DNA of 64,000 bases from an uncultured Pseudomonadota bacterium. GTDB lineage: Bacteria > Pseudomonadota > Alphaproteobacteria > RF32 > CAG-239. Below the pieces are notes generated by a model. The model had not been told where the DNA came from. It did no database searches and saw only the letters and a program-made list of their open reading frames with translations. Where the stretch lies: positions 1 to 64,000 of the forward strand of contig CASFNK010000060.1 of NCBI GenBank assembly GCA_949295995.1, given 5' to 3'. Below are positions 1 through 64,000 of the stretch, piece after piece. The position numbers and the translations under genes were made by a program. Every line of letters starts with the position of its first letter. The first letter of the stretch is position 1.

Positions 1-70
1 ATAAAAAAACTCCTTTGCTTTTGTTAGACTTGTGCCAAACCGTCTAACTTACTTTAGCAAAGGAGTTTTT
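1..70. terminator. Nested terminator hairpin at window start
   Basis: An outer stem pairs AAAACTCCTTTGCT (from about 6) with AGCAAAGGAGTTTT (ending about 68) and is followed by a T run. A smaller inner stem, GTTAGAC with GTCTAAC, sits in the loop. The outer stem has A and T runs on both sides, so it could work in both directions. The gene it ends lies outside the window. Confidence 0.7.
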
Positions 71-96
71 TATCTGTAAAGCTATAAGCTCTCCGG

Positions 97-122
97 AACT
101 ACCGGCCTAGCCGGTAGTTTTC
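97..122 (+). terminator. Short GC-rich hairpin with T tail
   Basis: The 10-bp stem AACTACCGGC / GCCGGTAGTT has a 3-base loop and is followed by TTTTC. It looks like a second rho-independent terminator for a plus-strand gene entering from outside the window. Confidence 0.55.
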
Positions 123-130
123 TTGTTACA

Positions 131-163
131 AAAAAAGAGCCGATATAAAATCGGCTCTTTTGC
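131..163 (-). terminator. Terminator of the membrane protein gene at 174-716
   Basis: A 12-bp perfect stem, AAAAGAGCCGAT / ATCGGCTCTTTT, has a 5-base loop and A/T tails on both sides. It lies 10 bases beyond the stop of the minus-strand gene, so it probably ends that transcript. Confidence 0.75.
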
Positions 164-173
164 TTTTTATCGC

Positions 174-716
174 TTAAAAAGTGTATAAGTCAGCCCCTAC
201 TTCACCTGCTTTTTGACAAAGCGGAAAATAATAAAAATAGGTGCTGACAAGGACTAATGCTATAACCGGAACAGCCACTTTCTCAAACGGAAAATGAGCG
301 TGTCCGCCATTTTTCGCTTTCATCCATTGATAAAAATCTGATGACCAAAGCATTACCAATGCGCCGATAATGGTGCTGAACAAAAACGGATCAATATAAA
401 AAATACCTATCACTTGAGCATTATAAGGAATTTCACTGATATAAACAAAACCAATCATAGCAACGCTGATAATTTGTATCAACCAATCACGTCCCTTAAA
501 TACCCAGCCTTTAGAATCAAACCATTTGATGGTCCAAAAACCAATCATTACAAGCATAGCGCCCGCCCAAACACCGACAACACTGTCATCGACGCCTAAC
601 TGTCTGGCAATTTCCAAGGATGCGCCAACAGCAACCGTACAAACAGCACATGCTGGGTTTGCATAAGCAGGAAAAGCCAGCACAAGGCTAAACAAAACGA
701 GCAATGAGATAATCAT
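174..716 (-). CDS. Small polytopic membrane protein with signal peptide and CxxC
   Basis: I do not recognise a characterised family. The 180-residue product begins with a cleavable-looking signal peptide (cleavage near residue 19, AYA-NPA). A CAVC dithiol motif follows at residues 23-26, on the exported side. Three or four more hydrophobic segments lie at about 46-64, 82-96, 105-125 and 150-168. An internal ATG at 716 was chosen over the upstream one at 740 because AGAAAGGA precedes it at the usual spacing. The gene stands alone with its own promoter and terminator. The CxxC at the membrane surface could serve redox or metal chemistry, but that is only inference. Confidence 0.75.
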   Translation of the reverse strand: MIISLLVLFSLVLAFPAYANPACAVCTVAVGASLEIARQLGVDDSVVGVWAGAMLVMIGFWTIKWFDSKGWVFKGRDWLIQIISVAMIGFVYISEIPYNAQVIGIFYIDPFLFSTIIGALVMLWSSDFYQWMKAKNGGHAHFPFEKVAVPVIALVLVSTYFYYFPLCQKAGEVGADLYTF

Positions 717-754
717 ATTGTATCCTTTCTTATATATCAATCTTCATACATAAT

Positions 755-781
755 ATAAATACTATATAGTAAAATAGTCAA
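755..781 (-). promoter_or_regulatory. Sigma70-type promoter of the 174-716 gene
   Basis: On the minus strand TTGACT (776-781) is followed, 17 bases later, by TTATAT. The -35 lies inside one copy of a 13-bp direct repeat whose other copy is at 950-962. Confidence 0.5.
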
Positions 782-962
782 GTGATTATTCTTTTATTAT
801 ACTTATTATGTTCTCTTATTCCTTAGAATCAACAGACTTTTCTGCTTTATCCTGTTTTTTGTTTTGTTCGCACAAATAGCGTTTAGCTATTTTAAGGGCG
901 TTTTCAAATGTGGAAGCCACTGAGATGGTATGATAATCTATCCCTTATCGTCAAGTGATTAT
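777..962. repeat. 13-bp direct repeat flanking a gene remnant
   Basis: GTCAAGTGATTAT occurs at 777-789 and again at 950-962, 173 bases apart in the same orientation. The stretch between holds the open remnant at 816-944 and nothing else recognised. Such a pair is compatible with a duplication or an old deletion or insertion end-point. Confidence 0.5.
816..944 (-). pseudogene. Possible 5'-truncated gene remnant, 42 codons
   Basis: An open minus-strand frame reads into a polar, Lys/Glu-rich tail (STFENALKIAKRYLCEQNKK) and ends at TAA (816-818). There is no ATG in the frame and an in-frame TAA lies just upstream (945-947). The only possible internal start is GTG, without a ribosome-binding site. 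The composition looks protein-like, so it may be the 3' end of a decayed gene. It accounts for part of the 318-base gap between the first two genes. Confidence 0.3.
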
Positions 963-1034
963 GCACAGATAATTACAATTTTTTTGCGCTTGTGTTTTTC
1001 ATGTAATTTTATATATTAACCAATGGAGAAAAAT

Positions 1035-2102
1035 ATGAAGTATTTAATTGATAAAGCTGAAGAATTACATAATCTTAACAAAGAAGAACTTATTGCCTTA
1101 CTGGAAGATGAAACTTATTGTGAAGATTTATTTGCTGCGGCGGACAGAGTTAGGCAGAAATTTGTAGGTGATGAAATCCATTTGCGCGGTTTAATCGAAT
1201 TTTCAAATATTTGCAAAAACAATTGTTGTTATTGCGGTTTGCGGCGAGATAACTCAAACATCAAAAGATATCGTTTATCCGTGCAAGAGATTTTAGAAAC
1301 CGCAGAATTTGGTAAAAGTTTAGGATTTCAAACGCTTGTCTTGCAATCCGGGGAAGATTTGTTTTTCTCTCAAGCTGTTATGATTGAAATTATTAAAAGT
1401 ATTAAATCTCTTGGACTAGCCTTAACCTTGAGTATCGGTGAAAAGTCAAAAGAAGAATACTTAGCCTATCGTCAAGCCGGTGCTGACCGCTTTTTACTTA
1501 GAATCGAAACAACTGATAAAAAACTCTACCAAGAACTTGACCCCGGAATGAATTGGAATATTCGTAAGTCTTGTCTGGATGATATTAAGTCTGTTGGAAT
1601 GGAAGTCGGTTCAGGGTGTTTGGTTGGTTTGCCTGAACAGACCCTATCTTCTTTGGCTGATGATATTTTATTTTTTAAGCAAATTGATGCTGATATGATA
1701 GGTATCGGACCTTTTATTCCTCATCCCGATACCCCGCTCAAAGAAGCTAAAGGAGGTTCTTTCCTCCTTGCGCTGAAAGTTATGGCTCTTACTCGTTTGC
1801 TCTTACCCGATATCAATATTCCGGCAACAACAGCTATGGAAACTCTTGCTTCTAACGGACAAATCAAAGCCTTACAATCCGGTGCCAATGTGGTAATGCC
1901 TAATATTACCCAAGAATCAGTTCGCCGATTTTATCAACTCTATCCCGGTAAATCGGACACAAACTGTGCTTGTGATAATTTTTGGAATGAATTGGAGAAA
2001 AAATATTCCGCAATTGGTCGGCGTATTTCTCAGAATTGCGGGACAAGTCCTCATTTTCTTTCACGCTCTTCTAAATGTTTGGAAAATACTTCAACACCCT
2101 AG
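1035..2102 (+). CDS. hydE: [FeFe]-hydrogenase H-cluster radical SAM maturase HydE
   Basis: HydE is a radical SAM enzyme that, with HydF and HydG, builds the 2Fe subcluster of FeFe hydrogenase in the cytoplasm. The 355-residue product has the CX3CX2C cluster motif at residues 60-67 (C60, C64, C67). It is followed by the family's typical RYRLS and LGFQTLVLQSGED segments, and there is a HydE-like GANVVMPNIT motif near the C-terminus. The length is normal for the family (about 350). I placed the start at the ATG at 1035 because GGAG lies 6 bases before it. The ATG at 1023 overlaps that site and has none of its own. No hydF, hydG or hydrogenase gene is in the window, so the gene stands apart from its partners. 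BioB/HydE-like relatives are the only real alternative. Confidence 0.88.
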   Translation: MKYLIDKAEELHNLNKEELIALLEDETYCEDLFAAADRVRQKFVGDEIHLRGLIEFSNICKNNCCYCGLRRDNSNIKRYRLSVQEILETAEFGKSLGFQTLVLQSGEDLFFSQAVMIEIIKSIKSLGLALTLSIGEKSKEEYLAYRQAGADRFLLRIETTDKKLYQELDPGMNWNIRKSCLDDIKSVGMEVGSGCLVGLPEQTLSSLADDILFFKQIDADMIGIGPFIPHPDTPLKEAKGGSFLLALKVMALTRLLLPDINIPATTAMETLASNGQIKALQSGANVVMPNITQESVRRFYQLYPGKSDTNCACDNFWNELEKKYSAIGRRISQNCGTSPHFLSRSSKCLENTSTP

Positions 2103-2162
2103 AATAAAGCTCTTGAAAATTAATATTTATTGATTTACACCAAGAACCAAAAGTGAGGGAAA

Positions 2163-3530
2163 ATGTCAGAATATTTGAAGCAACTAAAATCTTATATTAA
2201 AGATATTGCCAAATTAGCTTTGCCAATTACTACGGCATTTGTGGCTATGGGCTTGATGGGTATTGTTGATACAATGATCGTCGGTAATTATAATACCGAC
2301 CAATTGGCCTATATAGGTTTGGCAAATTCGGTTTTTGTCGTGCTCTTTACTATTCCTATCGGCTTACTGCAAGGTGTACTGATTAAGTCTTCACAAAAAT
2401 TCGGGGCTCATAAATTCCAATCAACCGGTAAAATATATCACGAAGGACGCAAATATTCGTTTCTTTTAGCTACTATTTTTACTTTGCTTGGTATTCAAGG
2501 TGAAACCATTCTTCGCCTTCTCGGACAAGATGATGATATGGTCAAACATGGTGGCGAAGTGTTACGCGTGTTTGTGTTTTCCATTCCCTTTATTTTAATG
2601 TATGTTAATGCCAATTTCTTTTTACAGTCTATTCGCAGACCTTATGTCGGTATGTATGGTATTATTGCCGCGAATGTCTTGAATATCATTATCAATCCGA
2701 TTTTGGTGTATGGAAAATTTGGTATTCCCGAATTAGGAGCTATCGGTTCGGCAACATCAACTTTGATTGTACGTATCTTTTTGGCGGCATATATCCTGTT
2801 TTATATTCATAGAATGCGTAAAAATCCAAAACTTAATAAGCGTTTTGGTTTGGATAGAAGTTATGGTACTTGGTGGAATGATAGTGTCAGGACTCGTAAA
2901 ATCGGTTATGGTATTGCCATTATGACCATTGCTACAAATGGTTCTTTCTCTTTGGTGAGTACTTTTGCCGGTTGGATGGGACAACATACCATGGCTACTT
3001 TTGTAATCATGATTAATGTCAGTACTTTGTTATTTATGATTTGTTTTTCTATCTCTCAAGCAACGTCTATTGTTGTGGCTAATGCGTTTGGGCGAAAAGA
3101 CCGTCAAGGAATTTTAATCGCGACCAATGCCGGATATGTCATCTCTCTAACGACTATTCTTACTCTTATTGCCATTTTACATACTTTTCCGAATCAGGTC
3201 TTTGGTATTTTTACTAATGATGAAAGCGTCATTAGTGTTATCAATGGTTTGCTCTTCTATGTGCTGGCGGATTTGTTTATTGATGCCCTGCCCTTAAATA
3301 TAAATGGAGCATTGAATGGTCGCGGAGACGTTAAAATTCCAACCATTAATCAAGTTATTTCGTTTTTGGGTGTGCGTGTTTGGGCTTGCTACTTCTTTGC
3401 CTTTACATTGGGGCTAGGATTGAAAGGTTTACCTATCGGATTGGCTTGCGGAGGATTGTCTTCTCTTATTCTTAATACGTTGCGCTTTGGCTATCTTATC
3501 CGTCGTGATAAAATTGAAGGTTTGCGATAA
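2163..3530 (+). CDS. MATE family multidrug/Na+ antiporter (first copy)
   Basis: The 455-residue inner-membrane protein has about 12 hydrophobic segments in two similar halves, with the MATE signature GLMGIVDTMIVGNY in the first helix pair. The family exports cationic drugs, dyes or metabolites using Na+ or H+ gradients, but the substrate cannot be read from sequence. A GAGGG site precedes the ATG at normal spacing. It lies 60 bases downstream of hydE and could be co-transcribed, although I see no functional link. It is clearly different in sequence from the second MATE protein at 32675-34021. Confidence 0.88.
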   Translation: MSEYLKQLKSYIKDIAKLALPITTAFVAMGLMGIVDTMIVGNYNTDQLAYIGLANSVFVVLFTIPIGLLQGVLIKSSQKFGAHKFQSTGKIYHEGRKYSFLLATIFTLLGIQGETILRLLGQDDDMVKHGGEVLRVFVFSIPFILMYVNANFFLQSIRRPYVGMYGIIAANVLNIIINPILVYGKFGIPELGAIGSATSTLIVRIFLAAYILFYIHRMRKNPKLNKRFGLDRSYGTWWNDSVRTRKIGYGIAIMTIATNGSFSLVSTFAGWMGQHTMATFVIMINVSTLLFMICFSISQATSIVVANAFGRKDRQGILIATNAGYVISLTTILTLIAILHTFPNQVFGIFTNDESVISVINGLLFYVLADLFIDALPLNINGALNGRGDVKIPTINQVISFLGVRVWACYFFAFTLGLGLKGLPIGLACGGLSSLILNTLRFGYLIRRDKIEGLR

Positions 3531-3617
3531 AAATGTGATTTTCTTTCTTTTTTGTCTAGACATTTTGTAAAAAAGGTGTTAACCATCTTTTTGAAAATGT
3601 CTTATTTTTTCTATTAT

Positions 3618-4193
3618 ATGTTTAAAAAGTTCTTGTTGACTGGTCTGGTCATGGCCGCAGTCTGCTGTTTGCTATCGTGTAATGGCGGACAGGATAAACA
3701 AACTTTGAGCCAAGTTCAGTTTGAGAACTATCGCTCAATTAAAGAAGTGGCGGAAGGTAAATCTTTAGATCGAACTAAGTTTGTCTTACCAAAAGATGAT
3801 GCTTCGTTCGGTAAAAAGCTTTACTCCGAAAAGACTATCTGTTTTACGGATGTTACCTCTGATGAGTTCGGGGCCAGAACGTGTACCGCTGATATCTATG
3901 AAAATGGTGTCAGTATTGAAGTAGATGGTCATAAGAGCTATTTTGATGCCGCCGGTATGGAAATGCTTCCTCAGAACAGAGAATTTACCATAACGGCTAT
4001 GCCTTCTGATATTCCTGGGGCTCCTTGGCAGCCCGCTATTGTGATGTTGGAGAATGAAACTTCTTATTGGGTTTATACTTCACTCTATAATAAAAGAGAT
4101 TTTGCTCATAGGAAAACTCAACGTATTGAAGGTTGGTATTGGGAATATGCAAAAAAACAAGGATATAAATATAATGTCCTGCTTCTAAATTAA
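3618..4193 (+). CDS. Small lipoprotein, member 1 of a paralogous trio
   Basis: I do not recognise the family. The 191-residue product begins with a lipoprotein signal (FKKFLLTGLVMAAVCC, then LLSC with Cys as the likely lipidated residue). The body shares a pattern with the next two genes: D-x-FG-x3-4-C-x-A-x3-Y-x2-G, then VDG, then an aromatic stretch and a PAIV-type motif. The start at 3618 was preferred over 3552 because the lipoprotein signal begins there. No Shine-Dalgarno site precedes it, and the upstream region is very AT-rich, as for the next two genes and as is usual in Bacteroidota. The protein probably sits on a membrane facing the periplasm or outside. Confidence 0.65.
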   Translation: MFKKFLLTGLVMAAVCCLLSCNGGQDKQTLSQVQFENYRSIKEVAEGKSLDRTKFVLPKDDASFGKKLYSEKTICFTDVTSDEFGARTCTADIYENGVSIEVDGHKSYFDAAGMEMLPQNREFTITAMPSDIPGAPWQPAIVMLENETSYWVYTSLYNKRDFAHRKTQRIEGWYWEYAKKQGYKYNVLLLN

Positions 4194-4223
4194 ATTTATT
4201 TTATTTTTAATTATGATATGATT

Positions 4224-4754
4224 ATGAAAAAAGTGATATATTTCTTGGTAGTAATCGTTTGCTTGGCAGGATGTAATTCCTCTTCAACCAAGCAATATGT
4301 GATTGATAAAGTAAATTCTGATTTGGAAAAGGCCGTTAGGTTGATTTATATGACAGATACAGATAATTCTCTGGATTTGTCTCAATGTCATCCAATCGAT
4401 TACTTTAGAACACTCACCCCTCCAGATGATTTTGGCGATATGTATGAATGTGTTGCCATTCGTTATCAAGAGGGTCTTCTCTTTTCGGTGGATGGTAGTT
4501 TAGCCGTATATTTCTTTGATAATGATAAATTAAAGAAACAAAATGGTATTTTTTCTGCCGTTCCGACGAAAGATAACTATTGGCTCCCTGCAATTATTAC
4601 CTCGGATGGAAAATCTGCCGGTTATGAATGTGTTGCCAATGGTACTAATTCTATCTATTATATAGTCGGATTAGAACAACAAAAATTAAAATTGGAAGAT
4701 ATGGGGGTTAAATATAATCCTTTCAGACTTCCCTTAGTTGAACCAAGTAAATAA
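4224..4754 (+). CDS. Small lipoprotein, member 2 of a paralogous trio
   Basis: The 176-residue product begins MKKVIYFLVVIVCLAGC, a clear lipoprotein signal with lipobox LAGC. The family is unknown. It aligns loosely with both neighbours: DDFG followed by C-x-A-x2-Y, then a FSVDG motif, an YFF stretch and WLPAII. The start was placed at 4224 rather than 4218 because the signal peptide fits better. Neither start has a ribosome-binding site. It lies 30 bases after member 1 and 10 bases before member 3, so the three are almost certainly one transcript. The role is unknown; a lipid-anchored surface or periplasmic protein is likely. Confidence 0.65.
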   Translation: MKKVIYFLVVIVCLAGCNSSSTKQYVIDKVNSDLEKAVRLIYMTDTDNSLDLSQCHPIDYFRTLTPPDDFGDMYECVAIRYQEGLLFSVDGSLAVYFFDNDKLKKQNGIFSAVPTKDNYWLPAIITSDGKSAGYECVANGTNSIYYIVGLEQQKLKLEDMGVKYNPFRLPLVEPSK

Positions 4755-4764
4755 AAAAAGCATT

Positions 4765-5406
4765 ATGAAAACAAAATTGTTTATGGTAGGTCTGGTCATG
4801 GCCGCTGCCGTTGTGTGTCTGTCTTGTGGAAACACAAAAGAAAAAAAGTTAAAGGAAATTGCTGATGGTGTCGAACAATTAGAACAAGACATCAAAAATC
4901 GGCCAGTTCCGGATGATAAGGTGTTAATTAATACTGTCTTGTATCAAATTTCTGATACAAGAAAGATTTATAATCACCGTGGCATGGAAACCGATGTCCC
5001 TGACTTCGGTCATGATGTGATTACATACAGACGCATTTTGTTTCCAAAAGAAGCAGGTGGTTTTGAGGTCGGTTATTTGGTTAAAACCTCATTAGGTGTA
5101 GTGTTACAGTCCAATAAATCTTTCTATTTCTATAATGCGTTAGCCTTGACTGGTGATATTATAGATATTTATACAGTCGTTGGCGTCATTATGAAAGATG
5201 GAACTCTTGTTCCTGCAAGAGTTACCATTCCAGGGAACGATAATCCGATTATGTGGAAATGTAAGGATACTGACGTGTTGACCTTTGAACCATTGCTGAA
5301 AGTAGATCTCAAGCTTAGTTATACAGTAAAACAACTGAAAGATTACTGTAAGGCGCACGGTTTAAAAGCTGATGCCGTCCCTTACCTCTTCTTTACTGAT
5401 GATTAA
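4765..5406 (+). CDS. Small lipoprotein, member 3 of a paralogous trio
   Basis: The 213-residue product has the lipoprotein signal MKTKLFMVGLVMAAAVVCLSC. The DNA coding for the GLVMAA part is nearly identical to that in member 1, which supports descent by duplication. The mature part is charged, with a VPARV motif that matches the PAIV and PAII motifs of the other two. The function is unknown. The ATG at 4765 was chosen over 4738 since the latter falls inside the previous gene and would bury the signal. No Shine-Dalgarno site is visible. A strong terminator follows at 5422. Confidence 0.65.
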   Translation: MKTKLFMVGLVMAAAVVCLSCGNTKEKKLKEIADGVEQLEQDIKNRPVPDDKVLINTVLYQISDTRKIYNHRGMETDVPDFGHDVITYRRILFPKEAGGFEVGYLVKTSLGVVLQSNKSFYFYNALALTGDIIDIYTVVGVIMKDGTLVPARVTIPGNDNPIMWKCKDTDVLTFEPLLKVDLKLSYTVKQLKDYCKAHGLKADAVPYLFFTDD

Positions 5407-5421
5407 TCGCTTTTAAATATG

Positions 5422-5456
5422 CAAAACCCCAAATGAGAAAATCATTTGGGGTTTTG
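5422..5456. terminator. Bidirectional terminator between lipoprotein trio and flavodiiron gene
   Basis: A long perfect stem, CAAAACCCCAAATGA / TCATTTGGGGTTTTG, has a 5-base loop and A/T-rich flanks. It sits between the ends of two convergent transcripts and can serve both. Confidence 0.85.
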
Positions 5457-5467
5457 TTTGAATTAAC

Positions 5468-6649
5468 TTATTTGGCTATAAGCTCTTTTACTCTTTCTTT
5501 TAATTTTTCCAAAATGTCTGATTTTGGTGTATATTTTTCTTCAAAAGGTTCAACCGTGGTCCAGCCCAAGTCTTCATATACGGCTTGAATTTGTTTTATG
5601 ACGCCTGGTTTCCAACCATACGAGCCAAAGCACATCGCTGTTTTATTTTTGGGAGCTAAACCATGCATATAAGTTACAAAAGCAGCGACTCTTGGGAAAA
5701 GTTGATTGTTTAAGGTCGGGTTTCCGATGACAACATATTTGGCATCTAAAAAGTCAACCATTACTTCTGAAACATTTTTTACCGATAAGCAATGTTTTAC
5801 AACCGGAATGCCTGCGGCTTGGAATTCTCCCATAATCGTTTCAGCCATGGTTGCAGTTGCACCCCACATGGTGTCATAAACAATTACGGCTTTTCCTTCA
5901 TTCTTGCCGCTAGCCCATTTGGCATAAGCGTTCAAAATCGCCGATACTTCTTCTTTGCCAGACCAGATACAACCATGAGACGGTGCAATCATTTCAATAT
6001 CCAACCCCATTGAGCCTGCCGTATCCAAAGCCTTTTCAGCCTGAGCACCGTATGGGAACAAAATATTGGCATAGTAGCTCTTTGCTTCTTGCATAACGCA
6101 ATCAAACGGAGCATCTTTTACAAACAAGGCATCGGTAGCGTAGTGTTGACCGAATCCGTCGTTAGACAAGAGAAGTTTGTCTTCCTTAACATAAGTCATC
6201 ATCGAATCCGGCCAGTGCAACATCGGCGTGGTCATGAAAGCCAAGGTTCTTTTACCGATATTTAAGGTATCGCCTGATTTAATGATTTGATAATTCCAGC
6301 CAGTAGTATCAAAATGGGCTTCCAAAGCCATTTTTCCGGCAGAGTTGGTAACAATTACTGCTTGCGGAGCTAATTTCATTAATTCAGGGATATTGCCGGA
6401 GTGATCCATTTCAACGTGGTTGACAACAATGTAGCTGATTTTGCTGAAATCGACCACGCTCTTAATACGAGCAATGTTTTCGTGCGACATATAATATTTT
6501 ACGCCATCAACCAATGTGATTTTATCATCCATAATCAAATAGGCGTTATAGGTCGAGCCGTGGGGTGTGCTGTAACCGTGGAATTCTTTTAAGTTCCAAT
6601 CCTTAACCCCTACCCAATAGATATCTTTTTTGATTTCAACCGCTTTCAT
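5468..6649 (-). CDS. Flavodiiron protein (oxygen/NO reductase, FprA type)
   Basis: Flavodiiron proteins reduce O2 to water, or NO to N2O, in the cytoplasm of anaerobes and receive electrons from rubredoxin-like partners. The 393-residue product has an N-terminal metallo-beta-lactamase-like di-iron domain with H-x-E-x-D-H (H78, E80, D82, H83) and further ligands in MLHWPDSM and PSHGCIW. A C-terminal flavodoxin domain begins near VIVYDTMWGATATMAETI. This is the normal two-domain size. The start at 6649 has AAAGGAG just upstream; the ATG at 6718 does not. The gene is divergent from the PerR-like regulator and rubrerythrin, with operator-like palindromes in the gap, so peroxide- or iron-responsive control is likely. 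Confidence 0.92.
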   Translation of the reverse strand: MKAVEIKKDIYWVGVKDWNLKEFHGYSTPHGSTYNAYLIMDDKITLVDGVKYYMSHENIARIKSVVDFSKISYIVVNHVEMDHSGNIPELMKLAPQAVIVTNSAGKMALEAHFDTTGWNYQIIKSGDTLNIGKRTLAFMTTPMLHWPDSMMTYVKEDKLLLSNDGFGQHYATDALFVKDAPFDCVMQEAKSYYANILFPYGAQAEKALDTAGSMGLDIEMIAPSHGCIWSGKEEVSAILNAYAKWASGKNEGKAVIVYDTMWGATATMAETIMGEFQAAGIPVVKHCLSVKNVSEVMVDFLDAKYVVIGNPTLNNQLFPRVAAFVTYMHGLAPKNKTAMCFGSYGWKPGVIKQIQAVYEDLGWTTVEPFEEKYTPKSDILEKLKERVKELIAK

Positions 6650-6701
6650 GGTCTTCTCCTTTAATATTGTTAAAATGTTGTTATATACATAATCCCTAAA
6701 A

Positions 6702-6720
6702 TTATGATTGACAATCATAA
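6702..6720. promoter_or_regulatory. 19-bp palindromic PerR/Fur-type operator
   Basis: TTATGATTG-A-CAATCATAA is a perfect inverted repeat with a one-base centre. It lies in the gap between the divergent flavodiiron and PerR-like genes. Its AT-rich 9-1-9 shape resembles Fur and PerR boxes. It is the best candidate for control of both transcripts. Confidence 0.7.
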
Positions 6721-6743
6721 AAATTTAGCTATAAACAAAAATA

Positions 6744-6754
6744 ATAATCATTAT
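6744..6754. promoter_or_regulatory. Second PerR-box core, ATAAT-C-ATTAT
   Basis: ATAATCATTAT is a perfect 11-bp inverted repeat with a one-base centre and matches the core of the known PerR box (TTATAATNATTATAA). It lies 19 bases before the start of the regulator gene, consistent with autorepression. Confidence 0.6.
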
Positions 6755-6772
6755 CAATTTTATGAGCGAGTT

Positions 6773-7153
6773 ATGAAATATTCAAAACAAAGAGAGCTTA
6801 TTCTGAAAACTTTGCAAGAAAATGTTATTCATCCCACAGCGGATGAGATATATAACATTGCTCGTCAAGAAATGCCCTCTTTGAGTTTGGCAACCGTTTA
6901 TCGCAATCTTAATCAATTGGCTGAAAATAATGTCATTCGCAAGATTGAAAGTTTGGATGGTTCGGTGCATTTTGACCATAACTTGTGCAATCATTATCAT
7001 TTTATTTGCACTCAGTGCCATAAGGTTTATGATGTGCCTTATGACGTGGCTCCTGATTTGGCTGATAAGGTTTTGGCTAAAACAGGTTTATTAGTTGAAA
7101 ATTTTGATATTTCCTTTAAGGGAATTTGTCAAAACTGCAAAAAGTTTAATTAA
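6773..7153 (+). CDS. Fur-family regulator, PerR-like
   Basis: The 126-residue product has the Fur-family layout: an N-terminal winged helix with SLATVYRNLNQLAENN as the recognition region (about residues 38-53), then a metal-binding dimer domain. His-rich VHFDHN and NHYHF segments (about 65-77) supply regulatory metal ligands. Two CxxC pairs at C79-C82 and C119-C122 form the structural zinc site. The short N-terminus and linkage to oxygen-defence genes favour a peroxide regulator (PerR) over an iron regulator (Fur), but sequence alone does not settle it. The start at 6773 is preceded by GAGCGAG and aligns with family N-termini. The gene is followed after 26 bases by rubrerythrin, probably in one operon. 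Confidence 0.88.
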   Translation: MKYSKQRELILKTLQENVIHPTADEIYNIARQEMPSLSLATVYRNLNQLAENNVIRKIESLDGSVHFDHNLCNHYHFICTQCHKVYDVPYDVAPDLADKVLAKTGLLVENFDISFKGICQNCKKFN

Positions 7154-7179
7154 CGTTCTAACATATAAGGAGAAAAAAT

Positions 7180-7719
7180 ATGGAACTTAAAGGCTCTAAG
7201 ACCGAGAAAAACTTAATGGATGCTTTTGCCGGCGAATCTATGGCTCGCAATAAGTACACCTACTATGCTTCTAAAGCAAAAAAAGAAGGCTACAATATTA
7301 TTGCCGACAAGTTTGAACAAACCGCTAACAATGAAAAAGAACATGCTAAAATTTGGTTCAAACTTTTGCATGACGGTCAAGTTCCTGATACTATGACCAA
7401 CCTCAAAGATGCAGCAGCCGGTGAGCACTATGAATGGACCGATATGTATGACCGTATGGCTAAAGAAGCTCATGAAGAAGGTTTCACCAAAATTGCTTTC
7501 TTGTTTGAGCAAGTTGCTAAAATCGAAAAAGGTCATGAAGAAAGATATAATGCTTTGCTCAATTCTTTGGTTGAAGGCAAAATCTTTGAACGTCCGACTA
7601 AAGTTATTTGGGAATGCGCTAACTGCGGACATCGTGTTGAGAGCCCGAAAGCTCCTGAGAAATGCCCAGTTTGCGACCATCCGCAAGCTTATTTCTTTGA
7701 ATTGCAAGAACAGTGGTAG
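7180..7719 (+). CDS. rbr: Rubrerythrin (NADH peroxidase of anaerobes)
   Basis: Rubrerythrin reduces hydrogen peroxide in the cytoplasm with a di-iron centre and a rubredoxin-type Fe(Cys)4 site. The 179-residue product has the ferritin-like four-helix domain (about 1-135), with E-x-x-H pairs in [22 protein letters not shown] and [12 protein letters not shown]-terminal rubredoxin domain carries C146-x2-C149 and C162-x2-C165. The length is standard. AAGGAG lies 9 bases before the ATG. It is downstream of the PerR-like gene and opposite the flavodiiron gene, a classic oxygen-defence set. The stop codon falls inside the first unit of an 18-bp tandem repeat described separately. Confidence 0.95.
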
Positions 7720-7764
7720 CACCACAGGCAGTGGTAGCAGTGGCGGCGCCACAGGCACGTGGTT
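7711..7764. repeat. GC-rich 18-bp-period repeat at the rubrerythrin 3' end
   Basis: Three 18-base steps start with CAGTGGTAGCACCACAGG (7711-7728), CAGTGGTAGCAGTGGCGG (7729-7746) and a diverged third. A 6-1-6 palindrome, GTGGCG-G-CGCCAC, lies at 7740-7752. The block is far richer in G and C than its surroundings and includes the rubrerythrin stop codon. The TGGTAGC word and 18-base period recur after the tRNA gene at 43735. Confidence 0.5.
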
Positions 7765-7814
7765 GTATTGCGGACTGCTATTGTAGTTTGCAAATTATGA
7801 GTTAACCCAAACAA

Positions 7815-7850
7815 AAACCGTTCAGATGTTAAGTCTGAACGGTTTCTTTT
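7815..7850. terminator. Terminator downstream of rubrerythrin
   Basis: The 12-bp perfect stem AAACCGTTCAGA / TCTGAACGGTTT has a 7-base loop and is followed by a T-rich tract. It probably ends the PerR-rubrerythrin transcript, and may also serve the convergent small lipoprotein gene. Confidence 0.85.
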
Positions 7851-8158
7851 TACTTTTTGAAGAAAACCCTGATTGTATCAAGGCTTTCAATTGTGCCATC
7901 GATGGCTGTTTCAATGACGGAATAGACACCATCTGGGTCCGGCACTTTTCCATCTTTTTCGGAAAAGTATTTTCCGTCTTTGATATACCCCTTATCCGTT
8001 ACGGAGAGGAGAATTCTTGCTGCAGTCATTGCCGAAGGCATTAGGCTGTCAATGCAGACGGGAACGTTTTCTACTTGTTTAGTTTCTTGCATTGGTTTAT
8101 TGCAAGAAGAGGCAATAGCCATACCTAACAGGCAAATTGCCAAAATATTTTTTTTCAT
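7850..8158 (-). CDS. Small lipoprotein, 102 residues
   Basis: I do not recognise a family. The product begins MKKNILAICLLGMAIASSC, a lipoprotein signal with the lipidated Cys near residue 19. The mature part, about 84 residues, is mixed alpha/beta-like with a DPDGVYSVIETAIDGTIE segment. The start at 8158 was preferred over 8212 because the signal begins there. The leader is AT-rich without a clear Shine-Dalgarno site (TTATTATAGAG before ATG), as in the lipoprotein trio at 3.6-5.4 kb. A possible -35 TTGACG lies about 50 bases upstream of the start. Confidence 0.6.
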   Translation of the reverse strand: MKKNILAICLLGMAIASSCNKPMQETKQVENVPVCIDSLMPSAMTAARILLSVTDKGYIKDGKYFSEKDGKVPDPDGVYSVIETAIDGTIESLDTIRVFFKK

Positions 8159-8213
8159 CTCTATAATAATTAAAGTTTGTTTTATAGTAATTCTTTTGAG
8201 GCTTATCGTCAAA

Positions 8214-8254
8214 CAAAAAACACCGCTAAGAGATGATTCTTAACGGTGTTTTGG
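8214..8254 (-). terminator. Terminator of the cold shock gene
   Basis: Read on the minus strand, CACCGTTAAGA pairs with TCTTAGCGGTG (one G-U) and a T run follows. It lies 11 bases beyond the stop codon of the cold shock gene. Confidence 0.75.
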
Positions 8255-8265
8255 GAAAAATCGAG

Positions 8266-8472
8266 CTATTCTACAACCTTTAAGTCGCCGGCAACAGTCT
8301 TTCCTTTTTCACTCATCAATTCATAGCTGATTTTTGCACCTTCTTTGAGAGTTCTTAATCCTGCCTTTTGGACGGCAGAGATATGTACAAAGATGTCTTG
8401 TTCGCCTTCATCAGGTGTGATGAAACCATAACCTTTTCTATTATTAAACCATTTTACTGTTCCTGTTGCCAT
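8266..8472 (-). CDS. Cold shock domain protein (CspA family)
   Basis: The 68-residue single-domain protein is a typical CspA-like RNA/DNA chaperone. It shows KWFNNRKGYGFI (RNP1) and DIFVHIS (RNP2) in the usual order and normal spacing. These proteins bind single-stranded nucleic acid and melt RNA structure. The start at 8472 follows AAAGGA, while the upstream ATG at 8532 would add an unrelated extension. A long 5' leader, of about 70 bases or more, is likely, as in many csp genes, but I see no defined thermosensor in it. It is monocistronic, between a lipoprotein and a divergent secreted protein. Confidence 0.93.
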   Translation of the reverse strand: MATGTVKWFNNRKGYGFITPDEGEQDIFVHISAVQKAGLRTLKEGAKISYELMSEKGKTVAGDLKVVE

Positions 8473-8648
8473 TATCTTAATCCTTTTCACAAACAGGTTG
8501 ATACATTTATTACGACACAAAAGCCATAACAAAATTATCCTAGACCTTTCTTTTTAATATGCAAGCGCTTTTCTCAAGTCTTGCAATTCTTTCTTTCACG
8601 ATTATATTGAATGTGTTGATATTGTTCGTTTTATGGAAAGGAATAATT

Positions 8649-9149
8649 ATGAATAGATTTATATTTTCTTTATTGGGCGGGGCTGTTGTGAGCCTGAGCA
8701 TCTTAGATGCAAATGCTTTTTGGCATCGTGATGTGCAAAGAGATACCCAAAACACGGCTCAATCTTTTCAAATTGCCGATGCCTCTTTAGATAAAAAGGC
8801 TGAAAAATCTGAGGAAAAAGCTCTTAAAGCTGAAAAACATAGCCTCAAAGCCATGAAAAAAGCAGCAAAAAAATCAAATAATCAATGGCTTGCTCGCAAA
8901 AGTGACGATATTAATGAGGATTTTGATGAAGCCGTTTATAAAATCGGTAAATCTTCTTTGCCACAAGAAGTTAAAAATTTACTCCTCTCACAGGCTAATG
9001 AGGATAAAAATTTAGCCTTAAAACAAGCCAAGGAAACCAGCTCTTTGCTTGAAAAACAACAATTAAGTCGTAACAAATTCAGTGCGGTGTTGGCTGCCGA
9101 TAAACATTCTAAAAAACTTATTAAAAAAATTGATGACATTGTAAAATAA
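8649..9149 (+). CDS. Secreted Lys-rich helical protein
   Basis: The family is unknown. The 166-residue product has a signal peptide ending near residue 23 (ILDANA-FWH). The mature protein is almost entirely charged helix with many Lys, Glu and Ala residues (for example KKAEKSEEKALKAEKHSLKA), likely coiled or extended in the periplasm. The start at 8649 was chosen because AAGGAA precedes it and the signal begins there; the longer frame from 8559 has a second hydrophobic run that fits leader DNA better. No catalytic motif is visible. It is probably a single-gene unit closed by the hairpin at 9172. Confidence 0.6.
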   Translation: MNRFIFSLLGGAVVSLSILDANAFWHRDVQRDTQNTAQSFQIADASLDKKAEKSEEKALKAEKHSLKAMKKAAKKSNNQWLARKSDDINEDFDEAVYKIGKSSLPQEVKNLLLSQANEDKNLALKQAKETSSLLEKQQLSRNKFSAVLAADKHSKKLIKKIDDIVK

Positions 9150-9171
9150 ATTTTTGCTTATACTTTTCTTT

Positions 9172-9205
9172 GAGTCTGTCTCTCTGTGGCAGGCTCTTTT
9201 CTTTT
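9172..9205 (+). terminator. Terminator of the secreted Lys-rich gene
   Basis: GAGTCTG pairs with CAGGCTC (one G-T) around an 11-base loop and is followed by TTTTCTTTT. It is a modest but well-placed terminator 22 bases after the stop. Confidence 0.55.
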
Positions 9206-9215
9206 AAATAAACTC

Positions 9216-9243
9216 TTGGCAAATAAGCAAAAAGTGTTATAGT
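9216..9243 (+). promoter_or_regulatory. Sigma70-type promoter of proS
   Basis: TTGGCA at 9216-9221 and TATAGT at 9238-9243 are 16 bases apart. The start codon of proS is 67 bases further on, leaving room for the leader hairpin. Confidence 0.5.
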
Positions 9244-9247
9244 GGTC

Positions 9248-9275
9248 AGGCTTTCCGCATTGGGGCGGCGAGCCT
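9248..9275 (+). promoter_or_regulatory. Leader hairpin upstream of proS
   Basis: AGGCT (9248-9252) pairs with AGCCT (9271-9275), and an inner CCGC pairs with GCGG. This GC-rich two-part hairpin begins just after the predicted -10 element and so would be at the very 5' end of the mRNA. It may only stabilise the message. It is not a T-box in appearance. Confidence 0.35.
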
Positions 9276-9309
9276 TTAATTATGTAATATTAAAAAAAGG
9301 AATAAACTT

Positions 9310-10827
9310 ATGGGATTAAAAAATACAAGAGCCGGTAATTATCCGGAGTGGTATCAAAATGTTGTCAGTGAAGCAGATATGGCAGAAAACTCTTCTTCCC
9401 CCGGATGTATGGTGATTAAACCTTGGGGATATGGTATTTGGGAACGTATCCGCGACGTTTTTGATGAAAAAATTAAAGAAACAGATCATGAGAATTGCTA
9501 TTTCCCGATGTTTATTCCGCTGTCTTTCTTCCAAAAAGAGGCTGAACACGTTGATGGTTTTGCCAAAGAAATGGCGGTTGTTACGCATTCTCGTTTGTCG
9601 ATGAAAGACGGAAAACTCGTTCCGGATTCAAAACTGGAAGAACCTTTAATCGTTCGTCCGACTTCTGAGGCGATTATTGCCGATTCATTTTCTAAATGGG
9701 TGAAGTCATACCGTGATTTGCCGGTTTTGGTTAACCAATGGGCAAACGTCGTTCGTTGGGAAATGCGCCCTCGCCTGTTTTTGAGAACCAGAGAATTTTT
9801 ATGGCAAGAAGGACACACCGCTCATGCGACTGCCAAAGAAGCTGAAGAAGAAACCAAACGTATGTTGGAAGCCTATCGCGATTTGTGCGAAAACACTTTG
9901 GCTATGCCGGTGTTGGTCGGGCGCAAGCCGGAGCATGAAAAATTCCCGGGTGCGGTTGACACTTATTGTGTTGAAGCTATGATGCAAGACGGTAAAGCTC
10001 TGCAAGCCGGTACGTCTCACTTCTTGGGACAAAATTTTGCTAAGTCAGCTAACATTTCCTTTATCAATAACCAAGGACAATCTGAATATGCCTATACGAC
10101 TTCTTGGGGCGTTTCGACCCGCTTAATCGGCGGTGTGATTATGACCCATGCCGACGATGAAGGTATGGTTGTTCCTCCGAAAATTGCGCCTTATCAGGTT
10201 GTGATTGTTCCGGTTATTAAAAAAGCTGAAGATACCGAAACCGTTATGACGTATATTGCAAAATTGGTAGAGGCTTTAAAGAAAAAAACTCCGTTTGCTG
10301 AAAAAATTCGTATCAAAGTTGATAAACGTGACAGAGCTTCGGTTGACAAATTCTGGGAGTGGACCAGAAAAGGTGCTCCAGTTATTTGCGAAATCGGTAT
10401 GCGTGATGCCGAAGGTCAAAATGTTATGGTTAAAGAAAGAACCAAACTTGGCACTCCTGAGGGTAAACAAATCGTCAAATTTGATGAATTTGTTGCCTCA
10501 ATTGATACTCGTTTGGAAAACATTCAAAAAGAGATTTTCCAGAAAGCTAAAAACAGATTGGAACAAAATATTCGCCAAGATATTACCTCTCCTGAAGAAT
10601 TTAAAAAATACTTCAGCCAATCCAATGTTTGGATTGAAGACGGTAAGCAAGGCAAGGTTGCTTTTGTTCGTGGCAAATGGTGTGCAGATCCGGAATCTGA
10701 AGCTATTCTCAAGGAAATGAAAATCACAATCCGTTGCATTCCGTTTGACCAAACCGGAACCGAGGGTGTTTGCTTGTTAACCGGCAAACCGGCAACAATG
10801 GATGTGATTTATGCTCGTTCTTATTAA
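9310..10827 (+). CDS. proS: Prolyl-tRNA synthetase, archaeal/eukaryotic type
   Basis: It charges tRNA-Pro with proline in the cytoplasm. The 505-residue protein is the short ProRS type without the bacterial editing insertion. Class II motif 2 is visible around RPRLFLRTREFLWQEGHTAH (about residues 156-175). The family-typical WGVSTRLIGGVIMTHADDEG follows, then an anticodon-binding domain (about 290-400) and a C-terminal zinc-like domain ending in ARSY. It reads at normal length from ATG with AAAGGAAT upstream. This ProRS type is found in some bacteria in place of the long bacterial type. A tRNA-Pro(GGG) gene lies elsewhere in the window at 43649. Confidence 0.95.
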   Translation: MGLKNTRAGNYPEWYQNVVSEADMAENSSSPGCMVIKPWGYGIWERIRDVFDEKIKETDHENCYFPMFIPLSFFQKEAEHVDGFAKEMAVVTHSRLSMKDGKLVPDSKLEEPLIVRPTSEAIIADSFSKWVKSYRDLPVLVNQWANVVRWEMRPRLFLRTREFLWQEGHTAHATAKEAEEETKRMLEAYRDLCENTLAMPVLVGRKPEHEKFPGAVDTYCVEAMMQDGKALQAGTSHFLGQNFAKSANISFINNQGQSEYAYTTSWGVSTRLIGGVIMTHADDEGMVVPPKIAPYQVVIVPVIKKAEDTETVMTYIAKLVEALKKKTPFAEKIRIKVDKRDRASVDKFWEWTRKGAPVICEIGMRDAEGQNVMVKERTKLGTPEGKQIVKFDEFVASIDTRLENIQKEIFQKAKNRLEQNIRQDITSPEEFKKYFSQSNVWIEDGKQGKVAFVRGKWCADPESEAILKEMKITIRCIPFDQTGTEGVCLLTGKPATMDVIYARSY

Positions 10828-10844
10828 TTATAAGTGAGGTTAAT

Positions 10845-11150
10845 ATGAAACTGATAGCTTTTAGCTCTTTATTTGCGCTTTTGCTCATAAACTCCGTTCA
10901 AGCTCAGGAAGTTGATCCGGCTTTGATGATACATGAGCAATTTGCTAAAATTGATACCAATTCTGACGGTGAAATTTCTCAAGAAGAATTTTTAGAGTAT
11001 AAATTGGAAGAAACCAAAAAAGTTACGGCAAAGGTGTTTGAGAAATTAGATACCGACAAAAACGGTACAATTTCCGAAGCAGAATATTCTCAAACCGTTG
11101 CTAATATTGTAAACCAACTGAAAAAACTTTCGGGAAGTTTGCAACAATAG
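10845..11150 (+). CDS. Secreted EF-hand calcium-binding protein
   Basis: The 101-residue protein has a signal peptide (cleavage near SVQA-QE, residue 20) and two canonical EF-hand loops at residues 37-48 (D-T-N-S-D-G-E-I-S-Q-E-E) and 69-80 (D-T-D-K-N-G-T-I-S-E-A-E). All calcium-coordinating positions are acceptable, so it should bind Ca2+ in the periplasm. The start at 10845 follows GTGAGG. It lies 17 bases after proS and may be partly co-transcribed, though there is no functional link. The partner or target is unknown. Confidence 0.85.
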   Translation: MKLIAFSSLFALLLINSVQAQEVDPALMIHEQFAKIDTNSDGEISQEEFLEYKLEETKKVTAKVFEKLDTDKNGTISEAEYSQTVANIVNQLKKLSGSLQQ

Positions 11151-11166
11151 CTTATTTTGTATTGAA

Positions 11167-11232
11167 AAGAAGCACCCTTTTGATCTGTCCAACTTTTGGG
11201 GGACAGATCATTTTTAGGGTGCTTCTTTTTTA
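11167..11232. terminator. Large bidirectional terminator hairpin
   Basis: AAGAAGCACCCT (11167-11178) pairs with AGGGTGCTTCTT (11216-11227). A nested stem GATCTGTCC / GGACAGATC lies inside. A T run follows on one side and an A-rich stretch on the other, so it can end both the EF-hand gene and the convergent anmK gene. Confidence 0.85.
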
Positions 11233-12525
11233 TTTTCTTCCAGGGTAAGCTCTACTAAACAAGGGAAGTTGTTCGGTTTGAGGATAGCACCACTGACCAC
11301 AAACAGTTGGTGTTTTACAATTTGTCATTTGCGGTGTGGTAAACGGAATATTCTTTATTTTGCAATAAGCTAAATCGGCAAGGATTCTTGCTTCCATATA
11401 TTGTCCGTTGATACCATATTCATCAGACCAACAGACGTGGCTGTCTTTTCCTATTCTGCGACTTATATTTTTGAAAATATTTTGATGCTCGGCTAATACC
11501 ACACCTTTTCCTGCAATGAGATTATGAAAATCGTGCATGATGAGCGAATTTTTCCAACCGCCGCCAAAAACTAAAAAGTGTTTCGGCATTGTAACTTCTT
11601 CGGGTACATATTGCAGTGAGTGAAACATTGCATAAGGGCTCAAATATTCTGCCGTGCGCAAAATATCCAAAGGAGCAAATCTTTGCAAATCGGGCAAATG
11701 ATACCAGGTAGGATCGGAAGATTTGGGTGGCGGAAGAAGATAATAATTCTCACCTTGCGGAGTTTTTGCCGCTTTTTCAAAAAGAATTTTTAATATTTCG
11801 GGTTTTATAGTTCCTTGATTGCCATAAAGGCCGTTTATATCATAATTTTCTTTGAAGAACTTTTGGGTCAGCATATCGGGAAAATGATTAAAAGGCCCGC
11901 TGTCCCATCCCAAAACAACATTTTCACCATTTTGTTTTTGGCTGATAATAGCAATATTGCCGGTATTGCCTCCATTACAAAAAGCAAATTCGTTTATGCC
12001 TTGAGCTTTGAGTGAGGTTGCTAAATGTGCATTATGCATGGGGGCAAGAGGTGCGCCCTCCCCGCCGTTGAGCATATCATCAGAGCGAAAGTCATAAATA
12101 ACCGGTAAAGAAGTTTGGTCAGCCAATAAATTCGGATTGCCGACTTGAATGGTATAGGCTTGAGAGTTGCCGGCTAAGGATGGTGGTAAATGTCCGCAAG
12201 TTTGGCCGTGAAAGCCGATGGCTGCAATCTCTTCTTTGTTAATTTTCGACCTCTTTATTACCTCATTGACAGCCTTAGCAACAAGGGTTGTATATTCATT
12301 GATTGTTGAGATAAATTCTTTTGTTTGCGCAAGTTCGGATAGAGATTGGGGATTGCTTTTTAGAATTTCTTTTATTTGCATAATTTTTTTACGCAGAGCA
12401 TTGGAATAAGGAAGTGTCAGACCTTGAATATCCTTAATCTTATCACCTGAAAATTCGCTCAATACCACATCAACCGCATCTAAAGAATTTCCGGTCATAA
12501 CACCTATGGTCTTAATGCTATCCAT
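11230..12525 (-). CDS. anmK: Anhydro-N-acetylmuramic acid kinase (AnmK)
   Basis: AnmK phosphorylates 1,6-anhydro-MurNAc released from peptidoglycan turnover, giving MurNAc-6-P for cell-wall recycling in the cytoplasm. The 431-residue product has the ASKHA-type phosphate loop GVMTGNSLDAVD (8-19; usually GLMSGTSLDG), GFHGQTCGH, and FRSDDMLNGGEGAPLAP with the catalytic Asp. It also has GNTGNIAI and a GGGWKN glycine motif. At 431 residues it is longer than typical AnmK (about 370), and several motif residues differ, so substrate drift is possible. The start has GGAGA upstream, but this ribosome site is buried in a perfect hairpin that also resembles a terminator. Confidence 0.85.
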   Translation of the reverse strand: MDSIKTIGVMTGNSLDAVDVVLSEFSGDKIKDIQGLTLPYSNALRKKIMQIKEILKSNPQSLSELAQTKEFISTINEYTTLVAKAVNEVIKRSKINKEEIAAIGFHGQTCGHLPPSLAGNSQAYTIQVGNPNLLADQTSLPVIYDFRSDDMLNGGEGAPLAPMHNAHLATSLKAQGINEFAFCNGGNTGNIAIISQKQNGENVVLGWDSGPFNHFPDMLTQKFFKENYDINGLYGNQGTIKPEILKILFEKAAKTPQGENYYLLPPPKSSDPTWYHLPDLQRFAPLDILRTAEYLSPYAMFHSLQYVPEEVTMPKHFLVFGGGWKNSLIMHDFHNLIAGKGVVLAEHQNIFKNISRRIGKDSHVCWSDEYGINGQYMEARILADLAYCKIKNIPFTTPQMTNCKTPTVCGQWCYPQTEQLPLFSRAYPGRK

Positions 12526-12559
12526 AAAAAAGTCTCCATATCTTTTACAATATGGAGAC
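12526..12559 (-). promoter_or_regulatory. Terminator-like hairpin that contains the anmK ribosome-binding site
   Basis: On the minus strand a perfect 10-bp stem, GTCTCCATAT / ATATGGAGAC, has an 8-base loop and is followed at once by TTTTTT and then the anmK ATG. The 3' arm holds GGAGA, the only Shine-Dalgarno site of anmK. The element could end transcription from the upstream gene, block translation when folded, or both. Confidence 0.65.
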
Positions 12560-12588
12560 CAGTATAGAAGTTTTGAATTAATTCTTTA

Positions 12589-13089
12589 TTAACAGCCAAG
12601 TCGTGCCAGACATTCGGTGTCCCAGCAACCGACCGTGCTGATATTGTGGAGATTATGAACGTAATTGGTAAACTCGCGCTTAAAGACGTTTACATCACCA
12701 AATCCTTGTTCAATATACGCCGCGGCGGCAATATCGGCATAGGTTTTGGCATCAGGATTTAAGGATGCTAACACATTAAGTTTTTTTATCATCAATTGTT
12801 TGTATTTGAAGTTATCTTTGCCCAATACTTTGATAGAACTTATTTCTTCCATTGTTTTGCGCACATTATCCGCATTGCGCCCAATTTGAAAACGCGCCAG
12901 GCTCGCATCATAGTTAACTAAGGCATCGAAATTTTTAATTTTATTGACAATACTTACAGCTTCTGCTTGAGGATATTCTTGTGTGAGAGTTTCTAACAAA
13001 AGGGAGAAAATATGCCCTTTATTTTGTTTGGCGGCGTCAATCTTTTTAATATAAACTTCGCCTTTCGTTTCCTTTACCAGAGCTACCAT
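12589..13089 (-). CDS. Hypothetical helical protein, 166 residues
   Basis: I do not recognise a family. The protein has no signal peptide or membrane segment and is predicted to be mostly helical, with alternating polar and Leu/Ile residues. The C-terminus has Cys residues (GCWDTECLARLGC), possibly metal-binding or disulphide-forming. The start at 13089 was chosen over 13110 because AGAAGGAG lies 7 bases before it. It has its own promoter at 13137-13165. It lies 63 bases upstream of anmK on the same strand, separated by the terminator-like hairpin. Confidence 0.6.
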   Translation of the reverse strand: MVALVKETKGEVYIKKIDAAKQNKGHIFSLLLETLTQEYPQAEAVSIVNKIKNFDALVNYDASLARFQIGRNADNVRKTMEEISSIKVLGKDNFKYKQLMIKKLNVLASLNPDAKTYADIAAAAYIEQGFGDVNVFKREFTNYVHNLHNISTVGCWDTECLARLGC

Positions 13090-13136
13090 GTCAATACTCC
13101 TTCTCTCCATAATGATATCTTTTACTTTATAAGTTT

Positions 13137-13165
13137 AGTGTAGCATATTTTAGCTCCTCATACAA
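13137..13165 (-). promoter_or_regulatory. Sigma70-type promoter of the 12589-13089 gene
   Basis: On the minus strand TTGTAT (13160-13165) and TACACT (13137-13142) are 17 bases apart, 48 bases before the start codon. Confidence 0.5.
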
Positions 13166-13283
13166 CATAATTTTGTAACAAAAATGCAACATTTCGCCTT
13201 TAAATGCTTATATTTGTGGACGCTTTGGGGTTTTTAATTGTTTATTTACGAGATTTGTGTATCTTCTGTTTTGGGAGTAATTT

Positions 13284-13991
13284 ATGACACATATTTGTTT
13301 TTCATCCGAAATCTATCATCTGGATCCTAAAGATTTAATCATTTTGGCTGACACTTCTACTAAATCAAAAGAAGATTGCGCTGATGACGTCGTTGTCCTT
13401 ATCGGTGAAAAAGACCTTTATGATAAGACTAAACCCATCATTAATGATACTCTCCTTAAAGGTCGCAATATTGTTAAAAAAGCTATTGCTAAAAATCAAC
13501 CTTTTATTCCGGTCAGAATTGCTTTCGTTTCAAGAATTAATCGTTGGGATTTTATTTCTCCACTTATCAGAGTGTTACGGTATAAATATAAGGCCTATTC
13601 AAGTAATATTTACCACATTGACCCATTCGAAATCAGAAAACTCAAAATAGAACGCAGTTTTCGCACGCCTGAAAACGCGTACCAGTTCTCTAATCCAAAG
13701 TATCAAATGCCCGAAGAAGAAAGAGTTAAACTCTATAATCAACTTAAAGATAGTATGCAAACTAACGGCTATGACGACCGCTTTCCTTTAGATATTATGC
13801 TTTGTCGCAATTTAGGTATTCAAGATACTCTTAACCAAGGGCATCACCGCATGGGCGTGGCGATTGATTGCAATATTCACCGTGTGTCGGTGATGTTTTC
13901 AGCAGCGGGGCAAGCTCCGAAATTTTTGCATCCTCTGTTTCGGTTAGTGGCTAAGTTTAATTTATGGTTTAAACATATTTGGCAAAAATGA
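13284..13991 (+). CDS. ParB/sulfiredoxin-fold-like protein, first gene of a small operon
   Basis: The 235-residue product is not a known enzyme. Its C-terminal part (about 150-200) carries YDDRFPLDIMLCRNLGIQDT followed by NQGHHRMGVAI. This pattern, a promise of positions ending in a D/N-G-x-H-R motif, is typical of the ParB/Srx nucleotide-binding fold, where the motif reads DGxHR; here it is QGHHR. The N-terminal half is basic and has no clear motif. There is no signal peptide. GGGAGTAATTT precedes the ATG. It is followed after 7 bases by a CgeB-like glycosyltransferase and then an HD protein, so a role in envelope polysaccharide is possible. It could bind a nucleotide or act on a kinase-like substrate, but this is inference. 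Confidence 0.65.
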   Translation: MTHICFSSEIYHLDPKDLIILADTSTKSKEDCADDVVVLIGEKDLYDKTKPIINDTLLKGRNIVKKAIAKNQPFIPVRIAFVSRINRWDFISPLIRVLRYKYKAYSSNIYHIDPFEIRKLKIERSFRTPENAYQFSNPKYQMPEEERVKLYNQLKDSMQTNGYDDRFPLDIMLCRNLGIQDTLNQGHHRMGVAIDCNIHRVSVMFSAAGQAPKFLHPLFRLVAKFNLWFKHIWQK

Positions 13992-13998
13992 GGCGGTT

Positions 13999-15057
13999 AT
14001 GAAAAAAATTATTCATATTTCCAATTTTAATCTTATTCGCCTTAAGGGGTGTTTTCAAGTCGGCTTTCCGTTTAAGATTTCTAACGGTCTGATACGCAAT
14101 GGATATTCCGTACTCAATTATCCCGACAGAGATTTGTGTCGGATGTTTGGTTTCGGGCACATGAATTTTATTGGCAAAAAACGCCTTAATCAACATTTGA
14201 TTAATTACTGCAATGTGGTAGAACCGGACGCCTTATTTATCGGGCATGCCGATTTGATTACTAATGATACCATTCGGGAAATTAAAAAACTTTTTCCTTA
14301 TTTGAAGGTGCTCCAATGGAGTTGTGATTGGATTGTTCCGGGTTTTGCCGAGCGAAACATAAAAGCCGTTGTGGAGCGTGCAAAGGTTGCTGATGTAACC
14401 CTAATTAGCACCGGGGATAAAAAACTCCTTAGTCAATTCAGAAGACAAGGAACAATTGTCGGCTATGTCCCTAATATGGCAGATGATAGTTTGGAAATCG
14501 GACGGGCTTTTGAAAAAGAAGAACTTCCTTTTGATATGATGCTGTGCGCTACGACCGGCAAACGTCAATTTTGCGGACAAGATGAAGAGATTGATAACAT
14601 CATTGATGAAACCAACAATAATGTTCCTCATCTGAACTGGAAATTAGCCGGAATAAAAGGCTTCCCTACCCTTAACGGTTATGAATATATCAGAGCCTTA
14701 CAAGAAAGTGCCATGGGCTTTAATTTGAGCAGGCTGAATGATGTTTATTTGTACAGCTCAGACAGAATGGTACATTCAATGGCGAATGGTCAACTCGTTT
14801 TCTTTGATAAGCGTAACGGTTTTCAGGACTTGTTCAATGATAAAGAAGCCATCTTCTATGAAACGCAGGAAGAATTTTTTGATAAAGTCAAATTCTATAA
14901 AAACACCCCCTCAAAACGCATGGAAATTGCGGCGCACGGGCATAATAAAATTCACAAAGAATTCAGCAACGTACAAGTTACTAAATATATGGCTGATGTG
15001 TTGTTTGATGAAAATTTTCAAGCAAATAAATCTTGGCAGATTTTATTAAAGGATTAA
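13999..15057 (+). CDS. CgeB-like glycosyltransferase (GT4-like fold)
   Basis: The 352-residue cytoplasmic protein resembles the YkvP/CgeB family of glycosyltransferases. The N-terminal Rossmann half binds acceptor (about 1-160, with LFIGHADLI and LQWSCDWIVPG). The C-terminal half has NLSRLNDVYLYSSDRMVHSM, then ANGQLVFF and the EEFFDKVKFY segment that end this family's donor-binding domain. It should transfer a sugar from a nucleotide sugar, but donor and acceptor are unknown. It lies 7 bases after the ParB-like gene and overlaps nothing. The next gene starts 2 bases after its stop, so the three are one operon. Confidence 0.75.
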   Translation: MKKIIHISNFNLIRLKGCFQVGFPFKISNGLIRNGYSVLNYPDRDLCRMFGFGHMNFIGKKRLNQHLINYCNVVEPDALFIGHADLITNDTIREIKKLFPYLKVLQWSCDWIVPGFAERNIKAVVERAKVADVTLISTGDKKLLSQFRRQGTIVGYVPNMADDSLEIGRAFEKEELPFDMMLCATTGKRQFCGQDEEIDNIIDETNNNVPHLNWKLAGIKGFPTLNGYEYIRALQESAMGFNLSRLNDVYLYSSDRMVHSMANGQLVFFDKRNGFQDLFNDKEAIFYETQEEFFDKVKFYKNTPSKRMEIAAHGHNKIHKEFSNVQVTKYMADVLFDENFQANKSWQILLKD

Positions 15058-15059
15058 AG

Positions 15060-15683
15060 ATGTCTTATAATCACGAAAATGCCCTTAAGTTATTTGATGA
15101 ATTTTGTGCAAAAAATGCAGATGTTTTAACTGCAGATATGCGAAAAGCCTTGCAATTTGCTTTGGATGCTCACAAAGGGCAAGTGCGCAAAGTTAACGGC
15201 TCTCCTTATGTGTCGCACTTATTTGATGTGGCGGAAATTTTGCTCAACATTCAGGCTTCCGAAAATCTGGTAATTGCCGGAATTTTGCATGATATTATTG
15301 AAGATACGGCTTATTCCGATAAAGACATTTTAGCGTTGTTTCCCTCACCTAAAGGTCAAGAGATTTTACGCATTATTTTAGCTGATAACGAGAGTGATAA
15401 ATCCGCCTCGTGGGTTGAGAGAAAAACAGAAACCATCACCTATGCGCAAAACGCAGATGACGAAGAAGGTTTGCTCCTGATTTGTGCCGATAAAATTTCT
15501 AATCTTTCCTCCTTAGTGGAAAATATGGAAATTTGCGGAGAAATGGTTTGGAAATATTTTAACAGCCCTAAAGATAAACAAATTTGGTATTACGAATCTC
15601 TTTTCAAAGTTTTTGAGAAAAAATTAGCACATTATCCGCATTTAATTCGCAGATACCAAAATATGCTTAATTTAATTGCCTAG
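15060..15683 (+). CDS. Single-domain HD hydrolase, SpoT/MESH1-like
   Basis: The 207-residue product is an HD-superfamily phosphohydrolase close to the (p)ppGpp hydrolase domain of RelA/SpoT. It shows AHKGQVRKVNGSPYVSHLFDVAEIL (about 39-63), then ILHDIIEDT with the HD pair (about 73-82), and later CADKISNLSSL with the distal Asp. No synthetase, TGS or ACT domain is present, so it fits a small alarmone hydrolase. The true substrate could be another nucleotide. The start at 15060 follows AAAGGATTAAAG. It ends exactly next to the convergent G1P dehydrogenase stop, with no space for a terminator. Confidence 0.8.
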   Translation: MSYNHENALKLFDEFCAKNADVLTADMRKALQFALDAHKGQVRKVNGSPYVSHLFDVAEILLNIQASENLVIAGILHDIIEDTAYSDKDILALFPSPKGQEILRIILADNESDKSASWVERKTETITYAQNADDEEGLLLICADKISNLSSLVENMEICGEMVWKYFNSPKDKQIWYYESLFKVFEKKLAHYPHLIRRYQNMLNLIA

Positions 15684-16760
15684 TTAGTATCTTATCAATT
15701 GATTGAGTATCGGATCTTGGTCTAGTATCTGAAGCGCGCGGGCAAAGCTGTCTTTTTCAGATAATATGGTGTAGAAATTTGACTTAATGCTCGGCGCCAT
15801 TTGCAGAGCCTTTACAAACTCTTCTTTAGACAATGGGTCTTGTTTGACATAAGCAAAAAAGCCTGTGGCAGATAATACATCTCGCACACCGGCCGTACTC
15901 GGGTTGTTTTGTAAAAGAGCACATAAATAAGTGGCAACGCCAACTTGGAGACCATGCATTCTGGGACGCTTAGAGATAGCATCAAGCCCATGTGAGATTA
16001 AGTGCTCAGAACCACTCGCCGGTCGTGAACTTCCGGCAATTTCCATCGCTATACCGCTGGTGAGCAAAGAGTTTACCAAACTTCTTTGAAAAGATTCCGC
16101 ATTAATATCCGTACTATGTTTGTTAAACAATAATGTCAATGAGTTATAGCTCATCAGTGAGGCAAAGTCATTATAGCGGTCAAGTTTTCGTTCGGCGGCT
16201 TGTTTCCAATCGTAAAGCGCGGTGATTTTGGAAACCATATCCCCTATTCCCGAATACAGACAAATTTGCGGGGATTCTTTAATAATATCCAAATCAACCA
16301 CCACACCAAAGGGAATACTGGCTTTGACGGTTTTTCGCCTGCCGTTGACTATCAAAGATGAATTTGGGCTGCAAAAACCATCATTCGAGGTGGAAGTTGG
16401 AACCGAAACAAAGGGAATTTTTAAAAGGTGAGCACTAAATTTGGCAAAATCAAGGGCTTTACCGCCGCCGATACCAACTATTACGTCCGTGACTTTGGGC
16501 AGATTAAACGTAACTTTAGTTATTTCTTCAATGTTTATAAACAGTACGTCTTGTTCGTGAACAATCGTAACATCATTTTCACTTAACCCTGAATAAAGCT
16601 TGTCGCCTAATAGGGCTTGCATTCCCTCGCTCCAGAATATTACCGCGTTGTTTAAGCCTTTATCAGTCAGGTATTTGCCGATTTTTCTAATTTTACCGTT
16701 ACCGATTTTTAAGAGATACGGAATATTTATTTGCTTGTTGGGGAATGGTGCGTAATACAT
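15684..16760 (-). CDS. sn-Glycerol-1-phosphate dehydrogenase-like protein (AraM/EgsA family)
   Basis: This family reduces dihydroxyacetone phosphate to sn-glycerol-1-phosphate with NAD(P)H and a divalent metal, the step that makes the archaeal lipid backbone and, in some bacteria, special glycerophosphates. The 358-residue product has the nucleotide loop GIGGGKALDFAKF (about 97-108) and PFVSVPTSTSNDGFCSP, typical of G1PDH over plain Fe-alcohol dehydrogenases. Metal ligands are visible as GIGDMVSK (D174), the SGSEHLISH His and the MHGLQVGV His. AAAGGAG precedes its ATG, which comes 1 base after the HAD phosphatase stop, so the two are co-translated. A dehydroquinate-synthase-like relative is the alternative. 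Confidence 0.8.
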   Translation of the reverse strand: MYYAPFPNKQINIPYLLKIGNGKIRKIGKYLTDKGLNNAVIFWSEGMQALLGDKLYSGLSENDVTIVHEQDVLFINIEEITKVTFNLPKVTDVIVGIGGGKALDFAKFSAHLLKIPFVSVPTSTSNDGFCSPNSSLIVNGRRKTVKASIPFGVVVDLDIIKESPQICLYSGIGDMVSKITALYDWKQAAERKLDRYNDFASLMSYNSLTLLFNKHSTDINAESFQRSLVNSLLTSGIAMEIAGSSRPASGSEHLISHGLDAISKRPRMHGLQVGVATYLCALLQNNPSTAGVRDVLSATGFFAYVKQDPLSKEEFVKALQMAPSIKSNFYTILSEKDSFARALQILDQDPILNQLIRY

Positions 16761-16761
16761 C

Positions 16762-17412
16762 TTATAGCTCCTTTATAAAGTTATAAATATCGGCAAAAGA
16801 ATTGAAAGGTTTTGTCTTAATTCCATCTTCTTGACACATAGACAATAATTGCTTTTTAGCAAAAACCACATCGGCGCAGGCGGCCGCTGCAATGTCTGGT
16901 TTACCATCGCCGGCAAAGATTACGGATTTACCACGTTTTTGAAGATTTTTTACCACCATTTTTTTGGAAATGCCGACGGCATCGTCATAGCAAGGGTGAG
17001 CTTTGGGTAATTTGGTCATTTTAAGACCGTTAGAATAGCTATATTCACCGTGATTGGTGATGAGATTAATGTCATATTTTTCAATTATTTCACCCAGTAA
17101 TAAATTTATGTAATAATCACATCCGGCCGAACAAATACAAAGCAAAATGTTTTTCTCCAAGCAAAGCTCGGCAACTTTTTCAAAGGCTTTATCTAAAGGA
17201 ATGGATTTGATGAAATTATCTAAATCGGGCAAACGGCGGAGCTTTTGAAACATCTCGTTTAGGGCGTCAAAATGTTTTTTCTCGCCTTTTTGATAGGCTC
17301 GCCAAGGAGCTAACATTTGTTCATCAAAATATTTTTCTGCCGCCAGTGTGAAAAAGTCATCTGCGCTGATTGTGCCGTCAAAATCCGTTACCAGAGCCCA
17401 TTGTGTTTGCAT
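16762..17412 (-). CDS. HAD-superfamily phosphatase (MtnX/phosphoserine-phosphatase-like)
   Basis: The 216-residue cytoplasmic protein has all HAD motifs: DFDGTI with the nucleophile Asp10 and acid Asp12, CSAG (motif II), Lys near motif III, and FAGDGKPDIAAA (motif IV) near residue 180. The cap is the small helical type seen in MtnX and phosphoserine phosphatase. Because it is the first gene of a two-gene operon with glycerol-1-phosphate dehydrogenase, its substrate may be glycerol phosphate or a related polyol phosphate, but methionine-salvage or phosphoserine phosphatase functions cannot be excluded. AAGGACAAACA precedes the ATG. Confidence 0.8.
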   Translation of the reverse strand: MQTQWALVTDFDGTISADDFFTLAAEKYFDEQMLAPWRAYQKGEKKHFDALNEMFQKLRRLPDLDNFIKSIPLDKAFEKVAELCLEKNILLCICSAGCDYYINLLLGEIIEKYDINLITNHGEYSYSNGLKMTKLPKAHPCYDDAVGISKKMVVKNLQKRGKSVIFAGDGKPDIAAAACADVVFAKKQLLSMCQEDGIKTKPFNSFADIYNFIKEL

Positions 17413-17498
17413 TGTTTGTCCTTTCTGTTAATGTATTAGATTATATGAATATTTGATTATTTTTCAAGTTTTAATCAATGCAAATACGTTAAATAAGA

Positions 17499-17530
17499 AA
17501 AAGCCTGACAGATAAAACTGCCAGGCTTTT
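17499..17530 (-). terminator. Terminator of the 17547-19271 gene
   Basis: AAAAGCCTG and CAGGCTTTT pair with one internal mismatch, and a further CAG/CTG lies inside. T and A runs flank it. It begins 17 bases past the stop codon. Confidence 0.75.
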
Positions 17531-17546
17531 ACTTTATATGTTACCC

Positions 17547-19271
17547 TTAGATTTCAAAATCAAGGTTGTCATAATAGTCAAGCGGGATGACTTTGCTCTC
17601 GCCTTGACCATAAGAAACCTGGACTTTATCTCCGGGTTTGGTCCATTTGAGTTCGGGATAGAACTCTGTGCTACCGGTAAACTCAACGCCTTTGACCTCG
17701 TTGAAGAGAATATAGTATATGTTATTCTCCTGAACGATGGCGCGGACCGTCATTGTTTTCGTCTCATGGCTTACATCGCCGTCTGTAATCTTATCCTGGG
17801 ATGTTTTTTTCAACATTCTGAGATAAGCGGCTTCGGCATCCTGTTTGGATGAACCTGAGCCTACGGCCTGACGATTGTTAACCGCCAAGAAGCAGTATCC
17901 TACCACATTACCGGAAGCCCCCTTAAATGTCATGAAGTATGTCGGAATACCTCTGACATTATACAGCACCGGGAAATTGGCACTGTACTGCGCTGCCTTG
18001 GCAAATGGCTGATCATTAGCTATTCTCATAGCCTCTGTTTCGTTGATACCTATTACGCGGTAGAATTTTGCCGCCTTGGTACGTGTATCAACGAGCATAA
18101 AACCATTTGTGCCGTTATCGGCTCCGGCAGACTGGATACCTGTGTACCAGAAACTACGACCTTTGGAATAAACCAAAGTTGTTCCAGGAGTTGGTTCTTG
18201 GACACCAATCTGCGCCCAGACAGCATTCCACCACCCGTCTTTATATTCACCCCAGCATCTTATCTGATCTTCTATAAAAGACTGTGGTTGGATACGGTCA
18301 ATCCAAGCAGGAGCTTCCTCAATAGAGTAAGCCTTGAGTTCTCCGGTTTGAGCGTCCACGGTGATTGGGCCTTCAGATTCTTCTCCACCAAAACCGATTT
18401 TTTGGTCGTATGAAGAAAGAACCCAGTAAGGATTCCCGTTACCGTCAATCTCAAAACAATGGTCGTTTAAGCCTTTGGAGGCATAGCCATTTGCTTTGAT
18501 ATGGCGTTCAATGTCATCGCTAAAGGCTCCACTTTCCAGATACTGCAAGCGTAAAGCCTGACCGTTGACTTCGGTTACCAACCAACGTTTGGTGGCATCC
18601 GTTGCGTCAACAATAATGTACCCTGGGGTGTAGCCATTTCTGAGCCACTTCCAAAATGAGCGGTGCTCTAACGGAGCTACCCAAATCAGGTCGTCTTCAA
18701 ACACCAGTTTTTTACCATTGTTGATGGTAAAAGAACCCGTCAAATTCTGGATGGTCATGTTACCGACCTCGACACGCGAGCCGAGCCCTAAGTCTTCACC
18801 TAGCTTGTCTTCGGCAACCTTGCGCGCAAGTGCTGCATCTACCGATATCATTTTTGATACAGGTATCGGGTGAACATCCTTTTGGAAAGTGGTGTCAGCC
18901 ACCATCTCCACCTTCAGACGCTTGTAATATTCGTCGGCGTGGAACATTTCCCAACTCTGGAAACCGGCAATAAAAAATGCCAGAATGGTGATTCCTGTCG
19001 GGATTAATCTCCAATAGTCCTTGCTGGAGAAATCTCCATCTGAATAAATCAGATAAATACCTATTCCAGCGAGAGACACCAAGAAGGCTTCAACCCAGAC
19101 ACCTTCAAATCCCCAGAACTGGAGAACAGGAAGGGTGTTGTAGTTGATGAGACCGAGTACCACAAACACTATGATGTTGATGATGGCCCATAGAGTTTTT
19201 GGGGTCTCTTTGTGATAACTCAATACTGCGAACATTGCGGTGTAAGTCGCAGATAAAATAATATATTCCAT
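17547..19271 (-). CDS. Large membrane-anchored protein with PepSY-like repeats, unknown
   Basis: The family is not recognised. The 574-residue product begins with about four closely packed membrane helices (roughly 1-105, from MEYIILSATYTAMF to AFFIAGFQSW). A long soluble region follows, with repeated motifs of the kind DAALARKVAEDKLG, PGYIIVDATDATKRWLV and ITVDAQTGELKAYS, which resemble PepSY-type domains but are not a firm match. It stands alone with its own sigma70 promoter and terminator. The leader is AT-rich and has no Shine-Dalgarno site. By eye GC is near 48 percent in parts, against about 38 percent on either side, so recent acquisition is likely. Confidence 0.65.
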   Translation of the reverse strand: MEYIILSATYTAMFAVLSYHKETPKTLWAIINIIVFVVLGLINYNTLPVLQFWGFEGVWVEAFLVSLAGIGIYLIYSDGDFSSKDYWRLIPTGITILAFFIAGFQSWEMFHADEYYKRLKVEMVADTTFQKDVHPIPVSKMISVDAALARKVAEDKLGEDLGLGSRVEVGNMTIQNLTGSFTINNGKKLVFEDDLIWVAPLEHRSFWKWLRNGYTPGYIIVDATDATKRWLVTEVNGQALRLQYLESGAFSDDIERHIKANGYASKGLNDHCFEIDGNGNPYWVLSSYDQKIGFGGEESEGPITVDAQTGELKAYSIEEAPAWIDRIQPQSFIEDQIRCWGEYKDGWWNAVWAQIGVQEPTPGTTLVYSKGRSFWYTGIQSAGADNGTNGFMLVDTRTKAAKFYRVIGINETEAMRIANDQPFAKAAQYSANFPVLYNVRGIPTYFMTFKGASGNVVGYCFLAVNNRQAVGSGSSKQDAEAAYLRMLKKTSQDKITDGDVSHETKTMTVRAIVQENNIYYILFNEVKGVEFTGSTEFYPELKWTKPGDKVQVSYGQGESKVIPLDYYDNLDFEI

Positions 19272-19320
19272 AAGATAAAAAATTTAAAATGGTTTATAAA
19301 ATAATATGTTTTAGAATTTG

Positions 19321-19349
19321 CTTATACCATATTTTTGGCTATTTGACAA
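19321..19349 (-). promoter_or_regulatory. Strong sigma70 promoter of the 17547-19271 gene
   Basis: On the minus strand TTGTCA (19344-19349) and TATAAG (19321-19326) are 17 bases apart. The ATG is about 50 bases from the -10, with a purely AT-rich leader and no ribosome-binding site. Confidence 0.6.
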
Positions 19350-19378
19350 TAATTTTGTATAAAATTTTAATATGACAC

Positions 19379-19410
19379 AAAAAAACGGCTGTAAAAACAG
19401 CCGCTTTTGA
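19379..19410 (-). terminator. Terminator of the GDYXXLXY gene
   Basis: The 7-bp stem CGGCTGT / ACAGCCG with a 4-base loop is followed on the minus strand by a long T run. It lies 24 bases past the stop of the minus-strand GDYXXLXY gene, next to the promoter of the following gene. Confidence 0.8.
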
Positions 19411-19426
19411 TGATTCTAAAAGAAAA

Positions 19427-19837
19427 TTATTGTTTTTTTGCGTCGTACCACTTTTGCCAAGGTTTGTTTTCAATCAACAATGAGCGAATCGCTGGATGGT
19501 GGTTTTGATAAGAAAATTCCAAACTCATATCGGGGCGCAATTGATTAATGAGTTTTTCAAGCTGAGGTGCTATGTCTTCAGAAATATAAAAGCGATAACG
19601 TGTTTCAAAATCCGTTTTGGGGCATTTATTTTCCTCAAACTGAGTGCAATCGGTATTGGTCCAATCCGGCGTTAGGGAAAGATAATGTCCAGATAAGAGG
19701 TCGCGCGGATCATAGCCGGTAACGGCAATTTTGATACTGTTGCCATATAGAATAGAATACTGTAAAGAAAGTATCCAAACCAATAAAGTAATCAACGGAA
19801 AGAATAATGCCGATCGCAACAATATAACTCTATGCAT
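19427..19837 (-). CDS. GDYXXLXY family membrane-anchored protein
   Basis: The 136-residue product has an N-terminal membrane helix (about 7-27), then a periplasm-facing domain with the YDPRDLLSGHYLSL segment that gives this family its name (GDYxxLxY, here SGHYLSL). The function is unknown. It starts inside the last codons of the DUF2157 gene (8-base overlap), the standard partner of this family, so the pair is translationally coupled and probably forms a complex in the inner membrane. Confidence 0.8.
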   Translation of the reverse strand: MHRVILLRSALFFPLITLLVWILSLQYSILYGNSIKIAVTGYDPRDLLSGHYLSLTPDWTNTDCTQFEENKCPKTDFETRYRFYISEDIAPQLEKLINQLRPDMSLEFSYQNHHPAIRSLLIENKPWQKWYDAKKQ

Positions 19838-20966
19838 TTGTTTTTCCTTTCATAGATTGTAAAAAATGGGTGCTTAGTTTGCGTCCATACCAAGCAATAC
19901 TCAAAAAGATAATACCGGAGGTAATAAGTCCTAAACCGGTTGTTAAAAGCGAACCAAAGACTTCGCAATATATACCAAAAAAACGTAAGGCTAACAAAAT
20001 GCTGATTGTTTTGAACAGACGTTCTTGGTGTTTTTGATAAGATGTCATACCTGTAACTATCAAAAGAGCAATTGTCATTATCGCGGAGAGAATATCTTCG
20101 CACCGGGGCAATAAGTTTGCCAAAAGCGTGTAGCCATATAAAATACTCAAACAGATAAATGCCAAAGATGTCGGTTTGACCGAACCTAACTTCCATAATA
20201 TTAAAAATGCAACTAACGAAATACCGTAAATTTGCCACTGGGTAGAATTTAACGTTTGGGTATTATATTCCCATCCAAAACCAATCACATCTAGCCATAA
20301 GGCAAAACAAGCAAACAATGCAATTATCCAATATTGCAAAGCAGTCAGAAGAGTTTTGTGTCGGGCTAATTTTAGAAATTGCCCAATAAATAACAAAACA
20401 GTCAGTGTTACACAAAATCCTAAATTTTGATGAGGCTCAAACAATAACTCTAAAATGGTGCGCAACTGTGGCATCTGGTGGCAAAAATCTAATATTGAAA
20501 GTGCAAAACCAAGCATCCATAAACTGGGAAACAATGCTTTTTCACTCATAAAAATTAAGGGAAATGTCAATATCGACCAGAAAAGTATGGCTTTTAATCC
20601 ATCTGACGGTAAGTGGTAGATTTGCCCAACCAAACCAATTGTCGCCAGAATTAATAAGCCAAAAGCTAAAATTAATCCCTCATATATGTAAATTTTATTC
20701 GAATCTTGCGAAAAATAAATTCCTCCCCCTACCCCGCATAATAAAAGATAAGCACTGCTCAGCTTTATAAAATTCGGAATATTTTCCCAATTGGCGGCAA
20801 TAAGTGCAAGTAATCCGATACAGATACAAAAAACACTTAGAAACAGTAACGAATAATAAAATAACGGTTTTTTGACCTTATTTTCATATTCTAAAATTGC
20901 TTGCTTTTGGTATTCTGAGATAAGATTGTGTTTTTGCCAATCTGTTAATTTTTCCTCTGTTTTCAT
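19830..20966 (-). CDS. DUF2157 polytopic membrane protein
   Basis: The 378-residue product has an N-terminal soluble segment (about 1-40, KTEEKLTDWQKHNLISEYQKQ), typical of DUF2157, and then about ten or eleven membrane helices. ANWENIPNFIKL (near 60-75) is a conserved motif of the family. The biochemical role is unknown. The start at 20966 has GAAAGAGAG upstream, unlike the ATG at 21011. It overlaps the downstream GDYXXLXY gene, its usual partner. It is divergent from the giant autotransporter. Confidence 0.85.
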   Translation of the reverse strand: MKTEEKLTDWQKHNLISEYQKQAILEYENKVKKPLFYYSLLFLSVFCICIGLLALIAANWENIPNFIKLSSAYLLLCGVGGGIYFSQDSNKIYIYEGLILAFGLLILATIGLVGQIYHLPSDGLKAILFWSILTFPLIFMSEKALFPSLWMLGFALSILDFCHQMPQLRTILELLFEPHQNLGFCVTLTVLLFIGQFLKLARHKTLLTALQYWIIALFACFALWLDVIGFGWEYNTQTLNSTQWQIYGISLVAFLILWKLGSVKPTSLAFICLSILYGYTLLANLLPRCEDILSAIMTIALLIVTGMTSYQKHQERLFKTISILLALRFFGIYCEVFGSLLTTGLGLITSGIIFLSIAWYGRKLSTHFLQSMKGKTNA

Positions 20967-21094
20967 GAGCTCTCTTTCGCTGTTTAATTGTAAAAAACGA
21001 TACAAAAACAAATTTTATTTAGCAAGTTTTTATTATTCGCCTCTAAAACCTTTAACAAAAAGTTAAAAAACGTTGTATAACCTTTGATATGTGT

Positions 21095-21123
21095 TTGACG
21101 CCTTTTCGCTCTTAAGTTAAATA
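21095..21123 (+). promoter_or_regulatory. Sigma70-type promoter of the giant autotransporter
   Basis: TTGACG at 21095-21100 and TAAATA at 21118-21123 are 17 bases apart. The -10 overlaps CTCTTAAGTTAAA, a 13-base word that occurs again just before the -35 of the Cys-rich gene at 30165. Confidence 0.55.
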
Positions 21124-21161
21124 TTTCTTGTCGACGAATTTTTAACCATGGTGGCAGATTG

Positions 21162-24100
21162 ATGAAAGTCAAATTTTTTAACTATAAGAGCTTTGTTACG
21201 TATGTAACGATTGCAGCCTTTTATATGGCTACGACTCTGTCTGCCGTTGCTAATCCCTTACGTCCTATCAGTTTGGCTCAGATGTATAGTCTGGCTTCTC
21301 AAGGTAATGTTCGCGCTTTGCGTGCAGCCGTACAACGCGGTATGAATATTGATGCGACTGATAGATACGGAAATACGGGACTCTGCCATTCCATTTATCA
21401 ACGTAATTATACTGCCTATAATGCTTTTCATGCTGCCGGTGCGAATCCAAGACACCCTTGTATTCAAAATATTCCACCAGAACAATATGACTATTTTATG
21501 GCCTCAAGCCGTGCAACACCTGTTACGGCTACACCTCGTGAGGCTTATAAAGAGTTTGCCGATGGCGAATTTGTCTTTTCAACCACAACTTGGGTTCTGG
21601 GCGGGCTTCTCTTAGCCGGAGGTGTTGCTGCTCTGGTTTTTGGCGGCGGCGGAGGCGGCGGAGGTCATCATTACTTTTTTCCTCCTGCTGAAGATGTTTT
21701 TACACCTACTGATGATAGTTTAGGTGCTTTTGTCGGTACGAATATTCCTCAGAATCCTCTTTCTACCCCCTATGTCCCTGTTAAACTTTTGGGCGGTGTT
21801 AATACTCAAGATTTTACTCTGGATAATGATTCTCAAATCTTGGTAGATGGAGAACAAAAAAATCTTTCTGAAATGATTAATTTTAACGACTCTGTATTAG
21901 ACTATACTCCTTACCTGCAAGTCGGAATGAAAGCTATTGACGGAAAACAAGTTGTTAACGGCGAAAATCCTTTAATCGGTTCCGATGTCGGAACGACAAT
22001 TACCCTGATGAACAATACTGTCGGATTAGCCGCTTTACACAATTCCGAGGCTATTAATAATAATACGCTTAAAATTATTGCTCAGAATGGCTCTATCGGT
22101 ATGATCGGAAGTGATCAATCCGTTATTACAAATAGTGGAAATATTGATATTTCCTTTAAAGGAACTACCGTTAATGACCAAGTAAACGCTATGTATGCCG
22201 ATACTTCTTCTAAGGCTATCAACGAGGGTAATATCACCGGAAACGTTACCTCTGATAGTGCTGCCGGTACTTTAATCGGTATGCAAGCAAGATTAATTAA
22301 TCAAGTTCAAAATCCTGCGGCTACTCTTCCTGTGCAATTGCAGAATAATAAAAATATTGAGCTCAGTGCTACCGCAAATAATAACTCCACCATTTCAAAC
22401 TCTCTCGTCGGTATGGGAAGCTATCTGGAAAATGATTTTCTGGAAGGTACAAAATTAGTGCGTCGTACCGGTTATGTTGAAATGACAAACAATGGACAAA
22501 TTGATTTAAATGTTAATTTGGGGGATAGCGGTACTTATGATACTTCTCAAACGGATTTATTGACCGGAACAGGTGGTATTATTGGTATGCGTGCCGATGC
22601 TCATACACAAGCTTACAATAAAGGCGATATTAACTTAACTATTGCTCCTGAAAGCGCTACTTCCATTGATAAGGCCCATGCGGGAATGTTGTCTGTACAT
22701 GGCGGAACTATTACCAATAGTGATACAATTACCGTAAACGGTGGTATCGGCGGTTATGGAATGCTCGGCATCAGAGGTGAAGGTACAAACTCCGAATTTA
22801 ATACTCTCAATCCTTCTTTAACCAATGAATTCGGTGCTACAATTACAGTCAATAGTGTTGACGGGTTTGGTATGGCTACTCGTCATGGGGGAAGTGTTAC
22901 AAACTTAGGCGATATTATTATGGGTGAAGATAGTACCGGTTTGCAAGTAAATGCCGGTACAGGTCTTAACAGCGGCACTATTGCTCTTAATAATAGCGGT
23001 ATCGGTATGGCTATTAAAAGAAATACAACTTCCGAGGCCGGAACCGTTAATAACGCAAGCACTGCCTCTATTACAAATGATGAAGGTGCTACAATTAATA
23101 TACTTAAGGCTAATGGCGCAAGCGGTATGTTTATTGAAGACGGAAAAGCTATTAATAACGGTACAATTAATATTGATGGCTCAACATCCACTTCAACAAC
23201 TTCTTCCTACGGAATTCAAGCCGAAAATGGTGGGGTTACGAATGCCGGTACAATTGATATGGATGTCTTAATTTCCGGTGGAGAACAAGCTTATGGTATT
23301 TATGGTGGAAATGCCACCACCGTTACGAACTCCGGTGAAATTAATTTTTCTCAACAGGGTATCGGAACTTATACAACCAGTGGAACAAATACAAACTCCG
23401 GTGATATTATAATGAACGGTATCGGAAGTACAGGTATGTCTTCCGACAGCGGTGCTATTACTAATACTACTGACGGAACAATTACTTTGGTCAGCGGTAC
23501 AGGTATCCAATCCAATACCGGACAAGTTATAAACCAAGGAAATATTTCTGTTACGAACGGAACAGATTCAATCGGTATTACGACTTCTAGTAATATTCTT
23601 AATGATGAAAATGCTCAAATTTCAATTACCGGTGCAAATTCTACGGGTATTTTAATCGGTGAAAACGGAACTGCTATCAATAATGGGGAAATTACGTTAA
23701 ACAGTAATCAAGACAGTACTGAAAATTATGGTATGCAATCAGAAGGCGGAACAAATGCTTCCATTACAAATAACGGAACGATTGCTCTTAATGGTTATAA
23801 TTATGATGTTACTAAAGAAGTCGGTTATGGTATGTATATTGTCGGAGGACAAGCAACCAACAATAGCACTATCTCAATTGATGAAATGTATGGCTATGGT
23901 ATGGCTTCTGATGCCGGGAAATTAACTAATAATGATACCATTACATTAACTAATGGCGGTTATGGCATCCAAAGTCAAACGGGAAGTGTCTTTAATAGTC
24001 AAGGTGCTACAATTACAATTACGGGAACCCCTTCTCTGTCAAGTTCTTATGGTATCGGTGTCGAAACAGGAACAGCTCAGAATTCAGGAACTATTAATGT

Positions 24101-27100
24101 TTCAGGAAACTCTGAAAACACAAATAATGCCGTTTATGGTATTTATGTAAACGGAGGTAACGGTATCAATAATAGCGCCATCAATATGTATGCCAATAAT
24201 TCTTACGGCTTATACGATGCTGCCGGTGGAGCTATTACAAATACATCTGCTCTTGGTCAAATTGCTGAGATTAACTTATATGGCAATAACTCAACCGGTA
24301 TGCAAACAAACAGCGGAAAAGCTGAAAATTTTGGTACGATTAATGTTGGAGTTCAAGATGAAGACGGAACCGTTCAAGGTGGCTTAAATTCTACCGGTAT
24401 GGTTGCCAATACAGGGGGTACCGCTTTTAATACAGGAGTTATAAACCTCAACGGTGAAAATTCTACAGCAATGTATGCTGACGGCGGTACAGTTCAAAAT
24501 ACTATTAACGGTGAAATCTATGTCAACGGTAACAACAGTACCGTATTTAAAACCAGTAACGGCGGTACAGCCATAAATGATGGCGAAATCATTGTTAATG
24601 CCGATAATTATGAGTTATTTTCTTCTACTAATGAAAATGGTGGAAATTTTATCAATAATGGCGCTATTAGTGCTGATTCTTCCGATTCAAAGATTATTGT
24701 GGCAGGAAATGGAACCAATATCAATAACTCTGGAAATATTGATTTAACCGGTAATAACAGTTATATAATGTACGTTCAAGGAACAGGTACCGCTACAAAC
24801 TCAGGTACTCTTACTATTAAAGACGGCAGTAATAATTCGTACGGTATCTATATGGATGATACAGCTTCCGGAAATGTTGTTAATGAAGTGGGTGGAAATA
24901 TTAATGTTAACGGAACAAGTTCCGCCGGAATGTTTATTGCTTCAACTCTTTCTACTGAAGGTATTACAAATGAAGGAACAATTACGGTAACCGGAGCTTC
25001 CTCTGTCGGTATGGGATCTTCGGCCAGTGCACTTATTACAAATTCCGGAACAATCGATATGCAAACCGGTAGTGATGCTATTAATGCTGCCGGAGGAACT
25101 ATATCTAATACATCTACGGGAATTATTACAACAGCAGAAAATTCAGCAACAAACGGTATTAATGTTACCAGTGGAAGTACGGCGGCGACCATAACTAATG
25201 ACGGTACAATCTCCATTAACGGAAGCGGAAACGCTATTATGGCCGATTTGGCTAATGTTACCAACAGCAGTACTGGTAGTATTTCTGTTAATGGAGGTTA
25301 TGGTATTTTCTTAACAAGCGGTAGCGTTTCTAATGAAGGTCTGATTACGGTTTCCGGTAATGGTGGAACAGGTATTGCAAATGGTGGTTCTGTCGTAAAC
25401 GGACAAACTGGCAGAATATCCGTTTTAGGTGATAATGCCAAAGGTATGAATGTTGCAACTGGTGGTACGGGAACAAATAATAACACGATTACGGTTAGTG
25501 GTAATAATTCTTCAGGAATTTATGTTAGCGGCGGTTCGGCTGATAATTTAGGAACCCTAACCATTAGTGGTGATGGTTCTTCAGGTTTTTATGTTACCAG
25601 CGGTTCGGGATATAACCAGTCAACTATAAACGTAAGTGGCGAAAATGCAATTGGTATGACCGCCAGTAACGGTTCTGCTGGGAATGGTAAAGAAATTCAA
25701 AATGAAGAAACCCAAGAATCAGAACTTGTTTCAGGAAATATTCAAATCACCGGAACGGGTGGCATTGGTATGAATCTTCTGGGTAGCGGAAGTATCTTAA
25801 ATAACCAAAGCTCTTCCATAACAATTAACGGAGCTCAAGGTATTGGTATGTTGTCTGCTGGTTCCGGAACTGCTACAAACCAAGGAACTATTTCTTTAGT
25901 GAACGAAAATGCTATCGGTATGAAAGCCACTCAAGGAAATGCTACCAATTCTTCACTGATTAATGTTAATGGGGCTAATTCATTTGGTTTATATGCAGAT
26001 GGCGGCTCTGTTACCAATACCGGAACTTTAGATTTAAATGCAAATAATGGGGTCGGTATTTTGGTGAATAACGGTTCAGGTACCAATAGCGGAACTATTG
26101 ATCTTTCATCTCAAGGTGCTATTGGCTTACAAGCAAATAACGGCACTGCAACCAATACCGCAAATTTAACCGTTAACGGAACGGGTGCCGTTGGTCTATA
26201 TGCTCATGGCGGTACAGTTAATAACAATAATGCAACGATTGGCTTGTCTGATGGTGGGAAAGCAGCAATTTGGGTGGATGCCGGAACTGGTAATAATAAC
26301 GGAACTATTAACGTAACCGCGGGAAATGCAAGTGGTATGTTGGTTGCGGGCGGAAATGCTTACAACAAAAACACAATTAATGTATCTGCTAATGGTTCTT
26401 ACGGAATGTCTGCATCTGCCGGAGCGGCTACAAATAACAGCAATATAAATGTTACCGGGGCCAATGCCGTCGGCATGGGAACATCAGGAAGCGGTAGTGC
26501 AACTAATTCAAATACCATAACTGTTTCTGTTGCTACAGGTGTAGGTATGTTTGCAGACGGAGGTACTGCTACCAATGCAAATACAATTAATCTTGAGACA
26601 AGCGGAGCTCAAGGTATGGTTGCTGACGGTGGTACAGCTACTAATACAGGAACTATTACTGCCTCTATCGCTGGTACTTTGGCAATGTATGCTAACGGCG
26701 GTACCGTTATCAACGGCTCAACAGGAAAAATTAACGGAAGCACTTCGTCTCAATATCTTATGTTGGCTGAAAATGGTGGAACAGCTACAAACCAAGGAAC
26801 CTTATCCTTTAACGGAACCAGTGCCGCTATGCAGGCAAATACAAACTCAACCGTCAATAATACCGGAACGATTAATGTTACAACAGGTAATAATTCTTCA
26901 GGTCTGATTGCTAACGGCTCCGGAGCTCAGGCTTCAAATAACGGAACTATTACGGTGCAAAACGGAAATGGTTATGCTTTACTGGCTCAAAATTGTGGAT
27001 CCGTTGTAAATGCCGCCAATAAAACTATTCAATATCAAACAGGCGGAAATGCCATTCAAGCTAATAGCGGTTCAAGTGCAACCAATAGCGGAAACGTTAC

Positions 27101-30008
27101 CGTAACAGGAAGCGGAAATGCTATGGTTACAAACGGAGGCTCTCTAACTAATGATACAACCGGTGTCATTAACCTCTCTTCAAACAATATAAAAGGTATG
27201 ATAGCTAATGGTGGTACTGCCTTAAATAACGGCACTATAAACGCAAATACCAATAGTAATACTTTGGCTATGTATGCTAATGGCGGTACTGTAACGAACG
27301 GAACGACCGGAAAAATTAACGGAAGCACTTCGTCTCAATATCTTATGTTAGCTGAAAATGGTGGAACAGCTACAAACCAAGGAACCTTGTCTTTTAATGG
27401 AACTAATGCCGCTATGCAAGCAAATACAAATTCTTCGATTAATAATGCTGCAGGAAGTATTACTGTTAATAGTAGCGGGGCTTCAGCAATGATTGCCAAT
27501 GGTTCGGGGGCAAAAGCTACTAACGGAGCATCTATCACGGTTAATTCCGGTGCCGGTACAGGTTATGCCTTACTTGCTCAAAACGGTGGCTCTGTTACCA
27601 ATACCGGTAATATTCAATATTCCGGTACAAGTGCTGCCATTCAAGCAAATGCAGGTTCTACGGCTGGAAGTACGGCAGGAAGTATTACCATAAGCGGTAA
27701 TGGTGCTTCTGGCATAATTGCCAATGGTTCGGGGGCAAAAGCTACTAACGGAGCATCTATCACAGTTAATTCCAGTGCCGGTGCAGGTTATGCATTACTT
27801 GCTCAAAACGGTGGCTCTGTTACCAATACCGGTAATATTCAATATTCCGGTACAAGTGCCGCTATACAAGCAAGTGCAGGTTCTTCTGTAAATAGTTCAT
27901 CCGGAAGTATTACCATAAGCGGTAACGGTGCTTCTGGTATAATTGCTGATGGTTCGGGTGCCACGGTTTCCAATGGTTCCTCTATCACGGTTAATTCCAG
28001 TGCCGGTGCAGGTTACGCATTACTTGCTCAAAACGGTGGCTCTGTTACCAATACCGGTCATATTCAATATTCCGGTACAAGTGCCGCCATACAAGCAAAT
28101 GCAGGTTCTACGGCTCAAAATAACGGAACAATCAGTGTAACCAGTGGTAATGGTAAAGGAATGGTCGCCTCTTCTACTGGTGCAACAGCAAAAGTAATTA
28201 ATTTATCTGGTGGCATAATAAATGTTTCCGGTTCTAATGGTGTTGGTATGTATGCTGATGGTTCAGGTGCTCAAGCTGTTAACCTTGGTACGATTAATAT
28301 TAATACGACCTCTTCTACGGCGTACGGTATGCAAGCTATTAACGGTGGTTCGGTAGAAAATGCCGGAACAATTAATATGATGTCTGGTGCTCAAGGTATT
28401 GGTATTTATGTCGGCTCCGGTTCAAAATTCTATAACAATGCTTCCGGAAAAATTATTTTTGCCGGTGGAGCTACACAATCCGGTGCTATTACGGCAGATA
28501 CGTCATCAGGAGATGTAACAATTTGCGAATCGGAAGATAGTTGCAATAATAAGTTTATTTATCTGGAACAAGGAGCAACGTTAGTAAATAGCGGTACCAT
28601 AGTAGCCAGCAATTCCTTGAGTCGTAAGAGTTTCGGTGATGGTGATGTTATTTTGACTTCTACAGCTAAAATGATTGCTGAAGATGAAATTACGGATACT
28701 TATAGTGTTGCCAGTGATGCATCTATGTTAGCTCAGGGACAAAAAGATGTATATGTTAATGAGCAAGCATTGCAAGCTAATAAAGTTAGTGCAACTTTTA
28801 TGTCGGTATCTCCAATGTGGAAAGTATCGACTCGAGACAGTTCAAACTCTGCAGATGCTCCTTCTGTTTCAACCTCCGATGACAACAAAGATGATATGTC
28901 TGAAGCTCATCCTGATAGTAATGTGGAGGGTGATGATTCTAACACGCAAATTAAAGATATTGTTTATAGCAGAGTTGCTTTTAATAATTTAATAGATAAT
29001 GCCTCTCAGGCTGCTTATCTCGAATCTAACTACGCTCTTCGTAACTCAATTTATGATGGTATGATTGTAGCTTCCAGCCAAGAAGAATTCAACCGCGCCG
29101 TTCAAGAAGGACTAGGCTTAGACTTAATTCCTAACTTTGCTAAGCAAAATATGGATATTATGCGTAATGTCAACCGTCAAATTAATAGTGCTGTCTTTAA
29201 CAATACTGATGAGGCAGAAACAAGAACAACAATCGGTTATGATTTCTTTGACCGCGAACAAGACGGATATAATGGTTTGAGTGGTTACGAAGATGAAGCC
29301 CACAGCGGCTATGCTCTGTTTGACCGCAAATATAATGAAAACTTCCGTTATGGTATCGGTGCAAGTTTTACAAAGTATGAAAGCGACTATGACAATGGTT
29401 CTGAGCGTGATGAGGTTATCGCCCAAATTATGACGCCATTGTTGTTTGAAGCCGGAAACACTCAATTCTTATCAATGCCTAAAATTGGTATGGGTTGGGG
29501 TGAATATACTCGCTATGCTCAAGGCAAAGAGTATAAAGCTGATACCAGAAATTATTACTATGGTATCAATAATGAACTGCGTCATGATGTAGATATGGGT
29601 ATTGTTACTTTAGAGCCTGTTGTCGAATTTAATGTTTTGGGCTTCTATCAAAATCGTACAAAAGAGAATATTCGCGTTGAAAGCAATAATAATGTATCGG
29701 TTGAAGGTGGTTTGGGTTTATATGCTAAGAAGAGTTTTAGCTTAACTGATGAAGACGAACTCAAAATTCGCTTAGGCGGAACTTATTATCATGAGTTTAA
29801 TAACCCATACCAAGCTCCTAAAGCAGGTGTGGTTGGATTACTGGGTTCTTATCAAATGGATAGCTATGATGCTCAAAAAGACAGAGCCGTTTTATCTGCT
29901 CGTTTTGATTACAAGCGTGGTAAATTCAATTTCTATCTGGAAGGCAATAGCTATATAGAAGATGATGATACTTACTCCATCAATGCCGGTTTGACGTATG
30001 CTTTTTGA
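21162..30008 (+). CDS. Giant type Va autotransporter with ankyrin head and repeat passenger
   Basis: The 2948-residue protein is predicted to be displayed on the outer membrane. In order it shows: a signal peptide (cleavage near AVA-NP, residue 30); an ankyrin-like stretch (about 39-100: SLASQGNVRALRAAVQRG, then IDATDRYGNTGL, later AAGANP); a hydrophobic segment (142-160) and a run of eight Gly; a passenger of about 2,400 residues built of roughly 20-residue beta-strand repeats of the type NNGTINV-x-GNNS-x-GM-x-A-x-GG; a helical linker near 2600-2680; and a C-terminal beta-barrel (about 2690-2948) ending in Phe. It is most likely an adhesin. ATG at 21162 was chosen; a TTG lies one codon earlier. 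Its DNA repeats suggest it evolves by internal duplication. Confidence 0.9.
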   Translation: MKVKFFNYKSFVTYVTIAAFYMATTLSAVANPLRPISLAQMYSLASQGNVRALRAAVQRGMNIDATDRYGNTGLCHSIYQRNYTAYNAFHAAGANPRHPCIQNIPPEQYDYFMASSRATPVTATPREAYKEFADGEFVFSTTTWVLGGLLLAGGVAALVFGGGGGGGGHHYFFPPAEDVFTPTDDSLGAFVGTNIPQNPLSTPYVPVKLLGGVNTQDFTLDNDSQILVDGEQKNLSEMINFNDSVLDYTPYLQVGMKAIDGKQVVNGENPLIGSDVGTTITLMNNTVGLAALHNSEAINNNTLKIIAQNGSIGMIGSDQSVITNSGNIDISFKGTTVNDQVNAMYADTSSKAINEGNITGNVTSDSAAGTLIGMQARLINQVQNPAATLPVQLQNNKNIELSATANNNSTISNSLVGMGSYLENDFLEGTKLVRRTGYVEMTNNGQIDLNVNLGDSGTYDTSQTDLLTGTGGIIGMRADAHTQAYNKGDINLTIAPESATSIDKAHAGMLSVHGGTITNSDTITVNGGIGGYGMLGIRGEGTNSEFNTLNPSLTNEFGATITVNSVDGFGMATRHGGSVTNLGDIIMGEDSTGLQVNAGTGLNSGTIALNNSGIGMAIKRNTTSEAGTVNNASTASITNDEGATINILKANGASGMFIEDGKAINNGTINIDGSTSTSTTSSYGIQAENGGVTNAGTIDMDVLISGGEQAYGIYGGNATTVTNSGEINFSQQGIGTYTTSGTNTNSGDIIMNGIGSTGMSSDSGAITNTTDGTITLVSGTGIQSNTGQVINQGNISVTNGTDSIGITTSSNILNDENAQISITGANSTGILIGENGTAINNGEITLNSNQDSTENYGMQSEGGTNASITNNGTIALNGYNYDVTKEVGYGMYIVGGQATNNSTISIDEMYGYGMASDAGKLTNNDTITLTNGGYGIQSQTGSVFNSQGATITITGTPSLSSSYGIGVETGTAQNSGTINVSGNSENTNNAVYGIYVNGGNGINNSAINMYANNSYGLYDAAGGAITNTSALGQIAEINLYGNNSTGMQTNSGKAENFGTINVGVQDEDGTVQGGLNSTGMVANTGGTAFNTGVINLNGENSTAMYADGGTVQNTINGEIYVNGNNSTVFKTSNGGTAINDGEIIVNADNYELFSSTNENGGNFINNGAISADSSDSKIIVAGNGTNINNSGNIDLTGNNSYIMYVQGTGTATNSGTLTIKDGSNNSYGIYMDDTASGNVVNEVGGNINVNGTSSAGMFIASTLSTEGITNEGTITVTGASSVGMGSSASALITNSGTIDMQTGSDAINAAGGTISNTSTGIITTAENSATNGINVTSGSTAATITNDGTISINGSGNAIMADLANVTNSSTGSISVNGGYGIFLTSGSVSNEGLITVSGNGGTGIANGGSVVNGQTGRISVLGDNAKGMNVATGGTGTNNNTITVSGNNSSGIYVSGGSADNLGTLTISGDGSSGFYVTSGSGYNQSTINVSGENAIGMTASNGSAGNGKEIQNEETQESELVSGNIQITGTGGIGMNLLGSGSILNNQSSSITINGAQGIGMLSAGSGTATNQGTISLVNENAIGMKATQGNATNSSLINVNGANSFGLYADGGSVTNTGTLDLNANNGVGILVNNGSGTNSGTIDLSSQGAIGLQANNGTATNTANLTVNGTGAVGLYAHGGTVNNNNATIGLSDGGKAAIWVDAGTGNNNGTINVTAGNASGMLVAGGNAYNKNTINVSANGSYGMSASAGAATNNSNINVTGANAVGMGTSGSGSATNSNTITVSVATGVGMFADGGTATNANTINLETSGAQGMVADGGTATNTGTITASIAGTLAMYANGGTVINGSTGKINGSTSSQYLMLAENGGTATNQGTLSFNGTSAAMQANTNSTVNNTGTINVTTGNNSSGLIANGSGAQASNNGTITVQNGNGYALLAQNCGSVVNAANKTIQYQTGGNAIQANSGSSATNSGNVTVTGSGNAMVTNGGSLTNDTTGVINLSSNNIKGMIANGGTALNNGTINANTNSNTLAMYANGGTVTNGTTGKINGSTSSQYLMLAENGGTATNQGTLSFNGTNAAMQANTNSSINNAAGSITVNSSGASAMIANGSGAKATNGASITVNSGAGTGYALLAQNGGSVTNTGNIQYSGTSAAIQANAGSTAGSTAGSITISGNGASGIIANGSGAKATNGASITVNSSAGAGYALLAQNGGSVTNTGNIQYSGTSAAIQASAGSSVNSSSGSITISGNGASGIIADGSGATVSNGSSITVNSSAGAGYALLAQNGGSVTNTGHIQYSGTSAAIQANAGSTAQNNGTISVTSGNGKGMVASSTGATAKVINLSGGIINVSGSNGVGMYADGSGAQAVNLGTININTTSSTAYGMQAINGGSVENAGTINMMSGAQGIGIYVGSGSKFYNNASGKIIFAGGATQSGAITADTSSGDVTICESEDSCNNKFIYLEQGATLVNSGTIVASNSLSRKSFGDGDVILTSTAKMIAEDEITDTYSVASDASMLAQGQKDVYVNEQALQANKVSATFMSVSPMWKVSTRDSSNSADAPSVSTSDDNKDDMSEAHPDSNVEGDDSNTQIKDIVYSRVAFNNLIDNASQAAYLESNYALRNSIYDGMIVASSQEEFNRAVQEGLGLDLIPNFAKQNMDIMRNVNRQINSAVFNNTDEAETRTTIGYDFFDREQDGYNGLSGYEDEAHSGYALFDRKYNENFRYGIGASFTKYESDYDNGSERDEVIAQIMTPLLFEAGNTQFLSMPKIGMGWGEYTRYAQGKEYKADTRNYYYGINNELRHDVDMGIVTLEPVVEFNVLGFYQNRTKENIRVESNNNVSVEGGLGLYAKKSFSLTDEDELKIRLGGTYYHEFNNPYQAPKAGVVGLLGSYQMDSYDAQKDRAVLSARFDYKRGKFNFYLEGNSYIEDDDTYSINAGLTYAF
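26700..27410 (+). repeat. Long direct repeat within the passenger, about 581 bp apart
   Basis: A near-identical block starting GGAAAAATTAACGGAAGCAC occurs at about 26727-26820 and 27308-27403, with related sequence to the left of each (TTGGCAATGTATGC, TTGGCTATGTATGC). Only scattered third-position changes separate the copies, so the duplication is fairly recent. Confidence 0.75.
27481..28125 (+). repeat. Tandem array of three 225-bp units in the passenger
   Basis: The segment around GCTCAAAACGGTGGCTCTGT recurs at exactly 225-base steps (27576, 27801, 28026), giving three 75-residue units that differ by a few bases. A diverged relative lies near 26990. The array keeps the reading frame and is a likely site of copy-number change. 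Confidence 0.8.
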
Positions 30009-30025
30009 GGATGTTTTAAGGACGC

Positions 30026-30061
30026 AACACAAAAGCCTCTCGAAAGAGAGGTTTTTGTGTT
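30026..30061. terminator. Terminator of the giant autotransporter
   Basis: AACACAAAAGCCTCTC pairs with GAGAGGTTTTTGTGTT around a GAAA tetraloop, 18 bases past the stop codon. Confidence 0.85.
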
Positions 30062-30099
30062 ATTATTTAGCCAAAATAAAACTCTTAAGTTAAAATTAT

Positions 30100-30128
30100 T
30101 TGACATTGTGCGAATAATATGCTAAGTT
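30100..30128 (+). promoter_or_regulatory. Sigma70 promoter of the Cys-rich secreted operon
   Basis: TTGACA (30100-30105) and TAAGTT (30123-30128) are 17 bases apart. CTCTTAAGTTAAA just upstream (about 30082-30094) is shared with the autotransporter promoter region. Confidence 0.6.
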
Positions 30129-30164
30129 ATAAGAAGACATGGTTCAGTTATAACGAGGTGTATT

Positions 30165-31178
30165 ATGAGAAAGCAGCTTGCGATAGGATTATCGTTGCTT
30201 GCGCTTACCGGTATGGGAGGCGTGAGTGAAAGTAGTTTTGTTTTGGTAAAAGGGCAAGGTGTTTCTCAGCAATACACGCACCTCATAGAAGCTAGTCGAA
30301 ACCAAACCTTTGAGCCGATGTCGGGGGCAGGTTTCGGATTAAGCCTGCCCAATCGTTCAAATTTCCAAACAGCCTCTGTTCAATTTATTGCCGGTGGGCG
30401 AGATTTAACTTTTGAAATTCCTGAATTTCCTGATAATAGTGTTGCAAATTGTAAACAATTTGGATACACTCTCACCTCTTGTTCTACAGGCAATCCTAGC
30501 GTTTTTTGTCCGTACAATTCCGCTTATTTCAAAGAATGTTGCGATGTTCGCTACAAATATGACAGAGCCTCTTGTATTTATCCAAACACTGTCAGCGGGG
30601 ATAGCTGCGGCGGTAAATTTATGTGTTATTGCGATAGGAGTTTATATCCGATTACTACTTGTACAGCACCTATGATACCAGATGGTTATGGGTGTGTTGA
30701 AGAAGGTGTAAAATATTATGACCGCTGTATTTGTCCCAGCCAGTATAATCAAACTTGTACCGAGCAAAATCAAGAAGGCGTCGGTCAAGGTTGTACGCAA
30801 AATGGCGTAACTTATTATACATCTTGTCAATGTAAATCTGGCTATAACATGACCTGCTCTGATCTTGGACCGGTAACACCATCTGATTATTGTCTTAAAG
30901 ACGGTATCCGTTATTACAGAGATTGCAAGACATGCGAAAATAAATGTACTTTAGATAAATGTCCTGCAGGTGTCTTTTGCGAATATGAAGATTGCTCTCA
31001 AAAATATTGCGATATTGGTTGCGCAACCGGATATATCGAATGGTGTTCTAAACCAGAAACTAATTGTACCTCATTAGGTTATACTGCTTCAGCCTCTCAA
31101 TGCAGTAATGGTTATATTGCTTGCCCCTATGATGCCAGCAAGGTTTATTGTTGGACAACTTCATCTTCCAGTAACTAA
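30165..31178 (+). CDS. Secreted Cys-rich repeat protein 1
   Basis: The family is not one I can name. The 337-residue product has a signal peptide (about 1-20, MRKQLAIGLSLLALTGMGG) and some 32 Cys in the last 240 residues, which points to many disulphides outside the cytoplasm. Two modules repeat. One is C-x2-(L/F)-GYT...C...CP(Y/F), seen near residue 92 and at the C-terminus (SLGYTASASQC, then CPYDASKVYC). The other is C-x3-G-(V/I)-x-YY-x2-C, seen three times in tandem (EEGVKYYDRC, QNGVTYYTSC, KDGIRYYRDC). AACGAGGTG lies before the ATG. It is transcribed with the next Cys-rich gene, 12 bases away. Confidence 0.7.
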   Translation: MRKQLAIGLSLLALTGMGGVSESSFVLVKGQGVSQQYTHLIEASRNQTFEPMSGAGFGLSLPNRSNFQTASVQFIAGGRDLTFEIPEFPDNSVANCKQFGYTLTSCSTGNPSVFCPYNSAYFKECCDVRYKYDRASCIYPNTVSGDSCGGKFMCYCDRSLYPITTCTAPMIPDGYGCVEEGVKYYDRCICPSQYNQTCTEQNQEGVGQGCTQNGVTYYTSCQCKSGYNMTCSDLGPVTPSDYCLKDGIRYYRDCKTCENKCTLDKCPAGVFCEYEDCSQKYCDIGCATGYIEWCSKPETNCTSLGYTASASQCSNGYIACPYDASKVYCWTTSSSSN

Positions 31179-31190
31179 AGGAGAAAGAAA

Positions 31191-32045
31191 ATGAGAAAAA
31201 TAAGTTACAGAACAGTATTGTTATCTTCAATCGGGTTACTATTTCCTATGATTGGAGCTTGGGCTACCGATTGCACACCTGTACCCGATTGTGCCTCCTT
31301 GGGTTATACAAAGTCTGAAAGTGATTGTAGTGGGACAACATCTATCAAATGTCCTTTTGACACATCTAAAGTCTTTTGTCAGAAACAGACAACAACTTCA
31401 ACTTATCCGTGTTCTAGCGGAAATTATATAACAGTTTCTAATCCTTCAGCTTTTAGAAATGACTGTTCTACAAGTCAATTTATTACAATTGTAAATTCTT
31501 CACAATTTATCTGTCAAGCAACACACTCAACACCTACACAGTTGGGTTCAGGTGTAAAGTATTCTTCATCATTAGGTAATGCTACATTAGGTAATGCTAC
31601 AACTATTTGTAACTCAGCCTATAGTTATGCTAAGCAAACACTGGTTGCAGGATGTTGTGATGCAAGTGGTAAAACAACTGCATTATTTCCATCTGTTAGA
31701 GCTCTTACGCCAACAATTACTACATATAAAGTTGGCGATACTTATATGAAAGACGGGATAGCCATGGGAACAGTTGTCCAAGTTGACAGTACCGGTCAGC
31801 ATGGCACCGTTGCAATAAGCCGAGGTAAAGCTGCTTCTTCCAGTGAAGCCACTGCAACGTGTAACAGTCTTTCAGCCGGTGGATTATTATGGAGTTTAGC
31901 AAAATGTGAACATTATTGCCAATTACTCCTAAGTGAAGATGGTTTTAGTACAGATTGTGGCTATTGCAGTTGTGTTGGAACAAGTGATTTCTGTTATCAT
32001 GGTACAAAAACTAATTTAGCTGTTGCTTGTTCGGCGCCATTCTAA
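31191..32045 (+). CDS. Secreted Cys-rich repeat protein 2
   Basis: The 284-residue product has a signal peptide (cleavage near GAWA-TD, residue 25). It begins with the same module that ends protein 1 (CASLGYTKSESDC, then CPFDTSKVFC). A Ser/Thr-rich middle part follows, then GDTYMKDGIAMGTVVQVDSTG and GQHGTVAISRGK, which resemble surface-protein domains of the DUF1566/pilin-like type, and a second Cys-rich end. A 15-base tandem repeat (31570-31599) encodes LGNAT twice. GGAGAAAG precedes the ATG. The shared module suggests the two proteins interact or come from one ancestor. Confidence 0.7.
   Translation: MRKISYRTVLLSSIGLLFPMIGAWATDCTPVPDCASLGYTKSESDCSGTTSIKCPFDTSKVFCQKQTTTSTYPCSSGNYITVSNPSAFRNDCSTSQFITIVNSSQFICQATHSTPTQLGSGVKYSSSLGNATLGNATTICNSAYSYAKQTLVAGCCDASGKTTALFPSVRALTPTITTYKVGDTYMKDGIAMGTVVQVDSTGQHGTVAISRGKAASSSEATATCNSLSAGGLLWSLAKCEHYCQLLLSEDGFSTDCGYCSCVGTSDFCYHGTKTNLAVACSAPF
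31570..31599 (+). repeat. In-frame 15-bp tandem repeat
   Basis: CATTAGGTAATGCTA occurs twice in direct tandem, encoding a repeated LGNAT motif in Cys-rich protein 2. Gain or loss of a unit would keep the frame. Confidence 0.8.
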
Positions 32046-32070
32046 CATATAGTCAATACTGCATAAGTAT

Positions 32071-32102
32071 CAAAAAAAGGCACTTTAATGTGCCTTTTTT
32101 TA
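32071..32102. terminator. Bidirectional terminator after the Cys-rich operon
   Basis: AAAAAAAGGCAC pairs with GTGCCTTTTTT around a 6-base loop. It serves the plus-strand operon and runs up to the stop codon of the convergent histidine phosphatase gene. Confidence 0.85.
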
Positions 32103-32657
32103 CATTCCTATTGTAAAATATTCGCAATTATCAAATTTATGCTCTTGACCAAACATATCTTGATAGAGGTTAAACATTAGGGCTCCGTGGGTGGCAATGC
32201 CGATTGTTTGATAGCCTCTTCTTTGACTCTCTATGACAATATGCTCCAGAGTTCTTTTGCCTCTGTCTAGTGATTGTTTGACACTTTCTCCGCCGGGGAC
32301 ATGGACATTCATCCAATTCGGGTTAGATGGATCATGAATAATGTTAAAAATATCGGCATATTTTTGATGCGCCTCTTCTGATGACATGCCTTCGGCTTCG
32401 CCAAAATGGACTTCCTCTAAGCCCTGCATAATGATAACCGGAATATTACAAATATCTGCTACAATTTTGGCAGTTTCTTTGGCTCGTTTCATTGAGCTGC
32501 AATAAATTGCATCTAAATGCTCTGATTGTAGCTTTTGACCTAATTGAGCGGCTTGCGAGCGCCCCAATGTGTTTAACTCGATATCAACCCCTGCCCCTTG
32601 GACAATGTTTTTGACGTTGCCGTCCGTTTGTCCATGCCGAAATATATACAGTTTCAT
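32100..32657 (-). CDS. Histidine phosphatase family protein (phosphoglycerate mutase-like)
   Basis: The 185-residue cytoplasmic protein has the RHGQT catalytic motif at residues 7-11, where His8 is the phospho-acceptor. CSSMKRAKETA supplies further phosphate ligands, EEVHFGEAEG the acid, and ATHGALM the second His. It is a phosphatase or mutase of the cobC/GpmB type, and the substrate cannot be told from sequence. GGAGAATAAG precedes the ATG. It follows the MATE gene by 17 bases on the same strand, so both share the leader at 34022. Confidence 0.88.
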   Translation of the reverse strand: MKLYIFRHGQTDGNVKNIVQGAGVDIELNTLGRSQAAQLGQKLQSEHLDAIYCSSMKRAKETAKIVADICNIPVIIMQGLEEVHFGEAEGMSSEEAHQKYADIFNIIHDPSNPNWMNVHVPGGESVKQSLDRGKRTLEHIVIESQRRGYQTIGIATHGALMFNLYQDMFGQEHKFDNCEYFTIGM

Positions 32658-32674
32658 CTTATTCTCCTTTCTTT

Positions 32675-34021
32675 TTATGCCGCTACCAAGTTCTTCGGTT
32701 TATTGCGTCTGAGCAAAGTTAAGGCGATTACAACCGTTGTCAGTTCTGCCATCGGAATACTAATAAAGACGCCTTCCATATCAAAGATTTTCGGCATTAA
32801 CGTCAAGAACAATATCGGGAAAACCAGACTTCGCGATAAGGCTACAACCGCAGACTCTAGCGGGCGTTCGATGGCCGTAAAATATGCCGATAAGATGATA
32901 CTGACCGAGCTAAACAGAAATGCCCATTTTAATAAATCAATAAACTCTAACGCCAGTTTCTTGGTTGCATATTCTTGTTCGCCTAAGAAAAAGTTGACCA
33001 CGATTTCAGGAGCAAAGAGCAAACTGGCAAAAATTACTAAGCCCAACCCTGCCCCGCTAATGAGCGATAATTTCAAAAAACCGGCAATACGAGATGATTT
33101 TTTTGCACCATAGTTAGTACTAATCAGCGGTACGATAGAATCTCCGATGCCATAAGCAATCAGCGTACCAAACAACAACGCATAGTTTATTACCGTATAA
33201 GCGGCAACGCCAACCGTGCCTAAATGCTTAATCATGATAAGATTGAAAATAAATGTGGTAATACCGATTGAAAATTCATCAACCAATTCCGATACACCGT
33301 TATAGCAGGCTTTGAGCAAATCTCCCCAATGTCCAAGTCCTCTGAAATAAAGACGCAAACCGGAATGCTTGGAGAAAAAGTGGCTAAAGATTATAAAGAA
33401 GGTTGCGGCTTGTGAAATACCCGTTGCCACAGCCGCACCGATGACGCCTAAGTGAAGTTCAAATATGAACAGCCAATCTAAAAAGATATTTACACCGGTT
33501 CCAAACAATATCGCTCCAAAGGCTAAAATCGGTCTTTGCTCAACACGGGCAAAAACAGATAAGCAATAAGAGCCTAAGAAGAAAGTAAAGAAGATTGCCA
33601 CATATTGCAAATAATCTGCCGAGAGCGGCCTTAACTCCTCATTAGCTCCTAAAAATTCAACAATTTGATGCGGCATTAAAACACCTAATGTCGTAACTAT
33701 TAAGCACAAGATTATATTGCAAAAGATGACTTTGCTGAAAATATAAGAGGCATGACGATAATTTTGTTCACCAATAAATTTGGCACAAATGACGCTTCCG
33801 CCCGTGCACAACATAATGCCTAACCCCATAAGGAGTGAAAATACCGGTAAGACAATATTAATTGCCGCTAAGGCTTTGGCTCCGGCATAGTTACCAATAA
33901 AGAAAGCATCTATCAACTGTGCTGAAGACAGAGCCAAAATACCCAAGACATTCGGGATACAATATCTTAAAAAGAGAGGTTTCGTTTTTCCGTTAACAAT
34001 ATCAAATTTACCATTCTGCAT
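32675..34021 (-). CDS. MATE family efflux transporter (second copy, MepA-like)
   Basis: The 448-residue protein has about 12 membrane helices and the MATE pattern in helix 1-2 (LSSAQLIDAFFIGNYAG) with its repeat in the second half. It is more like the MepA/DinF branch than the protein at 2163. The substrate is unknown. Its ribosome site AGGTGG lies close to the ATG and takes part in the closing stem of a folded leader, suggesting that expression responds to a ligand or signal. The histidine phosphatase gene follows 17 bases downstream. Confidence 0.88.
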   Translation of the reverse strand: MQNGKFDIVNGKTKPLFLRYCIPNVLGILALSSAQLIDAFFIGNYAGAKALAAINIVLPVFSLLMGLGIMLCTGGSVICAKFIGEQNYRHASYIFSKVIFCNIILCLIVTTLGVLMPHQIVEFLGANEELRPLSADYLQYVAIFFTFFLGSYCLSVFARVEQRPILAFGAILFGTGVNIFLDWLFIFELHLGVIGAAVATGISQAATFFIIFSHFFSKHSGLRLYFRGLGHWGDLLKACYNGVSELVDEFSIGITTFIFNLIMIKHLGTVGVAAYTVINYALLFGTLIAYGIGDSIVPLISTNYGAKKSSRIAGFLKLSLISGAGLGLVIFASLLFAPEIVVNFFLGEQEYATKKLALEFIDLLKWAFLFSSVSIILSAYFTAIERPLESAVVALSRSLVFPILFLTLMPKIFDMEGVFISIPMAELTTVVIALTLLRRNKPKNLVAA

Positions 34022-34024
34022 AAT

Positions 34025-34113
34025 CCACCTGAAAGCTGTTAATCCATAGGGTTCAATCTCCCGTTCCCATACAGAAACGGGCGGTCAACACTATAGACAC
34101 ACACCGCTTTAGG
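34025..34113 (-). promoter_or_regulatory. Candidate riboswitch: folded leader of the MATE operon
   Basis: Read on the minus strand, CCUAAAGC (34113-34106) pairs with GCUUU-C-AGG (34036-34028) as a closing stem. The AGG of its 3' arm is part of the Shine-Dalgarno site. Inside are a hairpin GCGGU / ACCGC (34107-34103 with 34085-34081; it shares bases with the closing stem), a stable 8-bp hairpin CCCGUUUC / GGAACGGG (34081-34060), and a possible pseudoknot of loop CUAUAG (34096-34091) with CUAUGG (34049-34044). The layout is that of a junction riboswitch controlling translation. It does not match any class I can recall, including the ykkC guanidine classes often found near efflux pumps. Confidence 0.5.
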
Positions 34114-34173
34114 CTGAAAATAAAAATCTAAAAATATCGAATTTCGCATGATTGCACCATTTTTTCTTCTTTT

Positions 34174-34202
34174 ATAGTAGCATTTTTTTGCTGTTTCGTC
34201 AA
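34174..34202 (-). promoter_or_regulatory. Sigma70-type promoter of the MATE operon
   Basis: On the minus strand TTGACG (34197-34202) and TACTAT (34174-34179) are 17 bases apart. Transcription from it would give a leader of about 145 bases, enough to hold the fold at 34025-34113. Confidence 0.65.
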
Positions 34203-34308
34203 TGCCGCCTAAAAAGATTTTGTTTTATGTTATTGGTATTTTTTAAATAAATAATTAATCATTTGAAATTAAAATAGTTACGAATAAAAAATCATAGTGG
34301 AGATGGAA

Positions 34309-36936
34309 ATGGCACTAAGAAAAAAAGAATCTGCTCCTGTCCTTGATGATGAAACTCTGAAAGAACAGAAATATATTGACGAATTGGTTAATAAAGTCAG
34401 TGAAGCTCAGAAAATTTATGCAACTTATTCGCAAGAACAAGTTGACCATATTTTCCGCCGCGTTGCGCTCAAGCTCAGCTCGCTGCGTATTCCTTTGGCT
34501 AAAATGGCCGTTGAAGAAACCGGAATGGGCGTTGTGGAAGATAAGGTTATCAAAAATCACTTTGCTTCGGAATATATTTATAACAAATTTAAAAACACCA
34601 AAACTTGCGGTGTGTTAGAAGAAGATAAAGAAAACGGGGTTTTGAAAGTTGCCGAGCCTTTGGGTGTTATTGCCGGTGTTGTTCCGACAACTAACCCGAC
34701 TTCTACCGCAATTTTTAAAGCTTTAATCGCTTTGAAAACCAGAAACGGTATTATTTTCTCTCCACACCCAAGGGCTAAAAAATGCACGGTCGAAGCCGCT
34801 CGTTTGATGCTCGAAGAAGCCGTTAAAGCCGGTGCTCCCGAAAATATTATCGGTTGGATTGAAGAGCCTACCATTATTCGTACACAAGAGCTTATGAAGC
34901 ACCCGAAAATCGATTGCATTTTGGCAACAGGCGGTCCGGGAATGGTTAAATCTGCCTACTCTTCCGGTAAACCTGCTTTGGGTGTTGGTGCCGGTAATAC
35001 TCCTGCCGTTATTGATGAAACGGCCGATATTAAGCTGGCAGTTAGTTCAATTTTAATGAGTAAAACATTCGATAACGGTATGATTTGTGCTTCCGAGCAG
35101 TCTATCGTTTGCGTTAAAGATGTTTATGAAGATGTTAAAAAAGAATTGGTTTACAGAGGAGCTTACATCCTTTCTCCGAAAGAAAAAGAAAAGCTCTCCA
35201 ATGTTATCTTTATTGATGGTAAACTCAATTCCGCAATTGTTGGTCAACCCGCTTACAAAATTGCCGAAATGGCAGGCATTAAAGTTCCGGTTGAAACGAA
35301 AGCTCTTGTTGGAGAGACTTCCCAAATCGGTCATGATGAACCCTTCTCTGCTGAAAAACTTTCTCCGGTTTTGGGACTGTATAAAGCTAAAAACTTTGAG
35401 GAAGCATCTGACATTGCTCAGAAATTGGTTTTGTTTGCCGGAGCCGGACATACTTCCGTTCTTTATACTGCACAAACAAACAATGATCGTATCAAAGCCT
35501 TTGGTGAAAAATTACATACAGGACGTATTTTGATTAACTGCCCGTCTTCTCAAGGGGCAATCGGCGATTTGTATAACTTTAGGCTTGAACCTTCTCTGAC
35601 ACTTGGTTGCGGCTCTTGGGGCGGTAACTCTGTCAGCGAAAATGTAGGAGTAAAACATCTGATGAATATTAAAACCGTTGCTTTACGCGAAGAAAATATG
35701 CTATGGTTCAAAGTTCCTGAAAAAATCTATTTCAAACCCGGTTCTTTGGAATTTGCATTAAAAGAACTCAAAGGACGCAAAAAGGCTTTCTTGGTTACAG
35801 ATAAACCTTTGTTTGATTTGGGATATACCAAGAAGATTACCGACGTATTAGATGAATTAGGTATTCAATATCGTATTTTCTCAGATGTTAAACCTGATCC
35901 GGATTTGAGCACAATTAACGTGGCTATTAATATGGTCAACACCTTCCAACCTGATGCAATTATTGCTTTGGGTGGCGGTTCGCCGATGGATGCGGCTAAA
36001 ATTTTGTGGTTGATGTATGAGCATCCCGAACTCAAGTTTGAAGACTTGGCTATGCGCTTTTTGGATATTCGTAAACGTATTTTCGAATTTCCGCCTTTGG
36101 GTGAAAAAGCGACAATGGTTTGTATTCCGACAACTTCCGGTACCGGTTCTGAAGTTACACCGTTCTCCATTATTACCGATGACAGCACGGGTGTTAAATA
36201 CGCAATTGCCGATTACGCTCTCACTCCGAAAATGGCTATTGTTGATTCTGATTTGGTTTTGACAATGCCGAAAGGTTTGTGCGCCGCTTCGGGTATTGAC
36301 GTTATGACACACGCTTTGGAATCTATGGTCTCCGTGATGGCTACCGACTTTACGCGCTCTTTATCTAAAGAAGCTGGCAAATTAATTTATGACTACTTGC
36401 CTATTTCTTATAGCGAAGGAGCTGCAAACCCAAAAGCAAGAGAAAAAGTTCATCATGCGGCAACAATCGCCGGTATGGCTTTTGCAAACGCATTTTTGGG
36501 TGTTTGCCACTCAATGGCTCACAAGCTCGGTGCTTATTTCCATGTTCCTCATGGTATTGCCAATGCTTTGTTGATTTGTCAGGTTATTAAATATAACTCT
36601 GCCGAAGCTCCGGTTAAACAAGGTATTTTCCCGCAGTATCAATATCCGAATGCTCGTGCGGCTTATGCTGAATTTGCCGATGCTCTTGGATTGGGTGGAA
36701 AAACCGATGAGGAAAAAGTAAACAACCTCATCAAAGCTCTTCAAGATTTGAAAAAGAAACTTAATATTCCTCTTTCGATTAAAGATTGGGGTGTTTCTAA
36801 AGAAGAATTTGAAAAAGCGATGGACGTTCTGCCGACTTTGGCGTTTGACGACCAATGCACCAGTGCTAACCCGCGTTATCCGCTGATTAAGGAAATTGAG
36901 CAAATGTATCGCGATGCCTTTGAAGGAAAAATTTAA
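34309..36936 (+). CDS. adhE: Bifunctional acetaldehyde-CoA/alcohol dehydrogenase AdhE
   Basis: AdhE converts acetyl-CoA to ethanol in two NADH-using steps and regenerates NAD+ in fermentation. The 875-residue product is a full-length fusion. The aldehyde dehydrogenase half (about 1-440) has GVGAGNTPAVID and the catalytic Cys in NGMICASEQS. A linker leads to an iron-alcohol dehydrogenase half (about 460-875) with GGGSPMDAAK for NAD, and metal ligands in VCHSMAHKLGAYFHVPHGIANALL-type order. Start at 34309 was chosen since GGAG lies 6 bases before it; GTG at 34297 and ATG at 34303 are alternatives. The protein probably forms spirosome filaments. It is monocistronic. Confidence 0.96.
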   Translation: MALRKKESAPVLDDETLKEQKYIDELVNKVSEAQKIYATYSQEQVDHIFRRVALKLSSLRIPLAKMAVEETGMGVVEDKVIKNHFASEYIYNKFKNTKTCGVLEEDKENGVLKVAEPLGVIAGVVPTTNPTSTAIFKALIALKTRNGIIFSPHPRAKKCTVEAARLMLEEAVKAGAPENIIGWIEEPTIIRTQELMKHPKIDCILATGGPGMVKSAYSSGKPALGVGAGNTPAVIDETADIKLAVSSILMSKTFDNGMICASEQSIVCVKDVYEDVKKELVYRGAYILSPKEKEKLSNVIFIDGKLNSAIVGQPAYKIAEMAGIKVPVETKALVGETSQIGHDEPFSAEKLSPVLGLYKAKNFEEASDIAQKLVLFAGAGHTSVLYTAQTNNDRIKAFGEKLHTGRILINCPSSQGAIGDLYNFRLEPSLTLGCGSWGGNSVSENVGVKHLMNIKTVALREENMLWFKVPEKIYFKPGSLEFALKELKGRKKAFLVTDKPLFDLGYTKKITDVLDELGIQYRIFSDVKPDPDLSTINVAINMVNTFQPDAIIALGGGSPMDAAKILWLMYEHPELKFEDLAMRFLDIRKRIFEFPPLGEKATMVCIPTTSGTGSEVTPFSIITDDSTGVKYAIADYALTPKMAIVDSDLVLTMPKGLCAASGIDVMTHALESMVSVMATDFTRSLSKEAGKLIYDYLPISYSEGAANPKAREKVHHAATIAGMAFANAFLGVCHSMAHKLGAYFHVPHGIANALLICQVIKYNSAEAPVKQGIFPQYQYPNARAAYAEFADALGLGGKTDEEKVNNLIKALQDLKKKLNIPLSIKDWGVSKEEFEKAMDVLPTLAFDDQCTSANPRYPLIKEIEQMYRDAFEGKI

Positions 36937-36951
36937 TTTCCTTTAACTTAC

Positions 36952-36990
36952 AAAAAAAGAAGGAACTCATTAGAGCTCCTTCTTTTTTAT
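36952..36990. terminator. Terminator of adhE
   Basis: AAGAAGGA-ACTC and GAGC-TCCTTCTT pair with one mismatch around a short loop, flanked by A and T runs. It lies between adhE and the convergent hypothetical gene and can serve both. Confidence 0.8.
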
Positions 36991-36999
36991 TGTTTTAGC

Positions 37000-37515
37000 C
37001 TAGCCGATTATCAGCATTTGCTGCATATATCGGTCATACAGATATGTACAGCTTCGTTGAGCAGAATCGGTTACAAAGATTTTATCATCCGTGGCAATCT
37101 CAATTGTTTGGAAATTGCCCCCAAAGAGGAATAGCTGATGGTGTACACCAACGTAATATAACGCCTTATAAGTTGGGTACACGGCGCACAAGACCCCTCC
37201 TCCGCAATGAAATTCGAACTTTAATGTTGGAACGTTGACGGCGAAGTTGTAAACCTCCGCTTCATTCATTACATAGATGTATGAAGTTCCAGTCGTTTCG
37301 TCTTTGAGAATAAGGATGTCCCCTTGGGGTGAAACCAGCAATTTCCGAGCTTTATTAAAGTGGAAGAAAGCCAGTGCCTTGTCCCCGAAATTCAGGGTTT
37401 GGAATGTTTTTGAAGTGGCGTTTGTATCTTTTTGATACTCTTTACCCACTTTTTTGAATGCGATTTTGGCGCTTCCGAAAGCCAAAACAATTTTGTTTTC
37501 TAAATTTAGTTTCAT
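37000..37515 (-). CDS. Hypothetical beta-rich protein, 171 residues
   Basis: The family is not recognised. There is no signal peptide or membrane segment. The chain alternates short hydrophobic strands and turns (FGDKALAFFHFNKARKLLVSP, then GDILILKDETTGTSYIYV and FFQTIEIATDD-like stretches), so an all-beta or propeller-like fold is plausible. The start was set at the ATG at 37515, since the TTG at 37521 is weak. It has a good sigma70 promoter but no Shine-Dalgarno site in an AT-rich leader (GTAACTTAAAAAATTATTGCGT), like the other leaderless-looking genes at 17.5, 45.8 and 50.8 kb. Confidence 0.6.
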   Translation of the reverse strand: MKLNLENKIVLAFGSAKIAFKKVGKEYQKDTNATSKTFQTLNFGDKALAFFHFNKARKLLVSPQGDILILKDETTGTSYIYVMNEAEVYNFAVNVPTLKFEFHCGGGVLCAVYPTYKALYYVGVHHQLFLFGGNFQTIEIATDDKIFVTDSAQRSCTYLYDRYMQQMLIIG

Positions 37516-37558
37516 ACGCAATAATTTTTTAAGTTACACAATAAGAAAATTTTGTCCA

Positions 37559-37587
37559 TTAATACGCTAAAAACTTTTATTTGTCAA
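37559..37587 (-). promoter_or_regulatory. Consensus sigma70 promoter of the 37000-37515 gene
   Basis: On the minus strand a perfect TTGACA (37582-37587) and TATTAA (37559-37564) are 17 bases apart. The leader to the ATG is about 40 bases and lacks a ribosome-binding site. Confidence 0.65.
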
Positions 37588-37668
37588 TAATTGATGCTTT
37601 TCGTTTGCAAAATTTTGCCCAGTCATTATGATTTATGTCAGTTTTTATGAATTTTAGAGGTAAAGAAG

Positions 37669-38142
37669 ATGGCAAAATTAGCAAAAATTTTAGCAACTTA
37701 TTTTGGCTTAGGTCTATCTCCCAAGGCTCCGGGGACGGTTGGTTCTTTGGGTACGGTACCGGTTGCGGCAGGTATTGCTTATTTTTATGGCACTGCAGGA
37801 ATTTTAGCTTTTGCTGGGATTGTCTTTTTTATCGGAGTTTGGGCGACACACCAACTCATAAAGAATCAAGAAAATAAAGATCCCTCAATGGTGGTGATTG
37901 ATGAAGTTGCCGGACAATCCCTCAGTTTTGCACTGGTTGGCAATTTGCTTATGGGTTCTTGGGAAAATTGGTATCTTTATCTCATCGGTTTTGCATTATT
38001 CCGCTTATTTGATATTGTTAAAATGGGTCCGGTTAAATGGGCTGACACCAAAATTAAAAATGCTTGGGGCGTGATGCTTGATGATGTTTTTGCAGGATGC
38101 TTGGCTGCTGCCTTTTTGCTAGCCGTTGCTCAATTTTTATAG
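37669..38142 (+). CDS. pgpA: Phosphatidylglycerophosphatase A
   Basis: PgpA removes phosphate from phosphatidylglycerol phosphate to make phosphatidylglycerol in the inner membrane. The 157-residue product has the family pattern GLGLSPKAPGTVGSL near the start (about 13-27), DPSMVVIDEVAGQS in the middle, and a late FRLFDIVKMGPVKWADT with the DD of the C-terminal LDDVFAG. Several membrane helices are present. AGAGGTAAAG lies before the ATG. Its 3' end overlaps the convergent RgpF-like gene by 6 bases. Confidence 0.92.
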   Translation: MAKLAKILATYFGLGLSPKAPGTVGSLGTVPVAAGIAYFYGTAGILAFAGIVFFIGVWATHQLIKNQENKDPSMVVIDEVAGQSLSFALVGNLLMGSWENWYLYLIGFALFRLFDIVKMGPVKWADTKIKNAWGVMLDDVFAGCLAAAFLLAVAQFL

Positions 38143-38982
38143 CTTCTTGGATCTTTTATAAACCGGGATTTTGCAAATTTTTATTCGGGTTACACCTTTA
38201 GAATTGGTATATTTGCGATACAAAAACTTCTTTATATGATAGCCAAGTATTTTGAGCTTACCAGACAGGGTTTTCTTGTTATAAGCGGCGATTTTGTAGC
38301 CTTGCGCCCAAATCATCCAGCCCAGGACACGTTCTAAGGCATGAGCCAAGGTTCCGCCTTGGTGGCTTGCGAGCGGCGCATCAAAATCTTGAAACTGTAA
38401 ATTTAATTTTTTCAAAGGTTGCATTAATCTTGCGCGGCAGATAAACATGGTTCCCGCAACAAAAGTTTTTTGCTTTATCTTTAGCCCCATTTGCGACATT
38501 ATCTCCCCTGTCCGATGATTGGCTTCTTTATCCTCTTTGCCGGCGGAGATTATCAAAAGACTATGGCTGAGTTGTCCTATTTGGGCGTGCTTTTCAAACT
38601 GCTCTAATGCTTGGTGAAATGCTTGGGATGAGTGCAAAAATCCTGTCAGTAAATTGCGCCAATCACTTCCCTCTAAGCTGCAATTCGGTAAAGTTGCAGG
38701 CTTTGGCAAATCCCGTTTCGTATGCAATTTGATGATATAATCATACTCATCTAAATTTACTTGTTGCAACACATATACAAACGGCGCCAAATCATAGCCG
38801 CGATTAGGCACCGACAAAATTTGGCTTTGAGTGTGAAAATTTTTAATCTTCTCTTGCTCGCTGAAATCCGGCGATGTTGTAACATAGAGGTCATAGTCCA
38901 CCTTGTCTAACGATTTGAGCAAATCCAACATTTGTTCAAGCATATCTTGATAATAGAGGTGAAGATGAACCAAAATTTTCAT
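38137..38982 (-). CDS. RgpF-like glycan biosynthesis protein
   Basis: The 281-residue product resembles the rhamnan synthesis protein F domain. It starts KILVHLHLYYQDML, then has VPNRGYDLAPFVYVL, the KLHTKRD motif (about residue 84) and AGTMFICRARL (about 176). Members help assemble rhamnose-containing or related surface glycans, probably as glycosyltransferases. The C-terminal 50 residues are strongly basic and suggest membrane or acceptor contact. AAAGGATTAAAT precedes the ATG. The 3' end overlaps pgpA by 6 bases. The opposite-strand gene at 39070 is also a glycosyltransferase. Confidence 0.75.
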   Translation of the reverse strand: MKILVHLHLYYQDMLEQMLDLLKSLDKVDYDLYVTTSPDFSEQEKIKNFHTQSQILSVPNRGYDLAPFVYVLQQVNLDEYDYIIKLHTKRDLPKPATLPNCSLEGSDWRNLLTGFLHSSQAFHQALEQFEKHAQIGQLSHSLLIISAGKEDKEANHRTGEIMSQMGLKIKQKTFVAGTMFICRARLMQPLKKLNLQFQDFDAPLASHQGGTLAHALERVLGWMIWAQGYKIAAYNKKTLSGKLKILGYHIKKFLYRKYTNSKGVTRIKICKIPVYKRSKKL

Positions 38983-39069
38983 ATTTAATCCTTTGGATAA
39001 AATGGTTGCAATAGCGCTTTGATTGTAATAAACTCTTGCTAATAGTCAACTCAATTTAGGATTTTTCTC

Positions 39070-39957
39070 ATGGGTGTTACGCTCTTTGCCAAAAATATTA
39101 TTCGCTTACTAAAGTTTGATTTAAAATCTCATCACAAAGCCATTAAAAAATATGCTGACTATGAGTTTATGCTCGATAATCTGAAATATGAAATTTGCGA
39201 TGAAATAAAGTCATTAAAACTTCCAACTGTTTTGGGACAAAAAGAAAGTGTGCAAAAAATCTTAAATGAAAAATGTAGCGTTGTGCGCTTTGGCGACGGA
39301 GAATTTAATTTGATGTTTGGTCGGAGTATCGGCTTTCAAGAATATTCGCCTGAAATTGCAGAACGCTTAACCGAAGCACTTGAATCTAATGATGATAAAA
39401 TTTTGGTTGGTATCCCTGACAGGTTTGGCTCTATGGCAGATATTGACGCACAATCACGGGCTTACTGGCGGACTTTTATGGCTAAAAATCGCGCCCCAAT
39501 TTACAAGCATTTGAATTTTGACCAGACATACGTTGATGCTTGTTTTACCGCTCACGCAATTGAACCTGATAATGCAAATGCCCCTAAAGATGAGCAAGAG
39601 ATTGAGGCTTACTACAACGAAATCAGAAAAATTTGGGACGGGCGCGATATCACCATTATTCGCGGTGCCGATACCGAAGTTTATCAAAACGATATTTATG
39701 ATAATGCCAAATCCGTTAACTTTATTTATGGTCCCAAAGCCCATGCCTTTAGAGAATATGAGCGTATCTTGCAAGAAGCCCTCAAGCAACCCAAAGACAG
39801 ATTGATGATTGTCGTGCTAGGCCCTACAGCCACCATCTTAGCTTATGACTTGGCAAAATCCGGTTATCAGGCGCTTGATATCGGACATTTGGGCAAAGCC
39901 TATGATTGGCTCAAACGCAAAGAAGAAATTGTTATCGGTAAATTTTTTGCTTCTTAA
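39070..39957 (+). CDS. GT-D fold (DUF1792) glycosyltransferase
   Basis: The 295-residue protein is of the GT-D type first described in streptococcal adhesin glycosylation. Key signs are VVRFGDGEFNLMFGR (about 71-85), with the D-x-E metal motif, IIRGADTEVYQND in the centre and VVLGPTATILAYDL plus ALDIGHLGKAYDW near the end. It should transfer glucose or a similar sugar. The acceptor is unknown. AGGATTTTTCTC lies before the ATG, a weak but usable site. It is divergent from the RgpF-like gene and convergent with the acyltransferase cluster. Confidence 0.82.
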   Translation: MGVTLFAKNIIRLLKFDLKSHHKAIKKYADYEFMLDNLKYEICDEIKSLKLPTVLGQKESVQKILNEKCSVVRFGDGEFNLMFGRSIGFQEYSPEIAERLTEALESNDDKILVGIPDRFGSMADIDAQSRAYWRTFMAKNRAPIYKHLNFDQTYVDACFTAHAIEPDNANAPKDEQEIEAYYNEIRKIWDGRDITIIRGADTEVYQNDIYDNAKSVNFIYGPKAHAFREYERILQEALKQPKDRLMIVVLGPTATILAYDLAKSGYQALDIGHLGKAYDWLKRKEEIVIGKFFAS

Positions 39958-39973
39958 AATTTTTAATCTTAAT

Positions 39974-40816
39974 TTACTTACTAAATCTTACAGATAGATA
40001 GATTTTTATCTTATTTAACAACTTATTGGTTCGTTTGATTTTTCGGTCCTCATAGTTGTTTTTGGGCTTGGTTTTATTGAAAAACTCATAAGCGTTTTCT
40101 TTTGTTAACGGAAAATAGTCTTTATATTTTTCATCATCATGCGGTGCCCAGACAACATTTTCTTTAACAACTCGCGCCGGCATCCCTGCCGCTATGCAAT
40201 GCGGCGGTATGCTTTTACTGACAATACTGCCAAAGCCCAAAATACAACCATTGCCCAGTGTTACGCCTTTCAAGACTACAGTTTTTCTGCCAACCCAAAC
40301 ATTGTCCTCTATTACAACATCTCTGTTCTCATTGATGATATTGCCTTCAAAGTCATATATCGGGTGGTAGTCCGTGTTATATATGGTGGTATCGGCCAAA
40401 CCGCAATCTCCCATGGTAATCTTTCCACCCTTAGCTGCTACCAAAGGCGGCCATGTACACCACAGTTTTTGCGCCGTTATGGTGGCGCCTTCTTTCAAAT
40501 CCCATTCCCCCGTGATGGCTGAATTTGGTCCTAAATCAAGAGTGGATTTATCATAGGCGTAAATGCCTACCTTCATCATCTCATTATGATGTCCGATACG
40601 AACATAAGAATCTTTTATCATAAACGTACAACCGTCCAGATATACGCCGTCTTCAATAATCAGTGTGGAATTGCCATATAACTTTATGCGGCTGTCCTTA
40701 TAAAACACATCTTTCCCGATATGGACTTTATTATTGCCACCGCTCAAATGTAAACTGCTCCCCTTGTAATAAGCCGGAATTCCTTCAACCAAGTTATTAT
40801 GCTTTTTGTTTAACAT
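39974..40816 (-). CDS. Left-handed beta-helix acyltransferase
   Basis: The 280-residue protein is a hexapeptide-repeat (LbH) transferase. The mid region has several imperfect [LIV]-G-x4 turns, and the C-terminal part carries NVWVGRKTVVLKGVTLGNGC, then GSIVSKSIPP and AAGMPARVVKENVVW, which is characteristic of sugar O-acetyl or similar acyltransferases. TDYHP-like and GDCGLADTTIYNTD segments hold the likely catalytic His. It should decorate a surface sugar with an acyl group. The start at 40816 follows AAGGAAAATAAG. It begins 2 bases past the stop of the upstream glycosyltransferase gene, so it belongs to a three-gene operon. Confidence 0.82.
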   Translation of the reverse strand: MLNKKHNNLVEGIPAYYKGSSLHLSGGNNKVHIGKDVFYKDSRIKLYGNSTLIIEDGVYLDGCTFMIKDSYVRIGHHNEMMKVGIYAYDKSTLDLGPNSAITGEWDLKEGATITAQKLWCTWPPLVAAKGGKITMGDCGLADTTIYNTDYHPIYDFEGNIINENRDVVIEDNVWVGRKTVVLKGVTLGNGCILGFGSIVSKSIPPHCIAAGMPARVVKENVVWAPHDDEKYKDYFPLTKENAYEFFNKTKPKNNYEDRKIKRTNKLLNKIKIYLSVRFSK

Positions 40817-40817
40817 C

Positions 40818-41783
40818 TTATTTTCCTTGAATTTTTGGCAAGTCAAAGCCAAACTCTTGTTTGATTAAATCTATGATTTCCTGAGCATTGTATTTTGACT
40901 GCCCTGCTCCTTGATTAACCCAAACCGAATGTCCGGAATGTCCTTGCCAAGCGTGATGATAATACTCTTTTACTTCCTTATTATTGAGAATAAATGGATC
41001 GGCAAAGTCATAGCCTTGTTCAACCAACATACCAAACCAATAAGCGGCTGTATCGGCATATTTATACATATTACCAAAGAAACTGCCGCTCTTTTGGGTT
41101 ATCTCTCGGGCATTCTTGACATTGACCATTGAGACCCACTCGTTGATACGGCATTCACGGCTAAAAGCCTCTTTCGGATTAAACTTATAAATATCTTTTG
41201 TTTTGGGTGATGGCGTCAAAGGCCAAAATGGTGATGGCTTTTTACCTTGCATAATCTTTTTAGGATTACAAATCTCAGCAAAGCGACAACGCCAGCATTG
41301 TCCCAATTCGCCAACAAGTGCCATTTTATCGTTTCCTTCAAATGCACTCAAGTACAGGCTTACCGTATCTTTTACATATTTTACGTCATCGTGCATCATC
41401 ATCAGGTAATCTTTATCTGTGTTATCAAGCGCATACTGGTATCTGATGTCGGACCGATTATGCGGATAATCCTTACCGTAAAAACGTTTCCAATGGCTTA
41501 GCATATACCACAGCGAGCGTTCATACTTTGGCTTTGCATCAGGGACATAAACTTCTTTTATCCCGACATTGCGCGTATTTTCCCTAACATCTAATGTCCA
41601 GGGCTTAAAATATTCCCTTACTGCCGGATGGTTATACAATTCTATTGCCCCGTTTCCTGAGCAATCGTCGTTTATATAAACCTTATCAATCAACTCGCCT
41701 GACGTCTTTTTCAAGGTCATGAGCGTATAAATTAATGATTCCGGTTTCTTATAGGAATTTATTGCAACATCTATTTTTTTCAT
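40818..41783 (-). CDS. GT2-like glycosyltransferase, middle gene of the glycan operon
   Basis: The 321-residue product starts DVAINSYKKPESLIYTLMTL, a GT-A N-terminal pattern. It has INDDCSGNGA (nucleotide-binding), and MMMHDDVKYV where the DD replaces the usual metal D-x-D. The rest is not clearly a known subfamily. A Cys-rich patch (QCWRCRFAEICNP) near residue 165 is unusual for such enzymes and might bind a metal. It overlaps the upstream GT2 by 4 bases (ATGA), so the two are translationally coupled. Donor and acceptor are unknown. Confidence 0.7.
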   Translation of the reverse strand: MKKIDVAINSYKKPESLIYTLMTLKKTSGELIDKVYINDDCSGNGAIELYNHPAVREYFKPWTLDVRENTRNVGIKEVYVPDAKPKYERSLWYMLSHWKRFYGKDYPHNRSDIRYQYALDNTDKDYLMMMHDDVKYVKDTVSLYLSAFEGNDKMALVGELGQCWRCRFAEICNPKKIMQGKKPSPFWPLTPSPKTKDIYKFNPKEAFSRECRINEWVSMVNVKNAREITQKSGSFFGNMYKYADTAAYWFGMLVEQGYDFADPFILNNKEVKEYYHHAWQGHSGHSVWVNQGAGQSKYNAQEIIDLIKQEFGFDLPKIQGK

Positions 41784-42769
41784 ACGAACATCCTTGCTAA
41801 TGCATAATGACCGTTAAAGAACAATTTACAAGCTCTGGCTTTTCTCCAGCCCAATAGCTGAGGCTTTAAGGCTCCTTCCTCATAGAGCGGCAAAGCAAGT
41901 TCCCTTGCCTTTTCTAATGACTGTAATCTGGTTTCTTTGTCTTTCATCCGTCTTAGGGGTTGAGATATAACCGACTTAAAGATAAAGCGGGTGATGTATT
42001 TCTCCAGCAACTTATAATCTTGCTTATTTTGAACACGACTGGACTTTAAGAAATAATCATACAAGACTTGTCCTGCGGCGGCATGTACTCTGACATATTT
42101 ATCGGTTTTGCCTTGGTTCATTACCGAAGTTGAACTGTCGCGATAATAAAGCAACTTAGTATCCGTATGGGCAATACTTAAGACCTGATACATTACCTTT
42201 AATGTGAAAATCGTATCCTCTGCGGGTTGAATATCCTTGGGAAACTCAATGCCGGCAATGGCATCTTTTTTATACAATCTGTTCCATACCAAAACGGACC
42301 CACCCCGAGGATTTTTAAACCAATAATGAAACGCGTCTTGAGAATAATCCGCTGTTATCTTCTCGACATCATAATGCGGCGGATTTTTGAGCTCAAAATC
42401 ATCTTCAACCGTTTGATTGGTAAATTCGGCAACATCCGCTTTATATTTGGTTATCAAATGATACAAAACTTCCATGGCTTGCGGGTGCAAAACATCATCT
42501 TGGTCAAGTAACGCCACATAAGGCGACAATGCACTCTTTAGTCCGTGATTACGCGCCATGGAACATCCCGCATTTTCTTGCTCAATTAAGCGAAAACGCG
42601 AATCTTCGGCAACATATTCGTTGACTATTTCCGAAGTCATATCCGTCGAACCATCGTTGACGCAGATAACTTCCATATCTTCAAAAGTTTGATTTTTTAC
42701 TGAATCCAGACAAGGACGCAGGTATTTTTCCGCATTATACAGTGGGATAATAAGAGAGATTGCAGGCAT
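41780..42769 (-). CDS. GT2 family glycosyltransferase
   Basis: The 329-residue product is a classic GT-A family 2 enzyme. It has ISLIIPLYNAEKYLRPCLDSV at the start, VICVNDGSTDMTSEI, QENAGCSMARNHGLKSA, and LLDQDDV with the metal D-x-D. The C-terminal third is helical. It should transfer a sugar to a growing surface glycan at the cytoplasmic face. The start at 42769 has GAAGGAG upstream, unlike the ATG at 42796. It is the first gene of the operon 42769 to 39974 with a second glycosyltransferase and an acyltransferase. Confidence 0.9.
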   Translation of the reverse strand: MPAISLIIPLYNAEKYLRPCLDSVKNQTFEDMEVICVNDGSTDMTSEIVNEYVAEDSRFRLIEQENAGCSMARNHGLKSALSPYVALLDQDDVLHPQAMEVLYHLITKYKADVAEFTNQTVEDDFELKNPPHYDVEKITADYSQDAFHYWFKNPRGGSVLVWNRLYKKDAIAGIEFPKDIQPAEDTIFTLKVMYQVLSIAHTDTKLLYYRDSSTSVMNQGKTDKYVRVHAAAGQVLYDYFLKSSRVQNKQDYKLLEKYITRFIFKSVISQPLRRMKDKETRLQSLEKARELALPLYEEGALKPQLLGWRKARACKLFFNGHYALARMFV

Positions 42770-42851
42770 GAGAGCTCCTTCAATTCTAATTAACAATTTC
42801 TCTTATATATAGCTGTAGAATTTATTTATTGCAACTTATTTCCCGAAGTTC

Positions 42852-43520
42852 TTAAACTTTACGATGTCTTCTATTTTTCCAATGTTGATAAATATATAAG
42901 AGTAAAAGTATCAGATAAAGGCTGCCTAATGACCATAAAACATAAGTTTTTATTGCCTTATCGCTCCACTCTTTGGTAATTTCATTGACATTTAAGGCAC
43001 TTCCCGTTACTTGAAACTCAGCATCCGGTTTTTCATGCAAAAGTGAGGCTACGATTTGATAATCGGGATTCAAATAGTCAAATTTTATTACCACGTCTTT
43101 ACCCACCTTTTCTAAATCAGCGGTGATGGCGTTGGTGGTTACCGTCTTATCGAGTGTATAATGCACAAGCCCGGCATCTTCCGGAATGGTTATGCGTATC
43201 GGGTCATGTCCTACCTTGGAGACATCTCCTCCCGAAAGCGCCATAGCTCCTTTGTTTTGCAGATAAACTCTGGTCAAATACAAATCTTTATATTCTTTAC
43301 CATGTACAGAAACTTTATAATCATTGTCATTTTGTGAAGAAATAAATGTAACCTTTTCAGTATCATATTTGAGAATCGGACGACTGATATAAAATATATA
43401 ATAGCCAAATACAATACCTGATACGGCCAAAATAAATGCTCCGGTCTTGCTGGTCCAAAAATCCCAAAAGGCTTTGACAACCTCTTTCCAGTCTCGCTTG
43501 ATTTGTTTTTTTTCAAACAT
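42852..43520 (-). CDS. Bitopic membrane protein, unknown
   Basis: The family is not recognised. The 222-residue product has a short basic N-terminus, a membrane helix at about 29-50 (FILAVSGIVFGYYIFYIS), a periplasm-facing beta-rich domain of some 140 residues and a C-terminal helix near 195-215 followed by a basic tail (HWKNRRHRKV). Two helices with both ends inside suggest a signal or transport role. TAAGGAG precedes the ATG. It sits upstream of the glycan operon on the same strand, with an 82-base gap, and might be co-transcribed. Confidence 0.6.
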   Translation of the reverse strand: MFEKKQIKRDWKEVVKAFWDFWTSKTGAFILAVSGIVFGYYIFYISRPILKYDTEKVTFISSQNDNDYKVSVHGKEYKDLYLTRVYLQNKGAMALSGGDVSKVGHDPIRITIPEDAGLVHYTLDKTVTTNAITADLEKVGKDVVIKFDYLNPDYQIVASLLHEKPDAEFQVTGSALNVNEITKEWSDKAIKTYVLWSLGSLYLILLLLYIYQHWKNRRHRKV

Positions 43521-43600
43521 TTACTTTCTCCTTATTCTTTCCTTTCGGACATATAATCATCAAATTTGTAAATAAAAGAGAATTAAGTTGAAAAAAACTC

Positions 43601-43629
43601 TTGCATTTCTCATAATTACACCATAGATT
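43601..43629 (+). promoter_or_regulatory. Promoter of the tRNA-Pro gene
   Basis: TTGCAT (43601-43606) and TAGATT (43624-43629) are 17 bases apart, and the tRNA begins 20 bases after the -10. Confidence 0.55.
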
Positions 43630-43648
43630 AATGAGCGTTGAAGTTATT

Positions 43649-43725
43649 CGGGATGTAGCGCAGCCTGGTAGCGCATTTGCATGGGGTGCAAGTGGTCGCT
43701 GGTTCGAATCCAGTCATCCCGACCA
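43649..43725 (+). tRNA. tRNA-Pro (anticodon GGG)
   Basis: The 77-base gene folds into a full cloverleaf. The acceptor stem is CGGGATG / CATCCCG. The D arm holds GCGCAGCCTGGTAGCGC. The anticodon loop ATGGGGT carries GGG, flanked by TTTGC / GCAAG. The T arm has CTGGTTCGAATCCAG. The CCA end is encoded. It has its own promoter and a GC-rich 18-bp repeat begins just past its 3' end. Confidence 0.97.
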
Positions 43726-43734
43726 ACCGAACGT

Positions 43735-43780
43735 CGGTCGCGAACCGCACGGTGGTAGCGAACCGAGCAATGGTAGCTAC
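43735..43780. repeat. 18-bp tandem repeat at the tRNA-Pro 3' end
   Basis: Two full units, CGGTCGCGAACCGCACGG (43735-43752) and TGGTAGCGAACCGAGCAA (43753-43770), and a partial third, TGGTAGCTAC, follow each other at exact 18-base spacing. The word TGGTAGC also occurs in the tRNA D-loop and in the repeat after rubrerythrin at 7711. The block is clearly GC-richer than its surroundings. Confidence 0.6.
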
Positions 43781-43787
43781 ATTTTAT

Positions 43788-43818
43788 AAGGGCATCTTTT
43801 GATGTCCTTTTTTTATTG
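43788..43818 (+). terminator. Terminator after the tRNA-Pro gene
   Basis: AAGGGCATC pairs with GATGTCCTT (one G-T) around a TTTT loop, followed by a T run. It ends the tRNA transcript together with the 18-bp repeats. Confidence 0.75.
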
Positions 43819-43887
43819 CTCGAAGTTAAATTAGTTTTAATATTAATTTATTATTTTAATTTTGTTTATTAAAAGTTTGAGGGCTGG

Positions 43888-44532
43888 ATGCAATATTTTT
43901 TTCAAAATCATAATTCTTCCGAGTTGATTGTTTTCTTTGCCGGTTGGGGATGTGATTATAATCAATTTGTTAACCTACATGATACATCGGATGTCTTGAT
44001 TTTATATGATTATCAAGACTTAGAATTAAATTTTGATTTTAATAAATATGCCAATATTTATCTGCTTGCCTATTCTGCCGGGGTTTTTGTATCTTGCCTG
44101 TTATCCGATAAAATTCCTGATGTCAGAAAAAAAATTGCGGTATGCGGCAATCCTTATTTGTTTGATAAAAAATTGGGCATATCCCCTACTCATCTTCAAG
44201 TTTTGCAAAATATTAGCTTGGATAACTATTTGGATTTCAGAAGAAAATATATGGTCTTCTCCGATAATGAATATGCAAGATATAATGAACTGCAATCTCT
44301 ACGCTCTCTTGAAAGTTGTCAAAGCGAATTAGCTTACTTACAACAACTTTATTTTGAGTATAAAGATAAAATTGTTCCTTGCTTTGACAAAGCCATTGTG
44401 GCGGCAGATGACTTGCTATTCAACCTCAATGCGCAAAAAGATTTTTATAAAGAAAAACTTTCTATTATCCCAAACGCTCGGCATCATATTTTCTTTCGTT
44501 TTAATAGCTTTGAAGAGCTTCTTAATACCTAA
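43888..44532 (+). CDS. BioG-like pimeloyl-ACP methyl ester esterase (DUF452)
   Basis: The 214-residue product fits the DUF452/BioG alpha/beta-hydrolase family that removes the methyl group from pimeloyl-ACP methyl ester in biotin precursor synthesis. It shows ELIVFFAGWGCD at the start and the nucleophile elbow LLAYSAGVF (Ser near 63). Then come an Asp in VAADDLLF and the catalytic His in NARHHIFF near the C-terminus. The length is normal. GAGGGCTGG precedes the ATG. No other biotin gene is in the window, so the pathway assignment depends on the rest of the genome. Confidence 0.75.
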   Translation: MQYFFQNHNSSELIVFFAGWGCDYNQFVNLHDTSDVLILYDYQDLELNFDFNKYANIYLLAYSAGVFVSCLLSDKIPDVRKKIAVCGNPYLFDKKLGISPTHLQVLQNISLDNYLDFRRKYMVFSDNEYARYNELQSLRSLESCQSELAYLQQLYFEYKDKIVPCFDKAIVAADDLLFNLNAQKDFYKEKLSIIPNARHHIFFRFNSFEELLNT

Positions 44533-44556
44533 CAATATTTGTTTTGTATCTATCTT

Positions 44557-45627
44557 TTATTCTCTTCTTTGACTTGATTGCCAAAGAGACAAAGTTTGAA
44601 TTTGTTGATTTAAGATTATCTGACAAGCCTTTGTATAAGCCTCTTTTGATGATATTTCAATGTCGGGAAATTGTCCCTCTTTTTCTTTTATTTCAACTCC
44701 GTTTCTGCTTCTTTTTCTATATTCCGTCCCTATTATGAGAGATCCTTGTTCAAAAGGAATTTCCACACAAGCACCTCCGGCAAAAGTTCCTGATGTGATT
44801 TCTCCGATTGTTTTGCTCTTGGGGATTTGGGAGAGCATAAAAATAGCCCCTTCCGTAGCCGAAGCACACCATCTATCCTGCAAAATATATATGTTCCCTC
44901 TAAACTTATCACCTTTTTGTGATTGATATTGCGTGGTTTGTGGTCGAATATGGTATGTCTGCCCCAGAATTTTTGCTTGTTTTTCGTTTTGAGGTTTTGC
45001 TTTAATAACCTCACACAAGTCAGCATAATTTAATGATTTTCCACTCATCCGCTCGCCTATTTCTTTGATGACTTCGGCGTCTCCTCCCGAATTGCCTCTA
45101 AAATCAAAAATAATATTCTGCCACTTGTGCTTCTCTTTTGCCTCAAAAAATGCTGATACAAACTCTTTTCTGCTCTGGACTTGCATCTCTGCATTCCCTC
45201 CAAATGAAGGTATTGCCACAATACCAATATTAACATTTCCCTTGAGTTGTGTGGCAATCATCCATTTGGGGTGCCCTTTTTGTATTTTGTAATGCTTAAA
45301 TTCTTTTATCCCTAAATTTTGTAAATTTTCGGTTGAGCTATAAGCTAAATTATGTGCTTTTCTGGAATAAGGAGGCTCCTTTTTGGCGACTAATTGCCGG
45401 TGTTGTGAATCAAACAGCGATATGTGATTATCCGGAACAAAATCTTTAATTATTTTGCCTAACTGCTTGAGTTGAGAATCTATTTCTTTTGTCTCATCTA
45501 TTTCAGATACAGCTTGGGAAAAAGTTTGTTTTTGGAGATGGACTTTTTCACTTTGTTCGGTTTGCGAATAATTCCACTCCGGTAAGTTATTCAAAATAAA
45601 GTCTGCATATTGTTGAATTAAGCTCAT
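44557..45627 (-). CDS. S41 family (tail-specific/C-terminal processing) peptidase-like protein
   Basis: The 356-residue product has the S41 core: GIVAIPSFG, then IIFDFRGNSGGD (about 194-205), ILQDRWCASATEGA with the likely catalytic Ser (about 257-265), and IGEITSGTFAGG. A usual PDZ domain is not obvious. No signal peptide is visible, which is unusual since most S41 proteases are exported. Helical N-terminal residues (1-100) may replace the PDZ part. The protein could be a cytoplasmic peptidase, and a signal peptide in a longer reading frame is unlikely given AAAGGATAG before the ATG. Confidence 0.75.
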   Translation of the reverse strand: MSLIQQYADFILNNLPEWNYSQTEQSEKVHLQKQTFSQAVSEIDETKEIDSQLKQLGKIIKDFVPDNHISLFDSQHRQLVAKKEPPYSRKAHNLAYSSTENLQNLGIKEFKHYKIQKGHPKWMIATQLKGNVNIGIVAIPSFGGNAEMQVQSRKEFVSAFFEAKEKHKWQNIIFDFRGNSGGDAEVIKEIGERMSGKSLNYADLCEVIKAKPQNEKQAKILGQTYHIRPQTTQYQSQKGDKFRGNIYILQDRWCASATEGAIFMLSQIPKSKTIGEITSGTFAGGACVEIPFEQGSLIIGTEYRKRSRNGVEIKEKEGQFPDIEISSKEAYTKACQIILNQQIQTLSLWQSSQRRE

Positions 45628-45693
45628 ATTTCTATCCTTTGTTATATCATACTGAATTTTCTGAAAAATGTAAATCGTTTCATTTAAAATCTC

Positions 45694-45721
45694 TTGACTC
45701 TTTAAAATTTAGGTATATACC
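45694..45721 (+). promoter_or_regulatory. Possible promoter of the 45775 gene
   Basis: TTGACT (45694-45699) and TATACC (45716-45721) are 16 bases apart. A TATATA overlapping the -10 also fits with shorter spacing. The leader contains TTATTCACTT, a word shared with the leader of the gene at 50784. Confidence 0.4.
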
Positions 45722-45774
45722 AACTTTCAATTATCTATTATTTTTGATTTATTCACTTCTAAAACTTTAAAATT

Positions 45775-46311
45775 ATGAAACAGTTAAAAACAAAAGAAGA
45801 TTACGCTAAGTTATTTAAAGGGTTATTGGACTTAGCCGGTGTAAGTGAAAAAGAGTTTCAGGCTTATTTGTTGGGATTAAGAAGTTACCCTAAAGCCGGT
45901 GATTTCCAACTCAAAAACAAGGCTTTCCAAGCAGAGCCTAAATGGAGTCAAGAGTGGGGAATCTATTTTACCCCCAACCAGTATGTCAACATTGATGCCA
46001 TGAATAATTGGAAAAAGAATTTGACTGCTGATGAAGTCAAATTGTGGGCAAAGATGTTCAATTACCGTATTCCGACTCAGCTCGAACTTGAAGCTATTGT
46101 ACCGGTTGTCAGCAGTGTCAACTCATCTCTTTGTAAGGTAGGGATGCGACAGCATATTCTCTCCCAAGATTTAGTGCAGAAATGTTGGTCGGTTGAAGCA
46201 TTGCAGACTGTCCGAAAAGATGAAACCAGACGATTGATTGTCGTTGAATATCAAGAAAACTTGCCCGAAATTCTGCCGTTCCTCGCTCAGTTGAAACCGC
46301 AGTTTGAATAA
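45775..46311 (+). CDS. Hypothetical protein, 178 residues, SD-less leader
   Basis: The family is unknown. The product has no signal peptide or membrane segment. The first 60 residues are helical and polar (MKQLKTKEDYAKLFKGLLD); the middle has aromatic-rich strands (SQEWGIYFTPNQYVNIDAMNNW). The leader AAAACTTTAAAATT before ATG has no Shine-Dalgarno site and resembles Bacteroidota initiation regions. A promoter and a good terminator frame it as a single gene. It is convergent with the MerR gene. Confidence 0.55.
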   Translation: MKQLKTKEDYAKLFKGLLDLAGVSEKEFQAYLLGLRSYPKAGDFQLKNKAFQAEPKWSQEWGIYFTPNQYVNIDAMNNWKKNLTADEVKLWAKMFNYRIPTQLELEAIVPVVSSVNSSLCKVGMRQHILSQDLVQKCWSVEALQTVRKDETRRLIVVEYQENLPEILPFLAQLKPQFE

Positions 46312-46330
46312 CCGCCTCATCAGGACAAAC

Positions 46331-46363
46331 AAAAAAGCACCATCTTTGCAGATGGTGTTTTTA
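46331..46363. terminator. Terminator between the 45775 gene and MerR
   Basis: AAAAAGCACCATCT pairs with AGATGGTGTTTTT around a TTGC loop. It serves the two convergent genes. Confidence 0.85.
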
Positions 46364-46374
46364 ATTATTATCAA

Positions 46375-46785
46375 CTAGTTACTAACTTTACTTAAAGTAT
46401 CACTTAAATCTTTTGTTATTTCTTGAAGCTGTGTTCGGAGAGAATTTAAGAATTCCCTACTCTCTTCACTTAATTCAATATCTGTTGGAGATTCCTCAAA
46501 AAAATCTTTTTGAATTTCTTCTCCCAAGAGGTTCTTTAACCCTTTTTCCTTAAATAACTTTTGAACACCCTCAATGGTGTAGCGCTTATCGTACAAGTAA
46601 TTGCGAATTAATTTAACGATTTCAACGTCGTCAGGGCGATAATAACGTCTGCCGCCGCTCCTTTTCATTGGCTTTATTTGCGGAAATTTGGTTTCCCAAA
46701 AGCGTAAGACGTGGGTTGCAACCCCTAACTCCTCAGCTACTTCAGCTATGGTACGGAAAGCTGCTTTTGATTTATTAACAACCAT
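46375..46785 (-). CDS. MerR family transcriptional regulator
   Basis: The 136-residue protein has the N-terminal MerR winged helix-turn-helix (about 10-80: [26 protein letters not shown], then [17 protein letters not shown]), and a coiled C-terminal tail with no effector Cys. Its position just after ihfA in the rpmF-plsX-fabH-ihfA order is a conserved feature in Alphaproteobacteria, where the gene is usually of unknown target. AAGAGAAAGAC precedes the ATG. It is probably the last gene of that operon. Confidence 0.9.
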
Positions 46786-46801
46786 GTCTTTCTCTTAAAC
46801 C

Positions 46802-47092
46802 TTAGGCGTTGATTATTTTTCTCATGGTTTGAGAGGGCTTAAATGAAATGACTCGGCGCGGCGTAATTACTGCCTCAACACCGGTCTTCGGATTGCGGCC
46901 AGAACGAGCATTTTTGTTACGCAAAGCAAATGTTCCGAAAGATGATAACTTTACATCGTTGCCTTTGACCAATTCTTGTGTCATTTCATCTAATATCATA
47001 TCTAAAATATCATTAGAATCTTTGCGGGATAAGCCGATTTCTTCATATATGGTTTCCGCAACATCTGCACGTGTAATCGTTTTCATTTTCAT
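46802..47092 (-). CDS. ihfA: Integration host factor subunit alpha
   Basis: IHF binds and bends DNA as a heterodimer with IhfB, acting in nucleoid structure, replication and transcription. The 96-residue product shows TITRADVAETIYEEIGLSR, then VKLSSFGTFALRNKNARSGR and GRNPKTGVEAVITPRRV with the DNA-arm residues (Pro at the kink), typical of the alpha subunit. The start is placed at 47092 with AAAGGA upstream; the ATG two codons further on is nearly as good. Flanked by MerR and fabH. Confidence 0.93.
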   Translation of the reverse strand: MKMKTITRADVAETIYEEIGLSRKDSNDILDMILDEMTQELVKGNDVKLSSFGTFALRNKNARSGRNPKTGVEAVITPRRVISFKPSQTMRKIINA

Positions 47093-47197
47093 AACATCCT
47101 TTAATATAATTAAATTACATAACTCTTTATGGAGATGAATTATAATATAATTCACCAAAATACAAGTATCTGTTTGGATTATTTCACAGATATTTTT

Positions 47198-48178
47198 TTA
47201 AATTCTTACTAAGGCTCCGCCCCAAGTAAAACCGGCTCCCATGGCGGTTAAAACAACCAAATCGCCTTTTTTGATATGACCGTTGGCAATCTCTTCTGAC
47301 AAGGCAACCGGAATCGTGGCGGCAGAAGTGTTTGCCGTATGATCAATCGTTACTATTACCTTTTCATCGGGCAAATTCAATTTTTTACCAACATTTTCAA
47401 TAATGCGGGCATTCGCTTGGTGCGGCAGCAACCAATCAATATCTTCTGATCCGACTCCGGCTTGTTCCATCACATTTTCAGCGGCTTGTGTCAATGCGTT
47501 AACGGCAAACTTGAAGACTTCTTTACCATCCATTGTAATAAAGCCCGCTTTTTGCGTGGTGCTGACACCACCGGTGGTCTTTAATTGCTCATAATGGCTG
47601 CCGTCGGCATATAATTTTGTTGCCAAAACTCCTTTATCTGCCGCAGTTCCCTCTCCTTCACAAGCGCGCAAAATTACAGCTCCGGCTCCATCGCCAAACA
47701 AAACACAAGTGTTTCTATCGGTCCAATCCGTAATTTTTGATAAAGTTTCCGCACCAATCACCAGTGCCGTCTTAATTTGACCTAAACGAATCATATTATC
47801 TGCCATGGTCAATGCATAAACAAATCCTGAGCACGCCGCAGAAATATCCGTCGTAATGGTTCCAGAGCGAGTGCCTAATTTGCCGGAAATTTTAGCCGCT
47901 GTTGAAGGCGTCGTATCATCTGTCGTAACGGTAGCGACGATTATCATATCCAAATCTTGTGCAGAAATATTAGCTGATTTCAAAGCATTATTTGCTGCAA
48001 TTAAAGAAATATCTGAAGTAAATTCATTTTCTGCCGCTACATGGCGAGACTTAATACCTGTACGAGTGCTAATCCACTCATCGTTGGTATCAACCATTTT
48101 GGCCATGTCATCATTGGTTAGAACTTTGGCCGGAAGATAGTGGCCAAAGCCGATAAGTTCAGATCTAATAAGCGTCAT
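47198..48178 (-). CDS. fabH: Beta-ketoacyl-ACP synthase III (KAS III)
   Basis: FabH starts fatty acid elongation by condensing acetyl-CoA with malonyl-ACP. The 326-residue product has the catalytic Cys116 in DISAACSGFVYAL, the His of LPHQANAR (about 253) and the Asn of HTANTSAATIP (about 283). The last motif is usually HGNTSA, so the Thr-Ala-Asn form is slightly odd but keeps the key Asn. GFGHYLP begins the chain as in other FabH. It overlaps the plsX 3' end by 14 bases, so translation is coupled. Confidence 0.95.
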   Translation of the reverse strand: MTLIRSELIGFGHYLPAKVLTNDDMAKMVDTNDEWISTRTGIKSRHVAAENEFTSDISLIAANNALKSANISAQDLDMIIVATVTTDDTTPSTAAKISGKLGTRSGTITTDISAACSGFVYALTMADNMIRLGQIKTALVIGAETLSKITDWTDRNTCVLFGDGAGAVILRACEGEGTAADKGVLATKLYADGSHYEQLKTTGGVSTTQKAGFITMDGKEVFKFAVNALTQAAENVMEQAGVGSEDIDWLLPHQANARIIENVGKKLNLPDEKVIVTIDHTANTSAATIPVALSEEIANGHIKKGDLVVLTAMGAGFTWGGALVRI

Positions 48179-49226
48179 ATAAAATTTCCTGTGATAATAA
48201 GTCTAAATCTACATTTTCCAGCTCATCGCGAATTGTACTTACAAAATCTTGACGAACCAGTTTGAGCGCGTTTTCAACCGCTACCGAATAGCCAAGTGCA
48301 TCCGTTCCACCATGGCTTTTAACTGACAAACCATTAAGACCTACAAACATTGCACCGTTGTACAGTCTCGGATCCATCGTCTTTTTCAAATTTAAGCCTA
48401 CACCCAACATAAAAGGTAAGCCCAATTTTGCCAACCATGACTTTTTTATGGCATTTTTCAAAAGTCGAACAACTAATTTGGCTGTTCCTTCCGTTGACTT
48501 GAGAGCAATATTTCCGGTAAATCCATCAGCGACAACAACATCTGCCTTGCCATTTGGCAATTCGTGCGGCTCAATATAACCAATAAAATCAATATCTAAC
48601 TGTGAATTACGGATAATTTTGGCGGCCTGATGAATTTCTTCTTTGCCTTTCATCTCCTCAGCACCAATATTCAGCAATGCAACGCGCGGTTTTTCTATAC
48701 CAAGAGCATGTTTGGCTACAATATTGCCCATCAGAGCAAATTCAGCCAAATTTACGGCATCACATTCCGTATTGGCTCCCAAATCGAGCATTACATATTT
48801 ACCCGTCAAATGCGGCATAATGCTGACAATTGCCGGACGATGTATTCTTTGAATGGTTTTTAATGTTAGCTTAGAAATTGCCATCAATGCTCCGGTGTTA
48901 CCTGCCGAAACAATCGCCTTTGCCTCGCCTTTACGGACGGCATCTATTGCCATATACATGCTCGTGTTGCGATTGCGAATGACTTGGGAGGGCTTATCCT
49001 CATTACGTACGACTTCCGGTGCGTTGCGCAACTCACATACTTTTTTCAAATTAGGATAAGTGTTTAATACGGGGAGAACTTTGCTTTCATCTCCGAAGAG
49101 CAAAAAACGCACATCGGGATTTTTTTTCGACGCAATAGCTAATCCCTCAATTACGACTCTGGGGGAATTATCTCCCCCCATCGCGTCTATTGATATGACC
49201 AGATTATCAGACAAAACCTGCTCCAT
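48165..49226 (-). CDS. plsX: Phosphate acyltransferase PlsX
   Basis: PlsX converts acyl-ACP to acyl-phosphate, the first step of phospholipid synthesis with PlsY. The 353-residue product has ISIDAMGGDNSPRVVIEGL at the start, VSAGNTGALM, MLDLGANTEC, and VADGFTGNIALKSTEG, all standard motifs. The ATG at 49226 was chosen over the TTG at 49265 because homologues begin near VISIDAMGGD; the ribosome site is weak. It is coupled to fabH by overlap. Confidence 0.94.
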   Translation of the reverse strand: MEQVLSDNLVISIDAMGGDNSPRVVIEGLAIASKKNPDVRFLLFGDESKVLPVLNTYPNLKKVCELRNAPEVVRNEDKPSQVIRNRNTSMYMAIDAVRKGEAKAIVSAGNTGALMAISKLTLKTIQRIHRPAIVSIMPHLTGKYVMLDLGANTECDAVNLAEFALMGNIVAKHALGIEKPRVALLNIGAEEMKGKEEIHQAAKIIRNSQLDIDFIGYIEPHELPNGKADVVVADGFTGNIALKSTEGTAKLVVRLLKNAIKKSWLAKLGLPFMLGVGLNLKKTMDPRLYNGAMFVGLNGLSVKSHGGTDALGYSVAVENALKLVRQDFVSTIRDELENVDLDLLSQEILYDAY

Positions 49227-49277
49227 ATAATGATATTGGCTTGACTTAAAAAAGCATCTAAGCAAGCCGGTTAAAGA

Positions 49278-49469
49278 CTATTCTTGCGAAGCTGTCTCTT
49301 GTTTAACAACTTCACGTTTGTTGTATTGTCCGCAGGACGGGCATACATTGTGAGGTCTTTTCAACTCACCGCAGTTCGGGCATTCTTGATAAGAATTTGC
49401 ACTCAATGCATCATGTGAACGACGCATATTGCGGCGGGATGTTGATGTTTTGTGTTTTGGTGTAGCCAT
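49278..49469 (-). CDS. rpmF: Ribosomal protein bL32
   Basis: The 63-residue protein has the L32 start [21 protein letters not shown] and a full zinc ribbon (CPNCG at about 30-34, CPSCG at about 45-49), so this organism uses the Zn-binding form. It lies in front of plsX in the conserved order rpmF-plsX-fabH. The ribosome site is weak (AAGAAA). Confidence 0.95.
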
Positions 49470-49523
49470 TTTCTTATACTCTATATTATTAGTTATGATT
49501 AAAAACCAATTTTCCAGACGTCA

Positions 49524-49552
49524 TTATTAACCTATTTCATTTTTAAAATCAA
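49524..49552 (-). promoter_or_regulatory. Promoter of the rpmF-plsX-fabH-ihfA-MerR operon
   Basis: On the minus strand TTGATT (49547-49552) and TAATAA (49524-49529) are 17 bases apart, 55 bases before rpmF. The operon would end at the terminator at 46331. Confidence 0.5.
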
Positions 49553-49624
49553 CAATTAAAATGCTTTCCGGAAGGCTTTATTTGACCTTTTACTCAATAT
49601 TTTCTCTTTTGGCAAGCATATTTT

Positions 49625-50143
49625 TTATTTTTTTAGTTTTTCCAAAATTTTAAATGGATTTTCTTTTCTCTCTTCTTCCTGCGAAAATTCACTCTTCCAC
49701 TCAAAAACCTCGCCTTCTTGCCTTGGATAATCCTCCAATACCAAAGCTAACTGCTCTAGTGCAATCTCGGCTAAATCTATTTTGCCATCAATGACAATAT
49801 CGGGTATATCTTCATCAAAATCAACTTCTTCCTCTTTCTGAGTGTTATATGTCGCTTTGGTATCAAACAAAACCTCAAATTCCGGCGTGTATGTCTTCAA
49901 AAAATACTCAAGACTAATTACACTTTGCAGACGTAATGTTGCTTTCAAATTTCCCCAGACTTTTAAAAGATGCTCTTTTTTATTGAGTTTAGTATAAACA
50001 TCCGCCTCAAAGCTCTCAACCGCCGGAACTTGCAAAATTTCTTCTATTTCTTGCAAATTGTCCGGAGTTGCCGTTAAGTGATAGTGCTGTTCTCCAGATG
50101 AGATATCTTCAACTATCAACGGATATGAAAAATGTTTTTGCAT
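49625..50143 (-). CDS. yceD: DUF177 (YceD) family protein
   Basis: The 172-residue product is of the YceD type, linked to rRNA (23S) accumulation in bacteria and found upstream of rpmF. The family's DUF177 core lies at about 60-150 (LKATLRLQSVISL, then DFDEDIPDIVIDGKIDLAEIALEQLALVL). It has no Cys pairs in the usual YceD position. AAGGAAAG precedes the ATG. It is divergent from bamE, as in other Alphaproteobacteria. Confidence 0.85.
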   Translation of the reverse strand: MQKHFSYPLIVEDISSGEQHYHLTATPDNLQEIEEILQVPAVESFEADVYTKLNKKEHLLKVWGNLKATLRLQSVISLEYFLKTYTPEFEVLFDTKATYNTQKEEEVDFDEDIPDIVIDGKIDLAEIALEQLALVLEDYPRQEGEVFEWKSEFSQEEERKENPFKILEKLKK

Positions 50144-50208
50144 TAAATCTTTCCTTGTGATATGTTGTTGCTTGTTGTTATTTATGTTTTAACGGTAAGG
50201 GATTAAAG

Positions 50209-50670
50209 ATGTCAACCCGCAAATTACTTTTGTTAAGTTCCTTTGTTATCATGATGTCTTCTGCTTGCAGTAGCGATATGTTTATTACTCATAACGGAAA
50301 TATGCCCTCAAATGAGAGAATCAGCCAACTCAGAGTCGGACAAACTCGTGCAGAAGTGCATCAAATTCTCGGGGCTCCTTCAAATATCGTATCTTTAGAT
50401 AAAAATACTTGGATTTATATGTCCTCTGATATCAAACGAGTGGCTTTCTTCTCGCCTCAAGAAGTTGAACGTGATGTCTTAACTATTCGTTTTAACGACC
50501 AAAATCAAGTTGCTCAAATTGACCGCTTAACCAAAAAAGACGGTAAAGAAATCAAAGTAAGTACAGATAAAACCGAAACGCTCGGTCATAATCCCGGATT
50601 TTTCAGAAAATACTTCGGTGGGGTCGGACAATTTATGCCTTTTCCGACCAATGTTAACCCCAACAGATAA
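50209..50670 (+). CDS. bamE: Outer membrane assembly lipoprotein BamE
   Basis: BamE is a lipoprotein of the BAM complex that folds outer-membrane proteins, including the autotransporter barrel in this window. The 153-residue product has a lipoprotein signal (lipobox SSAC, Cys near 20), then the SmpA/OmlA core: NERISQLRVGQTRAEVHQILGAPS (about 36-59), WIYMSS and LTIRFNDQNQVAQID. AAGGGATTAAAG precedes the ATG. The gap to yceD holds divergent promoters that I cannot define exactly. Confidence 0.9.
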   Translation: MSTRKLLLLSSFVIMMSSACSSDMFITHNGNMPSNERISQLRVGQTRAEVHQILGAPSNIVSLDKNTWIYMSSDIKRVAFFSPQEVERDVLTIRFNDQNQVAQIDRLTKKDGKEIKVSTDKTETLGHNPGFFRKYFGGVGQFMPFPTNVNPNR

Positions 50671-50700
50671 AGCAAGCCCCTTTCATGGGACTTTTTTCTT
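50671..50700 (+). terminator. Terminator of bamE
   Basis: AAGCCCC pairs with GGGACTT, with one mismatch, around TTTCAT, and a T run follows just after the stop codon. Confidence 0.65.
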
Positions 50701-50715
50701 AATCAACAAAATTTG

Positions 50716-50743
50716 TTGCTCTTTTTTTATTTTATGCTATTAA
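50716..50743 (+). promoter_or_regulatory. Possible promoter of the 50784 gene
   Basis: TTGCTC (50716-50721) and TATTAA (50738-50743) are 16 bases apart. TATTAATG is shared with the promoter of the 37000-37515 gene, another SD-less gene. Confidence 0.4.
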
Positions 50744-50783
50744 TGTTGCAAATATTTATTATTCACTTTTAATTATTTAGCTT

Positions 50784-52145
50784 ATGAATAGTCAATTTAG
50801 TTTTGAGGACTTAATTGATGGATGGAATCTATCAATTAAGCCGGAAGATTTGCCTGCCGTTATCGAAAAATTGGGAACGGTGTTTGACATTCCTAATGGA
50901 TTGGCTCCCGGAATGTATGTTTATGCTGATGGGCTTATTTCTTCTGAAATCATCAAAGGGCGTCAAATTATGGCCATTGTTGGCTTTGTCAGCCAATCAA
51001 AAGTATTAGCGGTTTGTCTGAGGCAAGCTCGTCTTAACTGGTCAAGCCATTATCTGGAAACGCGATTAGAAGACACTTCTGAGATGCGAGACGGCAAAGG
51101 GGCAACACGTGTTCTGGTTGATAAAGTCAGAGCAATGGGGTTCAATGCCGAAGCCGCCGAATGGTGTTTTGAATATGACCAAGACGGGGTTAAAAAGCAC
51201 GAAGCCTTTTTACCTTCCGTGCTTGAATTAGGACATATCTACTTTAACTGCAAGGTGATTAATGCTTCTTTGCGAGCTCTTCATGCAGAACTACTAGATG
51301 GTTGGTATCTATCTTCTTGTTCTTGTTCACATAACTTCCATTGTGTTTGGAAGTCAAGAATGAGCGACGGAAATGTATACTATCAAGGTAAAGATGTGAG
51401 CGAGGATAAACGTGCATTAGTTCGTCCAGTTTTAGATCTTACATCTCTTAGCTTAAAAAAAGAGGATAACACCTTTGAAACACCAAAGGAAATTTTACCT
51501 GGAATGTATGTTTATGCAGATGGTTTAATTTATCCGGAAATACTCCCAAATCGTCAGGTTATGGCGGTTGTAGGCAATGTCAGCGGCTCTGAAATATTAG
51601 CCGTATGTTTGCGACAAAAAAGGTTACCTTGGGGAGTCTTTTATGCCTCATCGCTTTTGACACTCGTGGGAAATGACAAAGAAGAAATTATTCATTGTCC
51701 TCGTTGCGGAGAAATATTGATTTTTCATCAAGAGGCTGATGGCAAAAAACTAACTCGTTGTTTTATACGCCATACTCGCGGGTTTCTCGGTGAAAAAATT
51801 AATGATAAATCACAAGAAGCAGGGAGTTCCGCATGGTGTTATGACTATAATCAGGACGGCGTAGAAAAATATAGCGCTTTTCTGCCATCTTTAACAGAGT
51901 TAAGAGCTCTATTTGCAAACAAAGATGCTATTAACCCTGCCCTAAAAGCTTTGAGCTCTGAAGTTCTTGAAGGGTGGTATTGGACTTCTTCTTTATATGA
52001 TGCACGTCATGCATGGAAATTAAGAATGAATGACGGAACGATAGAGTCTGCAAAGGTCTGGGATCCTGACTATTATGAGGGAAACAGTGTTGACATAAAT
52101 AAGAAAATTTATGCTCGCCCTGTTCTAAGACTAAAAAGGCCTTAA
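50784..52145 (+). CDS. Hypothetical protein with tandem duplicated DUF1566-like domains
   Basis: The 453-residue product is an internal duplication. PGMYVYADGL occurs near residues 42 and 239, followed in both halves by LAVCLRQ, an AWC or EWCF motif, then DGVxKxxAFLP, and ends with a RPVL segment. The W-C / LPS / W-Y-S / RPV order resembles DUF1566 (Lcl C-terminal) domains, often found in surface proteins. No signal peptide is visible, so location is unclear. The second half has a CPRCG-type zinc ribbon (about residue 304) not present in the first. The leader has no Shine-Dalgarno site and shares TTATTCACTT with the gene at 45775. Confidence 0.6.
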   Translation: MNSQFSFEDLIDGWNLSIKPEDLPAVIEKLGTVFDIPNGLAPGMYVYADGLISSEIIKGRQIMAIVGFVSQSKVLAVCLRQARLNWSSHYLETRLEDTSEMRDGKGATRVLVDKVRAMGFNAEAAEWCFEYDQDGVKKHEAFLPSVLELGHIYFNCKVINASLRALHAELLDGWYLSSCSCSHNFHCVWKSRMSDGNVYYQGKDVSEDKRALVRPVLDLTSLSLKKEDNTFETPKEILPGMYVYADGLIYPEILPNRQVMAVVGNVSGSEILAVCLRQKRLPWGVFYASSLLTLVGNDKEEIIHCPRCGEILIFHQEADGKKLTRCFIRHTRGFLGEKINDKSQEAGSSAWCYDYNQDGVEKYSAFLPSLTELRALFANKDAINPALKALSSEVLEGWYWTSSLYDARHAWKLRMNDGTIESAKVWDPDYYEGNSVDINKKIYARPVLRLKRP

Positions 52146-52154
52146 CTAACTTTA

Positions 52155-52194
52155 CAAAAAACTCCTTTGAACAATTTCAAAGGAGTTTTTTTTG
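52155..52194. terminator. Bidirectional terminator of the 50784 gene and the DUF502 gene
   Basis: AAAAACTCCTTTGA pairs with TCAAAGGAGTTTTT around a 6-base loop, with long A and T runs. The stem sequence is almost the same as that of the terminator at position 1. Confidence 0.85.
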
Positions 52195-52197
52195 ATA

Positions 52198-52896
52198 CTA
52201 TTTTTTCTTGGTCATTTCCGGAGTAACCAAACCACCCGAAATTACAAATTTTATTCCCTCTTCAACACTCATATCCACATTTATGGTATCTTCTTTCGGA
52301 ACAAAGATTAAAAAACCCGATGTGGGGTTCGGAGTGGTCGGAATAAAGACATTCAACAATTCTCGACCTAATTTGTCTTTCACCTCGCCTTGAGTATCAG
52401 AGCTGACAAATCCTAATATCCATATTCCTTTTCTGGGATATTCCAACAAAACAACTTTGGTAAAGGCGTCATTTTTATTGGAAAGAAAAGTTTGGAACAC
52501 TTGTTTGAGCAAAGAATAGATGCTAGAAATAAGAGGAACCTTATAAACTATCCACTCGCCTAAGCGCAGGAAAAAACGTCCTAAGAATCCGGCGGCAAAC
52601 ATACCAATCAAGATTAGAGCTAAAATCAAGAGCACGACGCCCAATCCCGGAATACTATACGGCAAATAATTGTCCGGTCTGAATTCAGGAGGAATTAAGC
52701 GATTTACACTCACATCAATCCATGTGATGAGTTTGTAGGCCAAATAAAATGTCATCGCAACAGGGGCTGTTACCAAAATACCGGTAAAGAAATAAGCCTT
52801 TATTTTTGAGCCTAATTTCATAAAGATTGCTTTTTCACGTTCTAAACGAATATGTTTGATATGTATTGCTCTCTTGGTTACTTCTTCTTTTTTCAT
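52198..52896 (-). CDS. DUF502 family membrane protein
   Basis: The 232-residue product has the DUF502 pattern: a helix pair at about 31-53 and 84-110 (LGVVLLILALILIGMFAAG), then VYKVPLISSIYSLLKQVFQTF, a signature of the family. A cytoplasmic beta-rich end follows, with VFIPTTPNPTSGFLIFVP. The function is unknown. The start at 52896 (GAGGGTAGA upstream) overlaps the recJ stop, so it is translated after recJ. The alternative start at 52950 lies within recJ. Confidence 0.82.
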   Translation of the reverse strand: MKKEEVTKRAIHIKHIRLEREKAIFMKLGSKIKAYFFTGILVTAPVAMTFYLAYKLITWIDVSVNRLIPPEFRPDNYLPYSIPGLGVVLLILALILIGMFAAGFLGRFFLRLGEWIVYKVPLISSIYSLLKQVFQTFLSNKNDAFTKVVLLEYPRKGIWILGFVSSDTQGEVKDKLGRELLNVFIPTTPNPTSGFLIFVPKEDTINVDMSVEEGIKFVISGGLVTPEMTKKK

Positions 52897-54662
52897 TCTA
52901 CCCTCATTACATCTTCTATAATAAACTGTACTGAATTGCGGCCTTGCCAATTATCATGCCGCAAGACGCCAATAACATTAAAACTTTCGCCATGACTATT
53001 AAGCAGTGCCGGTCCGATTGCCGTATCTGCCACACGAAAGGCCATAGCTTTTAGGCTACCGCCGTTTGCCGAACTCAGATAACAACTGATATGTCCGCTT
53101 CCGACCATTTTGGGTTTATTTATTCTTACTCTTTCCAAAACCAACTTGGGCTCACTATTGCCTGCGCCATAGGGTTCCAATTGCGAGAGTTTATCGGCTA
53201 AATTGACGCTGGCTCCGGCAACATCTAAGACACCATCAGCCTCTAATATTGGCGTTATGGCTTCATGACCTAATTGGCGCTCAACATATTCTCCGACAAA
53301 ACGTCTGAAATCTTCAATTTGATTTTCCTCTAAAGAAAAACCAGCTGCCATGGTATGGCCGCCGCCTTTGGTAATGTAGCCGCCCTCTTTGGCTGCTATA
53401 ATCAATGCCCCCAAATCGACCCCAGGAATTGAGCGCGCTGAGCCTTTTACTTCATCATCTTCTATTGACATGACAAATGCCGGAACGTTGTAACGTTCTT
53501 TTAATTTTCCGGCAACGATGCCTATCACACCTTGGTGCCAATCGTGCCCAAAAACAAAAGCTATCGGATAGGTTTGGGGTGTTCCTTCCAACATTTCGAT
53601 TGCTTTTTCCAAAACGTAGCCTTCTATTTCTTTTCTTTGGGTGTTGAACTCATTGAGTTTATCAGCCAAGAGACTGGCCTGAAACTCATCTTGGCTACAC
53701 AGCAAGCGATTGCCTAAAGCCGCCTCACCAACTCGCCCGCAAGCATTGATTCTTGGTCCTAGCACAAAACCTAAATGAAAGGCACTCGGGGTTTCGGCAA
53801 TTGAAGATTTATCAATCAGAGCTTTTAGTCCGATATTTCTTCTTTGCGCCATAATTTTTAGTCCTTGGCGCACAAAAGCTCGATTTAAGCCCAATAACGG
53901 AACCACATCACATACCGTTCCCAATGCGACCAAGTCTAGCCACTGAATGAGATTTGGCTCCTGACGGGTTTGATAAAATCCTGCTTGGCGCAATTCGCGA
54001 TTTATGGCAACAATTGTTACAAAGACTACGCCAACGGCAGCCATGTATTTGAGGTATGGATAATCATTTTCTTCATCCAGACGTTTGGGATTCACAACTG
54101 CGCTCACGTTTGGCAATCTGGCCTCTGCTTCATGGTGATCAAGAACTATTACCTCAAAACCTTTTTCTTTGGCATAGTCAAAAACATCAAACGCCGTTGT
54201 GCCGCAATCTACCGTTACCACAAAATCAGCCCCAAGAGCTGCAAATTCATCAAAGGCAAGACAGCTTGGACCATAGCCCTCTTCTCTTTCGGGAATATGC
54301 ACTAACGGCTCAACACCGACACTTTCTAAAAACAGACGTAAAACAGATGACGAGGTTGCCCCATCGACATCATAATCGCCAATTATGGCGATTTTTCGCC
54401 CCTCTATTATTGCCTGCGCAATTTTTTGCGCCGCAATTTGCATATCTTTCAATACATTGGGATCCGGAAGAAGATTTTGAAGTTTAGGATTGAGGAAATT
54501 TTCAACATCAGACAGTTCTATCCCCCTGGCGGAAATTATCCTTGAAACCAACAACGGCAACTCAAAACGCTGAGTAATAACTTCGGCTTTTCTTTCATCT
54601 ACAGGTGTTGCTTTCCAAAGATTTCCTCCCAGAGATTTTACATTTTCAAAGCTGAAAACCAC
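52893..54662 (-). CDS. recJ: Single-strand 5'-3' exonuclease RecJ
   Basis: RecJ degrades single-stranded DNA in recombination and mismatch or base-excision repair. The 589-residue product is full length, with DHH phosphoesterase motifs: DYDVDG (D96, D98, D100), VDCGTTA, VLDHHEAEA, and RINACGR, then the DHHA1 motif GGGHTMAAG and a C-terminal OB-like domain. The start is GTG at 54662, preceded by GAGGAG, and it fits the family's N-terminus. The DUF502 gene is coupled by the ATGA overlap. Confidence 0.95.
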   Translation of the reverse strand: MVFSFENVKSLGGNLWKATPVDERKAEVITQRFELPLLVSRIISARGIELSDVENFLNPKLQNLLPDPNVLKDMQIAAQKIAQAIIEGRKIAIIGDYDVDGATSSSVLRLFLESVGVEPLVHIPEREEGYGPSCLAFDEFAALGADFVVTVDCGTTAFDVFDYAKEKGFEVIVLDHHEAEARLPNVSAVVNPKRLDEENDYPYLKYMAAVGVVFVTIVAINRELRQAGFYQTRQEPNLIQWLDLVALGTVCDVVPLLGLNRAFVRQGLKIMAQRRNIGLKALIDKSSIAETPSAFHLGFVLGPRINACGRVGEAALGNRLLCSQDEFQASLLADKLNEFNTQRKEIEGYVLEKAIEMLEGTPQTYPIAFVFGHDWHQGVIGIVAGKLKERYNVPAFVMSIEDDEVKGSARSIPGVDLGALIIAAKEGGYITKGGGHTMAAGFSLEENQIEDFRRFVGEYVERQLGHEAITPILEADGVLDVAGASVNLADKLSQLEPYGAGNSEPKLVLERVRINKPKMVGSGHISCYLSSANGGSLKAMAFRVADTAIGPALLNSHGESFNVIGVLRHDNWQGRNSVQFIIEDVMRVE

Positions 54663-54679
54663 TGTTTCTCCTCAAAACC

Positions 54680-55420
54680 TTAGTAACTAATATAAACTTC
54701 CGCGCGGCGGTTCAAACGTTCACCTTCAGGCATTACTTCCAAATAAGCGGGACGATTATCAGACATCGCTTCAACCAAAATTTTGTTTGAGGGCATACCG
54801 GCTCTTTTTAAAGCAGCAGCGACAGCCTCGGCTCTGGCTTGCGAAACCTTAAAGTTTGCCATTTTGTGGCTGGCCATATCCGTATTGCGGGTGCGACTTG
54901 AGGCATAGCCCATAACGCGAACAAAAGCATTGTTTTTCTTGGCTTCCTTTACAATTTGGCGAATCTTTGAATTGGAACCTTCTGGCATATATGAACTACC
55001 ATTATCAAAATAAAATGTCTCTACCAAATAGGTTACGCTTGGAACTTGAGGCGTTTGTGGTAAATCTACCTGTTCAGTTTCTTGCAATTGAGCGACTTTT
55101 TGTGTCTTTTGAGGTTGCTCTTTTGTTTCAGCCTCAGGAATACTCATATCTTCGGCGTTTTCGCTTATAATGGTCTCTTCTTTATCTAAATCTTCAGAAT
55201 CGGAGACTATAACCGGCTTCGTTTTTGCCGGAGTAATGGTTTCTCCTTCATAAGCGACATTTTTATTATCGCTTGCAAAACCTGAACTCTCTTTGAGATA
55301 GCCGTCTTCTGAAGCATATTCATCCGTAATTTCCGGAAAAGATGCACTTTTACAAGCACTCATCAGAAGTATTGCACTGATTACAAAGGTAGAAGTTATT
55401 ATATTCTTATGCGAAAACAT
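54680..55420 (-). CDS. OmpA-family lipoprotein
   Basis: The 246-residue product has a lipoprotein signal (LLMSAC, Cys near 23), then about 100 residues rich in Glu, Gln and Thr (a likely disordered linker). A C-terminal OmpA-like peptidoglycan-binding domain covers about 130-246, with TFYFDNGSSYMPEG, VMGYASS and the NxxLSxxRA-type motif NFKVSQARAEAV. It should tether the outer membrane to peptidoglycan. Unlike Pal, it has no obvious Tol partner gene nearby. AAAGAG precedes the ATG. It lies 17 bases upstream of recJ. Confidence 0.87.
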   Translation of the reverse strand: MFSHKNIITSTFVISAILLMSACKSASFPEITDEYASEDGYLKESSGFASDNKNVAYEGETITPAKTKPVIVSDSEDLDKEETIISENAEDMSIPEAETKEQPQKTQKVAQLQETEQVDLPQTPQVPSVTYLVETFYFDNGSSYMPEGSNSKIRQIVKEAKKNNAFVRVMGYASSRTRNTDMASHKMANFKVSQARAEAVAAALKRAGMPSNKILVEAMSDNRPAYLEVMPEGERLNRRAEVYISY

Positions 55421-55607
55421 CTCTTTAACCCTATTTAAAATTAATTACGCCTTTTGCGCCAATTATTATAGTGATAACTTATTAACTTTTTTAAAACAAG
55501 AATAAAAATAAATACAAACAAAAAAAATATTAAGTTAGTGCATTTAAATATTTGTGTTTTTAAATAAATGTTTTATAATTGTTTTGTTTATTTTGAAAGG
55601 ATTAAAG

Positions 55608-56153
55608 ATGACTATTCCGGCCACAGATACCGCAATTGACGTCGCTTATTGGTTTTTTAACCGCGCCGAAAAAGACGGGCTCTATCTTGAAACCGATGTG
55701 ATGCAGCATCTCTTATTTTTGGCTCAGCTTCACTTTGCCATCAATTATAATATGCAACTGCTCACTCCCAGTCTCTTTGTGTGTGATCATACCGGTTTTT
55801 ATGAACCGAATCTTAAAAGAATGTTTGCTTTCGGACGTCCTTTTATGCCTGCCGTCAAATTTCCCGATAAAATCGAATTATTTCTTGAAAGTGTTTGGGC
55901 TAAATATGGAAAACTTTCTTTACTAAGTTTGCAAAAAATAACTAAGTCAAATCCTGCTTTTAAAGAAATGTGTATTTCCGGGACCGTAAATACAGTTGAT
56001 TTTAACGTGGTAGTTAAACATTTTATTGAGCAAAATAAAAAATCTCAAAAAAATAATGCTTTTACTGATGCCAGAAAAAAAGTCTTATTTTCTCAAAACG
56101 GTCCGGTTGTCGTCTCTCAATGGCAACCAAGAAAAGTGGACTTTAAACCTTAA
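55608..56153 (+). CDS. Panacea (DUF4065/SocA-like) domain protein
   Basis: The 181-residue product resembles the Panacea domain, named after the SocA antitoxin of Caulobacter and toxin-neutralising proteins elsewhere. It starts IDVAYWFFNRAEKD, then has LETDVMQHLLFLAQLHFAINY (the KLQKLLYYAQ-like motif), GFYEPNLKRMF, and FLESVWAKYGKLSLLSLQKIT. No toxin gene is adjacent, so it may be a solitary adaptor. The start at 55608 has AAAGGATTAAAG upstream. It is followed after 10 bases by the DUF192 gene. Confidence 0.6.
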   Translation: MTIPATDTAIDVAYWFFNRAEKDGLYLETDVMQHLLFLAQLHFAINYNMQLLTPSLFVCDHTGFYEPNLKRMFAFGRPFMPAVKFPDKIELFLESVWAKYGKLSLLSLQKITKSNPAFKEMCISGTVNTVDFNVVVKHFIEQNKKSQKNNAFTDARKKVLFSQNGPVVVSQWQPRKVDFKP

Positions 56154-56163
56154 GGAGACAATT

Positions 56164-56784
56164 ATGCTTAAATTCTTGAAACTTTTTTTAGCCTTAATTG
56201 TTATTGCCGGTTGCTCTCAGGAAGGTAACCTGACAATCAAAACACAAAAAGGCGATGTTACTTACAATATTGAGGAAGCTCAATCGCCTCAGGAACTCGA
56301 AAAAGGTTTGATGTTCAGAGAAAATTTGGCTGCAAACAGCGGTATGATTTTTGACTTGTCTCACGTTAATAATCAAGTAGCAATGTGGATGAAAAATACC
56401 AAAATTCCTTTGGATATGCTCTTTATTAATGCTAATGGTAAAATCTTTTTCATTTATGAGAATGCAACACCTATGTCTGAAGAATTAATTGTCGCTCCAG
56501 AACCTGCAATGTTTGTAATTGAACTCAATGCTGGTGATGTCAAAAAACATGGAATCCAAGTTGGGGACTTTATTCAACATCATTTTTTAGATGATTATAA
56601 TAAAGAAGTTTATCTTGATGAGGGAAAACTTCCTCCAAGAATCGAAACACAAGATACTAAAATGATTGAAGAAAAAACTTTTACCTCAGAAGAAACTAAA
56701 AATAGTGAAGAAAAAGCAAATTCTGATGATAAAGATACTCCTGATAAAGAAGTTGCTGAAAAAATTGAAACCGAAAAAAAATAG
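56164..56784 (+). CDS. DUF192 family lipoprotein
   Basis: The 206-residue product has a lipoprotein signal (LIVIAGC, Cys near 17), then a DUF192 domain (about 25-140) with ELEKGLMFRENL, the GMIFDL strand and WMKNTKIPLDMLFI, ending in GDVKKHGIQVGD. The last 60 residues are rich in Lys, Glu and Asp (a disordered tail). The family is of unknown function and is common near the inner or outer membrane. AAGGAGACAATT precedes the ATG. It is co-transcribed with the Panacea-like gene. Confidence 0.85.
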   Translation: MLKFLKLFLALIVIAGCSQEGNLTIKTQKGDVTYNIEEAQSPQELEKGLMFRENLAANSGMIFDLSHVNNQVAMWMKNTKIPLDMLFINANGKIFFIYENATPMSEELIVAPEPAMFVIELNAGDVKKHGIQVGDFIQHHFLDDYNKEVYLDEGKLPPRIETQDTKMIEEKTFTSEETKNSEEKANSDDKDTPDKEVAEKIETEKK

Positions 56785-56800
56785 TTGTTTTATAAAATGC

Positions 56801-56830
56801 AAAACACCGCTTGCTCAGCGGTGTTTTCTT
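56801..56830. terminator. Bidirectional terminator between DUF192 and TerB-like genes
   Basis: AAAACACCGCT pairs perfectly with AGCGGTGTTTT around TGCTC, with a T run on the plus strand. It serves both convergent genes. Confidence 0.85.
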
Positions 56831-56834
56831 TTTT

Positions 56835-57524
56835 TTAAAATTCAATATCAGGTTCTATGCCATATTCCCTCAGAGCTTGAATAATTTCTGCAATATAATA
56901 TCTTTCCTGATAACTCAAAGCTCCGTCGGCGGAACTGATTTTTAAGGCTTCGGTGATTAAATTTTCAATTTCTTCGGGAGTTTGTGCCTTTAAGCTCTCA
57001 ATTGCCTTAAAAAAATTATTCTCCGTCGGTTTTAATTCTTCCATATAGTTATTTAGATATTGCTCACTCAATGCTTTCGTCTGAGGCAATTTTTTATTTA
57101 TGTATTTTCTAATTGAGGCTAGTTTAACTTGGTTAAAATCCGCCGTACATTTAGCGATAAATGTCAGAATTATCAAATTATCTTTGATTTTTTCAAGATG
57201 TCTGAAATCAAAACTTTGGGTTATGTCTTCTTTCTTTTCCTCTTCTTCTACCATTGCTGTATAGGCGCAATAATCTTTTATAAAATCTTCGGCCGAAGTA
57301 TAGACCTTTTCATTGGTTAAATCCGCAATATCTCGCAGATAGACACTATCGACAATATGTGATTTTTTGGTGCGATAAAAGTATAAATCCAAAAATACTA
57401 AGCTGTTCTTTTGCCAGATATTCTTTACCGCAACGTTTTCTTCTATCACTTTATGCCCCGGTGAGGTCAAATGCACCAGCATATTATAAAATCTCATGGA
57501 ACGTGATGATGCATCTTGATTCAT
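56835..57524 (-). CDS. TerB-like C-terminal domain protein
   Basis: The 229-residue product has no signal peptide. The C-terminal 60 residues (SSADGALSYQERYYIAEIIQAL) carry the Asp-x-Glu metal-type motif of TerB/DjlA-like domains. The N-terminal 150 residues are not recognised. The gene overlaps the end of mfd by 4 bases (ATGA) and uses a GGGAG site inside the mfd 3' end, so it is translated after Mfd. A role linked to DNA repair is possible, but only by context. Confidence 0.65.
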   Translation of the reverse strand: MNQDASSRSMRFYNMLVHLTSPGHKVIEENVAVKNIWQKNSLVFLDLYFYRTKKSHIVDSVYLRDIADLTNEKVYTSAEDFIKDYCAYTAMVEEEEKKEDITQSFDFRHLEKIKDNLIILTFIAKCTADFNQVKLASIRKYINKKLPQTKALSEQYLNNYMEELKPTENNFFKAIESLKAQTPEEIENLITEALKISSADGALSYQERYYIAEIIQALREYGIEPDIEF

Positions 57525-60500
57525 TGCTCTACTCCCAACAGAGATATTAATTTTTGCAAATATGTTTTTATGGTTTCAACTCTCACACTATAATCTTCCA
57601 AATTCTTTTCTATAAAGAGTTTTTGGTCCGGACGAATCTTTACCGCGCCAAACTGCTTGGTTACAAAATCTATCAGCTTATCGGGGGCGGCAAAAGTATT
57701 GTTATGAAAACTCAGCAAAATACCTTTTCCGCCGGCCTCAATCTTCTCCACATTTGCCATTACGGCAAGCTGTTTGATTTCAACCGTTTTAAGGAGGTTA
57801 TCAACTTCAGGCGGGAGTTTGCCAAAGCGGTCGATTAACTCCTCTTTCATATCAAGAAGTGCGTTTTTATCTTTTATCTCTCCGATGCGCTTATAAAGTC
57901 CTAAACGAACGCCTAAATCTTTAACATAGGTTTCAGGTATCATAATCGGAATACCGGTCGTGATTTGCGGTGCCCATTCAAGCGAGGCTTGTTTGTCTTG
58001 CTCAAATTCTCCGGCTTTGAGGCGGGCGATTTCTTCTTCCAGCATGTGTTGGTACAAAGCAACACCGACTTCTTTAATATGTCCGGATTGCTCTTCGCCT
58101 AAAATATTTCCCGAACCCCTAATATCCATATCATGGCTGGCAAGTGAGAAGCCTGCGCCTAATGTGTCGAGTGCTTGCAAAATACTCAAACGACGTTCGG
58201 CAACAGGCTTGAGGTTCTTTTGCTTTGGCACGGTAAAGTAACAATAGCCTCTGAGTTTACCTCGCCCTACTCGCCCTCTTAATTGATAGAGCTGTGCGAG
58301 ACCAAACATATCCGCACGATAGACAATCATGGTATTGACAGACGGCATATCAATACCGGATTCAATAATTGTGGTGGAGAGCAACATATCAGCTTTGCCG
58401 TCGGCAAAATCGTTCATGACTTCTTCAAGATGTTTCACCGGCATTTGCCCGTGAGCCACCAAGATTTTAATATCTGGCACAAGTTCACGGAGCTCTTTTT
58501 CAACCCCAAAAATATCTGAAACCCTTGGGCAGACAAAGAAAGTTTGGCCGTTACGGAATTTTTCACGATAAATCGCCTCTTTTATCATAACCTTATCAAA
58601 AGGCATGACGAAAGTGCGCGCTGCCAAGCGGTCAACCGGCGGCGTGCCGATTATGCTTAATTGTTTTACGCCGGTTAGGGACATTTGCAACGTCCGTGGA
58701 ATTGGCGTAGCGGTTAGTGTTAACACGTGGACATTCGACTTAAGTGCTTTTAATTTTTCTTTATGAGCAACGCCGAAATGTTGCTCTTCATCTATAATTA
58801 AGAGCCCTAAGTTACAGAATTTTATATCTTTTGACAACAAAGCGTGTGTGCCGATTACAATCTCTACCGCTCCGTCAGCCAAGCCTTTTTTGGTTTCTTC
58901 GGCTTCTTTTGGTGTTACCAAGCGTGATAACATTTTAACCTTGATGGGGAAACCTTCCATGCGCTTTTTGAAATTATAATAGTGTTGGCGGGCCAGCAAA
59001 GTGGTTGGCACAATTAAGGCAACTTGGGCACCCGACATTGCAACCGCAAAAGCCGCTCGCAAGGCAACTTCGGTTTTGCCGAAACCCACATCGCCGCAAA
59101 CCAATCTATCCATCGGCGAGCCAAGTCCCAAATCTTTCAAAACATCCGTTATGGCATTGAGCTGGTCATCGGTTTCGCTATAAGGAAAGCGCGCGCAAAA
59201 TTCATCATAAGGACCTGAGGGCGGAATGAATATATCAGCTTCTTTTAAGTGTCTTTCGGCGGCTATTTTAATTAATTTTTCCGCGATATCGCGAATTTTT
59301 TCTTTAACTTTCGCTTTCTTTGCCTGCCATGCAACGCCACCTAAAGTATCGAGCTGAATATTATCATCTTCCAAACCATAGCGGGAGACCATATCAATAT
59401 TTTCGACCGGAACAAAAAGTTTGGCATCATTGGCATATAATATCTTTAAGCAATCATGCGGGGCACCGCCGGCCGTAATATTCTCTAGGCCTAAGAACTT
59501 ACCGATACCATGTTCGACATGGACGACTAACTCACCAATCGAGAGAGATGAGACATCGGCAATAAAATCTTTCGCCGTTACTTTTTTGGTGGTTCTACGA
59601 GTTTGGCGTTCACCTAATATATCTTGTTCGGAAATCAGACACCAGCCGTCCCCCCTAAAGCCATGCGCCAAATTCATTACGGCTAAGACCGTCTTTTTGT
59701 GTCCGGCTTTTGCTAAGGCTTCTTGCCAATCATCGGCTAAGGAAATATCTGAAAGTCCATATTCACTCATCAACGAGACCAAGCGTTCTCTTGAGCCTTC
59801 GGAATAGCAACAAATAATTCTTTTTAATTTGCCGTTTTCGCTCAGATAATTCTTGAGCTCATTATAAACCTCGGCCGCCGAAATATTTTTGGCATTGGAA
59901 AAATCTCGCCCCGGAATAACGCCTGCCGTTTCGTTACCTTCGCCCGAAGGCATACTCATTGACGTAAAGTACAGAGCTTGGCGTTGGCGCAAGCGTGTTG
60001 TAAACTCCTCTTTAGTCATATATAGCAATTCAGGCGCAATCGGGCGGTAGGTATCAACCTCATTGGCCGATTTTATTGATAAAGCCTCAAGTCTTGCCTG
60101 ATAGTAGTCAATGATGCTCTCTTCTTTTGCGTTAACCGCCTCTTTTACCGATTTACCGACAATCACATAGGCCTGAGGCACATAATCAAACAAAGTCGGC
60201 AAGGTTTCATCATAGAAAAACGGCAGCCAGTTTTCCATACCGATATATTTCTGCCCGTTGGAAATTGTCTCATAAAGCTCGTCGGTGGTTCCTTGAGAAC
60301 CAAAAGCCTCACGATATTTGGCACGAAAACTCTTAATCGTATTATTATCAAGAGCCACCTCGCCCATGACTTGGAAAGTATAACTTTTCAGCTCACCGCT
60401 GGAGCGTTGGGTTAGAGGGTCAAAGGTGCGTATTTTTTCGACCTCGTCGCCAAATAAGTCAATACGCAGAGGCTGAGCACTTCCGACAGGAAAAATATCC

Positions 60501-61003
60501 AAAATATCCCCTCGGACGGCATATTCTCCCGGTTCCATCACTTGTTCAACCCGATTATAGCCATTGACCACCGCATAATGCACAAAGTCATTAAAATTAA
60601 GCGAAGCTCCAACCTTAACCTCTCGCATTGAATTTAAGAATATCTTTTTTAACGGCAGGCGTTGGAGAATCGCACCGCTACTGGTTAAAATAATGCGGGG
60701 CTTTTTTGGGGTCGGATTTTGTGCCAGAGTACTCAAAGTTCCCACACGCGTGGCGACCACATTCACATTGGGCGACACACGGTCGTATGGCACCGTATCC
60801 CATGCAGGAAACTTTAAAATCTCAATTTGCGAGGCAATCGTGTTTAGAATTTGCGCCGTATGCTCCAAAGCCACGCCATCGCTTACGACATATATGATGT
60901 CGTGTTTGGATGAGAGCTGTAATTTGGCAAGCAAAAACGCATCATATCCGTCTGGAACTGATGAAATCGTGCAATTTTGCAGAGTTGCAATATCTTCTAA
61001 CAT
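57521..61003 (-). CDS. mfd: Transcription-repair coupling factor Mfd
   Basis: Mfd removes RNA polymerase stalled at DNA lesions and recruits UvrA. The 1160-residue product is full length. It has an N-terminal UvrB-homology module (about 1-330, with FPAWDTVPYDRVSP), a RNA-polymerase-interaction domain (about 470-540, VHVEHGIGKFLGLE), and a RecG-like translocase with Walker A CGDVGFGKTEVALR, the DEEQ box IIDEEQHFGV, LTATPIPRTLQ and QLRGRVGRGK. A C-terminal inhibitory domain follows. AAAGAAA precedes the ATG. The TerB-like gene follows in the same transcript, and recG is divergent. Confidence 0.96.
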   Translation of the reverse strand: MLEDIATLQNCTISSVPDGYDAFLLAKLQLSSKHDIIYVVSDGVALEHTAQILNTIASQIEILKFPAWDTVPYDRVSPNVNVVATRVGTLSTLAQNPTPKKPRIILTSSGAILQRLPLKKIFLNSMREVKVGASLNFNDFVHYAVVNGYNRVEQVMEPGEYAVRGDILDIFPVGSAQPLRIDLFGDEVEKIRTFDPLTQRSSGELKSYTFQVMGEVALDNNTIKSFRAKYREAFGSQGTTDELYETISNGQKYIGMENWLPFFYDETLPTLFDYVPQAYVIVGKSVKEAVNAKEESIIDYYQARLEALSIKSANEVDTYRPIAPELLYMTKEEFTTRLRQRQALYFTSMSMPSGEGNETAGVIPGRDFSNAKNISAAEVYNELKNYLSENGKLKRIICCYSEGSRERLVSLMSEYGLSDISLADDWQEALAKAGHKKTVLAVMNLAHGFRGDGWCLISEQDILGERQTRRTTKKVTAKDFIADVSSLSIGELVVHVEHGIGKFLGLENITAGGAPHDCLKILYANDAKLFVPVENIDMVSRYGLEDDNIQLDTLGGVAWQAKKAKVKEKIRDIAEKLIKIAAERHLKEADIFIPPSGPYDEFCARFPYSETDDQLNAITDVLKDLGLGSPMDRLVCGDVGFGKTEVALRAAFAVAMSGAQVALIVPTTLLARQHYYNFKKRMEGFPIKVKMLSRLVTPKEAEETKKGLADGAVEIVIGTHALLSKDIKFCNLGLLIIDEEQHFGVAHKEKLKALKSNVHVLTLTATPIPRTLQMSLTGVKQLSIIGTPPVDRLAARTFVMPFDKVMIKEAIYREKFRNGQTFFVCPRVSDIFGVEKELRELVPDIKILVAHGQMPVKHLEEVMNDFADGKADMLLSTTIIESGIDMPSVNTMIVYRADMFGLAQLYQLRGRVGRGKLRGYCYFTVPKQKNLKPVAERRLSILQALDTLGAGFSLASHDMDIRGSGNILGEEQSGHIKEVGVALYQHMLEEEIARLKAGEFEQDKQASLEWAPQITTGIPIMIPETYVKDLGVRLGLYKRIGEIKDKNALLDMKEELIDRFGKLPPEVDNLLKTVEIKQLAVMANVEKIEAGGKGILLSFHNNTFAAPDKLIDFVTKQFGAVKIRPDQKLFIEKNLEDYSVRVETIKTYLQKLISLLGVEQ

Positions 61004-61089
61004 TTTCTTTAATCTTATTATTTACTTTATTTTGAAAATATATACAATATCGCCTAGATGCAACTGTTTTCTTTATTTTTAGAGGAAAA

Positions 61090-63171
61090 ATGCGACCGCC
61101 GATTTTATTTCCGTTGTTTGCGCCGATTAACACGCTTAAAGGTATCGGGCTTAAGACACAAGAGTTTTTGAATCGCTTGTGCGGTAATCGCGTGGTGGAT
61201 TTGTTATGGCATTTGCCTACAGGAATTATTGACCGTACCTCATCCCCAAAACTCTGTATGGCAAGAGAAAACACTATTTGCACCCTTAAAGTCAAAGTCA
61301 TTGAGCATATTGCCCCAAAGACCAAAAAGCAACCTTACCGTGTGATTTGTTCGGACGGAACGGGTGATTTGGTATTGAGTTTTTTTAAAGTCTATCCTGA
61401 TTCTATTCAAAAAAATCTCCCTGTTGGCGAAGTGCGTGTGGTCAGCGGTAAAGTGGAGCGATTTCAAGGTTTGTTGCAGATGAGCCATCCCGACTATATC
61501 GTTAAGCCCGAAGATATGGGGACTATTTTGGGAATTGAACCCGTCTATCCGCTCACAGCCGGTATTACCAATAAAATGCTCAACAAAATTATGAAGCAAG
61601 CCCTCTTGTTTGTGCCGCAATTAACAGAGTGGCTTGATGAACATTATTTGAAAGCAAACAAATGGCCGAGTTTTAACCAAGCTATTAAACTAGTTCATCA
61701 TCCAAAATCTTTAGTTGATTTGGAACCCAATGCAATTGCACGTACTCGTTTGGCATACGATGAATTACTGGCCAACCAATTAGCCCTAGCCATTGTTCGC
61801 GAACGGGTAAAAAAACAACAAGGGCGCGAAATAAAAGGTAACGGCTTGTTGAGGAAAAAAGTTTTGCAGATTTTGCCTTTTAAACTCACCCAAGCCCAAG
61901 AAAAAGTCTTAAAAGAAATCAGTGCCGACCAAGCCTCGCCTTATCGTATGCTCCGGCTCTTGCAAGGTGATGTCGGCAGCGGTAAAACCATCGTTGCTTT
62001 GTTAACCATGTTGAACGCCGTGGAGTGCGGTGCGCAAGCCGCCATTATGGCTCCGACCGAAATTTTGGCAAAGCAACATTTGGAAACCATTCAACCCTTA
62101 TGCGAGGAAATCGGACTTCGCGCCGAATTATTAACCGGTCGCGTTAAAGGTAAAGCGCGTGCAAAAATTTTGCAAGATTTGGATGAGGGCAAAATTGATA
62201 TTCTTATCGGAACACATGCCTTGTTTGTAGATGATGTTACGTTTAAGGATTTGGCTTGCGTGGTAATTGATGAGCAACATCGCTTCGGCGTACACCAAAG
62301 GCTTGCCCTCTCCAACAAGGGTAACAAAGCCGATATTCTGGTTATGACGGCAACCCCTATCCCTCGGTCTTTAGTTTTAACAGCTTACGGAGATATGGAA
62401 TATTCCAAAATCGACCAAGTTCCCGAAGGGCGCAAACCGGTTGATACACGCGTTATGCCGGTGGCAAAAATTGATGTGGTGATTGAGGCCTTACGGCGCA
62501 AACTTGATGAAGGTTGCAGGGCTTATTGGGTTTGCCCTTTGGTGGAAGAATCTGAAAAGACCGACTTAGCCGCCGCCGAAGAACGCTTTGAGACATTACA
62601 AAAAATATTTGGCGATAAGGTCGGTCTTGTACACGGCAAAATGAAAGAAAAAGACAAAGACGCCGTGATGGAAAGATTTAAGAAAGGAGAGCTTTCTCTC
62701 TTGGTGGCAACAACCGTAATTGAAGTCGGTGTTAATGTGCCTGAGGCAACCGTCATGATTATTGAACATGCCGAAAGATTTGGCTTGGCTCAACTTCACC
62801 AGCTCAGAGGGAGAATTAAGCGCGGTTTTCAGGCCTCAACTTGCTTATTGCTCTATTCTTATCCTTTGAGTGAGACGACACGCAGTCGCCTTAATATTAT
62901 GAAAGAGACAGAAGACGGATTTTTGATTGCCGAGAAAGATTTGGAACTCAGAGGCGGTGGTGAAATTTTGGGCACACGCCAATCAGGATTTAACGAATTT
63001 AAGCTCGCAGATATGACGGTTCACAAAAACTTGCTCCTCACCGCCAATAAAGATGCGCGTATGATATTGGAATTAGACCCGCAACTTACCTCCAACAGAG
63101 GAATGGCATTACGCATTCTGCTTTATCTTTTTGAGCGAGATGACGCCGTCAAAACCTATTTAGCCGGATAA
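61090..63171 (+). CDS. recG: ATP-dependent DNA helicase RecG
   Basis: RecG remodels stalled replication forks and Holliday junctions. The 693-residue product is full length: an N-terminal wedge (OB) domain, then a helicase core with LQGDVGSGKTIVALL, the DEQH box VIDEQHRFGV, ATPIPRSL, VATTVIEVGVNVPEA and QLRGRIKRG, and a C-terminal TRG-like segment. AGAGGAAAA precedes the ATG. It is divergent from mfd, from which it is separated by 86 bases. Confidence 0.97.
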   Translation: MRPPILFPLFAPINTLKGIGLKTQEFLNRLCGNRVVDLLWHLPTGIIDRTSSPKLCMARENTICTLKVKVIEHIAPKTKKQPYRVICSDGTGDLVLSFFKVYPDSIQKNLPVGEVRVVSGKVERFQGLLQMSHPDYIVKPEDMGTILGIEPVYPLTAGITNKMLNKIMKQALLFVPQLTEWLDEHYLKANKWPSFNQAIKLVHHPKSLVDLEPNAIARTRLAYDELLANQLALAIVRERVKKQQGREIKGNGLLRKKVLQILPFKLTQAQEKVLKEISADQASPYRMLRLLQGDVGSGKTIVALLTMLNAVECGAQAAIMAPTEILAKQHLETIQPLCEEIGLRAELLTGRVKGKARAKILQDLDEGKIDILIGTHALFVDDVTFKDLACVVIDEQHRFGVHQRLALSNKGNKADILVMTATPIPRSLVLTAYGDMEYSKIDQVPEGRKPVDTRVMPVAKIDVVIEALRRKLDEGCRAYWVCPLVEESEKTDLAAAEERFETLQKIFGDKVGLVHGKMKEKDKDAVMERFKKGELSLLVATTVIEVGVNVPEATVMIIEHAERFGLAQLHQLRGRIKRGFQASTCLLLYSYPLSETTRSRLNIMKETEDGFLIAEKDLELRGGGEILGTRQSGFNEFKLADMTVHKNLLLTANKDARMILELDPQLTSNRGMALRILLYLFERDDAVKTYLAG

Positions 63172-63174
63172 AGG

Positions 63175-63206
63175 AAAGCCTCAGTATTTAAACTGAGGCT
63201 TTTGAT
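63175..63206. terminator. Terminator between recG and mrp
   Basis: AAAGCCTCAGT pairs with ACTGAGGCTTT around ATTTAA, followed by a T-rich tract. It lies between the two convergent stops and may serve both. Confidence 0.85.
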
Positions 63207-63208
63207 TT

Positions 63209-64000
63209 TTAAGCAAAAAGTTTATCTTTTATCTGTCGGGCTATAGCCTCATAGGCTCTGGCATACGGACTGCCCGGCATGGAAGCGACAACCGGTGTTC
63301 CGGCATCGGAATTTGAGCGGATAGCAATATGCAACGGAATTTCTCCTAAGAAAGGAACGCCCAATTGATTGGCTGTTTTTTGAGCTCCCTCATGACCGAA
63401 AATATCTGCTCTTGCTCCACAATGCTCACAAATATAATAACTCATATTTTCAACAATACCCAAAATCTCCACATTGACTTTTTTGAACATATTCACGCCC
63501 TTGACAGCATCTATCAGAGCAATGTCTTGCGGGGTGGAAACGATTACCGCACCATCTAACTTCAACATTTGAGACAGTGAGATTTGAATATCACCCGTGC
63601 CGGGGGGCATATCAATCACCATGACATCTATCTCTCCCCAGTTGACTTCAGTTAAAAGCTGTTGAATGGCACCGCAAGCCTTTGCGCCACGCCAAATCAA
63701 AGGTGTGTCCTTATCAATCAGCGTGCCGATTGACATTGATTTAATTCCCTGGACAGAGAAAGCCTCCATGGTTTGACCATCATAAGAAACGGGAGGTTGT
63801 CCTTCATACCCCAAAAGGGTTGGAACAGAAGGACCGTAAATATCGGCATCAAACAAAGCAACCTTTAGCCCCTGCTCTGCCAGAGCCAAGGCCAAATTAA
63901 CCGCCGTGGTGGATTTGCCGACGCCGCCTTTGCCTGAGGCTACGGCTATGATTTTTTTGACACCTTTAACGGTCCAGCCATTTTGTTCGGGACGAAGACC
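63209..64000 (-). CDS. apbC: Mrp/ApbC-type Fe-S cluster carrier ATPase (5' end cut by window edge)
   Basis: The partial product (263 residues seen) is an Mrp/NBP35-type P-loop ATPase that carries Fe-S clusters. Reading in from the window edge, it has IIAVASGKGGVGKSTTAVN (Walker A, deviant type), then FDADIYGPSVPTLLG, IDMPPGTGD (Walker B), and the CEHC (C-x2-C) cluster-binding motif. The N-terminal DUF59-like part lies outside the window. A shorter reading from an internal TTG at 63895 would lose the P-loop and is not the true start. It converges on recG. Confidence 0.93.
   Translation of the reverse strand, partial: GLRPEQNGWTVKGVKKIIAVASGKGGVGKSTTAVNLALALAEQGLKVALFDADIYGPSVPTLLGYEGQPPVSYDGQTMEAFSVQGIKSMSIGTLIDKDTPLIWRGAKACGAIQQLLTEVNWGEIDVMVIDMPPGTGDIQISLSQMLKLDGAVIVSTPQDIALIDAVKGVNMFKKVNVEILGIVENMSYYICEHCGARADIFGHEGAQKTANQLGVPFLGEIPLHIAIRSNSDAGTPVVASMPGSPYARAYEAIARQIKDKLFA

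Follow-up and report, generated by a model that had tools for sequence, protein, structure and literature searches.

A structured leader with a short open reading frame upstream of a MATE efflux operon in an uncultured alphaproteobacterium: a candidate translational attenuator

Described leaders of efflux genes and the present locus

Most known cases of drug pumps controlled through a leader peptide come from cultured Gram-positive bacteria. In translational attenuators of the ermC/cat type, arrest on a leader peptide frees a masked Shine-Dalgarno (SD) sequence. The erm mechanism is described in PMC5118997. In Bacillus subtilis, the small ORF BmrB precedes the multidrug transporter genes bmrCD, and its translation is required for their induction by antibiotics (PMC4191407). 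Attenuation by an upstream open reading frame (uORF) has also been described for a DUF1127 gene of Sinorhizobium meliloti, which carries a structured, tetracycline-responsive leader (PMC12218461). The guanidine-IV riboswitch (GGAM-1), which includes a Rho-independent terminator, is found in some copies before MATE genes (PMC7736828).

The locus discussed here lies in the window, i.e. the whole 64,000-nucleotide stretch of DNA that was analysed, which is part of a 1.6-Mb draft genome. Its minus strand encodes a MATE family efflux transporter of 448 aa at 32675..34021 (Pfam MatE, 1.4e-36; the nearest NCBIfam entries, PRK09575 and FepA, are both under their own cut-offs) and, as second gene of the operon, a 185-aa protein of the histidine phosphatase superfamily, branch 1, at 32100..32657 (Pfam 1.9e-40). 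A preliminary description of this DNA had named an efflux pump plus a phosphatase, and Pfam bears this out. An alcohol/aldehyde dehydrogenase fusion gene is divergent from the operon. The sigma70-type promoter TTGACG-17-TACTAT of the same description is present at 34174..34202 (minus strand). The promoter scan by itself is at chance level (10 sites vs 10.7 expected) and not significant; boxes and spacing recur at the equivalent place in a second genus, where inspection of the sequence reveals TTGACG-17-TATATT, likewise spaced by 17 nt. The leader comprises ~145 nt (about 34166-34022, minus strand) and includes the SD of the MATE gene, AGGUGG (34025..34030, minus strand).

We propose, with about an even chance of being right, that translation of the MATE/histidine-phosphatase operon is attenuated by this leader in a uORF-dependent manner. 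Like the ermC/cat systems, the leader has a uORF that covers the 5' arm of a hairpin predicted to mask the SD of a resistance-type gene; its peptide is, as judged by family searches, unrelated to theirs in sequence, and arrest is proposed here by analogy. With bmrCD it shares a short ORF before a multidrug transporter, stem-loops inside and after this ORF, and a control proposed to act via the progress of ribosomes on it (PMC4191407). BmrB, however, acts on a transcription terminator, whereas the MATE leader has its SD in a hairpin and contains neither a terminator-like site on the minus strand nor a U run after the central hairpin. Moreover, bmrCD is an ABC transporter of a Gram-positive bacterium, while the present pump is a MATE protein of an alphaproteobacterium, and no sequence relation to BmrB was seen. 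The S. meliloti case is similarly an alphaproteobacterial uORF in a structured leader, but it concerns transcriptional attenuation, a different mechanism, and a gene unrelated to MATE. Finally, two hairpins and a possible pseudoknot recall guanidine-IV, from which the leader differs by having no Rho-independent terminator and no covariance-model match.

Fold of the leader and its homologues

The core of the leader (34119-34022) has a predicted folding energy of -37.2 kcal/mol (z = -4.1), which none of 200 shuffles equalled. The minimum-energy fold is a single long interrupted hairpin, in which CCUAAAGC (34106..34113, minus strand), the 5' strand of the outer stem, pairs over the SD with GCUUUCAGG (34028..34036, minus strand), and whose tip is formed by the strong central hairpin CCCGUUUC...GGAACGGG of nine pairs (34060..34081, minus strand). 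In between, CUAUAG (34096-34091) has its 3' partner CUAUGG at 34044..34049 (minus strand). All the elements of the preliminary description could be located in the minus-strand sequence: its closing stem takes in part of the SD, as GCUUUCAGG overlaps AGGUGG at 34030-34028, and its very stable hairpin is the central one. Its loop pseudoknot between CUAUAG and CUAUGG, in contrast, disappears in the minimum-free-energy fold, which nests both strands inside the long hairpin. The MATE SD is less accessible than the SD sites of most genes in the window; three other genes score lower still.

Among the genomes of the order that were examined, a close MATE orthologue occurs in only four, namely the window's own genome, two of the same genus (G035 and G045, MATE protein identity 96%) and one of another genus (G010, 75%). 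The comparative set thus amounts to four leaders, three of them close. The order of MATE, phosphatase and divergent dehydrogenase is the same in all four genomes, and the phosphatase adjoins the MATE gene throughout (identity 93/86/40%). Within the genus, leader DNA is 91-93% identical, but since the remaining intergenic region is about 88% identical as well, leader identity alone says little. G010 is the informative comparison. A separate observation concerns this background: fourfold sites of the MATE gene are only 47-49% identical between the window's genome and G035/G045, against about 88% for the intergenic DNA, which is unusually conserved.

The cores of all four leaders have z values of -2.9 to -4.8, and the SD AGGUGG is identical in each of them. 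In the central hairpin, which in G010 reads CCCAUCUUUA..UAAAGAUGGG, nine of nine pairs are kept across the four genomes with four double-sided changes (0/500 shuffles). For the long SD hairpin, 91.1% of cells are paired and seven pairs are doubly changed, and neither value is reached in any of 500 shuffles; slid controls pair 25-49% of cells. Compensatory changes in homologous MATE leaders, the check on which the preliminary description had made its stems depend, are therefore found in both hairpins, albeit in four sequences. We take the covariation of the long hairpin as support rather than proof, given the small alignment, from which the structure itself had been derived.

Another explanation is that the hairpin sequesters the SD constitutively and so just keeps the operon low or ties its expression to temperature or to translation in general, the uORF playing no important part. 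Part of the SD is predicted to be paired in each of the four leaders, and the covariation backs the hairpin itself. The core stabilities of -30 to -39 kcal/mol at 37 C are far above what is expected of a thermometer melting near this temperature, and the marginal stability near growth temperature that marks RNA thermometers was not found. In addition, a conserved 5' block and a positioned ATG with its SD would go unexplained. We consider this explanation unlikely.

The preliminary description had read the leader as a riboswitch. In such a reading, a translational riboswitch of a new class would have the GCGGU/ACCGC hairpin as aptamer, its loop would pair downstream as a pseudoknot, and a ligand would open or close the SD hairpin. 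The helix exists as described (34107-34103/34085-34081, within 34081..34107, minus strand), with a conserved loop GUGUNUNNCNAUAGUGU, and it competes with the long hairpin: folds containing it are 9-15 kcal/mol less stable in total, the figure for the window sequence being 15. In G010, three of its four pairs are kept and one is doubly changed, so that each of the two competing helices shows compensatory change. The middle helix CUAUAG/CUAUGG is broken in G010; there, the loop of the hairpin equivalent to GCGGU/ACCGC, AGUGUUGAA, is exactly complementary to UUCAACACU beside the SD and pairs with it instead. Conserved, covarying structure upstream of the gene (in four sequences) and the guanidine-IV riboswitches before some MATE genes (PMC7736828) also speak for this idea. 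Against it, the SD is the sole conserved sequence in the 3' half of the leader, and no riboswitch or other family of Rfam 15 matched the core of the window's leader (E up to 10) or that of G010 (E up to 5), nor did the leaders of G035 and G045 match at the gathering threshold. The search that had been suggested thus gives no support to a known riboswitch class; the preliminary description had likewise seen no resemblance to the guanidine, fluoride, purine or Mn classes. Two matches to enterobacterial sRNA models (E 0.046 and 0.35) lie in AT-rich flanks outside the core and were taken as chance.

The upstream open reading frame

What the preliminary description overlooked is a uORF at 34039..34149 (minus strand), which encodes the putative 36-aa leader peptide MRNSIFLDFYFQPKAVCVYSVDRPFLYGNGRLNPMD and has a GGUG SD 5 nt before its ATG. 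In both genera, a GGUG lies upstream, and the ATG is in frame with the conserved block GYNGUGUNUNNCNAUAGUGUYRA and precedes it by exactly 42 nt. When the 5' part is shuffled with its dinucleotides preserved, an open frame with ATG and SD arises in 2.2% (G010) and 1.1% (own leader) of cases; requiring the 42-nt spacing as well lowers this to 0.065% and 0.04%, respectively. Codons 1-26 vary at seven sites within the genus, and five of these are synonymous, where 2.4 would be expected (P = 0.044). Beyond codon 26, changes replace the amino acid, the frame is shifted in G045 and has already ended in G010, as one would predict for a peptide of which only the first part is important. Between genera, the picture is less favorable: over the 27 codons, the three codon positions have changed about equally often (13/12/13), and the absence of a third-position excess is evidence against strong selection at the peptide level. 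Taken together, SD, ATG and frame position kept in two genera and a modest synonymous bias suggest that the leader contains a translatable short ORF.

Could the ORF instead serve to make a small protein with a function of its own, such as a pump subunit or a regulator, and not act via its translation? Start and frame are kept in two genera, but length and C-terminus vary (36 codons in the window's leader and in G035, 27 in G010, a shifted frame in G045) and the peptides share only 33% identity between genera, which makes this very improbable. No family match was obtained for the peptide in Pfam, NCBIfam or PHROGs. Coupling through termination of the uORF was likewise considered and rejected: the stop codon precedes the MATE ATG by 17 nt in the window, but falls within the MATE gene in G045 and within the central hairpin in G010.

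The position of the uORF relative to the fold is informative. The 5' arm of the hairpin lies inside it, at codons 13-26, and the folding model thereby gives the leader a characteristic feature of attenuators, an apparently SD-masking hairpin whose 5' arm is read as codons. The conserved block sits on this coding arm; its 3' partner varies yet still pairs. Such one-sided conservation would be more readily explained if the block acts as codons or contacts the ribosome than if it forms part of a two-sided ligand pocket, and codons explain the block just as well as an aptamer does. Hence, what stands of the earlier riboswitch claim is a conserved, structured, SD-sequestering leader, backed by covariation and by a gene order shared with a second genus; the riboswitch itself is disfavored by the lack of an Rfam match, the uORF and the one-sided conservation, and we consider it rather unlikely. 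A combination is also conceivable, in which a pseudoknotted aptamer of a new ligand-sensing class overlaps the translated leader ORF and the MATE exporter would be under the joint control of ligand and ribosome; this appears quite unlikely to us.

Proposed mode of control and distribution

That the uORF keeps its SD and start codon at the same place in both genera speaks for a leader-peptide attenuator. In this mechanism, the long hairpin would mask the SD at rest and MATE translation would be low. A ribosome might then slow down or arrest on the leader peptide at about codons 13-26, near the conserved residues A-V-x3-S-V-x2-P-x-L (codons 15-26), possibly triggered by, for example, a translation-targeting compound that the pump exports. 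By occupying the 5' arm, the stalled ribosome would release the SD, and pump and phosphatase could be made. We infer this release as the switching step; in a simple ribosome-footprint folding model, no stall position common to the four leaders clearly freed the SD. To our knowledge, the peptide shows no recognisable arrest motif.

If the attenuator holds true, leader-peptide control would reach a further pump family and a further lineage, with a MATE pump of an uncultured gut alphaproteobacterium, and the leader peptide would offer a handle on the natural inducer of the pump. The case also shows that a riboswitch-looking leader is best examined for a short ORF first. In the titles and abstracts by which the literature was judged, an incomplete coverage, no description of MATE leader-peptide attenuation was evident.

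The element appears to be confined to this one gene in four genomes. Among 126 genomes, a degenerate DNA pattern made from the conserved block matched exactly in the four known leaders and nowhere else; matches with two mismatches are common, as they are for a reversed control, and were set aside as chance. A covariance model (R1) run on the order and a class sample returned the four leaders and weak matches only, the latter being simple or repeated hairpins, with no copy before another gene, which argues further against a riboswitch. A leader-peptide profile found only the four leaders convincing across the order (next match E 0.004), and the search for MATE homologues in class and phylum samples yielded no relative as close as E 1e-80. 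The element is also absent from the leaders of distant MATE paralogues, of the MATE gene on contig C20 and of the first MATE gene of the window. This last gene (2163-3530, plus strand) follows an upstream ORF (1023-2102) at a distance of ~60 nt.

Some further observations were made along the way. In the alphaproteobacterial genome G488, the hairpin CCCCTTCCTGCTTAGGAAGGGG is repeated in both orientations at several places (L075 and L076, around 1501-1570 and 1694-1784) and is perhaps a dispersed palindromic element. The window also contains a repetitive, Asn/Gly-rich ORF of 2949 codons (21159-30008, plus strand) that is adhesin- or autotransporter-like, with no Pfam match in its first 947 residues; a similar repetitive ORF is found in G010 in the same place beside the MATE-phosphatase pair (L051, 4493-6340, minus strand). 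At 5468-6718 (minus strand), an ODP-type metallo-beta-lactamase fold together with a flavodoxin domain identifies a flavodiiron-type protein.
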